Shown: in pieces, positions 1 to 40,988 of the stretch
Layout: each line of letters starts with the position of its first letter
How positions within the stretch are numbered: position 1 is the first letter of the stretch
Virus record (IMG/VR): IMGVR_UViG_3300023271_000005
Location: 1 to 40,988 of that record
Source: a virus
Direction: 5' to 3' (one strand)
DNA length: 40,988 nt
Notes under the pieces: model-generated
What the model was told of the DNA's origin: nothing
What the model saw: only the letters and a program-made list of their open reading frames with translations
Databases searched by the model: none
Translations under genes and position numbers: made by a program

Positions 1-143
1 GGCCGCGGGGTGGGGGGGCGGGCGGGGCGGCGAGACCGTGCGTACCTCAGGGGCCGCGCAACCGTGGGAAGAGCCAGGACGCGTTCTCGCAGAGGGGTGG
101 GCGCGCCGTGCACAGGAAAGAGGGAGAGAGAGAGAGAGAGAAG
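1..143. repeat. Left copy of terminal direct repeat
   Basis: Positions 1-143 align without gaps to 40846-40988. From 54 to 143 the match is exact. Mismatches are at 53, 37 and 35, with four more in the first 15 bases, so divergence is confined to the outer part of the left copy. The inner end is a GA microsatellite (124-141). The repeat is non-coding and GC-rich. It is either a true terminal repeat of a linear virion genome or the overlap of a circular assembly. Confidence 0.9.
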
Positions 144-205
144 AGGGGGGGTGGAGAACACGGAGAAGAACGAGGCGGCGAGACCGCGCGGACCCGGCCC
201 AGAGG

Positions 206-227
206 GGGTGATAGCCCCTAAGTGGGC
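206..227. repeat. GGGTGATAGCCCCT motif, copy 1
   Basis: This is a 22-bp motif beginning GGGTGATAGCCCCT and ending GGGC, with a GCCC/GGGC dyad. It recurs at 1709-1730 with 20 of 22 bases identical. Both copies lie about 65-70 bp downstream (plus strand) of a GA microsatellite and on the far side of a leftward terminator. The function is unknown; a recognition site for packaging or replication is possible. Confidence 0.6.
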
Positions 228-262
228 GAGGCGAGCAAGGCGAGTCACTGTTATTTTTTCAT

Positions 263-298
263 AAAAAAAATGGCGCCCGGGGAGAACCCCCGGACGCC
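263..298 (-). terminator. Rho-independent terminator after the DUF932 gene
   Basis: Reading leftward, a GC-rich hairpin (272-298; outer GGCG/CGCC and inner CCGGGG/CCCCGG pairings with small bulges) is followed by eight T residues (A-run at 263-270 on the plus strand). It lies 18 bp beyond the stop of the DUF932 gene, so it should end that leftward transcript. Confidence 0.85.
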
Positions 299-316
299 GC
301 GCCAACCGTGTTCCGG

Positions 317-1477
317 TTAGCAGTTGCCGAGTTTCCAACTCGCGACATCAGCAACCAACTGGCGGCCGATCTTGTCAGCGCGGGCCCGGTCCTGGGCCGA
401 GTCTCCAAACTGTGCCGAGTTGAACCGCGACTCTTCCGACTGACACTCGCGCGTGTGGTCCAGGACCTCCGTGATGGCGTTCAGTCCGCGCCACACGGTG
501 CCTTCTCCTCCGTGCACCTGGACGCCGCGCCCGTTGCGCCACGCCTCAACACAGGAGTCAACGATGCGCTGGTACTTGGGCTGCCCGTACTTGTCCGGGT
601 CCAGGTCAGGCAGTTGGAATACCGCCTGTGCCATCTTGATCATGCCGTCCAGGTTCATGCCAGTTTCTTGCATGGCTTGCCACGCCGCGAGGTTCTCCGT
701 GAATCCCTCCGTGCTGGCCTTGATCAGGGCACGCGCTTGATCCAGGCGACTGTTGACGCCTGAGGTGTGCTTCATGGACAGGCCACGCGCCTTACCCGCG
801 TTGGTCGCCATGGTGAGAGTGTTTTGGCAAACCACGCGGATACCCGTGGGGAGAATCCGCACCGCCGCGCTCCCGTCATGTGAGGTGGTCAGGAGGAGGT
901 GTTGTTCAACGGTGTCGTCCTGTTGAACCTCGCCGGACCCGCTGGCCTTGGCCAGGATCCACACGCGCTTGCCTCCGTGGATCGCCCCGGCTGCCTCCAG
1001 GTGCGCGACTCCCTCGTCCAGAAACGGTTGAAAGAAGTTGAACGCGGCCGCATTCGACAGTGGCGTGTACTCACTCCCGACAACTCCCAGGCGCCTGCCG
1101 TTGTCCGACCGGAGAATCTGCTGACTCTCCGCGTCCAGGTAACGGCCGTCAAACTTCACACCTTCGACACCGATCGCCGCGCGCTCCAGGGCCGCGCGGA
1201 GTTTGGCGTTCTTGTCCAGTGATTCGTTAACGGGGACAGGTGTCCCGTCCACACCGAAGATCCACTCTGAACCGTCAGGCGCAACCTGGACCGTGCTGTT
1301 GTCCGGCGCGCTCCCCAAGTCAGCGCACATGGGGACAGTAACGGGTTCCCAATCCAGGCCCGCCAGTCGGATCCCTTCTTCAATCGTGGGGGGCGCGTCG
1401 AGCACCGTCCCAATCTTGTGCCATGCTGGAGTATGCGTAAAGAACGCATCTCCGTGTGATTCAATACCGTGCGACAT
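317..1477 (-). CDS. DUF932 / phage-plasmid-like protein
   Basis: 386 aa. The sequence resembles the DUF932 / TIGR03299 phage- and plasmid-like family: an N-terminal AWHKIGTVLD-type segment (about residues 18-27), a central GKRVWILAKA segment and a later GIRVVCQNTL segment with the conserved Cys and Asn. The biochemical role of this family is not established; members occur on phages and plasmids, often among early genes. The start is supported by AGGAAAGG upstream of ATG. The gene has its own predicted promoter (1527-1554), a leader hairpin (1500-1519) and a terminator (263-298), so it appears to be a single-gene transcription unit. The family call is from recognised motifs, not from a database search. 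Confidence 0.85.
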   Translation of the reverse strand: MSHGIESHGDAFFTHTPAWHKIGTVLDAPPTIEEGIRLAGLDWEPVTVPMCADLGSAPDNSTVQVAPDGSEWIFGVDGTPVPVNESLDKNAKLRAALERAAIGVEGVKFDGRYLDAESQQILRSDNGRRLGVVGSEYTPLSNAAAFNFFQPFLDEGVAHLEAAGAIHGGKRVWILAKASGSGEVQQDDTVEQHLLLTTSHDGSAAVRILPTGIRVVCQNTLTMATNAGKARGLSMKHTSGVNSRLDQARALIKASTEGFTENLAAWQAMQETGMNLDGMIKMAQAVFQLPDLDPDKYGQPKYQRIVDSCVEAWRNGRGVQVHGGEGTVWRGLNAITEVLDHTRECQSEESRFNSAQFGDSAQDRARADKIGRQLVADVASWKLGNC

Positions 1478-1499
1478 GGTAGCCGCCTTTCCTGTGTTG

Positions 1500-1519
1500 G
1501 GTTGACGGGATTGTCAACC
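1500..1519 (-). promoter_or_regulatory. Leader hairpin C at predicted +1 of the DUF932 mRNA
   Basis: A perfect 7-bp inverted repeat (GGTTGAC / GTCAACC, six-base loop) begins exactly where the transcript from the promoter at 1527-1554 is predicted to start. It ends 22 nt before the ATG. It shares placement with the other leader hairpins of the leftward genes but lacks their GGCA-loop-TGCC core. A DNA operator is an alternative reading. Confidence 0.6.
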
Positions 1520-1526
1520 TGCCTCA

Positions 1527-1554
1527 ATGGTACAGGACCTGACGGCCCTGTCTA
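1527..1554 (-). promoter_or_regulatory. Sigma70-like promoter for the DUF932 gene
   Basis: On the minus strand: -35 TAGACA (1549-1554), 16-bp spacer, -10 TACCAT (1527-1532). The predicted start falls near 1520, immediately before hairpin C. Confidence 0.55.
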
Positions 1555-1708
1555 GGCCTGTCCCGGGTTTATCTAAGAGAAAATGTGGCGCCATTCGGAG
1601 ACTGATATTGATCGGAGAATGGGACAGAGAGAGAGAGAGAGGCCCCGGATCGGGCGCCGAGGTCGGACCTGCCCGGCCCGCCGCGAGGCCGGGGGGGCCA
1701 AGCCATCA

Positions 1709-1730
1709 GGGTGATAGCCCCTTATTGGGC
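1709..1730. repeat. GGGTGATAGCCCCT motif, copy 2
   Basis: Second copy of the 22-bp motif at 206-227, differing at two bases in the loop-like centre. It directly abuts the A-run of the terminator at 1731-1766 and follows a GA tract at 1626-1641, so the local arrangement of copy 1 is repeated. Confidence 0.6.
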
Positions 1731-1766
1731 AAAAAAAAGTGGGCCGCCATGTCGGAGCATGGCGAC
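1731..1766 (-). terminator. Rho-independent terminator after the small leftward gene
   Basis: Leftward, a hairpin with stem GTCGCCATG / CATGGCGGC (one G-U pair, six-base loop; 1743-1766) is followed by CCAC and eight T residues (A-run 1731-1738 on the plus strand). It lies about 22 bp after the stop codon at 1788. Confidence 0.8.
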
Positions 1767-1787
1767 CCTTCGCGGACAGGAGTCGGC

Positions 1788-2120
1788 CTAGTTGTCGACG
1801 TGGTTTTGGATCATGTCGTCGATTTGCTTCCTGTTGAAGTCTCTGAAGACCGGAGAGTACAACCGCAGACGGTTCACCAGTCGGTCGATGTCTTCATTGA
1901 GTTGAGTCTCGACAGCATTCTGCATGTCGTTACCCGTGACAGGTTCCAAACCCGGACGATCTGCTGCTGGCATGTCTTCGTCGTTCTGCACTGCAATCAT
2001 GAATTCAAGACTCATGGCCTCACGCGTGCAGTTGACCACTTCGAGCGAGTATCGCTTCCATCGCTCCTGTTGCGCGCTGGTCATGTTGGTCCAGATCGTG
2101 GTAATGGGGTCTCGTGACAT
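1788..2120 (-). CDS. Small acidic protein of unknown function
   Basis: 110 aa, beginning MSRDPITTIW. An upstream in-frame extension of 33 residues is possible, but the ATG at 2120 is preceded by ACAGGACATAAA, a leader nearly identical to that of two early genes near the right end, so this start is preferred. The protein is rich in Asp, Glu, Asn and Gln with a predicted helical middle (segment around WTNMTSAQQERWKRY). No domain is recognised. It follows hairpin B and ends before the terminator at 1731-1766. Confidence 0.65.
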   Translation of the reverse strand: MSRDPITTIWTNMTSAQQERWKRYSLEVVNCTREAMSLEFMIAVQNDEDMPAADRPGLEPVTGNDMQNAVETQLNEDIDRLVNRLRLYSPVFRDFNRKQIDDMIQNHVDN

Positions 2121-2148
2121 TTTATGTCCTGTTCTTTTCGAGTCTGTC

Positions 2149-2176
2149 GCGCTGGCGGCACCATTGCCGCCAGCGC
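2149..2176 (-). promoter_or_regulatory. Leader hairpin B
   Basis: A perfect 12-bp inverted repeat (GCGCTGGCGGCA and its complement) with loop CCAT. It lies 28 nt upstream of the ATG at 2120 and in the gap after the stop at 2191. The inner core GGCA-CCAT-TGCC is identical to that of hairpin A, while the outer stem differs but still pairs. There is no T-run, so it is not a terminator. A promoter in front of it (GACAAT at 2182-2187 as -10) is only weakly supported because no good -35 is visible. Confidence 0.65.
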
Positions 2177-2190
2177 ATCCTATTGTCTCG

Positions 2191-2520
2191 TTACGAGCGC
2201 AGCAGTCGGTCGAGTACACCTTCCACTTTGGTCAACTGCGCTCCGACCTCGTCAATTTCGGATTCGATCCCATCCACAGCGGTGGATGCGTCTGCTGCAC
2301 TCTCCTGCGCGGCGTCTGCTGCGCTGGTAGCATCGGAGTAGTCGATCCCGGTCAACCGTTCTAATGCTTTGGCTACCACGATGGCCATGCCTTCGATCTC
2401 ACTGCGAGAGTCCAGACATTCCTGATTCTGGCATGTCTCCTCCGGTCCGCCAGCATTGGTTTCCAATGCTTCCCGAATGATCGTACAGATCATGTCAACT
2501 TGTTCCGCGCTCAGTCTCAT
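2191..2520 (-). CDS. Small coiled-coil-like protein of unknown function
   Basis: 109 aa from MRLSAEQVDM. The ATG at 2520 has AGGAG seven bases upstream, so the longer in-frame start is not used. The C-terminal half is Ala/Ser/Asp-rich with heptad-like spacing of Val, Ile and Leu (about residues 70-105), suggesting a coiled coil. The N-terminal half has two cysteines (CQNQEC, about residues 30-35). No family is recognised. It is the first gene behind the promoter at 2566-2594 and is divergent from the capsid gene. Confidence 0.7.
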   Translation of the reverse strand: MRLSAEQVDMICTIIREALETNAGGPEETCQNQECLDSRSEIEGMAIVVAKALERLTGIDYSDATSAADAAQESAADASTAVDGIESEIDEVGAQLTKVEGVLDRLLRS

Positions 2521-2540
2521 AGCAAAACTCCTGTCAATCG

Positions 2541-2558
2541 GTTGGCACCATTGCCAAC
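2541..2558 (-). promoter_or_regulatory. Leader hairpin A at predicted +1
   Basis: A perfect 7-bp inverted repeat GTTGGCA / TGCCAAC with loop CCAT. Its right edge (2558) is the predicted first transcribed base of the promoter at 2566-2594, and it ends 20 nt before the ATG at 2520. It shares the GGCA-CCAT-TGCC core with hairpin B. Confidence 0.7.
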
Positions 2559-2565
2559 ACAATCA

Positions 2566-2594
2566 AAGTTACTGGACCCTGGTCGGGGTGTCAA
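2566..2594 (-). promoter_or_regulatory. Leftward sigma70-like promoter A
   Basis: On the minus strand: consensus -35 TTGACA (2589-2594), 17-bp spacer, -10 TAACTT (2566-2571). Predicted start is about 2559-2558, at the foot of hairpin A. It would drive the small genes at 2520 and 2120. Confidence 0.65.
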
Positions 2595-2842
2595 TACCCT
2601 ATTTTGAAGATTGACCCTGATTTTTCGGAGACTCCGCGAGCACCATCGGATCACCCCTAGGGGATCCACCGATTGCATCTGGAGTATCGCGAGGAGATCG
2701 ACCAGGCCCCCAGGCCCCCCGGCCCCCCCGCGGGGGAGGGCCCACGATCATAGGTCCCCATGCAAAAATATTTTCAGGATTTTCGACAACCCCCTTGCCT
2801 GTTTACTGGTGTTGTGAAGAATACGGGTAGGACAACTCTGTA

Positions 2843-2870
2843 TTGGCCCTGTTAGCGCCGAGCCTATACG
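2843..2870 (+). promoter_or_regulatory. Weak candidate promoter for the rightward structural block
   Basis: -35 TTGGCC (2843-2848), 16-bp spacer, -10 TATACG (2865-2870), each matching four of six consensus bases. It is the best candidate I see ahead of the capsid gene, but it is weak, and late genes may use an activator or a promoter I cannot recognise. Confidence 0.3.
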
Positions 2871-2957
2871 GAGCCCTACTCCGCAGCCCTGAGAGGGACA
2901 ACTGCAACCGCTGCTCTGGCGCGTAAGTAGTTTCTTTTTAGGACAAGGAGTTCCCTT

Positions 2958-4145
2958 ATGGCAAGTGGAACCTATGGCGGCTGGCCTATAACTGGTGCTT
3001 TACCTCCAGTGGCTGGCGCGGCGGAGCATGGTTATGCCCGTTGGATTGCCCAAAAGTTCATTGACACTCTCTACCTCAAGGCAATGCAAACGGAATCCGA
3101 TCTGGAGCGTTTGGTTGGCCGTGAGGACATTGACGGCAACCCCATTCTGATTGATGCGCTCAAGCCGATCACCACAACGGCGGCCCAAATCGCCGCTGAC
3201 ACCGCGGGCACTTTTGGCACCTTGACTACTGAAGGTTTGAGAAAGGACAGGGCTCGCTTTGCGCTCCTCAAAGAGGCTGGGATCCCCACGGAGCAGCGTC
3301 AAATGCTGCCAGCGTTCTTCGATTACATGTTCTATGTGGACCCACGGGACAAGGCTGCACTCAACCGCAAGTTTGATCCGACAGGTCAGTTCCTCACAGC
3401 CGTTCTTGCTTCGTTCAACATCCGCAAGGACGCTGTGATTCTGGGTGCGCTCGACTCCAATGTCACCGTTATGAACAATGATGACGGTCAACAGACTGGA
3501 TCAGCCACCACTTTCGCCAATGACGGCGGAACTGATGTGGCCCTCGCGTTTGGTGCTAAAGGGTATGATATTTCGACTGGTGCTACCTACGACATGCGCA
3601 CAACAGGGGCCTCTGAGTCTCCCACATTGGCGTCCGGCGACATCTTGTCTGGCCTGGGCCTCACGGTCAAAAAACTCATCGAGGCTCGCAGGGCTCTCCA
3701 TGCCAGCAATGCCATGTACTCAGGCTCAAAGCCGATTTGCGTCATGCACCCACAGCAGTTGCACCAGTTGTTGGCGAACGAAGATTCGGTCGTCAATGCT
3801 GACTACAATGCCGTGAAGCCGTTGGTGACTGGCGAGATCAGTCAGTTCCTGGGCATGGACATTGTGGTGACGAACAGCATTCCGACTTTGGCTAATACGA
3901 ATGTTGACCTCATTGGAGGCGCGAGCGTCGAAGTGATCGCTGACGGGCAATATGCCTATGTGTTCATGCCGGACACCCTGTACTACGGGAGCAGTGGCGT
4001 GGAGACCAAGGTGGACATCCTCCCCGAAAAGGGCCACACCATGCAGGTTGCGTCTTACATGCATTCCGGCGCTGTGCGTCTTGACGGTGCGAAGGTTGTT
4101 CGCATTGCTTGTTCCGACACGGATCAAGTTGTGGCCTCCAACTAA
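2958..4145 (+). CDS. Major capsid protein
   Basis: 395 aa. Size, first position in the structural block and sequence style (N-terminal helical arm, charged RKDRARFALL segment, later substrate-like GTGATYDMRTTG region and C-terminal KGHTMQVAS segment) fit a phage coat protein; I place it tentatively with HK97-fold capsid families of podoviruses. AAGGAG lies seven bases before the ATG. The stop overlaps the next gene's start (TAATG). The scaffold-like gene expected beside it is instead on the opposite strand at 29115-29756. Confidence 0.75.
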   Translation: MASGTYGGWPITGALPPVAGAAEHGYARWIAQKFIDTLYLKAMQTESDLERLVGREDIDGNPILIDALKPITTTAAQIAADTAGTFGTLTTEGLRKDRARFALLKEAGIPTEQRQMLPAFFDYMFYVDPRDKAALNRKFDPTGQFLTAVLASFNIRKDAVILGALDSNVTVMNNDDGQQTGSATTFANDGGTDVALAFGAKGYDISTGATYDMRTTGASESPTLASGDILSGLGLTVKKLIEARRALHASNAMYSGSKPICVMHPQQLHQLLANEDSVVNADYNAVKPLVTGEISQFLGMDIVVTNSIPTLANTNVDLIGGASVEVIADGQYAYVFMPDTLYYGSSGVETKVDILPEKGHTMQVASYMHSGAVRLDGAKVVRIACSDTDQVVASN

Positions 4146-4582
4146 TGAGTGGTAAGACGAGTTACTTATCGACTGAGATGTTAAAGGTGCTGCGGGGGGA
4201 CTCACCCGCCACCTACACTCAGACCTATGCAACTCTCTTTACTACGGCCCCGACTTCGGACTCACCGGGCGGGGTTGCTGCTAGTGTTGAGTGGTCACCT
4301 ACAACTGCCAGGATTATGGTAAGTTCAGATGGTGCCACTCAACCCTACTGGCTTCCAACCGAGACCACGACTGACGGGGCTCAGGTCAGGAATGTGGGCA
4401 AGATTGAATGGCCAACGATCGCAGGCCTTTCGGGTAGCGTGACCATTGTCGCGGTGGGAATATACACAGACAGTAGCGGGGGGAGTCTTCTCTATTGGCG
4501 AGATTTAGTAGAGCCAAGGCTTGTGAACAATGGGGACACAATCCTGTTCATGCACAACACTTTTAAGGTTACGGAGCAATAA
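4145..4582 (+). CDS. Small virion (decoration or fibre-like) protein
   Basis: 145 aa from MSGKTSYLST, start overlapping the capsid stop. The arrangement, a beta-rich domain with IEWPTIAGLSGSVTIVAVGIY followed by GGSLLYWRDL and a NNGDTI segment, matches a small phage structural protein often found beside capsid genes and sometimes annotated as tail-fibre-like. It probably decorates the capsid or sits at the head-tail junction; which of these cannot be told here. A longer in-frame TTG start within the capsid gene is not favoured. Confidence 0.6.
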   Translation: MSGKTSYLSTEMLKVLRGDSPATYTQTYATLFTTAPTSDSPGGVAASVEWSPTTARIMVSSDGATQPYWLPTETTTDGAQVRNVGKIEWPTIAGLSGSVTIVAVGIYTDSSGGSLLYWRDLVEPRLVNNGDTILFMHNTFKVTEQ

Positions 4583-4583
4583 A

Positions 4584-5309
4584 ATGAATGGACAACACGC
4601 CGGGTCGTCAGACGACATGGCTTTACGGGTCGGACGATCTTCTGACGCTGAGTCCGACCTTAAGGTGTCGGGTTGGTTTACCGTTACCCACACTTCGGCA
4701 AAAACTGGAGAAGAGACCGACCACAGCGGCAAGAACTTTCTTACCCGGGACGGTTTGGCATGCTTGCACTCCGGCCTCAACCCGGGAGTCACGGGGTTCC
4801 CTGCGGCAACTGCCGGAAACACGAACTGTGGGATTTGGCTCTCTGGCGTGGACACTGCAATCACCGCCGGGATTGATGCGTTAGTAGGGACCTATACCCA
4901 AACCGCTACTCCAGTAGGTACTACAGGGGATGTGATTGGTCCTTGGACAAATACGGCTCTTGGGAATGGAACAACAAGCACTCCAGATTCCTCGGTTTCG
5001 ATGTTCTTCAAGTCGTCTGCTGGTGGTGACCCTGGGACTGACCCCGTGGACATTTTCGACGCTGCATCCTCCGATGTGGCGGCAATGGCAACCTCTATCG
5101 CAACGATTACGGTGAAAAACCTCGGGGCAACGCAACGGACAGTGGATGCTATTTTCATTGCCGATTGTAGTGGCACTGCTGGGGCAACCGTCAAGTTGCT
5201 TGCTGGTCGGGCAAGTGCTTCTGCTGGTAATGGCGACATGACCCCAGTGATCATGAACCAAAACGACACCCTTGCGATTGACTACACGATCACGATAACT
5301 GCAACTTAG
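4584..5309 (+). CDS. Probable virion protein, beta-rich
   Basis: 241 aa from MNGQHAGSSD. GGAG lies eight bases before the ATG and the upstream gene stops one base before it. The protein is rich in Gly, Ala, Thr and Ser, poor in Lys, with alternating hydrophobic stretches (for example ATITVKNLGATQ and DTLAIDYTIT near the C-terminus) suggesting beta-sandwich folds. No specific family is recognised. Position between the small decoration-like protein and a lectin-like protein suggests a minor structural or fibre component. Confidence 0.55.
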   Translation: MNGQHAGSSDDMALRVGRSSDAESDLKVSGWFTVTHTSAKTGEETDHSGKNFLTRDGLACLHSGLNPGVTGFPAATAGNTNCGIWLSGVDTAITAGIDALVGTYTQTATPVGTTGDVIGPWTNTALGNGTTSTPDSSVSMFFKSSAGGDPGTDPVDIFDAASSDVAAMATSIATITVKNLGATQRTVDAIFIADCSGTAGATVKLLAGRASASAGNGDMTPVIMNQNDTLAIDYTITITAT

Positions 5310-5327
5310 TAGCACAGTTTCCTTCTT

Positions 5328-5357
5328 GGGGGGCGGATTTTCGGGCTCCCGTCCCCC
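5328..5357 (+). terminator. Hairpin between structural genes, possible attenuator
   Basis: A stem of nine base pairs (GGGGG, a G-U pair, CGG against CCGTCCCCC) followed by only TTCT. It sits in the 63-bp gap before the gene at 5373, the largest gap in the rightward block. It could reduce rather than end transcription, adjusting expression between capsid-proximal and tail genes. Confidence 0.4.
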
Positions 5358-5372
5358 TTCTAAGGAGGCTCG

Positions 5373-6467
5373 ATGGCGACAAAGACCTTCCTTTGGACTT
5401 TGGACGGCTCTAGTTCAGATGCTCTCACAGGCCCTTCCCTGAGCACTTTATTTGCTTCGGGTGTCAGCATACATCGAGTTCGTGCCAAGAAGTCCTCTTC
5501 TGGTGGCAGTTTCAAGTTCAATCTAGAATGCTCCGCTGACAAGAGCGGTATGTACGCTGGGGTTGAACTCATGCACGACTTCAATCCTATTAATCTAGTG
5601 AATGAACTAACTGACGGAGACGACCTTGTAGATATACCGAACTCTATTACGGGGGTCAGTAATGTCTCAGATGTCGGTAACGAGCCGGAGTGGGTAGACA
5701 ATGGTGACTTCATTAGCGGGCCAACGGTAGATTTCCTGACTGGTGGTGGGGACAGACGGGTAGTTCTAGGGGCTCCGGTCCCGTCCTTTGCTGCGGGGGA
5801 GCCGTTTTCTATTGCCGTGGTTATTGACAATGGCAACAACAGCAACCGCCCCTTTGTCGGTAGCGATGTGGGGAGTGGGACATACGCATCAATGTACGGC
5901 AATGCGGGCAGCCGCAATATGAAGATGCAGGATGAGTCAGGGAATGTCATCCAAACAGCCTCTAACAGTAGCACGAACTTCAAAAACAAAGACATACACA
6001 CCGCCGTGAGGTTGTCGAATAATCGTGTTAGTTGTTGGCGGCGTGGCGGCAAGATTATTGATGCTTCCGCCCTTTCCGGGACCTTCTCCCCTTCAGTTAT
6101 TGGTAATGCTCAAGAAGGTAGTTCTTGGAATGGCCAACAAGCAAACATAACACGGGTGCTTATTTCTGATTACGATTGGACTGATACAGATCGTGAGGAT
6201 GTTGAGGCATGGCTTGCTTGGGAGTACGGGCTACAAACAAGCGGCAACTCCTATCTGCCCAGCACCCATTATGGCTACCAATCAGACCCCCGCTCTTCCA
6301 AGACGCAAGCACTTACAGCAGATGCTGACCTGAGTTCCTTGGGGGCGGACACATGGAGCGGTTACTACGCAGTGAGTACCACAACGATATCCGGCCAAGT
6401 CGATGTTTTTGTGAAGGAAGCCTATAAGGCTGGTGAAGTCACTATTGAGTTTACGGTGAGTTACTAA
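5373..6467 (+). CDS. Lectin/LamG-like tail or fibre protein
   Basis: 364 aa. AAGGAGG lies just before the ATG. The central part (about residues 90-290) reads like a concanavalin A-like jelly roll: FSIAVVIDN, a conserved Asn/Gly-rich turn region, ITRVLISDYD, then the characteristic C-terminal DVEAWLAWEYGL motif seen in phage glycan-binding domains. It probably binds surface glycans as part of the fibre or tail. The stop overlaps the start of the repeat-rich fibre gene (TAATG), suggesting coupled translation and joint assembly. Confidence 0.6.
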   Translation: MATKTFLWTLDGSSSDALTGPSLSTLFASGVSIHRVRAKKSSSGGSFKFNLECSADKSGMYAGVELMHDFNPINLVNELTDGDDLVDIPNSITGVSNVSDVGNEPEWVDNGDFISGPTVDFLTGGGDRRVVLGAPVPSFAAGEPFSIAVVIDNGNNSNRPFVGSDVGSGTYASMYGNAGSRNMKMQDESGNVIQTASNSSTNFKNKDIHTAVRLSNNRVSCWRRGGKIIDASALSGTFSPSVIGNAQEGSSWNGQQANITRVLISDYDWTDTDREDVEAWLAWEYGLQTSGNSYLPSTHYGYQSDPRSSKTQALTADADLSSLGADTWSGYYAVSTTTISGQVDVFVKEAYKAGEVTIEFTVSY

Positions 6468-9400
6468 TGGCTATATCAGTTGTAACCCCCTCACTTGCTA
6501 ATGTTACTGGCAGGGCTGGCCTTACTGGCGGATTTCCCGGGGGTATATCTGCTGATGCAACTTTTGAACTCGATCTAGACTGCCAAGTGGGCGACCTTGT
6601 GTTGGTCACTTATGGACTCAAAAGAAATCCTACTGGAACGACTGACAGCACCCCTATGGAGGGGACTGGCAAGGGGATTACTTCAGGTACGGCGAGTAGG
6701 CAAACCCTATCGTCCTTTCGGTGGGATCTTGCTGGGACGGATTTCCCCCACGAATACACCCCTACAGGGGCAGGCAATAGGCGTTGCTTCATAGGGGCAT
6801 ACCTCTTCGTCGTTACCGCCGCTGATCTCACGGGCAGCAATCTGGTCATAAAGTATAACTCTGTAAACAACCACCGTTGCAATGCGGCAATTTACGCGTT
6901 CCGTGGGGCCGATGTCAGTGCTGCCGCAATGACTAACTATATTGACGACCAGATGCCAGAGACTGAGTTGGGTGTCAGTGCTACAAGTTCCAGCGTCATG
7001 GCCTGGAGGCCGCCAACAGTAACTTTGATGTCCACCACTTGGTATTCCGCGAACATTACTGGCGAACACCAAATAGTGGCTGTTGGATTATGCCATAGGG
7101 GTGGTGGTTGGGATGCTCCAGACCCGCCCGTGACAAATTGGTCGAGCCTGTTTAGCGGCCCGGAACTTAATGGTGGCGGCCAATCCCATGTAGCGATCAC
7201 CCGCAACTTTGCCTCGTTTGCTGCCACTGAAATGGACAGCCTTTCGACCGACGATACTGCTTCTGGCAACATAATGAATTACAGCCACTGGTTGGTCCTA
7301 GAGCCAGCGGCGGGGACCAATGCCTGGACCAGAACCTTTGAAGACACATCAAATTCCTCAAGCACCAAGACCTTCACAGAAGACACTTTTGCCCACACCG
7401 CAGACTTCAAAGAGTTTTCTAACGCCTCAAGCACCAAGACATTCACAGAGGACACCTTTGCTCACGCCGTAGACCTCAATGACTTCTCCAACGCTTCAAG
7501 CGCTAAGACATTCACAGAAGACGCACTTACTCACACAAGATCTTTTGGTGCCACAGCGGATTCTTCGGGAGATCGCACCTTCACCTCGGTTGGAGTCCAT
7601 ACCCGACCGTTCACAGACGGCTCAACCGCTTCCGAGGATTTCACCCTCGTAGAGGACGCACTTGCCCACACCAGAGACCTCACTGCGACCGTCAACGCTT
7701 CAGCCACCAAGACATTCACAGAGGACGCTCTTTCCCACACAAGATCTTTCGCCGCCACAGCGGACTCTGCGGGCGACCGCACTTTCACATCAGTCGGGTC
7801 TCACGCCAGAGATTTTGCTGCCACCGCAGATGCTTCAAGCACTAAGATTTTCACAGAGGATGCACTTGCCCATGCTGTAGATTTCAAAGAGTTTTTCAAC
7901 GCTTCAAGCGCTAAGACCTTCACAGAAGACGCGCTTACCCACACCGTAGACTTCAAAGAGTTTTCTAACGCCTCTTCCACCCGAGTCTTTACTTCGGTCG
8001 GGATTCACGCTAGAGATTTTGCCGCCACAGCAGACTCCTCAGCCACCAAGACATTCACAGAAGACGCACTTACTCACACGAGATCTTTCGTTGCCACAGC
8101 GGACTCATCAGCCCCCCGGACATTCACAGAGGACGCTCTTTCCCACACGAGGTCCTTTGCCGCCACAGCAGACTCGTCAGATCCCAGAACCTTTACTTCG
8201 GTCGGGGTCCACACTAGAGACTTCACAGCCACCGCAGATTCCTCAGACCCTAGAACATTCACAGAGGACGCTCTTTCCCACACGAGGTCCTTTGCCGCCA
8301 CAGCAGATTCGTCAGACTCTAGAACCTTCACAGAAGACGCACTTGCTCACACTGTAGACTTTAAGGATTTCTCTAACGCCGCATGTATTAAGACATTCAC
8401 AGAAGACGCACTGGCTCACACCGTAGACTTCAAAGAATTCTCTAACGCCGCATGTATTAAGACCTTCACAGAAGATGCACTTACCCACACCAGATCTTTC
8501 GTTGCCACAGCGGACTCATCAGACCCTAGAACATTCACCACTACGGGAGTCCACGCTAGGGACTTCGCCGCCACAGCAGTCTCATCAGATCCTAGAACCT
8601 TCACAGAAGACGCTCTTGCCCATACGAGAGATTTCGCCGCCCTTGCAGATTCCTCAGAGATTCGGACCTTCACCACTACGGGAGTCCACGCCAGAGATTT
8701 CGCCGCCACAGCAGACTCGTCAGACCCTAGAACATTCACGGAAGACACCTTTGCCCACACCGTAGACTTCCAAGAGTTTTCTAACGCTTCAGGCACTAAG
8801 ACATTCACAGAGGACGCACTTACTCATACCAGCCGCCCTTCAGACCCTGCAAGTGCTCAAGACGACAGAACCTTTACTCATACGCCAAGTACAACGGTCC
8901 ACACTAGGGACTTTAAGGAGTTTGCCGGGTCGGCGGACACTCCAACCTTCACAGAGGATGTCCTTGCCCACGCCATAGACTTCAAGGAGTTTTCTAACGC
9001 TTCTACCGTGAAGGCGTTTGTCGAGGCCGATGAGCCAACAAACCACCTTCGGCCCCAAGCCGATAGGATTGAAACGACAGCCGAGCCGACCTTTACTTAT
9101 GTAGAGTATGTCTCCGTAGCGTGGACATTTGAGGCGTTTGACGGAGGTGATTCCGGGGACTCGCAAAACCTTGGCAGGTCGATCTCGATACTCACCTCAG
9201 GCTCGACAATTGACGATTATGAACCAATCCACTTCTCGTCTCGGGTATTTGAGGACGGGGGGTCTGGAGCAGACGACATAACAGCATCGTATGTTTATGC
9301 GGACTCTGCCAATGCCACAGATGCTGTTGTTTTCCATTTGACAATCGTGTTAACATCCGAAATGCTCGGAAAAGGTATATTAGTGGGTGGGTCTCCTCCT

Positions 9401-10087
9401 TCCCTGCTAATGGAGAGGGAAGCCTTGGCTCTCTTAGAGATCTACAATACAACCTTGAACGCCCTGGGCGTGGGGACTCTTAGCGATTTGGACGATACCA
9501 GCCCCCAGGCCACAATCCTGAACAATGTCTGGGCTTCGTTCCGGATGCAGTTCCTTGCGGACTACTCGTGGAATGGGGCAAAGAAGAGTGTTGCCCTTTC
9601 TCGATTACAGGATTATCTGGATGTTGATGTCACCCCCCCAGGGCGGTGGTCATACGCTTACGCTCTGCCAGAGGACTATTTGAGGGTTCTGCGTATAAAT
9701 GGACATGAACGATACAACGCCACTCAGTCGCACCTACAAAATGCCTTTGAGATCGAAGTGATAAATTATGCGAACGCATTGGCGACTACATTAGATAAGC
9801 GGTGCCTCCTGACAGACGAGTCCGGGGCTATCAACCTGGAGTATATCTTTGATCCAGGAGACAATGGGATTGACCTCTTGGGGGCTAAAACAACCCATGC
9901 CTTAGGGTTGTCCTTCGCTCATTATGTAGCACGGAACTTTGGCAAAACTCCACAAGAGATCGTAGTCCTTGCAGATGACTCGCGCAGAGCGATCTCTGAT
10001 GCGAAGGGCGTGGACGGACAAGAGAAGACACAAAGGCTTCGCCCTGACATGAACATTCTTGAAAGTAGGTCCTGGTGGCGTGGTTAA
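6467..10087 (+). CDS. Repeat fibre protein fused to tail tubular protein A-like domain
   Basis: 1206 aa in three parts. Residues about 1-285 form a beta-rich head. Residues about 300-848 hold 24 tandem modules of mostly 22 or 23 residues built around FTEDALTHTRSF or FTSVGVHAR. A linker follows, then from about residue 982 to the end a domain resembling T7 gp11 (tail tubular protein A): an ALLEIYNTTLNALGVGTL helix pair, WSYAYALPEDYLRVL, and a late RNFGKTPQEIVVLADD helix. In T7, gp11 is a separate 196-aa ring protein between portal and gp12; here a gp12-like gene follows immediately. Internal in-frame starts exist (GTG 9383 after GGAAAAGG; ATG 9410), so a free gp11-like product is possible. The C-terminal homology is my recognition of pattern, not an alignment. 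Confidence 0.7.
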   Translation: MAISVVTPSLANVTGRAGLTGGFPGGISADATFELDLDCQVGDLVLVTYGLKRNPTGTTDSTPMEGTGKGITSGTASRQTLSSFRWDLAGTDFPHEYTPTGAGNRRCFIGAYLFVVTAADLTGSNLVIKYNSVNNHRCNAAIYAFRGADVSAAAMTNYIDDQMPETELGVSATSSSVMAWRPPTVTLMSTTWYSANITGEHQIVAVGLCHRGGGWDAPDPPVTNWSSLFSGPELNGGGQSHVAITRNFASFAATEMDSLSTDDTASGNIMNYSHWLVLEPAAGTNAWTRTFEDTSNSSSTKTFTEDTFAHTADFKEFSNASSTKTFTEDTFAHAVDLNDFSNASSAKTFTEDALTHTRSFGATADSSGDRTFTSVGVHTRPFTDGSTASEDFTLVEDALAHTRDLTATVNASATKTFTEDALSHTRSFAATADSAGDRTFTSVGSHARDFAATADASSTKIFTEDALAHAVDFKEFFNASSAKTFTEDALTHTVDFKEFSNASSTRVFTSVGIHARDFAATADSSATKTFTEDALTHTRSFVATADSSAPRTFTEDALSHTRSFAATADSSDPRTFTSVGVHTRDFTATADSSDPRTFTEDALSHTRSFAATADSSDSRTFTEDALAHTVDFKDFSNAACIKTFTEDALAHTVDFKEFSNAACIKTFTEDALTHTRSFVATADSSDPRTFTTTGVHARDFAATAVSSDPRTFTEDALAHTRDFAALADSSEIRTFTTTGVHARDFAATADSSDPRTFTEDTFAHTVDFQEFSNASGTKTFTEDALTHTSRPSDPASAQDDRTFTHTPSTTVHTRDFKEFAGSADTPTFTEDVLAHAIDFKEFSNASTVKAFVEADEPTNHLRPQADRIETTAEPTFTYVEYVSVAWTFEAFDGGDSGDSQNLGRSISILTSGSTIDDYEPIHFSSRVFEDGGSGADDITASYVYADSANATDAVVFHLTIVLTSEMLGKGILVGGSPPSLLMEREALALLEIYNTTLNALGVGTLSDLDDTSPQATILNNVWASFRMQFLADYSWNGAKKSVALSRLQDYLDVDVTPPGRWSYAYALPEDYLRVLRINGHERYNATQSHLQNAFEIEVINYANALATTLDKRCLLTDESGAINLEYIFDPGDNGIDLLGAKTTHALGLSFAHYVARNFGKTPQEIVVLADDSRRAISDAKGVDGQEKTQRLRPDMNILESRSWWRG
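7363..9009 (+). repeat. Coding tandem repeat array in the fibre gene, 24 units
   Basis: Twenty-four in-frame units, mostly 66 or 69 bp, encode alternating module types (FTEDxLxHTxxF and FTSVGVHxR or FTTTGVHAR, each followed by ATADSS- or EFSNAS-type linkers). Many units share long identical stretches, such as ACATTCACAGAGGACGC. The pattern suggests amplification and shuffling by recombination, and predicts a long beta-structured shaft of variable length. Confidence 0.9.
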
Positions 10088-13000
10088 ACTACCCTGACTT
10101 CAGGATGGGTGTCTTGGACAGGGGGACTCGCCTTCAGCCGGAGATTGCCCTGAGGTCGTGTGCCTCGGCTTCTGATGTCTTCATAGACACTCGTGGGTCT
10201 ATATACCGAAGACCTGGATTTGAAGACCAGGGAGTTCAGTTAGAAGACGAGTTCGTGACCGTTCCGTATTACACGGAAGAGGAAACTTACTTATTCGTCA
10301 TTTCGCATGGCTGTCATCTTTTTGCGTCTTCAGACGCTGGGGCTGGTAACGACTCAGGGGAATCTGCTCACACTGGCGGGGGGTCTGGTAGTCAGACTTG
10401 GCCCACAGGGACGGGAAGCCCGTTATCTAGTTTGACTCAGTTTACCGGGAAGATGTTCCTCTACAAGGTTGACCAGACTGACGCTGAATCGGGGCTCGTC
10501 AGCGTTGGCTTTGTGACTCAGCAGCACTGGGCCACCGCAGAAAACGATTACTTATTTGGCCACGCACATACAATCCGAAGGGGGCAGGGGGCTTTAGTTG
10601 GGGGAACTGACTTTGCTGTCGTGGACTTGACCCACTACCTCCACCCGTGGACGGCAGAGCAGTGTAAGGGAATCCAATACGCCCAGCATGGTAGCAAACT
10701 TTACTTGTTCATTCCTGGCTTCCCTTCTATTGAGATACAAAAATCAGATCGAAAACACTCAAGCATTAGGGCCCCTTATATATCCACTGAAGCCCCCCAC
10801 GCTTCGAGATACCAAGACTCCTCTACGGAATATGGCCATGCTTGGGGGAAATCTGGCAGTACCGGAGGAGAAGCCTGGGACTTTGCTGTGGATGTGTTGG
10901 AACCGGAGTTGGCCAGGAGGGCCAGCCCCCCATTGAATCTATTGCTAACCACTGCGACTGAACTGGTGGCCAGCGATGATTTCTTCACAAGCGAGATGGA
11001 GGGTGGGTTCATCTCTTACGGGTCCGCACAGATCAATGCTTCAGATCCAACCGAGCCCGGAGACTGGCTCTTTGGTGGCGTACTTCTGAAGATAATGAAT
11101 GTGCATAGCACCAGGGTCGCTCAGGTTGCTGGTGTGGAGACTCCTGGCTCGTCAGGGGCTTCTGGGTCTGGGGACCTAGTTGCAGAAGCGTATACCACTG
11201 GCGGGGATATTTATGACTACAAAAGCCCTGGCACGGACAAGGCCCTAGTCGCCGGGGATGCTTCGACGATGACCAGCAGCATGTTAGGTGACTGGGCTGG
11301 TCCCTGGGTAAGAACCAAAGGGATGATCAAAGAAACCTCTGCTACAACACTTACGGGGATAACCGTTGTTCCTGCAAGTCTTACAGAAGGAGTGGCGGGA
11401 TCGCCTCATCACGGCTGGGATTCTATTGCAGGTTACGATAGTGCTGAAAGAGTTACTGCCGGAATAGGCAAGCCTAACGGCCAGTTCTATTACACTTGTG
11501 ATACAGACTCCGTTATGGGTGTGGAGTTCTCTACCCACTTGGCCCTTGATGAAAAGGATGTTGGTTCTTTAGTCCTTGTCAGGCAGGGCACTACTAATGA
11601 CTGGCTTTTTTACTTGCATAATGTTACTGACACTTCGGGTGGGTATGACTTTTCAGGGACTCTGAGATACCATCTCCAGTTACAAACCACCGCCAACCCT
11701 GCGACATTTGCTAGGATCAATTCTGGGGCGTATGCGGCAGACATCACTCCAACCGATGGTGCGGAACTTGCCCTTTTCAAAGTAAAGTCTCCGTATGTTG
11801 CGATAGGGTGTACTGGCTGGAACTCAGATCCCACCACGACAGCGGGCCAAACCTACAAAGCCACAATCCATGTCAATGACTCTCAGTTCTTCCCGGCAAA
11901 CTTGCATACAGGGAACAGGCCGATCAAGCGTGGGGGCGTGAAGCGTGGGTACACAACTGGCACGGACGGGCTGCCCACAACCACGGTGGATGAAAATCTT
12001 GAAGCCCCGCTAATGGGGGGGGCAAGTGTTTTCTTCAGGAATGGGGTGTTCAGGCCAACTGCCCGGGTTAGTTCTGTTTGCTATGAGGGCTACTGGGAAA
12101 GTCCCCCGTCAACGGCCTCGCCACAGGGCTTTGTGTCCTTTGGCTCCGGCGGGTCTTCTGGATTTGCTTCATGTGGTGTGCAGCATCAGGGCCGTCTCGT
12201 TGTGGGCGGCTTTAGTGGGGCATTCGAGGATGCCTTAGTCTTCAGCACTACTAACCAACCACGCCGGATGATGTCCCCTCATATTGACTCTGCCGACGAT
12301 GCGTTTGCCCTTCAGTTGGGCCAAACCACAGAAGAGCAAGTGAACTGGATGGGTTCTACCCAGGTGGGGATTGTGGCAGGGGGCCGCACTGGGGAATATC
12401 TTGTTCGGGGTGAGCCTATTTCAGCAATGAAGGTTGCCTTCCAGAGGATCTCTTCAGTTGGTGGGACGAACATTCGTCCAACCTTAACAGACAGTGAGAT
12501 TGTTTTCGTTTGCCGAGGTAAGGGTGCCCTTGGTGGGGTGCAGATAAAGGAGGGAGCGGATGCGGCCACCTTCTCTGCTAGGTTGTCCGACAGGGCCTCC
12601 TCCTTGTTCACGAACTCCATCGTGCAGAGCGGATATGTGTACTCGCCCCATCCTACATTCTTCTTCTTGATGAGTAATGGCTCCATGCTGGCATTTACCC
12701 GGGACCAGTCGGTTGGGGGCTTCACCACACTGTCTCATGCCAATGGAACCATAAAGAGCCTGTCTTCTGCTGTTCGTTCCGCCAAGTTGACGGACTCTCT
12801 GTTTTGCTGTGTTGAGAGAACCGTTAATGGGAGTCCGGTTTATCGTCTTGAGCGTTTGAACTTCGCAACCATACTAGATTCTCAAAGATGCACCACTCAG
12901 TATCGGGTGGCCAGTTATGGCGGAGAGACGGATGTCGATGCCATTGCTACTAACGCTGAAGGTCTGCCAACTAAGTTAGTTTGGCTCAATCCGTGGGCTG

Positions 13001-13452
13001 GCCAAACTCTAGATGTTGTCACTGTGGATTCTTCCGGGGTTTCGACATACAGGGGCACTCAGGCCGTGCAATCCCGAACAATGACCGATGGGATCACTCT
13101 GGAATACTACATATCTCTGGTGGGCATGGGCCTTACTGAGGTTCCTGCGAAGATCATTACTGGGTTTGGATTTGATGGGGCGTTTGAGCCCTCGTCCATT
13201 ACTCCGACTCCGGGATACATCTGTTCCTACACAAGTGGGATTATGCTCGGGGAAAATATCACCGGGTTGACAATCAATAAAGGGGCCGTTGTTAAGACCA
13301 ATTTGAATGTCCCGCCGGAATCCGTGGGTGGCTGGATCAGTGTCTATAACTTGGGCCACTTCAGCCGGGACGCTGGCCCTCTGTTTACTTTGAATGGACC
13401 TTTCCGATCAACGATACAATCCCTGTCGGCCCAAGTAGAGAGCAAGGAATAG
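10075..13452 (+). CDS. Tail tubular protein B-like (gp12-like) nozzle protein
   Basis: 1125 aa starting at GTG 10075, overlapping the upstream gene by 13 bp. The N-terminus (ALRSCASASDVFIDTRG then YRRPGFE) matches the GxxRRPG signature of T7 gp12-type nozzle proteins. The later part has the typical run QGRLVVGGFSG, ALVFSTTNQPR, a LQLGQTTEEQVNWM segment and STQVGIVAGGRTGEYLVRG. It is longer than T7 gp12 (794 aa), with an insertion around residues 300-600 of Gly/Ser/Thr-rich sequence. It should form the distal tail tube, in keeping with the gp11-like domain just upstream. Confidence 0.75.
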   Translation: MAWLNYPDFRMGVLDRGTRLQPEIALRSCASASDVFIDTRGSIYRRPGFEDQGVQLEDEFVTVPYYTEEETYLFVISHGCHLFASSDAGAGNDSGESAHTGGGSGSQTWPTGTGSPLSSLTQFTGKMFLYKVDQTDAESGLVSVGFVTQQHWATAENDYLFGHAHTIRRGQGALVGGTDFAVVDLTHYLHPWTAEQCKGIQYAQHGSKLYLFIPGFPSIEIQKSDRKHSSIRAPYISTEAPHASRYQDSSTEYGHAWGKSGSTGGEAWDFAVDVLEPELARRASPPLNLLLTTATELVASDDFFTSEMEGGFISYGSAQINASDPTEPGDWLFGGVLLKIMNVHSTRVAQVAGVETPGSSGASGSGDLVAEAYTTGGDIYDYKSPGTDKALVAGDASTMTSSMLGDWAGPWVRTKGMIKETSATTLTGITVVPASLTEGVAGSPHHGWDSIAGYDSAERVTAGIGKPNGQFYYTCDTDSVMGVEFSTHLALDEKDVGSLVLVRQGTTNDWLFYLHNVTDTSGGYDFSGTLRYHLQLQTTANPATFARINSGAYAADITPTDGAELALFKVKSPYVAIGCTGWNSDPTTTAGQTYKATIHVNDSQFFPANLHTGNRPIKRGGVKRGYTTGTDGLPTTTVDENLEAPLMGGASVFFRNGVFRPTARVSSVCYEGYWESPPSTASPQGFVSFGSGGSSGFASCGVQHQGRLVVGGFSGAFEDALVFSTTNQPRRMMSPHIDSADDAFALQLGQTTEEQVNWMGSTQVGIVAGGRTGEYLVRGEPISAMKVAFQRISSVGGTNIRPTLTDSEIVFVCRGKGALGGVQIKEGADAATFSARLSDRASSLFTNSIVQSGYVYSPHPTFFFLMSNGSMLAFTRDQSVGGFTTLSHANGTIKSLSSAVRSAKLTDSLFCCVERTVNGSPVYRLERLNFATILDSQRCTTQYRVASYGGETDVDAIATNAEGLPTKLVWLNPWAGQTLDVVTVDSSGVSTYRGTQAVQSRTMTDGITLEYYISLVGMGLTEVPAKIITGFGFDGAFEPSSITPTPGYICSYTSGIMLGENITGLTINKGAVVKTNLNVPPESVGGWISVYNLGHFSRDAGPLFTLNGPFRSTIQSLSAQVESKE

Positions 13453-13456
13453 TGTA

Positions 13457-14014
13457 ATGAGCACTGAAGATGTGTCTGATTTCGCGAGTGGGTATGCGAC
13501 TACATTCGCCCCCGCGTTGACAAGTGCCTACGCCGCAGGGCTCACAGGCGCCACAGCCTTCAGCACCGCGTTTGCTGCTGCTGGCCCGGTCGGCCTTGTT
13601 CTGGGGGCACTCTCCGCCTTGTCTGGCCGCAGTAAGCGGAGAAGGGCACGGCGGGCAGCGGCGAAGAAACTCGCCCAACAGAGAGTCGAGAGTCGTGGAG
13701 CGGCTCGGGGGATTGGGCGGCAGGGCCAACAAGCAGTGGGAGGGGTGGTGGCTAGTGCTACCCAATTCGGCGGAACTCTGTCGGCTGGAATGTCGCAAGG
13801 AGTTATGGGCAATGTATTCCTGGAGCAGCAACGGACAATGCAGCGGGTAGGCTTGTCTGTCCAGAGCATGGCGAAGGCGCGTGACAAGGCCCTGAGGAGG
13901 AAAGCCCTCAGGAAGGGATTGGGGCAGCAGCGGTTCAGGGGCAGCCAGGGTCAACATCCAGATAATCCTGTAACCAGGATGACCAACGCCACAGCACAGA
14001 AAGAGTGGGTATAG
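13457..14014 (+). CDS. gp14-like internal virion protein
   Basis: 185 aa. A hydrophobic Ala/Gly-rich segment at about residues 18-58 (TFAPALTSAYAAGLTGATAF, then GPVGLVLGAL) could cross a membrane. It is followed by a very basic stretch (SKRRRARRAAAKKLAQQR) and a helical C-terminus. Small size, membrane segment, and position between the nozzle protein and two giant proteins match T7 gp14, the internal core protein that forms the outer-membrane part of the ejection channel. The assignment rests on position and composition. Confidence 0.55.
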   Translation: MSTEDVSDFASGYATTFAPALTSAYAAGLTGATAFSTAFAAAGPVGLVLGALSALSGRSKRRRARRAAAKKLAQQRVESRGAARGIGRQGQQAVGGVVASATQFGGTLSAGMSQGVMGNVFLEQQRTMQRVGLSVQSMAKARDKALRRKALRKGLGQQRFRGSQGQHPDNPVTRMTNATAQKEWV

Positions 14015-14015
14015 G

Positions 14016-17000
14016 ATGCCAATCATTGAGGTCGGCGCGCCAAAGTTGGGCATGAGTGGGGGCGGGTTTATCGACCCACGCCAAGCCGTGGAAGACGCCA
14101 TAAAGAACGAATCAGAGGCAGGTCTTCTAAAGGCTGTCTCTTCAGTGCTAGGGGCGGTGTTCTCTGGTACTCAAAAGTTTGAAGCCAAACAACGCGCGGA
14201 CACTGTGGATGTGGCCCAAGCACAGATCAATCAGCACATAGGGCTTGTCAAGCAGGGGTATCCAAAAGACAAGGCCGTTGACTACTTGGTTTCCGGGGAG
14301 TGGGCGCCTAAGGGTTTTCAAGAGAATCAGCCTAAAATGTTTCAAAGGCTAATGGACGCTGGGGTTGGTCGAGTAGACCCAGCAATCGTTAGTTACGAGC
14401 ATTCTAAAGAACTCGACATTCTGAGAATGCGGACTACTGCCAATAGGAAAAACCTAACCGACTTGCTGGAGCAAACAGAAGTGCCGGAACAGGCCTCAGT
14501 GATTAAAGACTTCATGGGCGGCCTAACGGACGAAGGTCGTGAGTCGATAGAACCTTTCGTTGATTCGATCGTCCAGTCAGCAGCGATTAGTCGTCAAGTA
14601 GGAGACCGGGCCCGTACACGCGCAACGGTTCTCGACAGCGCAAGCCTCAGGGTTACTAGCCATTCGATTGGTTTGCTGGACGGCTTTGCCAAAGGTACTG
14701 CCTCTTTTGAAGGTGGGGATCTCGACACATTCGTTAATGACCATCTTGCGGCAGCCATGAGTGCTGGTGGAACGCTCAAAAACATGGACTCAAAAGCAGC
14801 ATTAGAAAAACATGCAAGAAAACGGTTGGCCTGGACCCATGCCACATTAAAGGGGTGGGCAGACGGCGAGGTTTCAAAGCAGGCGCAGTCAGAGTTCGTA
14901 ATCAAGTTCAATGCACTCCAGACGGCGTTCGAGGGGGTCCGGATGGGATCTCGCGGCACTATAGATTCAGCGCATTCCACTTTGCAGTCGGTGCTTTCGG
15001 ACCCGTACTGGGCTCCTGGGGTAGGGAAGGGGAATAATCAGGCTGCTTATGCTAACCGTGAATCCACTCGCGCAAACTACGAAGAACAAGCCCGTGACTT
15101 GATGGAGTCGAAGAAGGCTGCCTGGGCTAATGCCACGGAAGCGGACATAGCGTGGGAAACGGCCAAGCAAGACATCCTGACCAATTTGCCGCCAGAGATC
15201 ACCGGGTTACTGAGTGAGGAAGACGGGATCGAGCAGTTTGTCGCTGAGGCTATGGACTGGGCCAGTAAACGATCATGGAATCAGAAATCTGGTCAGGCGT
15301 GGTTGTCGTCGGGAGATATCAAGGTCGATGAGTTGGTGGGGGTCTTAGCCTACGCGGGGAACGAACAGCGTAAAGCGGCCCAGAAGGGGGCCGAGGCCGC
15401 GGCGTCTAGGGAACTGGTCCGAGGTGCGGGAGCGGCTGGCCAGCGGTTACTAGGCAGTTTGCTAAACGACCCAGACGACCCAGATGCGACCATCGGGGTG
15501 TCCACTTCCATAGCAGCGGATGTCAATGTCTATACTCAATTCGCAGAAACGAATCCCAGCAAGAGTGATCTGAGTAGTTACCGGCAGGGTGTCGCGGCCG
15601 CTTACAAGACAGCCATCGAGGAGTCGGTCCCCAAACTAATAGCCTCCGGGCAGATTGTTCTGCCTGAAGGGGAGACCGTCCAGCAGTTTTTAGAATCAAT
15701 CGCTATGCAGATGTCGGAGGGCCTTCGAGAGATTTCCTCAACGGAGAGTATTGGAACCCCAGCGGTAACCAAGGCGATAGCAAACCTCAGCGCCATGCAC
15801 GACCAGCACCTCCAGAAGACCTTAGGCCGCCGCACACCCTCCTCCTTTCTTAAGGCTGTGGCGCGGGAGATCGACGATAGTGTCTGGGAGGCCGTCTCCC
15901 AGCATCAAGAGCGTCAAGTTACTTCTGGGGCAGTAAGCCGCCCCTTCTCTCTCGGCGGGACCGCCTTGGGGAGGTTGCGGGACGCCGCGGAGTTCAGGGT
16001 GGAGGGCGGAGAGGAGCCGGGTGGCGTCCCCATCCCTGCTGACACATTAGCGGGATGGCAGAACCTTGCCGATGGCATCAATAGATACGAGGCGGGTCTC
16101 AGAGAGTTAGTGAACAACCCCGGAAGGGTGTACCAAACTGGTGGGGATTCCGACTTGAAGTCTGCCTACCTGGACCGTGTAGGGACAGCAAGTACGAGTG
16201 TCGCGGTGAAGGACGCCATAAACTTGGCTCGCGGTCAACTGCCCTCGACAACACAGTCGTCCGCGGCGTGGATCGCCGAACTTGATGGTGCTGAGATCTC
16301 TATGGGCACTGATCAGGACGGCAACGATGTGAAAGTCCCGCTGAGTCGATTCATTAGTTTTTCGGCAAACCAGTCCTCGAAGGCGCTCGTGACCGCCGTA
16401 AGGTCTGGCAACACCAGTAGCGCCAAGAACGATGTTAACGACTTCCTACACAGTCAAAGACAGAGTATGCGATCTCGTCGCACTGCGGGGGTGGTTGGTG
16501 GCGCGGGGGTTGCCGTATACGGTGCCGGTGAGTTTGTGGAAGACCAGATAATGATAGCGACAATGGAGCAGGCGATGTCTGGCCTTGAAGGGGTCAATAC
16601 TCCTCACGCGGTCTCTGCAAGAGCGGGCATGATGGATTTCCTTGCAAAACTAAAAGACACCTCAGTAATGCACTTCCACGACACTAAGTCTTTGGCTGGT
16701 GTGTTGGTAGGCCAAACCGCTTCAGTGCTTTCAAGGTTGCCGGAAGCCCTCCAAGTAGGGGAGGCATTCCCTGACTCAACAGATTGGGATGATGCCAAGT
16801 ATCAACAGAAAACTGGGGTAGCGGCTCTCTTGAAACAGTATGGCATTCCCGGGATTTCAGACACGGTGACAAATGGGGAGCCTGTGCGGTCGGCCAGTGG
16901 CCAAGCGAGGCAGATGGTGCAACTGATATCGGCAGTCTCTCATGGGGCATACGACACTTGGCCTGACCACATGAAGGAGCAGGGCTGGCTTGAAGCCCAG

Positions 17001-18665
17001 ACGAGTAAACTTGTTTATGATATGCAGCAGATGCAGAAAACGGGAATGCTCGAAGGGGATGTGAATGGAGCCCTCGACCATGTAGTGAGGGGTGTGCTCG
17101 ATCGCGTGAATGGGATTCCCACCCTACAGAACCATCCCGACTGGCTGAATATGTCCGTGGAGGACATGATGGAGCACCAACAGAACGCATTGAGAGTTAC
17201 TTCGGAGTATCTTTCCCAGACCTACGCTGATGTGCACATTGGGCCTGTACAAGTGGCGCGTGGTCAGGAAACCACTCTATTGACTCACGCGCTCCTTGGT
17301 GGACGCCGACCTCTCAAGGTCCAGGTTGACGACATTGTTGATAGGGATGGACGCTTATTCCCTTCAGGGCGTTATTACGATGAAGGCACCGGGGAGATGG
17401 TAGAGTTTGACGCTTATTCGGCGTACATGGACGAACTTGAACAGAACCAAGATGCTGACCCGATGAACTTTGGCGCGGCGGGCGGGGTGACCTTCACCGT
17501 GGCTCCAGCGCCACCCGAGGATCCAGCGCCACCCGAGGATCCTGCCCAATCACCCGCAGAGCAGGCTGCTCAGGCTGAGAAAAATGAAGCCGTGAGACTT
17601 GCTAAAGAAGCCGTTAAGCAGGACCCTGAGTCAGAGGAGGCAAAAGCGACTCTTAAACTAACCGAAGAGACACCTTTGGGAGTATTCAAGGTTGCGGAGC
17701 CTCCCGAGGAGGAGCCTTCCTCGTTCCAGATCACTGACGAGGACCCGGCGTTGCCTGAGCCTGTCGAGGAAGAGGCTGGAGTTCCTAAGGTGAAACAGGC
17801 CGCTAGGGCTTTTGCCAGTCTGAGTTCGGTACTCACGGGGCCTCTTATTAAAGAGTCTTTCCAAGATGTGGGTCCCATCCGCAGCATACTTAAGACACAT
17901 GGCTTGCCCATAGGTATCTCTAGGGCCTTTAGCCCTGACGCCAGATCAATGGGCACCTGGGAGAGTATCTGGGAGTTTGGCCCGTATGACGCTGCCTGGA
18001 TTGATCCGGAATGGCATAAGGGTGCATTCCTCTACCGGACAGCCGAACTCGATAAAGCGGACTTGCCTTTCACGAGTCAATACCTTTCCGGGGCAAGTCG
18101 GATAGCCGCGACCGAAAAACTTTCTCCGACCACTCACGAAGAGTTACGGCCACTCTGGGAGCGTATTCACGCTGAAAGAACCGATGCCGGTGGGAATGCG
18201 GAAGGGCGAGGGTATGACTTGCCGGGCAGGGTGCCTCTATTGGGAATACCTGCCGGGGAGATGGTTAAAGGGTCGGCCGCAGCCGCAGCGGGCGGCGCTA
18301 CAGTTTATGGGTTGGCCGCTGGTAGCCCGCTGGGCCCGGTCTCTGCTGGCATTGCTGGAGGAGTTGCGGGAGTTACTACTTATGTTGGCGCCTCATTCCT
18401 GCCTCAATCCACATTAAAAGAAGCCAATGCCCAATACGATCCTGGGAGCATAACGCCAGCCGAGGTTCGCTTAATGGTTGGATTTCTGTCCGTGTATGGG
18501 TCGTGGGATCGTAAACGGATGGACAATCTCAAGTTTCGACAAGCACTCACCCCTTACGACATCAAATATATGGACGATGGACATCGGTTGGCAAGGGCGG
18601 CGTTGACCGCCTTGACCGCAAGCAATAGCCCCTCCATGCATATCGAGGCACTCAAGAATGACTGA
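14016..18665 (+). CDS. Large internal virion protein, 1549 aa
   Basis: 1549 aa, starting one base after the upstream stop. Mostly helical and Ala/Glu/Lys/Gln-rich, in the style of ejected internal virion proteins (T7 gp15/gp16 position). A hydrophobic Gly/Ala segment lies near residues 824-840 (GVVGGAGVAVYGAGEF) and a longer one near 1420-1461. A Pro/Glu-rich spacer near 1164-1178 is encoded by two perfect 18-bp repeats (17505-17540). I see no clear lysozyme or transglycosylase motif. The last 8 bp overlap the next gene, suggesting coupled translation and assembly. Confidence 0.6.
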   Translation: MPIIEVGAPKLGMSGGGFIDPRQAVEDAIKNESEAGLLKAVSSVLGAVFSGTQKFEAKQRADTVDVAQAQINQHIGLVKQGYPKDKAVDYLVSGEWAPKGFQENQPKMFQRLMDAGVGRVDPAIVSYEHSKELDILRMRTTANRKNLTDLLEQTEVPEQASVIKDFMGGLTDEGRESIEPFVDSIVQSAAISRQVGDRARTRATVLDSASLRVTSHSIGLLDGFAKGTASFEGGDLDTFVNDHLAAAMSAGGTLKNMDSKAALEKHARKRLAWTHATLKGWADGEVSKQAQSEFVIKFNALQTAFEGVRMGSRGTIDSAHSTLQSVLSDPYWAPGVGKGNNQAAYANRESTRANYEEQARDLMESKKAAWANATEADIAWETAKQDILTNLPPEITGLLSEEDGIEQFVAEAMDWASKRSWNQKSGQAWLSSGDIKVDELVGVLAYAGNEQRKAAQKGAEAAASRELVRGAGAAGQRLLGSLLNDPDDPDATIGVSTSIAADVNVYTQFAETNPSKSDLSSYRQGVAAAYKTAIEESVPKLIASGQIVLPEGETVQQFLESIAMQMSEGLREISSTESIGTPAVTKAIANLSAMHDQHLQKTLGRRTPSSFLKAVAREIDDSVWEAVSQHQERQVTSGAVSRPFSLGGTALGRLRDAAEFRVEGGEEPGGVPIPADTLAGWQNLADGINRYEAGLRELVNNPGRVYQTGGDSDLKSAYLDRVGTASTSVAVKDAINLARGQLPSTTQSSAAWIAELDGAEISMGTDQDGNDVKVPLSRFISFSANQSSKALVTAVRSGNTSSAKNDVNDFLHSQRQSMRSRRTAGVVGGAGVAVYGAGEFVEDQIMIATMEQAMSGLEGVNTPHAVSARAGMMDFLAKLKDTSVMHFHDTKSLAGVLVGQTASVLSRLPEALQVGEAFPDSTDWDDAKYQQKTGVAALLKQYGIPGISDTVTNGEPVRSASGQARQMVQLISAVSHGAYDTWPDHMKEQGWLEAQTSKLVYDMQQMQKTGMLEGDVNGALDHVVRGVLDRVNGIPTLQNHPDWLNMSVEDMMEHQQNALRVTSEYLSQTYADVHIGPVQVARGQETTLLTHALLGGRRPLKVQVDDIVDRDGRLFPSGRYYDEGTGEMVEFDAYSAYMDELEQNQDADPMNFGAAGGVTFTVAPAPPEDPAPPEDPAQSPAEQAAQAEKNEAVRLAKEAVKQDPESEEAKATLKLTEETPLGVFKVAEPPEEEPSSFQITDEDPALPEPVEEEAGVPKVKQAARAFASLSSVLTGPLIKESFQDVGPIRSILKTHGLPIGISRAFSPDARSMGTWESIWEFGPYDAAWIDPEWHKGAFLYRTAELDKADLPFTSQYLSGASRIAATEKLSPTTHEELRPLWERIHAERTDAGGNAEGRGYDLPGRVPLLGIPAGEMVKGSAAAAAGGATVYGLAAGSPLGPVSAGIAGGVAGVTTYVGASFLPQSTLKEANAQYDPGSITPAEVRLMVGFLSVYGSWDRKRMDNLKFRQALTPYDIKYMDDGHRLARAALTALTASNSPSMHIEALKND
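17505..17540 (+). repeat. Two perfect 18-bp tandem repeats
   Basis: The unit CCAGCGCCACCCGAGGAT occurs twice in tandem and encodes a Pro-Ala-Pro-Pro-Glu-Asp spacer in the 1549-aa protein. It lies at the junction between its large helical part and the C-terminal part. Confidence 0.9.
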
Positions 18666-21600
18666 TGAAATTGATTGGGACAAGTTAGTCGGGCGATCTC
18701 TGCCGACAGGGCCTCCCGGGACTGAGGACCTGACCGTGCGGGGTAAGTATCATGTAGGTGCTTGGACTTCTGCTGGCATGCGTAGGCGCGACCAGGAACT
18801 TCAACATCTATTTGGAATGAACCGTACCGAAGGTGGGCTTACCGGGCTGGCGGCTGCTGCTGCAAACCTCGGCCTTTCTGGCGCTCAACTTTTAGGGACC
18901 ATTGCCTCAGCAGGTCAGTGGGATACTTCTGTCGATTTGCCAGATCTACTGCTCAACGAAGATCAAGGCGAGCGGTGGAGCCAGCAAAACCCTACCGATT
19001 TCAGGCTTCGTGCTGGCAAGATCCGAGGCGCTGAACTGGTCGCATACACTGCAAGTGTCGGTGACGGGGATGGTGACCCATTCCTTCGCGCATACCAAAT
19101 AGATGGCAAATTCACAAGGACCGAAATCGGGCCGGACGGGAAACGCCGCGCATTCATTACTTGGGATGCTCTCCCTGCAAATAAGCGGCGCCTATTCCAA
19201 GAGAATGTGAAGACGCCAAGAGAGGCTTTGCAGTTTTTCGAGAGCATGTCTGGCGAATATTGGAAGCAAAACCTCATCCAGCAGCACAATCTGGGTTTCT
19301 GGTCTTCCATGTCCAACGAACTTGTCGCCATGGGTGGTCAGCAAGAGTATTTCGCAGAGGATATTGCGTTGTTTTCGTTTTTTAATGCTGGCCGGAGAGT
19401 CATGCGGATTGGGAAGACAGCGCTTGAACTCAGTCGTGTCCCCGTGGCATTCAAAGCGGCCAGTGATGGTTCCAGGGTTCTACTCAAGGGTGCGGAGGCC
19501 ACTGCCGCTGTGGCCGCGGGGCAGGCGACTATGCTGGCTCGGGGGGGGCGTGCCTTGCACAACCTTGGCCTCGGCAGTGGGGCAGCAGCCAGACTACGGG
19601 AAGCCAATCACCCTGGTCAAATGCTGTGGAGGCAGCAATTGGCGGCTGGTGGCATGTTTGTCGGCATAGACCAAGCACGGGTCCAGACGATGACCATGCA
19701 AAAGAACCTACTGCTTGATAGAGAAGAGATTGGAAAGTATATCGCTTTCTCTGCTGCGTATGGCTTGGTGGGGTCTTCGCTTGTTCGTTGGCAGGTAAAC
19801 TCGATGCATAAGACTTCCCAAACGGCTCGCCATGTCAGGACTTGGGAACGGTTATACGCCGAACGGCTTGACGAGATGGCTTCAGAGTTCGGGCTGCCGT
19901 CCCGGGCAAACCTTCCCGACGAGATGGCTCTCGACGAGGCTAAACGGCTATTACGCGACATGGAGAATGACGGGTTTTCAGAGTTTGGCGAGCAGTCCAA
20001 GATGTCGGTTGCTAAATGGCTCATGGGGAGAGTCTTTAGGTATGCCGATACGATCGCCGAGGGGAGCCCTAGCCCAGTCTTTAAGCAGTTCATCCGGGAT
20101 TCTTCAGACAGCATGGCTGGGGCGAAGAGCGGTGGCAAGGGTTCGTTCGTTGCCGCCAAACAAGGCTATGAGACGAGCAATGATGCCGTTGGGACCACGA
20201 TTAAAGACTTGGTTGCTGATTCCGGGGGCCAGATGATACCAGGGTCTAGAGAGATGGAGGGCATGGCCTCTCACCACCAGGGGATGCGGGTCATCGTCGG
20301 GGAGATCGCTACTGACCACAATATCCTAGAGGAACAGATCGAGGTCGCGGTGCGTAAGTATGCTGACGAACTTGAGTGGCCGATTGCGGACTCCCAGGTG
20401 TCGGCCATCGTGAAGTCTGTGCGTATTTTCCGAGACAGACTCAACGAGAGCGTGGGCATGATGTTCGCCGCCGGGGGAGTGAACAAGAACTTTGTTGACC
20501 CAAACAATTACCACGCCGTTCGCCTTTGGCTTCTCGACAGTATTGACGCAAGGCCAGCAGCATGGCAAGAGTTGTTGAAATCTTCGCTTATCGAGCAAGG
20601 GATAGAACGCGAGTTGGCATTCCTGAGCAAGCAGAAAGGCGAGCCAGTTCTGCTTACAGATTTAGACGATGCCGCCGTCACGGCTTTGCGGGAACGGCTA
20701 GCGATTGGCACCCCGGCAGTGGCGGCTACTGCTGATGTGCCTGCACAGGCGGCCCGCAAGGGAGCAATACGAGACGCTGAAGAAATCTCTGGCAGCCTGA
20801 CAGGTGTAGACCTTAACAGGTCTAGCCCTCACGGAATGGAGGGGACCTCCGCCCACCGCTCGCGTGGAATCAAAATGGCCAGCGACTATGAGACTCGGTG
20901 GACAAACCCGGAGACGGGGCTTGAGGAGACGATCCGGGCGAGCGAGTTCATTAATAATGACCCACTTCACATCCTTGAGCATTTGACCAAGAAAATGGGG
21001 CCAGCATTATTTTCAGCCGTGGAGAACACAGAGCCCTTCGTTAAGGACTTGCTGCTCGCTGCCTCGGAACACTTCAACGCGGGCAACTTTTCCGCGGCCC
21101 ACAACCACATGGTCGCAGCGCAGATAGCCGAAATACTAAGCAATACAGGTCAGTCGGACAGGCTCCTGGTCTTCAAGAAAAACCTTGAAGTTCTTGGCGG
21201 CCTTGCCGTGGAACACCAACAAGTCCTTGGGGACTCTGCCGCATGGTTGGCCATCGGCCGGGACTTCGGGGAAGTCGCTGGCGAGAGCGTAAGACTTCAT
21301 CCTCAAACTGAGGGGTATCGGTCCGCGGAGGCCCTCCTGTTGGATATCCTGGAGGGGAACACGGGGTCCGCTGCTCACACTGCGCGGATTGAAAAAGCCA
21401 AGAGACTTCAAAGGCTTAGGGCAGAACAATACGACACTGCGAGGTATGCGGACGAGGCTGACCGTTGGGGGGGCATTGCAGACGATATGCCCCCGGAGTT
21501 GGACGAGTTAGTGCTGGGAAGGGCTCTGTCCGTCCCTGGAGCAGAACTTGCGGCAGCCCACCCGGTCGTCGGCGGTGCAGCACAGCCAAAGGCAATCCCT

Positions 21601-24600
21601 AGCGGATCCACCCCGTTAAAGGAGGTCGAAAATGCCTTGGAGGCCAAGGGGGCTGTTAAGGTAGGCCAGCATTGGATGTTGCCAACCGAAGATCTCGGAG
21701 CGGCGGCACCTGTAAAGCCTCAGCCGGTTAAGGCCGAGGTAACTAAGCCATTCAAGAAACTCGACAATACCGATGACGACATGTTTCCTGTTTATGAAGG
21801 GGAAATCGACGGGGTTCCGGTTCGCATTGTCCGTGACGAGGACGCCTCTGGCGCGACCCTGTTTGTTATAGACTCCGACTCTGTGACTATGCCAACAGGC
21901 GGCACGCATTGGGCTCGTCAAAATCAGGAGCAGCAGTTACATCTGGGAAGTTCGCTGAATGACTCTATTGAGGAAGTCCAACAGAAGATAAGGGCTAAGG
22001 ATTTCCCCTTTGACTCTGAGGGGGGGTTTGGCGCGAAGTTTGAGCAGGAAGCCCCGACTACTGCTGGCCATGTCATGCTGGAGTTGGGCGAGAGGGACGG
22101 AAGGGTTCACCTTGATTACATCCATATCGTGGAGGAACTCAGGCGGAAGGGTCATGCGAGCAGGGCCTTGGACATTATCTCCGAAGTGGCTGACGAGTAT
22201 GGATTCCCACTCCACCTAACAGTGGACGACAGGGCAACCTCAAAAGTAGCACTGAGGAAGTTCTACAAGGGTCATGGGTTTGCACTGAAGAAGAAGTCCA
22301 ATGACATGGTTAGAACTCCCTTCGAGGGTGTGAAGACTCCTAGCGGTAACAAGTTTGACGATGTTCCTACTGAGAGTTATGGAGACAATAGAGGGCCAAA
22401 CTCCTTTGGAAATCCCAGAGAACGGCAGCAAATAATCACCACGGGTAACGAAGACGGGCCCCCCGAGGTCCTGGCGGCTGCCGCTGACTTCGAGGAGTAT
22501 GCCCTAACGACACAGCCCGGGCCGCTGCCTGTGAATACTGGAGACCTGCCCAAGATCAGGGTGAAGCGCGCTGAGGGGGGACAAACGGGAGTTGGCCGGG
22601 GCGTCTGGACCAAAAGGGAAGTGCTTGCCGCTCGGGAGGCTGCCCATACGCTCTATTTCTACTTATCGAAAGAAGTCAGGAAGAGGTTCTCCGATCTCAT
22701 AGGCGAGAGTGTCGTCCCTCTGTCCCATTCAGGGCTTGGCCACGCAGTTCCCAAGGAAGCCAGGAACACGAGCGAAGCATTCATGGAGGGGATAGTCAGG
22801 TGGATGGCGGGCGACGAAGAGTTGTTAGGCTTTGCAGAACACGCGACAGACCTCCCGGCCCTGAAAGCGTTCCTCAAGGAACATGCTGATGGGTTCCGGG
22901 TTAGCCCAAAGGCCAGAACCGCGCTGGACACCCGCCGTGGCCCACTCCCCAAAGGTACCCTCACCCCGGAGCAGCAAGCCGCAAAAGATTTGGCTCAAGT
23001 CGCTAAGAGGCAGGCTGCCATAGCGAAGGAAGCCGTAACGACTATGGAAGTGGATGTTCGGAAAACCCTCCACTCCAAGGGGGCCTACGAGGAGTTGCCT
23101 ATCCCTGACTATAGGCCAACCCCAACAGCGGGAGAGGCCGCATTATCCAATGTGGCTGCTAGTGCGGCTACCGGGCAGCCTCGAAGGCTAACAGCCAAGA
23201 AGACTATCGACTCCATGCTCAGGGATGTGGTGGCGATTAGACAAGCCAGGGGCACTGGCAGCGTTGCTTCCCGAGCCGAGTTAGAGGCCCTGAGGGCTGA
23301 GGTTGGCCCAGCAGTTGAAGCGGCTATTGATCGCGTAATCTCCTTAGAGGCCACCAGGAACGGCTATGAGGGGGCTTTGAGAACCATGCACAATGTCCAG
23401 TCGGATGTGAATGAGTGGTTGTACAAGAATTCTAGAGTGCACCCGGCGTGGGGGAAGATGCTCCACGACGACATGAAGTACCGACAGCCGTTAGAGGAGT
23501 TCCTGTCAGCCTTTGACGCGGGAACCATCCATGAGATTGATCCGCGAGCCCTCAAGGGGGGGATCGTGAAGGCAGGTCAGAAACAGTATGACCGTGCCAA
23601 GGAATGGCAATGGACAGCCTACCGCATGGTAAAGGATTGGACGGAACGCTTCGGTATGGAGTCAGGTGGACGGGTCGCAAGGGAAGTCCAGTTGGATCAG
23701 TTCAAAGACATGGTGAACTTGATCCACCGAAGGACTGGCACAGAGATGGCCAGTGGCACTATGGCAGATGTGAATCGGTTTTTCCAAAAAACCGTTTACG
23801 GCGTTGCTGCTGTCCCCATGTCGTTTACCCAGTTGAACGACCTGGCCTCCCCTATGTTCGTGCTTGGAATGCGGGAGTGGGCTACTGAGTATATGCCAGA
23901 GTTTATTAGGACTCTCCGCAGGTTCAAAAAGGAAACTGGCCTGAGTTGGACGGAAATGCGGGAAGTCTTCGAGTCTTCCCATCATTACGCAACAATGGAC
24001 GGGCTGAATAACGGGCTTGGCCCCGGCAGGCTTACGCAGAACCCAGTGACCAATTTGCGTACAGGCGCGGAGTTTGATCCATTTCCGTTAGCCACTGGAA
24101 TCCCCAAACCCATCAAGAAAGTATTTGAAATAGGCGAAGAGATCTCGACCCAGGTGATCGCGCACACAATGCACCCGATCGTGGCAAGGTCAAGGATTGC
24201 GGGCGGCTGGTCTGCGGAAAAGTTGGTCTTCAAGTACCTGAAAAGCGCGCACAAGTGGGCTGAAAAGCCCGCTAACAAATTCCAAAGAACCCTTATGTTG
24301 TCTACTAAGCAGGTAGATCTAGTGAAGGGGCTGAAAACTCGCAGGGGGGCATTCAAACGCCTGACCGTTAATGACTTTATCCAGGACGCTGACCTCGACC
24401 CGGCTCAAATCAGAGTCCTTAACGAGGCCGTTAATGATAAAGGGTCTCTCCAGCAAGTATTAAGGGATCTCAAGAAAGGTCTCGACGCGGGTGAAGACTA
24501 TGGCTTGAGCAGGCTGCGGCAGTTGGGGTTTGATACAGAGACCACCGTTCGATTGGCCAAGGCCCTTGACTCTGTTGACTACGCTTGGGAAAAGTTGCCT

Positions 24601-25200
24601 ATGGTGTGGAAGCAGCGAGTAAGGACTGCGATCGTTCAATTCCAGAATAATATGAATCCTGTGCCCACGATAACCAACACGGCCAAGTGGCACCGCTCCC
24701 CGTGGGGTCAACTGGTGTTCGCTTTCATGCGATTCCTTACTGCTGCACCTTCCAGGCATCTTCCTAATGCTATGCAACGGGGGGGGCTCGGGGCCGCGCT
24801 GGCTGCTCACGCAGGAACAACTGCATGGTCTTTTATGATCGAAGGGATCCTGAGGCCACTCGCCAAGGGAGAGGGTTTGTGGGAAGGCTGGAAGAAGCCT
24901 ATAGATCAGTGGGACGACAAAGACTGGGCCCTTCTCTTGAGAATAGTTAATGGGAACGGTCAGTATGGGTTCTTGCCCGAAACCTTCAGTGCGATGCTGA
25001 GTGGACATGACAGAAGCCGACTGGCTGCCTATGCGGCTGCCAACCAGATCGCCAAGCACGGCGTCAAGGGTGGGAAGGCCTTATTCAGCGGCGAGTATGG
25101 GGAGGCCGCCAAGGAGTTAGGAATGGCTGCTGGCGGCGTCTTCGGCCTTGGGGCCCTTGAGACTGCCTGGAAGCAAACAAAGGCGTGGAGGGAAGACTAA
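18658..25200 (+). CDS. Giant polyvalent-type virion protein with GNAT-like domain
   Basis: 2180 aa, the largest gene. The architecture resembles large polyvalent proteins of phages, which enter the cell with DNA. Residues about 1137-1215 look like a GNAT acetyltransferase: LDYIHIVEELRRKGHASRAL (beta-4 and the R-x-x-G-x-A acyl-CoA loop), then LHLTV and the late FYKGHGF motif. Residues about 1320-1395 recall the metallopeptidase-like region of such proteins, but the expected HExxH is REAAH (1326-1330), followed by SEAFMEG (1372-1378), so catalysis is doubtful. The C-terminal 500 residues, with QLNDLASPMF and FAFMRFLTAAPSRHLPNA segments and a hydrophobic end, resemble the common C-terminal region of this class. 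Function beyond virion ejection is inferred. Confidence 0.65.
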   Translation: MTDEIDWDKLVGRSLPTGPPGTEDLTVRGKYHVGAWTSAGMRRRDQELQHLFGMNRTEGGLTGLAAAAANLGLSGAQLLGTIASAGQWDTSVDLPDLLLNEDQGERWSQQNPTDFRLRAGKIRGAELVAYTASVGDGDGDPFLRAYQIDGKFTRTEIGPDGKRRAFITWDALPANKRRLFQENVKTPREALQFFESMSGEYWKQNLIQQHNLGFWSSMSNELVAMGGQQEYFAEDIALFSFFNAGRRVMRIGKTALELSRVPVAFKAASDGSRVLLKGAEATAAVAAGQATMLARGGRALHNLGLGSGAAARLREANHPGQMLWRQQLAAGGMFVGIDQARVQTMTMQKNLLLDREEIGKYIAFSAAYGLVGSSLVRWQVNSMHKTSQTARHVRTWERLYAERLDEMASEFGLPSRANLPDEMALDEAKRLLRDMENDGFSEFGEQSKMSVAKWLMGRVFRYADTIAEGSPSPVFKQFIRDSSDSMAGAKSGGKGSFVAAKQGYETSNDAVGTTIKDLVADSGGQMIPGSREMEGMASHHQGMRVIVGEIATDHNILEEQIEVAVRKYADELEWPIADSQVSAIVKSVRIFRDRLNESVGMMFAAGGVNKNFVDPNNYHAVRLWLLDSIDARPAAWQELLKSSLIEQGIERELAFLSKQKGEPVLLTDLDDAAVTALRERLAIGTPAVAATADVPAQAARKGAIRDAEEISGSLTGVDLNRSSPHGMEGTSAHRSRGIKMASDYETRWTNPETGLEETIRASEFINNDPLHILEHLTKKMGPALFSAVENTEPFVKDLLLAASEHFNAGNFSAAHNHMVAAQIAEILSNTGQSDRLLVFKKNLEVLGGLAVEHQQVLGDSAAWLAIGRDFGEVAGESVRLHPQTEGYRSAEALLLDILEGNTGSAAHTARIEKAKRLQRLRAEQYDTARYADEADRWGGIADDMPPELDELVLGRALSVPGAELAAAHPVVGGAAQPKAIPSGSTPLKEVENALEAKGAVKVGQHWMLPTEDLGAAAPVKPQPVKAEVTKPFKKLDNTDDDMFPVYEGEIDGVPVRIVRDEDASGATLFVIDSDSVTMPTGGTHWARQNQEQQLHLGSSLNDSIEEVQQKIRAKDFPFDSEGGFGAKFEQEAPTTAGHVMLELGERDGRVHLDYIHIVEELRRKGHASRALDIISEVADEYGFPLHLTVDDRATSKVALRKFYKGHGFALKKKSNDMVRTPFEGVKTPSGNKFDDVPTESYGDNRGPNSFGNPRERQQIITTGNEDGPPEVLAAAADFEEYALTTQPGPLPVNTGDLPKIRVKRAEGGQTGVGRGVWTKREVLAAREAAHTLYFYLSKEVRKRFSDLIGESVVPLSHSGLGHAVPKEARNTSEAFMEGIVRWMAGDEELLGFAEHATDLPALKAFLKEHADGFRVSPKARTALDTRRGPLPKGTLTPEQQAAKDLAQVAKRQAAIAKEAVTTMEVDVRKTLHSKGAYEELPIPDYRPTPTAGEAALSNVAASAATGQPRRLTAKKTIDSMLRDVVAIRQARGTGSVASRAELEALRAEVGPAVEAAIDRVISLEATRNGYEGALRTMHNVQSDVNEWLYKNSRVHPAWGKMLHDDMKYRQPLEEFLSAFDAGTIHEIDPRALKGGIVKAGQKQYDRAKEWQWTAYRMVKDWTERFGMESGGRVAREVQLDQFKDMVNLIHRRTGTEMASGTMADVNRFFQKTVYGVAAVPMSFTQLNDLASPMFVLGMREWATEYMPEFIRTLRRFKKETGLSWTEMREVFESSHHYATMDGLNNGLGPGRLTQNPVTNLRTGAEFDPFPLATGIPKPIKKVFEIGEEISTQVIAHTMHPIVARSRIAGGWSAEKLVFKYLKSAHKWAEKPANKFQRTLMLSTKQVDLVKGLKTRRGAFKRLTVNDFIQDADLDPAQIRVLNEAVNDKGSLQQVLRDLKKGLDAGEDYGLSRLRQLGFDTETTVRLAKALDSVDYAWEKLPMVWKQRVRTAIVQFQNNMNPVPTITNTAKWHRSPWGQLVFAFMRFLTAAPSRHLPNAMQRGGLGAALAAHAGTTAWSFMIEGILRPLAKGEGLWEGWKKPIDQWDDKDWALLLRIVNGNGQYGFLPETFSAMLSGHDRSRLAAYAAANQIAKHGVKGGKALFSGEYGEAAKELGMAAGGVFGLGALETAWKQTKAWRED

Positions 25201-25514
25201 TGGATGAAATCGCTTACCAGATAGGTGCAGGCGGTCTGGTCGCCGTCCTCCTGGTCCGTGAGGTCCTGGGGTTTTTGAAACCTCGGAATGGAGCCCCCAA
25301 TGGAGCCCCCAATGGAGCCCCCAATGGTGCGTCTGCCGTCCAACAGGCACTACAACTCGAACGCTGGAAAGCAGTTGAAGAGGCTATTAGGGCCAGTACG
25401 CACACTATTCGTAATAACTCGCAGGTGTTAGAATCGCTCACACACCATATCATGGAGAGCAGGCGAGAACTCAAAGACGCCGTAGTTGAGTGTAGAGCAT
25501 CCAAGCAAAAGTAG
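25200..25514 (+). CDS. Single-membrane-span protein with coiled coil, possible lysis component
   Basis: 104 aa from MDEIAYQIGA; the ATG overlaps the upstream stop (TAATG). One predicted membrane span (about residues 9-25, AGGLVAVLLVREVLGF) is followed by an NGAP repeat linker and a helical, charged C-terminal half. Small phage membrane proteins of this form near the end of a late block often take part in lysis, but no holin or spanin family is recognised with confidence. Confidence 0.5.
   Translation: MDEIAYQIGAGGLVAVLLVREVLGFLKPRNGAPNGAPNGAPNGASAVQQALQLERWKAVEEAIRASTHTIRNNSQVLESLTHHIMESRRELKDAVVECRASKQK
25287..25330 (+). repeat. 12-bp tandem repeat (AATGGAGCCCCC)
   Basis: Three perfect copies of AATGGAGCCCCC plus a partial fourth encode Asn-Gly-Ala-Pro repeats that separate the membrane span from the cytoplasmic or periplasmic helical part. 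Copy number could vary by slippage. Confidence 0.9.
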
Positions 25515-25523
25515 TGGAGAGTC

Positions 25524-25751
25524 ATGCCAAGAAAACTGCCAAGGGATTACAAAAAAGAATACCGGGAATACCACGGTAAGAGTGAGCAGGTGGCTAACCG
25601 CTCAAAACGAAACCAAGCCAGGAGAAAAATGAAAGCAAAGCCGGGGCAGGAAGTGGACCACAAAAAGCCTCTGTCCAAGGGTGGATCGAACAGTAAGAAA
25701 AACTTGAGGGTGGTCAGCCGTAGGGCTAACAGGAAGAAAGGGGATCGATGA
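25524..25751 (+). CDS. Small HNH-like basic protein
   Basis: 75 aa, very basic. The core VDHKKPLSKGGSNSKKNLRV resembles the DH...N...N part of HNH nucleases (D, H near residues 44-45; Asn 55 and 59), with an N-terminal YKKEYREYHG segment common to small phage HNH-like proteins encoded among virion genes. It could nick DNA during packaging or simply bind nucleic acid. The ribosome-binding site is GGAGAGTC before the ATG; the stop overlaps the next gene. Confidence 0.6.
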   Translation: MPRKLPRDYKKEYREYHGKSEQVANRSKRNQARRKMKAKPGQEVDHKKPLSKGGSNSKKNLRVVSRRANRKKGDR

Positions 25752-25984
25752 GACTACTCCTGGTAGTGACATTGCTTGTGACTATCTCAGGCTGCGCGTT
25801 CTGGGATGGCTTTACCCGTGGTCTTACAGATAGTCCGGGCTTGGAAGCCTCTGGCGAGTTCACGGGCAATGTAGTGCGTGATTCGGTTCCCTTACTGCCG
25901 TCACCGTGGCGGGAGATCGTTGTAGGTTGTCTTGCTGGAGCCGCTGGTTGGGTGGCTCAGGCAAGGAAAAGAAAGGTGCGCTAA
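25748..25984 (+). CDS. Small lipoprotein, spanin-like candidate
   Basis: 78 aa. The N-terminus has a lipoprotein signal: basic start, hydrophobic stretch, and lipobox ISGC with Cys16. A second hydrophobic segment (about residues 57-70, EIVVGCLAGAAGWVA) ends in RKRK. A lipidated small protein beside other small membrane proteins late in the block suggests a spanin-type lysis role, but a normal outer-membrane spanin lacks the second span, so this remains open. The ATG overlaps the upstream stop. Confidence 0.5.
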   Translation: MRLLLVVTLLVTISGCAFWDGFTRGLTDSPGLEASGEFTGNVVRDSVPLLPSPWREIVVGCLAGAAGWVAQARKRKVR

Positions 25985-26170
25985 ATGGACTTCTTGAAAG
26001 ACTTCCTGACCTCAAGGAAAGCACAGGCTCTCGGGCTACTGATCGTCCTCGTTATCTTCGGTGAAAATGCTGGACTCACGGCGGGGCAGGTTGATCTCAG
26101 TGCTAACGGCTTGATGGCTTATATCCTCGGTCGGGCAATCCACGACAATGGCATTGCGAAACTCAAGTGA
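25985..26170 (+). CDS. Small membrane protein, holin candidate
   Basis: 61 aa. It has a short charged N-terminus (MDFLKDFLTSRKAQ), one strong membrane span (about residues 15-26, LGLLIVLVIFGE) and a weaker hydrophobic segment (about 40-52). The gene starts directly after the upstream stop. Size and position fit a small holin-like or membrane accessory protein; no family is recognised with confidence. Confidence 0.45.
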   Translation: MDFLKDFLTSRKAQALGLLIVLVIFGENAGLTAGQVDLSANGLMAYILGRAIHDNGIAKLK

Positions 26171-26184
26171 ACTAGGGGGGCAAA

Positions 26185-26298
26185 ATGCCTAAGCGTAAAG
26201 GAAAGTCTTACCCCTACACGAAGAAGGGTAAGGCTGCACTCAATAAGGACAAGTTAGCCGACAAGAAGAAGCGTCAGCATCGGCCGCGTGGACGGTGA
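26185..26298 (+). CDS. Very small basic protein
   Basis: 37 aa, beginning MPKRKGKSYP and ending RQHRPRGR. A GGGGGG run lies four bases before the ATG, a good ribosome-binding site, and its stop overlaps the next gene's GTG (GTGA). Lys and Arg make up a large share, suggesting nucleic-acid binding, perhaps a virion-packaged peptide. The function is unknown. Confidence 0.55.
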   Translation: MPKRKGKSYPYTKKGKAALNKDKLADKKKRQHRPRGR

Positions 26299-26636
26299 GC
26301 CGTAAACGGAAGCCACCCGATCTTTTTATTGTCACCTGGGAGGACATCATTTCCAGGGCTGACTGGCTTGACGAGGCCGAAGTGGATAGCGCCGTACCCG
26401 AGACCTGCCTTACGGTAGGGTGGATCATTCGAGATTCACCGAAGCAGATCATTATTGCGGACAGCGTGACTGTCTCAGGTGATTGGGGAGGCATTACCGT
26501 CATCCCCAAAAGCGTGATTAAGAAGAAGAAGAAGGTTGATGGAGGGCATCTAAAATCATTTTTAACCCCTTCCCAGACTGCACATCCAAAGAGGTCAAAA
26601 GCAAAACCCGCCAACCGCCCAAAGTCAAAAGGTTGA
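26295..26636 (+). CDS. Small phage protein of unknown function
   Basis: 113 aa starting at GTG 26295. The first 75 residues (VTWEDIISRADWLD, then TVGWIIRDSPKQIIIADS and ITVIPKSVI) resemble a short beta-rich protein seen in many phages, whose function is not known. The last 38 residues are lysine-rich and lie opposite the end of the leftward nuclease gene over 119 bp. They may be read-through caused by a lost stop, since the recognisable part ends about where the overlap begins. Confidence 0.6.
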   Translation: MSRKRKPPDLFIVTWEDIISRADWLDEAEVDSAVPETCLTVGWIIRDSPKQIIIADSVTVSGDWGGITVIPKSVIKKKKKVDGGHLKSFLTPSQTAHPKRSKAKPANRPKSKG

Positions 26637-27357
26637 ACTTCTCGTAATCCTTCACGATTCCCATTGGCCTAGCGTGGCGGCCCCTTGTCCAGATCCCCCC
26701 TTGCACCTCTACGGCCAAGTTGTCCTGAGGCCAGCAGAAGTCCACCCGGAATCGGCGGCCTTCGATAGCCCTTAGTTCGCGGACCATGCCCTTGTGGATC
26801 CCTGCCTTCTTAATCTGCTCGTCTAGTTGCTCTTCTAGTCGGCTACTCATTCCCTGACTCTCCCCCCAAGCCTTCAAGGCTACCCCCACTGAGATGATCT
26901 CGGCGTCACTGTAATCCCTTTTTATGATATTCAGCATCATGCACACAACCCTGGAGTTCTCTTTTGTGTAACCTTTTGTGGGGTCTATACGATCAATGCT
27001 TGGGCAATACCTATGTGCTGGTCGTTGTACCTTCTCAGAAAACGGAATACCGGTGACCTCGCATATCCGGCGTTCAAGGCGTGGCCTGAGCCATTGCTCG
27101 TCCAGGTCGTGGGGGAGACCTTTACTTTTGGCACGAAACCGACTGCCCTGAAGGAGCCTTGTCACTCTCGCCTCGATGGGGTGCTCCTGGATCCTCCGGC
27201 GGTGGTGCCTTCGCTGCTCGCCTAACAGACACTTCCGACAACTCTTTGTCCGTGCACCACTCCTGAAGTAGAACCCCCTGGGTGCTTTATAGGTGTTGCA
27301 TCTGGGGCACTTGTGCCTTTTGTGCCTTTTCTTTTTCCCCTGTTTCTTTTTCCCCAC
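26518..27357 (-). CDS. Two-domain nuclease: HNH-like plus Vsr-like PD-(D/E)XK
   Basis: 279 aa from GTG 27357, chosen because AAGGGAG lies just upstream and the longer TTG start would fall inside a terminator. After a Lys/Arg-rich start, a zinc-ribbon pair (CPRC, CRKC) and an HNH/endonuclease VII-like core appear (CEVTGIPFS, PSIDRIDPTKGY, NSRVVCMMLN). The C-terminal 90 residues look like a Vsr/DUF559-type nuclease: FRVDFCWPQDNLAVEVQGG, then a histidine (GRHAR), DYEKFNLL and GWRVLLLT. A branched-DNA or mismatch-cleaving role before packaging is plausible. The fusion is unusual. The 3' end overlaps the convergent gene. Confidence 0.75.
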   Translation of the reverse strand: MGKKKQGKKKRHKRHKCPRCNTYKAPRGFYFRSGARTKSCRKCLLGEQRRHHRRRIQEHPIEARVTRLLQGSRFRAKSKGLPHDLDEQWLRPRLERRICEVTGIPFSEKVQRPAHRYCPSIDRIDPTKGYTKENSRVVCMMLNIIKRDYSDAEIISVGVALKAWGESQGMSSRLEEQLDEQIKKAGIHKGMVRELRAIEGRRFRVDFCWPQDNLAVEVQGGIWTRGRHARPMGIVKDYEKFNLLTLGGWRVLLLTSLDVQSGKGLKMILDALHQPSSSS

Positions 27358-27374
27358 GGAGGCTCCCTTCCAAT

Positions 27375-27410
27375 AAAAAAGCGAACCAAGGGCTTTTGCC
27401 CCGGGCTCGC
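27375..27410 (-). terminator. Rho-independent terminator after the ERF-like gene
   Basis: Reading leftward, a 30-nt hairpin (27381-27410; GCGA, CC and GGGC pairings around loop AAAA, with small internal bulges) is followed by six T residues (A-run 27375-27380 on the plus strand). It separates the main leftward operon from the nuclease gene, whose start is 18 bp beyond it, so that gene may be expressed at a reduced, read-through level. Confidence 0.8.
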
Positions 27411-27465
27411 TCAACAGGAAAGGTTTCTTTTTGGATTTTATTAGGCGTAAGCCCTGCCCGCAACC

Positions 27466-28155
27466 CTAGACTTTTCGCTGGAGGTGGTCACGCACTTGGT
27501 TGACACCCTTTGGTTGCCGAGTGGTCTCTGCCATTTTCGCCGCCGCTTCACCATCGTCATCGGTATCCGTGTGAACCGCGACGATCGACTGAACAAGGTA
27601 GCGCCGACAATATGTGAGAGCCGAACCGAACTGCTGAATGTTTCCACCCCTTGGGATGTAGAGCGTACTTACGATCCGCTCGTCTCCAGGGAGGTTGCAA
27701 GTCGATCCATAGTAGAGGACGCAATGAATATCATGCCCAACCATCTCCCTCGTAGACTTCCTGGTGGTCTCGTCCCCTGCCTGGGTGACCGTCTCGACAC
27801 TCTCCCACACTGGTTCGGTGGTCATAGAGATCGCGATCCCGTGCTTCGAGAGGACGGGCCTCACTGCCCCTAGCAGGGCCCCTAGCGTTGTGTAGCGGTT
27901 GCCGAAGTGGTCGTTCACCCCGTCAGCGTCGATCTCTTTCAGATCAGTCTGAGCGGCCGCGAGCGCCGTGTAGATATTCCTGTATTGAATCGGAGAAACG
28001 GCCTCCTCCTTCGGCTTTGTAGCCCTCTTCTTCGGTGCCTTTTTTGGAGTCACAGGGTCTCCCACTGAATGCTCCTCATTTTTGGGCAGCACTTGCGCTG
28101 CTTCCCGCTGCTTTTGTAGATTGTGGTATGCACTTTCACCGTCTGTCATTTCCAT
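27466..28155 (-). CDS. erf: ERF-family single-strand annealing protein
   Basis: 229 aa. After a Lys/Pro-rich N-terminus (about residues 1-55), the sequence follows the ERF pattern: IYTALAAAQTDLKEID, a YTTLGALLGAVRPVLSKHG segment, then GGNIQQFGSALTYCRRYLV, the conserved GS-x-x-TYxRRY core, and DTDDDGE. ERF proteins anneal complementary DNA strands and pair with an exonuclease, here the neighbouring YqaJ-like gene, whose stop overlaps this start. ATG 28155 and 28149 are both possible. A terminator follows. Confidence 0.85.
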   Translation of the reverse strand: MEMTDGESAYHNLQKQREAAQVLPKNEEHSVGDPVTPKKAPKKRATKPKEEAVSPIQYRNIYTALAAAQTDLKEIDADGVNDHFGNRYTTLGALLGAVRPVLSKHGIAISMTTEPVWESVETVTQAGDETTRKSTREMVGHDIHCVLYYGSTCNLPGDERIVSTLYIPRGGNIQQFGSALTYCRRYLVQSIVAVHTDTDDDGEAAAKMAETTRQPKGVNQVRDHLQRKV

Positions 28156-29012
28156 CTCGCTTTCAAAACTTTTCGCCCCTCTCGGGGGAAATGAGCAGTA
28201 ACCTTTCCTGCTCTCACCACCGAGTAACTTTTCATTTGTTTGAGTATTGAAGCCTTAGTAGCCTCAACTTCTTTCTTCGCTTGGAGGGCCAGCGCCTTTG
28301 CTTGCTCCCACTCAACAACTGCCGTGACGAACTCCGCCCCCTCATCTCCTTCCAGTTCAAGCACAGAGTCCTCTTCGTATCTGTCGATTCTTTCCATTAG
28401 TTCCAGTGAAACCTCGCCGGTAGGTTGCACCTCTTTAACTACATAGTCAAACCAAAACTCCCGACATTTTTCCTTGATTGACTCCCAGATATCTTCGTCG
28501 AAATCTAACTCATGCATTTGGATCGTCGCCTGCGTTGTCATCACAACGACAAACGCTTTCGACACCTTGCTCAAGGCCATCTGTGCCATAACCTGGCACA
28601 ACACGCTTGGGGGGATCTCGTCAGTCCAAGGCTTTCCATACTGTTCGATTAGGCGGGTCGTCTTAGCCTCTAGCACCGCCTGGGTCCCGTCCTCCAGGTG
28701 GACAAGACCGTCTAGGTGGCACACGATCGGCGGGTCACCTTCCCCGTCTAACGAGAACTCTGAGTTCTCCTCAACAGCCGTGACGCTCAAGCCAAGACGC
28801 TTCTCTATCTGGGAAGCCCCGTACTCCAAAAGGAATGGTTCATAGTCGAGGCCGTTCTGCATCGCGGCAGTCTTGCGCCTTGTTGCCCCGAGAACCTTCA
28901 TGGCGTAGACGCCTGCCGCGTTTTCGTATGGCGAAAGCCCCACAATGGCGGCGATCTCAGAGGCTCCGATGTAGTGGCGCCGCTGATTCTCCTGCTCCGC
29001 TGTTATTACCAT
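28146..29012 (-). CDS. YqaJ-type viral recombinase exonuclease
   Basis: 288 aa. Motifs match the lambda-exonuclease/YqaJ family of PD-(D/E)XK nucleases: IGASEIAAIVGLSPY near the start, NGLDYEPFLLE, the acidic HLDGLV, the VLEAKTT active-site strand and QVMAQMAL helix. It would resect dsDNA ends 5' to 3' to load the ERF-like annealing protein. The C-terminus (about residues 215-275) is a helical, Glu/Lys-rich extension. The 102-bp gap upstream is one of the few in the block and holds a GC hairpin, but I see no convincing promoter there. Confidence 0.85.
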   Translation of the reverse strand: MVITAEQENQRRHYIGASEIAAIVGLSPYENAAGVYAMKVLGATRRKTAAMQNGLDYEPFLLEYGASQIEKRLGLSVTAVEENSEFSLDGEGDPPIVCHLDGLVHLEDGTQAVLEAKTTRLIEQYGKPWTDEIPPSVLCQVMAQMALSKVSKAFVVVMTTQATIQMHELDFDEDIWESIKEKCREFWFDYVVKEVQPTGEVSLELMERIDRYEEDSVLELEGDEGAEFVTAVVEWEQAKALALQAKKEVEATKASILKQMKSYSVVRAGKVTAHFPREGRKVLKARWK

Positions 29013-29114
29013 AAGTGGGTGTCTTTCGTTTTAATGCAGGGGGACGAACCGACTCGCCCCCCCCAGGGCCGCGCAGCATGTGCCGCAATGGCTACCAGCC
29101 CCTAACTTTTATTT

Positions 29115-29756
29115 TCAAATGCGAGGGTCAAATGGACTTTGATACCCGCTCTCGGCAAGTTCTTTGTAGAGTTTATCTGCTTCTTCTTTTATTGCAAGCC
29201 TTTCCGCTGGATTTGCCCTGCGGTTATTCCAAGCATCGCTCGCAAGGATTTCTTGAAGCCGATTGGCCGCTCTCTTGGCGCCGCCCACTTCACTAGAGCC
29301 GCCACCGTCTGGTGCTGTATCGTTTGACATAGTTCTTCCTAATTCGCTGAGAGCGATAAATGCGCCCTTTTCCTTAGGGATCTCCACCCCTAGTCGTTCC
29401 GCCGCAATCTTCGCAGAGGAAGCCTTCTCTTCAAAGTTTGGCGTACCTTCAACGAACTCTTCCCAATGCTTTGCGTCTGCCCGTTCGCGGCCGCGAAGCC
29501 TTTCATACTGGTCTGGCGTAAGGCGGAGATCCTTGGCGAGTTCTCTGTTGCCGCCCTCGGGATACCCGTCAACCGAATCTGGTACGCCCACCTGCTTGTA
29601 AAACTTCTCGCGCTCTGCCTCCGTTTCTGGCAGTGCAATAGATTTCCCCTGTAGACGCTCAAGGTTTTGGTAAGCCTTCGCCAAGGATTCCACATCCTTG
29701 AACTTCCCTTTAAGAGATTCAAAATCACCGCCAACGAGATGGTCTTCAAGACTCAT
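29115..29756 (-). CDS. Scaffolding protein-like
   Basis: 213 aa, acidic and strongly helical. The opening (DHLVGGDFESLKGKFKDVES then LAKAYQNLE) and the following PETEAEREKFYKQVGVP segment are typical of phage scaffold or head-assembly chaperones, which guide capsid assembly and then leave. It lies two genes after the portal on the minus strand and far from the capsid gene it should serve. Its ATG overlaps the upstream stop. Confidence 0.7.
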   Translation of the reverse strand: MSLEDHLVGGDFESLKGKFKDVESLAKAYQNLERLQGKSIALPETEAEREKFYKQVGVPDSVDGYPEGGNRELAKDLRLTPDQYERLRGRERADAKHWEEFVEGTPNFEEKASSAKIAAERLGVEIPKEKGAFIALSELGRTMSNDTAPDGGGSSEVGGAKRAANRLQEILASDAWNNRRANPAERLAIKEEADKLYKELAESGYQSPFDPRI

Positions 29757-29982
29757 GGATCGTGTCCCCTAACTGTTCTGCGGCGAGCACCTTATTATAA
29801 ACTGACCTTCTACCCGCCTGGATAGCCAGTACATTTGAACACACGGCCCCACTCTCTTCGCCCGGAGCAGCACTGGCATATACTTCGCAAATCTCTTGAA
29901 GTATCGCCTTCACCCTCGCACCTTCTGAAGTCTTCAAGAACGCTGCCAGGAATGCGTAATCAGATCGCTTCACTAGGCCCAC
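29746..29982 (-). CDS. Small protein between portal and scaffold
   Basis: 78 aa from GTG 29982 (a second GTG at 29973 is equally possible). It overlaps the portal gene's end by 23 bp and the scaffold gene's start by 11 bp. Largely helical, with two cysteines (residues about 32 and 48). The position suggests a head-assembly accessory. No family is recognised. Confidence 0.6.
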   Translation of the reverse strand: MGLVKRSDYAFLAAFLKTSEGARVKAILQEICEVYASAAPGEESGAVCSNVLAIQAGRRSVYNKVLAAEQLGDTIHES

Positions 29983-31543
29983 CTTCCATTCCAGGTGCTC
30001 CCGGGGCTGCTGCTGGCGCTCCTGGGCCTCCTCCCGGGCCTCCCTGTTGCTGCTGCATCTCCATCATTTGCTGCTGCGCGGCTTGTTGTGCCCGAGCCTC
30101 TCGCAATCTTGTAACATCCTCCTGAGACCTGAAGATCCCAGCAGGCACATCAGAGTTTTCAGCATCAATCTTTGCGACCATATCGAAATCAATGTCGTCA
30201 AGTAGCGCAGGGTCCTGGACCGCCGCGAAGATTTCCAACCGTCTTGCAACGAACCTCCAAGATTTTTGAGAGACAAGTTCTCGCTGTTGGATGTAGAAGG
30301 GGCTCACGAATGACACATTCAAAATGCCCGCGTCTTCTACAGCCTCCAAGACTCCACCCTCCACCATGACCTGTAGGACTGATTCCATTATAGGTCCAAG
30401 GAACCCCGTCTCGATCATGCGCGCAGGGCCAGCAAGCCTCTGGATCAGACGCTCACTACGCTGGCGACTCTCTTCAGCCGACCTGGGTTGCGTTGCTGGG
30501 TCCAGCAGAATGTCGGCCATGAAGGCTGCCTTGATCTGCTCGTGGTCCATTCGGGCAATCTCATTGGCTACGGAGAAGTTTGTGCCGCTATTTAAGTAGG
30601 ACGGCTGGAGTTGGGTCGCGGGCCTGACAACTAGTATGCCACTGGCTGAGATGTCGGTGTTCGTTATCGACTCATCCTCCACCATGAGCGGTGGGTTAAT
30701 CTCCCTGCCAACAGCGAGCAGCACCTGTCTCTTGATCTCATTTGCTCCAGCGGCATCGGGACGGGCAAGGTGGCCTCGCCCCCTTCCATATTGTTCTCCA
30801 GGAACAACATCTAAACGACTTACCACATACGGCTGGTAGTCATACCCTGAGACCCTCAACGGTGTGTTCTTTTCAGCGTCAATCCAAATGCTTACAAACT
30901 TTTGTCCGCCCGGGGAGTTGATTGGGCTAGTGTCGGAGGGAAGGACGAAGTGGAGGACCTGCTTCTCCTCGAAAGGTTCCCCGTCCATCTTGACACCAAA
31001 GTATTTACTGACCTCTGCCTCCGCCATGTAATACTCACGGACGAACACTAAAGGAGTTCCGTACCGTCCCATCTTCCAGTAGCAATCCGCTAGATTTACA
31101 GCCTCGAAGGTGAGTCCTTCAAAGGTTGATCCGTCTGCCTGCAACCTCCTCGCATCCTCTTCAATGTACATGACACTGTTCCCAAGGATTAAAAGGTCTT
31201 TAAGGCATTTAGCCGCTTCGCTGTAGAAGTTGGTGTCTTCCAGCGAAAGCATTACCATAGCAGCATCAGTGTCAAGTTCTGGAGTGGAGCCGTCCGGTCC
31301 TTGTAACTTCACCCAGTCGCCCGTGGGGGGGAATAAACTACCAACCATGAAGTTCACCAGGGCGTCAGCAGCGATAGCCCCTGTCGAGTCGAACACAGTC
31401 CCCACTCTGCGCCCACCGTACCCTCGGGTGGTCATGTCCCCCCTGAAAGGCATGAACAGGTTCCGCACTTGTTCTAGCGCGGGCTCATGCGGCGATCGCG
31501 CAGACTTCAAACTCTCAAAAATGTCTAAAAGTTCATTAATCAT
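29960..31543 (-). CDS. Head-to-tail connector (portal) protein
   Basis: 527 aa, the usual size for podovirus portals. The opening (SPHEPALEQVRNLFMP, then TTRGYGGRR and FDSTGAIAADALVNFMVGSL) and later PYVVSRLDVVPGEQYGRG, RPDAAGANEIKRQVL and RMDHEQIKAAFMADIL segments match head-tail connecting proteins of T7-like phages. Twelve copies form the ring through which DNA enters and leaves. The C-terminus is a Gln-, Gly- and Pro-rich tail (from about residue 485). It follows terminase with a short gap. Confidence 0.85.
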   Translation of the reverse strand: MINELLDIFESLKSARSPHEPALEQVRNLFMPFRGDMTTRGYGGRRVGTVFDSTGAIAADALVNFMVGSLFPPTGDWVKLQGPDGSTPELDTDAAMVMLSLEDTNFYSEAAKCLKDLLILGNSVMYIEEDARRLQADGSTFEGLTFEAVNLADCYWKMGRYGTPLVFVREYYMAEAEVSKYFGVKMDGEPFEEKQVLHFVLPSDTSPINSPGGQKFVSIWIDAEKNTPLRVSGYDYQPYVVSRLDVVPGEQYGRGRGHLARPDAAGANEIKRQVLLAVGREINPPLMVEDESITNTDISASGILVVRPATQLQPSYLNSGTNFSVANEIARMDHEQIKAAFMADILLDPATQPRSAEESRQRSERLIQRLAGPARMIETGFLGPIMESVLQVMVEGGVLEAVEDAGILNVSFVSPFYIQQRELVSQKSWRFVARRLEIFAAVQDPALLDDIDFDMVAKIDAENSDVPAGIFRSQEDVTRLREARAQQAAQQQMMEMQQQQGGPGGGPGAPAAAPGAPGMEGGPSEAI

Positions 31544-31550
31544 TGACTAC

Positions 31551-32918
31551 TTATCCCCCGAAGAAATCCTGTGACAAGAACTGCCTCAACCCCTGTAAAG
31601 GCATCTCGTTATTCTCCCCTGAACTAGACTTTTCCTTGGCAAATCTCAATGACATTATCCCTTTGAACATCCCGTCCAAGAGGTGATCGTCAAGGCGCTT
31701 TGCCGCTACTCCGTCCAGCATCTGGTACTGGCCCCTTTCACGCAAGATTCTTCCGCACTTTGCTGAGTAAAGGAGTTTCCCCTCCTTCTCCCTGGTAGCC
31801 GAGATGGCCGCAATAGCAACGGTGGACCTGTTTTTCCGTCCTCTAGAATCCAGCATGTAGGCTGGCTCCGGCAACATATTACATCCTTTTTGCTTCAACA
31901 GTTCAACGAGAACGCCCTCTGCTTTTCGGATGCGCGCATCGTGTGGCCACGCTACGGGGATTGCTGCCCCTCCCAGGTGCCGGATCATCTCGGCCATTGT
32001 GTCCACAGTGACACCTGCCTGCTTTATCTCGTCCTCCACGATAACAACATCGCTCACTGTGTAGTGCCTTAGGAGCACTGCCGCAAAGGTTCCTGTCGTG
32101 TGTGGTATGTCGATCCCTATTAGCCACCTGCAACCTCCCTCATCCGGTTCTTCACCAGTCCAAATCACCTCATGCTGGGGAACATTGAAGACGGCCCCTT
32201 CCCACAAACAAGGCTTCCCGTTGAGCCGCGCTTCGCCCTGCGGGTGTTCTTTGTATTTAGAGATTAGCCCTGACCGCATCTCCTCGGTCATGTGCATAGC
32301 GTCCTCTACCTTGTAGTAGATGATCTCCTTGCTCTCTGTTTTGTCGGTTTCATAACTCGTGAACAACTCCGTGTAGCCTGACAAAGGCGTGGCTGAGATC
32401 CTTACGATACCGCCAGTTGCATTGGTTCTCGCACACAACTCGTCGTAAACATCCATTGGCGGCTCTTCGTCGATAACCACAAGATCTAGTGAGTGACCCT
32501 GGACACGCCTACGACCACTAGCGTAGGAGGCAACGATCACATGCGACAACCCTTTTGACGGGTGAGCCACATCAAACGCCCCGACACCTTGGCGCGGCAA
32601 CTTTTCAATGTTGAACACCATGTCCTTGCCGACTGCACCTTCTTCATGTTCAGTCCCTATGATCTTCCGAACCAAGAGATCTCTGGCTGTCGTGAAGGTC
32701 TCACCGATAAGCATGCAGCGGGGGGGTAGGTCAATGAACCTTCGGCCTGTATACCAGTCGGGGTAGTTGCCTGTCAGGTGAAAGCAAAGGAGAGCACAGG
32801 AGGCCGCGGACTTGCCGATCTGATTCCCACCAGAGAAAAACACTTCCTTCTGCACGGAGTTTATGTAGTCTTTCTGCGGTTCATTCCAAACCATTTCCCA
32901 AGGATTGAACTCATGCAT
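31551..32918 (-). CDS. terL: Terminase large subunit
   Basis: 455 aa. The ATPase part has Walker A GGNQIGKS (30-37), Walker B LVVIDEE (146-152) and coupling motif SATP (175-178). The nuclease part begins near LIGID (Asp270), with a further acidic residue in AWPHDARIRKAEG and DD in KRLDDHLLDG, as in RNase H-like terminase nucleases. It powers DNA packaging into proheads and cuts the concatemer. The ATG overlaps the upstream stop. The small subunit is not recognised. Confidence 0.9.
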   Translation of the reverse strand: MHEFNPWEMVWNEPQKDYINSVQKEVFFSGGNQIGKSAASCALLCFHLTGNYPDWYTGRRFIDLPPRCMLIGETFTTARDLLVRKIIGTEHEEGAVGKDMVFNIEKLPRQGVGAFDVAHPSKGLSHVIVASYASGRRRVQGHSLDLVVIDEEPPMDVYDELCARTNATGGIVRISATPLSGYTELFTSYETDKTESKEIIYYKVEDAMHMTEEMRSGLISKYKEHPQGEARLNGKPCLWEGAVFNVPQHEVIWTGEEPDEGGCRWLIGIDIPHTTGTFAAVLLRHYTVSDVVIVEDEIKQAGVTVDTMAEMIRHLGGAAIPVAWPHDARIRKAEGVLVELLKQKGCNMLPEPAYMLDSRGRKNRSTVAIAAISATREKEGKLLYSAKCGRILRERGQYQMLDGVAAKRLDDHLLDGMFKGIMSLRFAKEKSSSGENNEMPLQGLRQFLSQDFFGG

Positions 32919-33414
32919 TTGTCCGCCCCAGGCTAAACATTGAACCCCTCCCCGATCCGTCCCGGCCTCGACCCAACAGCCAACGGCCTAGTTCGTTCGC
33001 GCCTGCCCCATCCATAATCAACTCTATAGCACACGCTTCATCGCTATATGGAAAGAGTGAGAGCACCACTCTCTCGCCGTCCTTCACCTGCTCCACCCTC
33101 ACCTTGATTACCGTGTCGTGTTCTTTTCCGTCTATTCTCATAACCCCCCACTTATCCAGGGCACCCACAACTGGAGGGACATACCCGTGCTCGCCAATCG
33201 CATTGTCGCCAGTCCAGAACTCTATATGAGAACGGATGCGAAAGAGTTGAATGATACACATTATTGAACGGATTGCCCAGAGAGTGGAAGGCTCGCCGTC
33301 CCGCATGCCACGAGAGGCTCGTCGAGCGATCCTGCGAATCTCTGAAAACTCTCCGGGGCTGGCAATACTTGAGTCGCATGCCAGCCCCCAGAGAGCCGTG
33401 AGGAGGTGTTTCAC
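32911..33414 (-). CDS. Unknown protein upstream of terminase
   Basis: 167 aa if it starts at GTG 33414, 25 bp after the SSB-like stop; the open frame runs further upstream but would cover that gene. No good ribosome-binding site supports this start, so a downstream one is possible. The C-terminal half is a beta-rich domain (GVMRIDGKEHDTVIKVRVEQ and VVLSLFPYSD) ending in an Arg/Gly-rich tail. Position suggests a possible small terminase, but no DNA-binding domain is visible. Confidence 0.5.
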   Translation of the reverse strand: MKHLLTALWGLACDSSIASPGEFSEIRRIARRASRGMRDGEPSTLWAIRSIMCIIQLFRIRSHIEFWTGDNAIGEHGYVPPVVGALDKWGVMRIDGKEHDTVIKVRVEQVKDGERVVLSLFPYSDEACAIELIMDGAGANELGRWLLGRGRDGSGRGSMFSLGRTNA

Positions 33415-33439
33415 TGAGTGTACCGTAATACGGCGCTGT

Positions 33440-33691
33440 TTAGAAGTCGAAGGGTGCTTCCGTCCCGCCGGGTGTGGAACCTTCCGTCTCTTCTCGCGGC
33501 GTCCACTTACGGAAGGACAGGCTAAGGTAGGCGTTGCCTGCCTTGCTGACCTTTTTCCAGGCCGAGATTTGAACCTTCTCTCCCTCCACACTGCATTTCC
33601 CCGTGAAGTGTGGGTGGTTCTCCGTCTTTCGATCGTTCTCGGGAAACAAAACCCCGCTGTTGTCTCTCTCTTCAAACGGTTGATCTGCCAT
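33440..33691 (-). CDS. SSB-like/DUF736-like small protein
   Basis: 83 aa. It starts with DNSGVLFPENDRKTENHPHF and continues with KVQISAWKKVSKAGNAYLSL, a short OB-like beta pattern found in many phages and plasmids. The C-terminus is TEAPFDF; an acidic tail ending in Phe is how single-stranded DNA-binding proteins recruit partners, so an SSB role beside primase, helicase and recombinases is plausible. A hairpin (33719-33732) lies 27 nt upstream of the ATG. Confidence 0.6.
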   Translation of the reverse strand: MADQPFEERDNSGVLFPENDRKTENHPHFTGKCSVEGEKVQISAWKKVSKAGNAYLSLSFRKWTPREETEGSTPGGTEAPFDF

Positions 33692-33718
33692 TTTAGGCCT
33701 CTCTCTTTTGTTCTGCTT

Positions 33719-33732
33719 GCGGGTCCCCCCGC
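33719..33732 (-). promoter_or_regulatory. Short hairpin upstream of the SSB-like gene
   Basis: GCGGG/CCCGC stem with four-base loop in the 42-bp gap before the ATG at 33691. Its placement resembles the leader hairpins of other leftward genes, but no convincing promoter of the TTGACA type precedes it. CATAAA lies just upstream as a possible -10. Confidence 0.35.
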
Positions 33733-33733
33733 G

Positions 33734-34063
33734 CTATTTATGTTCATGCCACAGGCCCTGCTTTGTTACAAGGATTGGCTTACCAGATGCTAACACGCCG
33801 CGGCAAATGTCCATCATACATACTGGACATTTCTTTACAGGGCGCCCCTCAGTTACTGCCCATAACCTTCCCCCTTCCTTGTCCCATGTGAACTGGCTCG
33901 ACTCAATGCTTCGCTCCCTCCACAGCCTTGCGGCGTCTTCTATTGTTCCCCAATGCTTCAACTCTCCCGGAGGGACATGCTGGGCACTCCCTCCAAAAAT
34001 CTCTTCAGCCCTAGTCACAACCCAAGGCGTTTCTGGCTTCAGCAAGAACCCTCTTCCCCTCAT
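33734..34063 (-). CDS. Small cysteine-containing protein of unknown function
   Basis: 109 aa from ATG 34063, overlapping the helicase gene's end by 53 bp; GTG 34018 gives a 94-aa product with an 8-bp overlap and is as likely. Features are an IEDAARLWRERSIESSQF helix and, near the C-terminus, CPVCMMDIC, a possible metal-binding cluster. No family is recognised. Confidence 0.55.
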   Translation of the reverse strand: MRGRGFLLKPETPWVVTRAEEIFGGSAQHVPPGELKHWGTIEDAARLWRERSIESSQFTWDKEGGRLWAVTEGRPVKKCPVCMMDICRGVLASGKPILVTKQGLWHEHK

Positions 34064-35747
34064 CTGTTAGTGCCGCATTCAGCAGCACTCTTTTCCCACC
34101 ACTAGCCTTGCCAAGGGCCACACTGCTCTTGGTTGGGCTGTCGATCAGGTCCCTCACGGCATGCACGGCTTCTCGGGTTGCCCTGTTCTTCGAGAGCCCC
34201 AACTCCAGCAGCATCTCCTCAACCGAAGTGAACCCTTGCACATGAGCCCTGATCTCCAACAAATCCCGACTGTTTACCGAGTCGCCGTAGTACGCTGTGT
34301 TCGTCAGGAATGCCTTGTACCTGAAGAGGTCCATGTAAATGTCATAGGTTGACACGGCCCCCTCTGCGTTGTTCTCCCCGTACTCCGGGGTGGCCCCACG
34401 GGCCAAGAACCCATCCCTGTACCCCAGCAAGAATCTCAGCAAAGCGCACCGCATCCTTGGAGTGACTAACTTCTCTGGGAGTCCTCGGTCAGCCTCCCCT
34501 GTTTGGACATACCGCGACAGGAAAGGAAATGACACCAATCGCCGATCAATGCCGTCAGACTCCAGCAGGTGGTAGGGAGGATCATTTGAGATGAAAAGGG
34601 GTTTAGCGGCAGTTGCGTACATCCGAGGCTGAGTGTCGTAGGCAGCCCGGATAGCATACATTCTCCCCGGTTCATACGAGGTGATGTCCTTGATGAGTTC
34701 GGTGTCGATGTCTCCCCGGTCATTTTTAGCCTCTTTCACGATCGCAATCCTGGCACCTGTGTAAATCTGGATCACATTAGAAGAGTGGCCAGTCTGCGAA
34801 CCCTTCGTAAGCGCCTGCCGAGTTACTTCAGTGCTGTATTCCCCGCACATTGCAGAGAAGGAGTTTTGCAGCAGGCTTTTCCCTGTCCCCCCAGGCCCAT
34901 AAATATACACGAAAGAGTCGTCGCCTGGAACCCTGTGGAAACACCCTAAGAGTGACCTAGCAAACCTCGCCACCGATTCACCCGGGTCAGCGTTTGGCTT
35001 CTCTGCGTGGCCTATTCGGGAGACAAGCCACCCCAGGAACAATGAACGCCACAGGCTTATGTCTTCTTCCAGGCTACCCCCAGGCTCGTACCATGAGGGG
35101 TCAGGCTCCATACTGGTCCCACTCACCTTATCCCTAGCGGCCAACACCTCCGGAATGGGCCTACTCTTGCCAGATACGATGTCATACATACAGTCGTAGT
35201 GGATTACCTCATGCTGGCCGATCGTGGGGCCTAGTTCTTCCTCCCCTGGGCGATGCAGCGGGACCCCCGTCAGGGTCAGGTTGTAGGTGGTGACAAACTC
35301 GTCGAAGGTTGGGCAATCTGGGTAAGGGGCAGACGCCGTGGACGCCCGCGATACTGGTGGGATCCCACCACCAAGCCCGTCCAACCACTTCGCCCTATAC
35401 GCGGGGCACCCATGCAGCCCGTCAAAGTATTGCCGTAACACGCTTGCCGGGTCCGGCGGCTCCTTGGTCTCTTTCCACCGTGCCCTGCGGATCCGCTTGT
35501 CCCAGTCAAGGAACACGAAGGTCTTCCCCTCCTTCCGGAGGAAAAGATTCACCACCTCGTGCATATAGACAGTGACCTGCCTCGCCAAGGAAGTTACCGC
35601 AGTGTTACCAGCAGTCGGTAAGACCCCATTAGCAGGCACCACCACCCGGTCCGAGTAAGTCCCAGTAAGGCGTTGGCCAGCAGTATCTATTCGGTCCCAA
35701 TAAGTCCCCACTACACCGTTATAGAACCCATCAGGTAGGACTAGCAC
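34011..35747 (-). CDS. SF3 (D5/P4-type) replicative helicase
   Basis: 578 aa from GTG 35747 with AAGGAG five bases upstream. The C-terminal half carries an SF3 ATPase: Walker A YIYGPGGTGKS (281-291), a B-motif strand around ARIAIVKEAKNDRG, and motif C KPLFISNDPP, followed by DRRLVSFPF as in phage/plasmid P4-type primase C-terminal domains. The N-terminal 230 residues resemble the D5-type region before the helicase. It should unwind DNA at the origin and work with the AEP-like primase encoded just upstream, whose gene overlaps its start. Confidence 0.85.
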   Translation of the reverse strand: MLVLPDGFYNGVVGTYWDRIDTAGQRLTGTYSDRVVVPANGVLPTAGNTAVTSLARQVTVYMHEVVNLFLRKEGKTFVFLDWDKRIRRARWKETKEPPDPASVLRQYFDGLHGCPAYRAKWLDGLGGGIPPVSRASTASAPYPDCPTFDEFVTTYNLTLTGVPLHRPGEEELGPTIGQHEVIHYDCMYDIVSGKSRPIPEVLAARDKVSGTSMEPDPSWYEPGGSLEEDISLWRSLFLGWLVSRIGHAEKPNADPGESVARFARSLLGCFHRVPGDDSFVYIYGPGGTGKSLLQNSFSAMCGEYSTEVTRQALTKGSQTGHSSNVIQIYTGARIAIVKEAKNDRGDIDTELIKDITSYEPGRMYAIRAAYDTQPRMYATAAKPLFISNDPPYHLLESDGIDRRLVSFPFLSRYVQTGEADRGLPEKLVTPRMRCALLRFLLGYRDGFLARGATPEYGENNAEGAVSTYDIYMDLFRYKAFLTNTAYYGDSVNSRDLLEIRAHVQGFTSVEEMLLELGLSKNRATREAVHAVRDLIDSPTKSSVALGKASGGKRVLLNAALTDEGKRVLAEARNALGCD

Positions 35748-36829
35748 AGCCGCTCCTTCCCTAGAGATTCAACGATACTATCCACCTGCCCGGGCTCTTC
35801 CTCCACCCACCCAGGCATTGAACCTTTGATCACTTCTCCCGCGGCGTTCAAAACTTTCGGGTCAGGAAAGGCTTCCACTACGCTTGCCAGTTTCGCGTAG
35901 GCCCACATGCGCCGCCCCCCCTTCTTAGGGAACATCAGCGTTTTGCGAGCAAGTGTGGAGATGCACTGACTTAGAGCCTCCGCGCACCCACCTGACTCTG
36001 AATCTGGTAGGTTGGAGTTGATAACTCTGGCAGCAACCTTAAGGACCTCATTACTTGGGAACTCTTGAGCGATCGGAAGCAGCAGCCTCAGGCTATAAAC
36101 CTTGGCATTCATGCCCACCTCAAACTCAGGGATCTTCGTGATCCCCCTGAAGACCCGCTCCACGGCCGCCAACACCGGCACAGGGGTTGACGACCCTTCA
36201 TACATCACGCTCACCTCGGCCCCCGGGTTTCCCCACCCGTCCCAGTATTTGCCGTTGATCGTGCCCCAGAGCCCCACCATTCGAGCGGCGTCACATACTG
36301 CGGGGTCTGGGCGGCCAGGGCAGCGAGGGTCAGCAGCGAATTCGTAGGTCATGGATTGAACGGTGGCTCGTCGTTCCCCAGAGGTCATGGCACGCTCGGC
36401 CTCGAAGTACACATGGAACCCACCCCCAGAGTGGGCCACCCTCAGCGGATCAAACCCCATACCCTCTGAGATTCCAATGATCTTGTCTAGGTCTTTTACG
36501 GATGCATCCTGGCCTGTCCCGTCAATATCAACGAAGAAAAGAGAGGAGTTGAGCGGCACATTCCTACCTGGGAATCCCTGATCTGCTCCACTTCTCTCGC
36601 AAACCCCCACAAATATGCGGTTGCGTGGCAGTACCTGCTCTTCTTTGATCCACTCAAAAAGCGCCTCATCCACATTTTCTACAAACTTCTGCCTGACGCG
36701 CTGGCCGCCATCCGGGTCAACGAGCAGTGAGCGAAACTCAAACGCCCCCATGCATGCTGAGTTGTTGGTGATCGCGGTAAGATGAGACACGACTGCCTCC
36801 CGTTGTCGTTCGTTTCCCCACTGGTGCAT
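35741..36829 (-). CDS. AEP-type primase / primase-polymerase-like protein
   Basis: 362 aa. Archaeo-eukaryotic primase motifs are visible: FFVDIDG with metal-binding Asp101 and Asp103, SGGGFHVYF (134-142) with His139, and RMVGLWGTINGK (183-194) as the third, nucleotide-binding region. The remaining C-terminal 130 residues are helical, as in primases joined to helicases. It probably makes primers, and perhaps DNA, for replication with the SF3 helicase. No other DNA polymerase is encoded. GGAAAGTG precedes the ATG. Confidence 0.8.
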   Translation of the reverse strand: MHQWGNERQREAVVSHLTAITNNSACMGAFEFRSLLVDPDGGQRVRQKFVENVDEALFEWIKEEQVLPRNRIFVGVCERSGADQGFPGRNVPLNSSLFFVDIDGTGQDASVKDLDKIIGISEGMGFDPLRVAHSGGGFHVYFEAERAMTSGERRATVQSMTYEFAADPRCPGRPDPAVCDAARMVGLWGTINGKYWDGWGNPGAEVSVMYEGSSTPVPVLAAVERVFRGITKIPEFEVGMNAKVYSLRLLLPIAQEFPSNEVLKVAARVINSNLPDSESGGCAEALSQCISTLARKTLMFPKKGGRRMWAYAKLASVVEAFPDPKVLNAAGEVIKGSMPGWVEEEPGQVDSIVESLGKERLC

Positions 36830-36835
36830 TTTGTA

Positions 36836-37495
36836 TCACTTTCCTGTTGATTTATTTCTCTTTGCTTTGTCCTCAGCCTCTTTCTTGGCTTGGTAGAACC
36901 CTTCGGAAAATCCATGTTTGTACCCGATCTTGCGGCCGCGCTCCCAATAATCATGCCCGTCAGGTGGGCGGTCTCCCTCCCTCGCGCCACTCATCCGCTC
37001 TACTCCTGAGCACTGGTCAGCAACCATCGGCCACCAAAGTATGATAGCCCCATATTCTTCCCCCCATTTCTCGGCTTGAACCCACCCACACCGTGAATCG
37101 TCCAAGATAATAACAACCGGGGTAGTCGGGGAAGGTTCTCCTGGGTCAGCCATCAACCGTTCAGCGCCAGCACACACCAAGGACAATAAATGCTCCTTGC
37201 TTTCAAGCACATCAGAAAACACCACGGGTAGCCGACAGACGCCGTACCCCGAGCCGCTCACATCCGCATGCTCTACCGTCACCACTACGCCCGCTGGATC
37301 ATCCGTGTCTATCTCCCCACTAATGAATTGTTCATCAATGTCCCGCACCGCCTGCATGTTCTGTTCAGGGTCGTCTGTCTCCTCAGGGTCTGTAAGCATC
37401 CTGTACACGATTCGACAGAAAAACGGTGAAAACATCTCGGTTTCACAGTTCTTCTGAGTAAATGTCATCTGAACTACCGGGCGTACCACTTTCAT
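36836..37495 (-). CDS. Early protein of unknown function
   Basis: 219 aa; its ATG overlaps the upstream stop (ATGA) and GGGGGAGA precedes it. The middle contains PTTPVVIILDDSRCGWVQAE and GAIILWWPMVADQCSG, an alpha/beta pattern around DD. The C-terminus is highly charged (KKEAEDKAKRNKSTGK). No domain is recognised. It sits immediately upstream of the primase gene and may belong to the replication module. Confidence 0.6.
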   Translation of the reverse strand: MKVVRPVVQMTFTQKNCETEMFSPFFCRIVYRMLTDPEETDDPEQNMQAVRDIDEQFISGEIDTDDPAGVVVTVEHADVSGSGYGVCRLPVVFSDVLESKEHLLSLVCAGAERLMADPGEPSPTTPVVIILDDSRCGWVQAEKWGEEYGAIILWWPMVADQCSGVERMSGAREGDRPPDGHDYWERGRKIGYKHGFSEGFYQAKKEAEDKAKRNKSTGK

Positions 37496-38013
37496 TCTCC
37501 CCCCTTTAGGCTCTTCAGCATTTTCCAGGCCTCCTTGTAGACTTGCAACGACCGGAAGAGATTGGCATCCTCGCTTGCGATGTCCCCCTCAATGTCCCCT
37601 GAAAACGATACATAGTTATGCTCCTTTTGGTTGCTTTCACGGTCGTACAAGACCGCGCTGTTTTTGTACTTCAATGGCTTGCCTTTTCTTGCGACAAGCC
37701 CAGTCCTCAACGCACCCGCAGACCGAGAGTACCCGCACCTTTTCAGCACCGCGCTGATCGTCGTGTAGTCCGCGCCGTAAAATCGCAGGTAATACGCCGC
37801 GACCATGCTCAAATATCCCCCCGGTATCCCCGGGTTGGGCGCGTTGTAACGCTTCTTCGCAGGGCAGTTGTACTCGATACGGCTGTGCCTCACGATGTCG
37901 CTTACCGCTGACAAGTGCTTTAAGTCCAACCTGGCCATGATCTCCGCAGTCGATACATCCCTATTCCATAACGCGCACACCTCATTACACAAAGCCTCGT
38001 AATCCTTGCCCAC
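37492..38013 (-). CDS. Putative helix-turn-helix, GcrA-like early regulator
   Basis: 173 aa from GTG 38013 with AAGGGG upstream. The N-terminal segment LWNRDVSTAEIMARLDLKHL (15-34) resembles the helix-turn-helix of GcrA-type regulators (LW...LS...IA..L pattern). A second possible HTH, DYTTISAVLKRCGYSRSAGA, follows later. GcrA-like proteins tune sigma70 transcription in Alphaproteobacteria. The call is tentative. It is a candidate for binding the leader dyads described elsewhere in this window. Confidence 0.45.
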   Translation of the reverse strand: MGKDYEALCNEVCALWNRDVSTAEIMARLDLKHLSAVSDIVRHSRIEYNCPAKKRYNAPNPGIPGGYLSMVAAYYLRFYGADYTTISAVLKRCGYSRSAGALRTGLVARKGKPLKYKNSAVLYDRESNQKEHNYVSFSGDIEGDIASEDANLFRSLQVYKEAWKMLKSLKGGE

Positions 38014-38025
38014 TAGGGCCCCTTT

Positions 38026-38238
38026 CTACCCTCCTGTTTTCTTCTTTATCTGCTCATCGCGCTCCTCAGCCCAGGCAACATACAGCATCGCCGGAGCCAA
38101 TAGAGGGAAGAGTAGACACAAAAACGCCACACGGACAGGGTTCCAACCCTCTCCTTTAGCCCTCCCGAGTAGGTCAAAGGCCCACCCGAACAAAGCCATA
38201 GTGATATGGTAAGGCACAAAGACTATTTTTTCAATCAC
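38026..38238 (-). CDS. Small membrane protein
   Basis: 70 aa from GTG 38238, which lies 13 bp after the previous stop and behind AAAGGG. Starting at ATG 38199 would drop the first hydrophobic stretch. It has a hydrophobic N-terminus (IVFVPYHITMALFGWAFDLL) and one strong span (about VRVAFLCLLFPLLAPAMLYV), ending in a charged tail. Function unknown; it may be an early inner-membrane protein. Confidence 0.5.
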   Translation of the reverse strand: MIEKIVFVPYHITMALFGWAFDLLGRAKGEGWNPVRVAFLCLLFPLLAPAMLYVAWAEERDEQIKKKTGG

Positions 38239-38251
38239 TTCACAACCCTTT

Positions 38252-38548
38252 CTACTCCTTGTCAAACCGGGACAGGCCCCGTAGCCGTGCAAGGGCCTTA
38301 TCGGGCAAGTCCGCCACGACTTCACCGCCACGCCTAACGGTCACCCTTGCCATCGTCTCTACCCACACGGTAGCCCCACAGGGCAGCGGGTGACCCGGTT
38401 GCGAAACTATCCGGCTTACTCCATGTATCTCTACCTCGTCACCCTTATGGTTGGCCTTAGATGTCTTGCATGTCAGTGCCGGATCCGTCTTCCCGTGCTT
38501 CTTGTTCGACTTCACCACATGTTGGTTTACATGAATGCGCTTCAGCAT
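38252..38548 (-). CDS. Conserved phage protein of the KRIHVNQH type
   Basis: 98 aa from ATG 38548, one base after the upstream stop with GGGGG behind it. The sequence MLKRIHVNQHVVKSN, then CKTSKANHKGDEVEIHG and PLPCGATVWVET, matches a small conserved protein I recall from many phages and metagenomes with no known role. It is beta-rich and basic at its start. Confidence 0.65.
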   Translation of the reverse strand: MLKRIHVNQHVVKSNKKHGKTDPALTCKTSKANHKGDEVEIHGVSRIVSQPGHPLPCGATVWVETMARVTVRRGGEVVADLPDKALARLRGLSRFDKE

Positions 38549-38549
38549 T

Positions 38550-38852
38550 TTAGAGACCCCCATGCTTTTCCATCGCTCGATCCGTCAGGCTGTCCGTGAA
38601 CTTGGCCACCACTTCAAGGGCAGCCTGGCCCACGATCCTACGCGTTTCATCCACTTCGCCGTGCGGCCCCTCGAACTCCACAACACAGGAACAGGTGTCC
38701 GGCAGGATGTCCGCTGACCCGTATGGCCCGGAGTGGGGGCAGTCGCCAGTGACACAGGCCACCTCACACTCGAACGCGGCCAGCCACCAAACGGAGCCAT
38801 CTATCACGATTTCCTCATCGTGCAGTGTCACGGTTTCAACGCTGCTGGTCAT
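38550..38852 (-). CDS. Small acidic protein of unknown function
   Basis: 100 aa from MTSSVETVTL. GGGGGA lies upstream of ATG 38852, inside the end of the preceding gene. It contains four cysteines (CEVAC, DCPH, TCSC) that may bind metal, and an acidic beta-rich core. No family is recognised. Confidence 0.6.
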   Translation of the reverse strand: MTSSVETVTLHDEEIVIDGSVWWLAAFECEVACVTGDCPHSGPYGSADILPDTCSCVVEFEGPHGEVDETRRIVGQAALEVVAKFTDSLTDRAMEKHGGL

Positions 38853-39039
38853 TGGCCCGTCCCCCTTCCTTGATCCTCTCAAGCACCTTCGCGATGTGCT
38901 CACGGCGCTCTGCCTGGAACGCATCCCGGATGACGCGGCCCCGCTTATTTGCGCCGGACCTCTCCCCCTTCTTCCGGCGCGTCTTGCCCAGCCTTGTAGT
39001 CAGGTTCAAGGTCTTTCGTTGCCTGCTGTGCTTGCTCAT
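38836..39039 (-). CDS. Small highly basic protein
   Basis: 67 aa from MSKHSRQRKTL with GGGAGGGG before the ATG. It is dominated by Arg and Lys (TRRKKGERSGANKRGR) with an amphipathic C-terminal helix. Probably nucleic-acid binding; role unknown. It overlaps the next gene by 17 bp. Confidence 0.6.
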   Translation of the reverse strand: MSKHSRQRKTLNLTTRLGKTRRKKGERSGANKRGRVIRDAFQAERREHIAKVLERIKEGGRANDQQR

Positions 39040-39041
39040 GC

Positions 39042-39536
39042 TTACCCCTCCCATTCTTGCAGCGTCTCAAGGATCCACTCGCCCAGACCCTCCGCGGTGT
39101 TGGAGTTCCTCCGGTCTTTGTCCCAGACAATCGCCTTGTCGTTCTTCCAGCCCCAGGAGTGGTACAGGACCAGTTCCCCTCCCATGTAGGACAGGCGAAC
39201 AGTGGGCCCGCCACAGGTGATCAGCACCTCAAACCCGGCCACCTCGAACTCTGGCACGATCCTCCCCACGCGCCCAGGTCTTGCTTGCCCGTGTCCCTGC
39301 TTCCGCTTATACCACACGGTCAGGTCAAGTTGCTGATTCAGCCAGTCGCCCAGGTCAGCCAGTTCCACACCCTCTTGCCCGGGCTCTCGCCCGCCCTCTT
39401 CCGGGTAGGCCAGGAACTCGCCCGCGTTCTCGTCGAACCAGATGCGGCCAGCCCTGAGCCCTCCCAGGACTTCGCCCAGTTCATCCGCTTCTTTCCGTAT
39501 ATCAACATAGCCCGCAGGCATTGTCCGCTCAGTCAT
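39042..39536 (-). CDS. Early protein of unknown function
   Basis: 164 aa from MTERTMPAGY; the longer frame upstream crosses the leader hairpin and promoter and is rejected. AGAGGACAAA precedes the ATG, the same leader as the gene at 40388. Acidic first half (Glu/Asp-rich), then a beta-rich part with LITCGGPTVRLSYMGGEL and VLYHSWGWKN. No family is recognised. It has its own predicted promoter (39598-39626) and hairpin D. Confidence 0.65.
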   Translation of the reverse strand: MTERTMPAGYVDIRKEADELGEVLGGLRAGRIWFDENAGEFLAYPEEGGREPGQEGVELADLGDWLNQQLDLTVWYKRKQGHGQARPGRVGRIVPEFEVAGFEVLITCGGPTVRLSYMGGELVLYHSWGWKNDKAIVWDKDRRNSNTAEGLGEWILETLQEWEG

Positions 39537-39564
39537 TTTGTCCTCTTTCTTTTCGCAACTCTCG

Positions 39565-39591
39565 GCGGCCAGGGCACCGTGCCCCAGCCGC
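39565..39591 (-). promoter_or_regulatory. Leader hairpin D at predicted +1
   Basis: A 27-bp dyad: outer GCGGC/GCCGC, a CA/CA internal loop, inner GGGCA/TGCCC and loop CCG. Its right edge (39591) is the predicted +1 of the promoter at 39598-39626, and 28 nt separate it from the ATG, the same spacing as hairpin B. Confidence 0.7.
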
Positions 39592-39597
39592 ATGCAC

Positions 39598-39626
39598 ACC
39601 GTCTCATGCCCTGCCGCCCGTGTCAA
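39598..39626 (-). promoter_or_regulatory. Leftward sigma70-like promoter D
   Basis: On the minus strand: -35 TTGACA (39621-39626), 17-bp spacer, weak -10 GACGGT (39598-39603). It sits in the 97-bp gap after the stop at 39634. Support comes mainly from the consensus -35 and its consistent placement before hairpin D. Confidence 0.5.
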
Positions 39627-39633
39627 GGGCTCT

Positions 39634-40149
39634 TCAGGGTCTTTCTGGATATTTCCGAACGGGTATCTCTACCTCCTCCGCGACGATCAAACCGCTCGAC
39701 AGTCTCGGGATCACATAACCGTCCAGGGTCCAGCCCGCGTTATCGGCGCCCTCTATCACGATTCCATCTTCCCCGTCCCTGGCGCTGTAGTTTGACGGCA
39801 GGTACTGTTGAACCGTGCGGAGATCCGCGGCCAGCCCGCCCGTCACGATTGCACGGCGCATCTCTCCGATCACCTCCCCGTCTATCTCGAACAGGGGCGG
39901 CGCGTCACTCCCGCGGATATCCTCCACCGTGAGCAGGAACCCGTAACCACGATGCCAGTCTCTCTCGCGCTCAGTCATGCCCTCCCAGGGCAGGGCCCAG
40001 TATCTCAGGCCGTCCTCCGCCGGTAGGTTTGTCGCAAGCCTGCACTTGGTACCCGCCGGGATCGTGGCCACCTTTCCATAGGGCGCCGCCTTGTACTCCA
40101 CTGCCTCGGGGAGAATGTGCACAGCGTAGGGGTCGCGTAGGTTTGTCAT
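39634..40149 (-). CDS. Conserved early protein of unknown function
   Basis: 171 aa; ATG 40149 overlaps the previous stop and AGAGGTGAAC precedes it. The core RYWALPWEGMTERERDWHRG then YGFLLTVEDI resembles a small protein I recall from phages and plasmids, with no known function. Beta-rich and acidic overall. Second gene of the right-end early operon. Confidence 0.65.
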   Translation of the reverse strand: MTNLRDPYAVHILPEAVEYKAAPYGKVATIPAGTKCRLATNLPAEDGLRYWALPWEGMTERERDWHRGYGFLLTVEDIRGSDAPPLFEIDGEVIGEMRRAIVTGGLAADLRTVQQYLPSNYSARDGEDGIVIEGADNAGWTLDGYVIPRLSSGLIVAEEVEIPVRKYPERP

Positions 40150-40388
40150 CAGTTCACCTCTTTCTGGTAATCGTCAGTGTGTGCCACGATGGGGCACAGG
40201 TTTACATATTCATTCTTCGGGGGGTTGTTCGGCCCCAGTATCCCGGCGCGTCTACGGAAACAGTCGCCGCCTTCTCGCGAGGGGCCCATGTACTGCCACT
40301 CCTCCAGGTAATCTCCGATCGTATCGGGGGTGCCGTTCCAGCCCAGGCACCGGGCCAGGCGTTCCCATAGTTGTTGGGTTGGCATCAT
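40149..40388 (-). CDS. First gene of the right-end early operon, unknown
   Basis: 79 aa, starting with two Met codons (MMPTQQLWER) behind AAGAGGACAAA. It contains helical segments with several Trp residues and two to three cysteines. It is directly behind promoter E and hairpin E, so it is probably among the first phage proteins made. No family is recognised. Confidence 0.65.
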   Translation of the reverse strand: MMPTQQLWERLARCLGWNGTPDTIGDYLEEWQYMGPSREGGDCFRRRAGILGPNNPPKNEYVNLCPIVAHTDDYQKEVN

Positions 40389-40403
40389 TTTGTCCTCTTT
40401 TCC

Positions 40404-40430
40404 GTGGCCTCAGCACCATGCCCTGGCCAC
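40404..40430 (-). promoter_or_regulatory. Leader hairpin E at predicted +1
   Basis: A 27-bp dyad, the same length as hairpin D: outer GTGGCC/GGCCAC, short internal loops and an inner GCA-CCA-TGC core. Its right edge (40430) coincides with the predicted start of the promoter at 40438-40466. It ends 15 nt before the first ATG. Confidence 0.65.
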
Positions 40431-40437
40431 ACAAACA

Positions 40438-40466
40438 ACCCTACAGTACGCCCACAGGCCTGTCAA
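40438..40466 (-). promoter_or_regulatory. Leftward sigma70-like promoter E (early operon)
   Basis: On the minus strand: -35 TTGACA (40461-40466), 17-bp spacer, -10 TAGGGT (40438-40443). It is the first promoter of the long leftward block running to 26.5 kb. Confidence 0.65.
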
Positions 40467-40521
40467 GGGGTCTCCTGTGTTATTTCCAAACTTGGCTTTT
40501 TCTCGGCAGTTTCGGTCGATT

Positions 40522-40760
40522 GTACGGAAAAGGTGCGGAAAAGAGCGGGGGGGGTAGGCTATGTTGTGGGACCGCGTAGGGGAGCATCCGTACCATCGCA
40601 CCTTTATTTAGGGAAACTATTTCTCCTCTCTCTTCTCAGGGGTTTTCTCTTCTATATAGAAATATTCATTAAAATGGTACAAAGGTACGCTTTTGCCCCG
40701 TACCCCCCTCAGGATGGCTTCAGTGGGCCCGCTCTTTTTTTGTACCATTTTGCACAATCG
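40522..40760. repeat. GTAC-box repeat cluster, origin-like
   Basis: Tandem 11-bp boxes GTACGGAAAAG and GTGCGGAAAAG (40522-40543), a GTACCATCGCAC box (40590-40601), and a perfect 13-bp inverted pair AAAATGGTACAAA (40671-40683) and TTTGTACCATTTT (40739-40751), with extra GGTAC/GTACC at 40684 and 40700. An AT-rich stretch (about 40600-40680) lies between. Such direct and inverted boxes around AT-rich DNA suggest a replication origin or regulator-binding array. Confidence 0.55.
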
Positions 40761-40845
40761 TACAACGGGCGAAAACCCGTGCCAAGTTTGTCAGCCGTGG
40801 TGTTGTTTGCCCTGCCTTACCGTGGGAAGTGGTGGCCCTTGTCCT

Positions 40846-40988
40846 GGCCGTGTGGTGCGTGGGCGGGCGGGGCGGCGAGGCTGTGCGTACCTCAGGGACC
40901 GCGCAACCGTGGGAAGAGCCAGGACGCGTTCTCGCAGAGGGGTGGGCGCGCCGTGCACAGGAAAGAGGGAGAGAGAGAGAGAGAGAAG
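40846..40988. repeat. Right copy of terminal direct repeat
   Basis: Matches 1-143 without gaps, exactly from 40899 onward, with seven mismatches in the first 53 bases. It ends in the GA microsatellite at the contig edge. Confidence 0.9.

Follow-up and report, generated by a model that had tools for sequence, protein, structure and literature searches.

Emory, Bouvet and Belasco in 1992 and Bricker and Belasco in 1999 are said to have described the 5'-terminal stem-loops that stabilise the ompA and papA mRNAs. The gene 10 leader of phage T7 combines a T7 RNA polymerase promoter, a 5' stem at +1 and a strong ribosome-binding site (RBS). Stabilising 5'-terminal stem-loops of the ompA and papA type have been reviewed, and a 5' hairpin added to bla mRNA stabilises that message and impedes RppH (PMC3997798). 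In cluster K mycobacteriophages, non-structural genes are preceded by Start-Associated Sequences (SAS), a conserved 13-bp GGGATAGGAGCCC located 3 to 7 bp before starts, and by extended SAS (ESAS), in which an inverted repeat precedes a conserved RBS-like sequence, with a consensus that varies among related phages (PMC3203893). A role for the ESAS as an mRNA hairpin found little support, its departures from the consensus not being pairing-preserving (PMC3203893).

Here, we analysed a 40,988-bp IMG/VR phage record (IMGVR_UViG_3300023271_000005; the window, meaning this whole stretch of DNA) and a relative, G001, which together carry nine hairpin leaders. Like ompA and papA, these leaders have a stem that is predicted to start at the mRNA 5' end, with the RBS downstream; unlike them, they are repeated before several unrelated genes with a conserved apex. 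With T7 gene 10 they would share a hairpin at the first transcribed base of a phage mRNA, followed by an RBS, but the T7 case is a single leader behind a T7 RNA polymerase promoter, whereas several copies occur here behind sigma-70-like promoters. SAS and ESAS, as reiterated leader elements with inverted repeats, are the nearest description; in contrast to those elements, departures keep pairing here and the repeat lies at a fixed distance from the promoter. The SAS sequence GGGATAGGAGCCC was itself absent from the leaders of the window and G001, where the start strings were GATTGGAG (eight in G001) and GAGGACAAAATG (two in the window). The principle of a 5' stem-loop is known, and its reuse on unrelated genes with a conserved loop appears to be a variant of it.

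Family searches of the window proteins identified a portal (Head-tail_con, PF12236), a capsid (Phage_capsid_2, PF19821) and a terminase. Similar portals and capsids occur in isolated phages, pelagiphages among them, at an identity of ∼25 to 31%. Terminase, portal and MCP scans of IMG/VR yielded G001 (38,910 bp) as the single relative, with 70 to 72% identity to the window in the portal, 70% in the terminase and 59% in the capsid, and with nucleotide matches mostly of 65 to 77%. Megablast of the window's first 20 kb against phages gave no match, a terminase scan across bacterial genomes gave distant matches only, and an exact search with the relative's hairpin returned itself and one other contig only. 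The window ends in a near-exact (95%) direct terminal repeat of 143 nt (1 to 143 and 40846 to 40988; mismatches confined to the first 60 bases), so the leftward genes of the two ends probably lie next to each other in a genome that is circular or terminally redundant. Elsewhere in the window, a perfect 23-bp inverted repeat occupies 9605 to 9627 and 13951 to 13973, 4.3 kb apart, and the gene at 6467 to 10087, whose product is likely a tail or fibre protein, contains many degenerate ∼23-residue repeats (FTEDALTHTRSF..) at 7330 to 9010.

Three leaders (LD, LC and LB) stand at the left end:

2566 to 2594, minus strand: LD promoter, TTGACA (2594-2589), 17 nt, TAACTT (2571-2566)
2541 to 2558, minus strand: LD hairpin GTTGGCAATGGTGCCAAC, GUUGGCA-AUGG-UGCCAAC, 7-bp stem, first base at the predicted +1
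2191 to 2520, minus strand: LD gene, 109 aa, no Pfam or PHROG match, upstream RBS ACAGGAG
2149 to 2176, minus strand: LC hairpin GCGCTGGCGGCAATGGTGCCGCCAGCGC, 12-bp perfect stem, apex as in LD, intercistronic
1788 to 2120, minus strand: LC gene, 110 aa, no family match
1741 to 1768, minus strand: terminator of the LD-LC operon, 11-bp stem, T8
1527 to 1554, minus strand: LB promoter, TAGACA, 16 nt, TACCAT
1500 to 1519, minus strand: LB hairpin GGTTGACAATCCCGTCAACC, GGUUGAC-AAUCCC-GUCAACC, at the predicted +1, lacking the conserved apex
317 to 1477, minus strand: LB gene, DUF932 protein, 386 aa
272 to 298, minus strand: terminator of the LB unit, 12-bp stem, T8

A first-pass annotation had placed the predicted +1 of the promoters at 2566 to 2594 and 1527 to 1554 on the first base of the hairpins at 2541 to 2558 and 1500 to 1519, 20 to 22 nt before the ATG. 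Reading the minus strand, we recovered this geometry: 7 nt separate the -10 from the hairpin in both LD and LB, and the ATG follows 20 nt past the hairpin in LD (at 2520) and 22 nt past it in LB (at 1477). The third annotated hairpin, with its 12-bp perfect stem at 2149 to 2176 upstream of the LC ATG at 2120, was also confirmed, as was the core it was said to share with the hairpin at 2541; the 12-mer GGCAATGGTGCC common to LD and LC has two copies in the contig, both at these sites. No -35/-10 at matching spacing was found for LC (best hexamer TCGACC, -10 slot GAGACA). LB matches the other leaders in position and structure, not in its loop.

The remaining leaders lie at the right end of the window (R1 and R2) and in the relative (G1 to G4):

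40438 to 40466, minus strand: R1 promoter, TTGACA (40466-40461), 17 nt, TAGGGT (weak -10)
40404 to 40430, minus strand: R1 hairpin GUGGCC-AG-GGCA-UGG-UGCU-GA-GGCCAC, at the predicted +1
40149 to 40388, minus strand: R1 gene, 79 aa, no family match, start-associated GAGGACAAAATG
39598 to 39626, minus strand: R2 promoter, TTGACA (39626-39621), poor -10 (GACGGT)
39565 to 39591, minus strand: R2 hairpin, two U-G wobble pairs, loop CGG, near the predicted +1
39042 to 39536, minus strand: R2 gene, 164 aa, no family match, start-associated GAGGACAAAATG
G001, 4602/4567: -35-like hexamer/hairpin of G1
G001, 3244/3209: -35-like hexamer/hairpin of G2
G001, 2310/2274: -35-like hexamer/hairpin of G3

The four G001 leaders belong to the leftward unit left of the capsid gene. 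G1 to G3 are near-identical copies, and the G4 hairpin lies near a TACAAT box upstream of the G001 DUF932 gene. The annotation had further proposed a common leader device for the leftward genes, and leaders with conserved pairing were indeed found in both phages; the device is not universal, since no hairpin accompanies two further leftward promoters of G001 (near 3817 and 38460) and the LB loop is not the conserved one. LC is intercistronic rather than at a promoter. The two hairpin-less promoters make the device frequent, not obligatory.

The products of LD, LC, R1 and R2 matched nothing in Pfam or PHROG and lacked a homologue in G001, and only the DUF932 protein (28% identity) stands behind leaders in both phages. 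With cargo mostly non-homologous between the phages, conservation of the leader exceeds that of the genes behind it. The start-associated RBS also differs between the phages, being GAGGACAAAATG at R1 and R2 and GATTGGAG in G001. The latter occurs at eight leftward starts (e.g., L025 4546, 4196, 3784, 3188, 2718, 2256, 1233; G001 position 38415) and resembles the SAS idea of cluster K mycobacteriophages.

A separate motif follows the terminators of both left-end units:

1712 to 1724, minus strand: post-terminator motif TWAGGGGCTATCA, after the terminator at 1768-1741
209 to 221, minus strand: post-terminator motif TWAGGGGCTATCA, after the terminator at 298-272

In G001, AGGGGCTATCA has four perfect copies and a GGGGCTATCA variant has one; each of them lies behind a leftward terminator (L025 17, 1450, 2423, 3374 and 3999; two copies are variants of TWAGGGGCTATCA). 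The motif also stands behind terminators in six IMG/VR contigs (L048, L049, L050, L051, L052 and L056), whose helicase is closest to those of Actinobacteria phages and in which no other kinship to the window was seen. Behind TWAGGGGCTATCA there is often a hairpin rich in G+C that includes AGGCTC. The motif was absent within 20 nt of T6 in 299 genomes of one bacterial phylum, and searches of the literature for AGGGGCTATCA or TGATAGCCCC found nothing relevant among the papers listed.

We quantified how regularly promoter and hairpin are spaced. In LD, LB, R1, R2 and G1 to G3, a -35-like hexamer precedes the 5' base of the hairpin by 35 to 36 nt; the hexamer is an exact TTGACA in LD, R1 and R2 (three of the four promoter-linked window leaders) and in G1. 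The +1, here a prediction throughout, falls on or near the stem in seven leaders. Promoter matches alone were at chance level (1 found versus 0.9 expected), so significance rests in the combination of promoter, hairpin, RBS and ATG. A loop-blind scan (TTGACA-like hexamer, 16 to 18 nt, -10-like hexamer, 6 to 8 nt, hairpin) returned LD (2594/2558) and LB (1554/1519) in the window. When the scan combined a TTGACA-like hexamer, a hairpin at 35 to 36 nt, an RBS, an ATG and an open reading frame of at least 60 codons, it returned seven distinct places in the window (LD, LB, LC, R2 and three coding) and five in G001, compared to means of 0.79 (window) and 0.53 (relative) in shuffled genomes, with a maximum of 4. 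The combined scan of phages HTVC010P and Baldr found no such leaders.

The hairpins share an apex but not their stems. The apex CA(A)YGGKG is common to eight of the nine (LD, LC, R1, R2 and G1 to G4), and stems differ among these eight. Because MAFFT on the full leaders misaligned the hairpins, we used hand-framed 23-mers; the resulting alignment covered six leaders in 23 columns, and in 7 of its 9 pairs both sides vary. At the eight positions nearest the apex, arms paired with their own partners in 91% of cases compared to 56% when swapped among leaders, although the seed sequences had been picked as hairpins and selection accounts for part of this signal. It is thus pairing rather than sequence that is kept, as in stems of the ompA type. 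The difference persisted without the two apex-proximal pairs (88% versus 46%); of 720 arm permutations, 2 reached the observed pairing, the true order among them; and the covariation score of 0.748 exceeded that of shuffled alignments (0.259; 0 of 500 as high) and of slid partners (at most 0.367). Since the hairpins had first been recognised as hairpins, we began a second analysis from the apex motif alone, for which the window has 41 occurrences and G001 has 32. Of these, the eight in leaders formed 6 to 8 of 8 pairs, and the other 65 formed 1 to 6, most of them 5 or fewer. A covariance model trained without LC recovered LC as its third-best window match (E = 0.0046). The annotation had pointed to homologous leaders in relatives as the place to look for conserved pairing, and in the one relative found, G001, pairing is conserved. 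The covariance model gave nothing convincing against distant DUF932 loci or the phage contigs sharing the post-terminator motif. As a side observation, a strong hairpin (GGGGCTGGCATG..GCCAGCCCC) in coding sequence beside the terminase (window 33355 to 33388, minus strand) is a partial match to the leader model at 17.7 bits.

In partition-function folding from +1 to past the ATG, the initial nucleotides were paired in all but one of the nine leaders, the Shine-Dalgarno sequence (SD) was 0.45 to 0.91 unpaired, and G1 had a competing fold. Thermodynamic z-scores of whole leaders were mostly modest (-0.7 to -2.8; LC, -5.3). Rfam gave no match at gathering score in the window. None of the left-end leader hairpins appeared in the terminator list for positions 1 to 3000, and the hairpin-to-ATG sequences of all nine leaders lack the T run after the stem that would mark a terminator or attenuator.

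We consider the leader hairpins real and probably functional, and hold with moderate confidence that they represent repeated use of one portable 5'-terminal RNA stem-loop, a module that would cap the mRNA end. Transcription from the TTGACA-type promoter is predicted to begin at the hairpin's first base, and the mRNA would therefore open with a closed stem, with a downstream RBS predicted to be unpaired in part or for the most part. Closure of the 5' end would most likely slow 5'-end-dependent decay (pyrophosphate removal, RNase E/J entry). The leaders thus probably protect or control their messages, and by analogy an ompA-like protection is plausible. Several points count against this reading: the carriers are two genomes, LB lacks the apex, two G001 leftward promoters are hairpin-less, z-scores are modest, the R2 -10 is poor, G1 may refold, and SD accessibility varies.

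The annotation had left the +1 dyad as either an RNA stem or an operator, and compensatory change by itself would fit a DNA palindrome as well as an RNA stem. We think it unlikely that the dyads are DNA operators at +1 through which a phage repressor or roadblock protein controls all leftward promoters jointly. The palindromes do overlap the predicted +1, the LB and LD half-sites are alike (GGTTGAC/GTTGGC), and the relative encodes a resolvase-type HTH protein (L026:17372-17893, PF02796). However, conserved symmetric half-sites were not found across the copies: they vary too much for one protein (GTTGGC, TGGCGGC, GGCTGGGGC, GTAGGTGGC, GCGCCC), and the G-U pairs in R1, R2, G1 and G4, as G-T positions in DNA, break its symmetry. 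In addition, what is conserved is a loop that lacks symmetry and always keeps to the mRNA strand, and LC places a hairpin and RBS between two cistrons without a promoter. These features favour an RNA device with a conserved loop over an operator.

Stability leaves the conservation of the loop unexplained, which suggests that some factor, most simply an RNA-binding protein, may read the apex. More doubtful still, in our view, is a loop that acts chiefly as a regulatory RNA site, one at which CA(A)YGGKG is bound by a protein of phage or host, or by an antisense RNA, to switch the unit's translation. The loop is conserved between phages while the stems are not, AUGG, UGG and AUGGG are not known as standard extra-stable loops, and a similar start-associated RBS recurs within each phage; yet family searches of the phage proteins gave no candidate RNA-binding protein, the RBS is not clearly sequestered, and Rfam offers no match. 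We also considered an upstream ORF from a loop AUG, which was rejected (R2 and LB have no AUG, frames and stops are inconsistent, and no SD precedes), and a CsrA-type site, likewise rejected, as the window loops lack GGA. Least of all do we credit an absence of function, with hairpins incidental to recently duplicated promoter cassettes in G+C-rich intergenic regions: G1 to G3 are near-identical and inverted repeats abound in such regions, but the loop stayed constant while stems diverged with compensation, the -35 spacing is constant in two phages, and the combination is rare in shuffles and absent from HTVC010P and Baldr.

mRNA-stabilising 5' stem-loops have so far been known singly. If the portable stem-loop reading is true, a phage lineage reusing one leader on unrelated genes would represent a natural modular 5' UTR. 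Tentatively, and with somewhat long odds, the CA(A)YGGKG loop might be what an as yet undescribed RNA-binding regulator of the phage recognises, with a hairpin leader added to each newly acquired gene to build a post-transcriptional regulon. The reuse of one leader would, if true, show a route by which new phage genes come under common post-transcriptional control.
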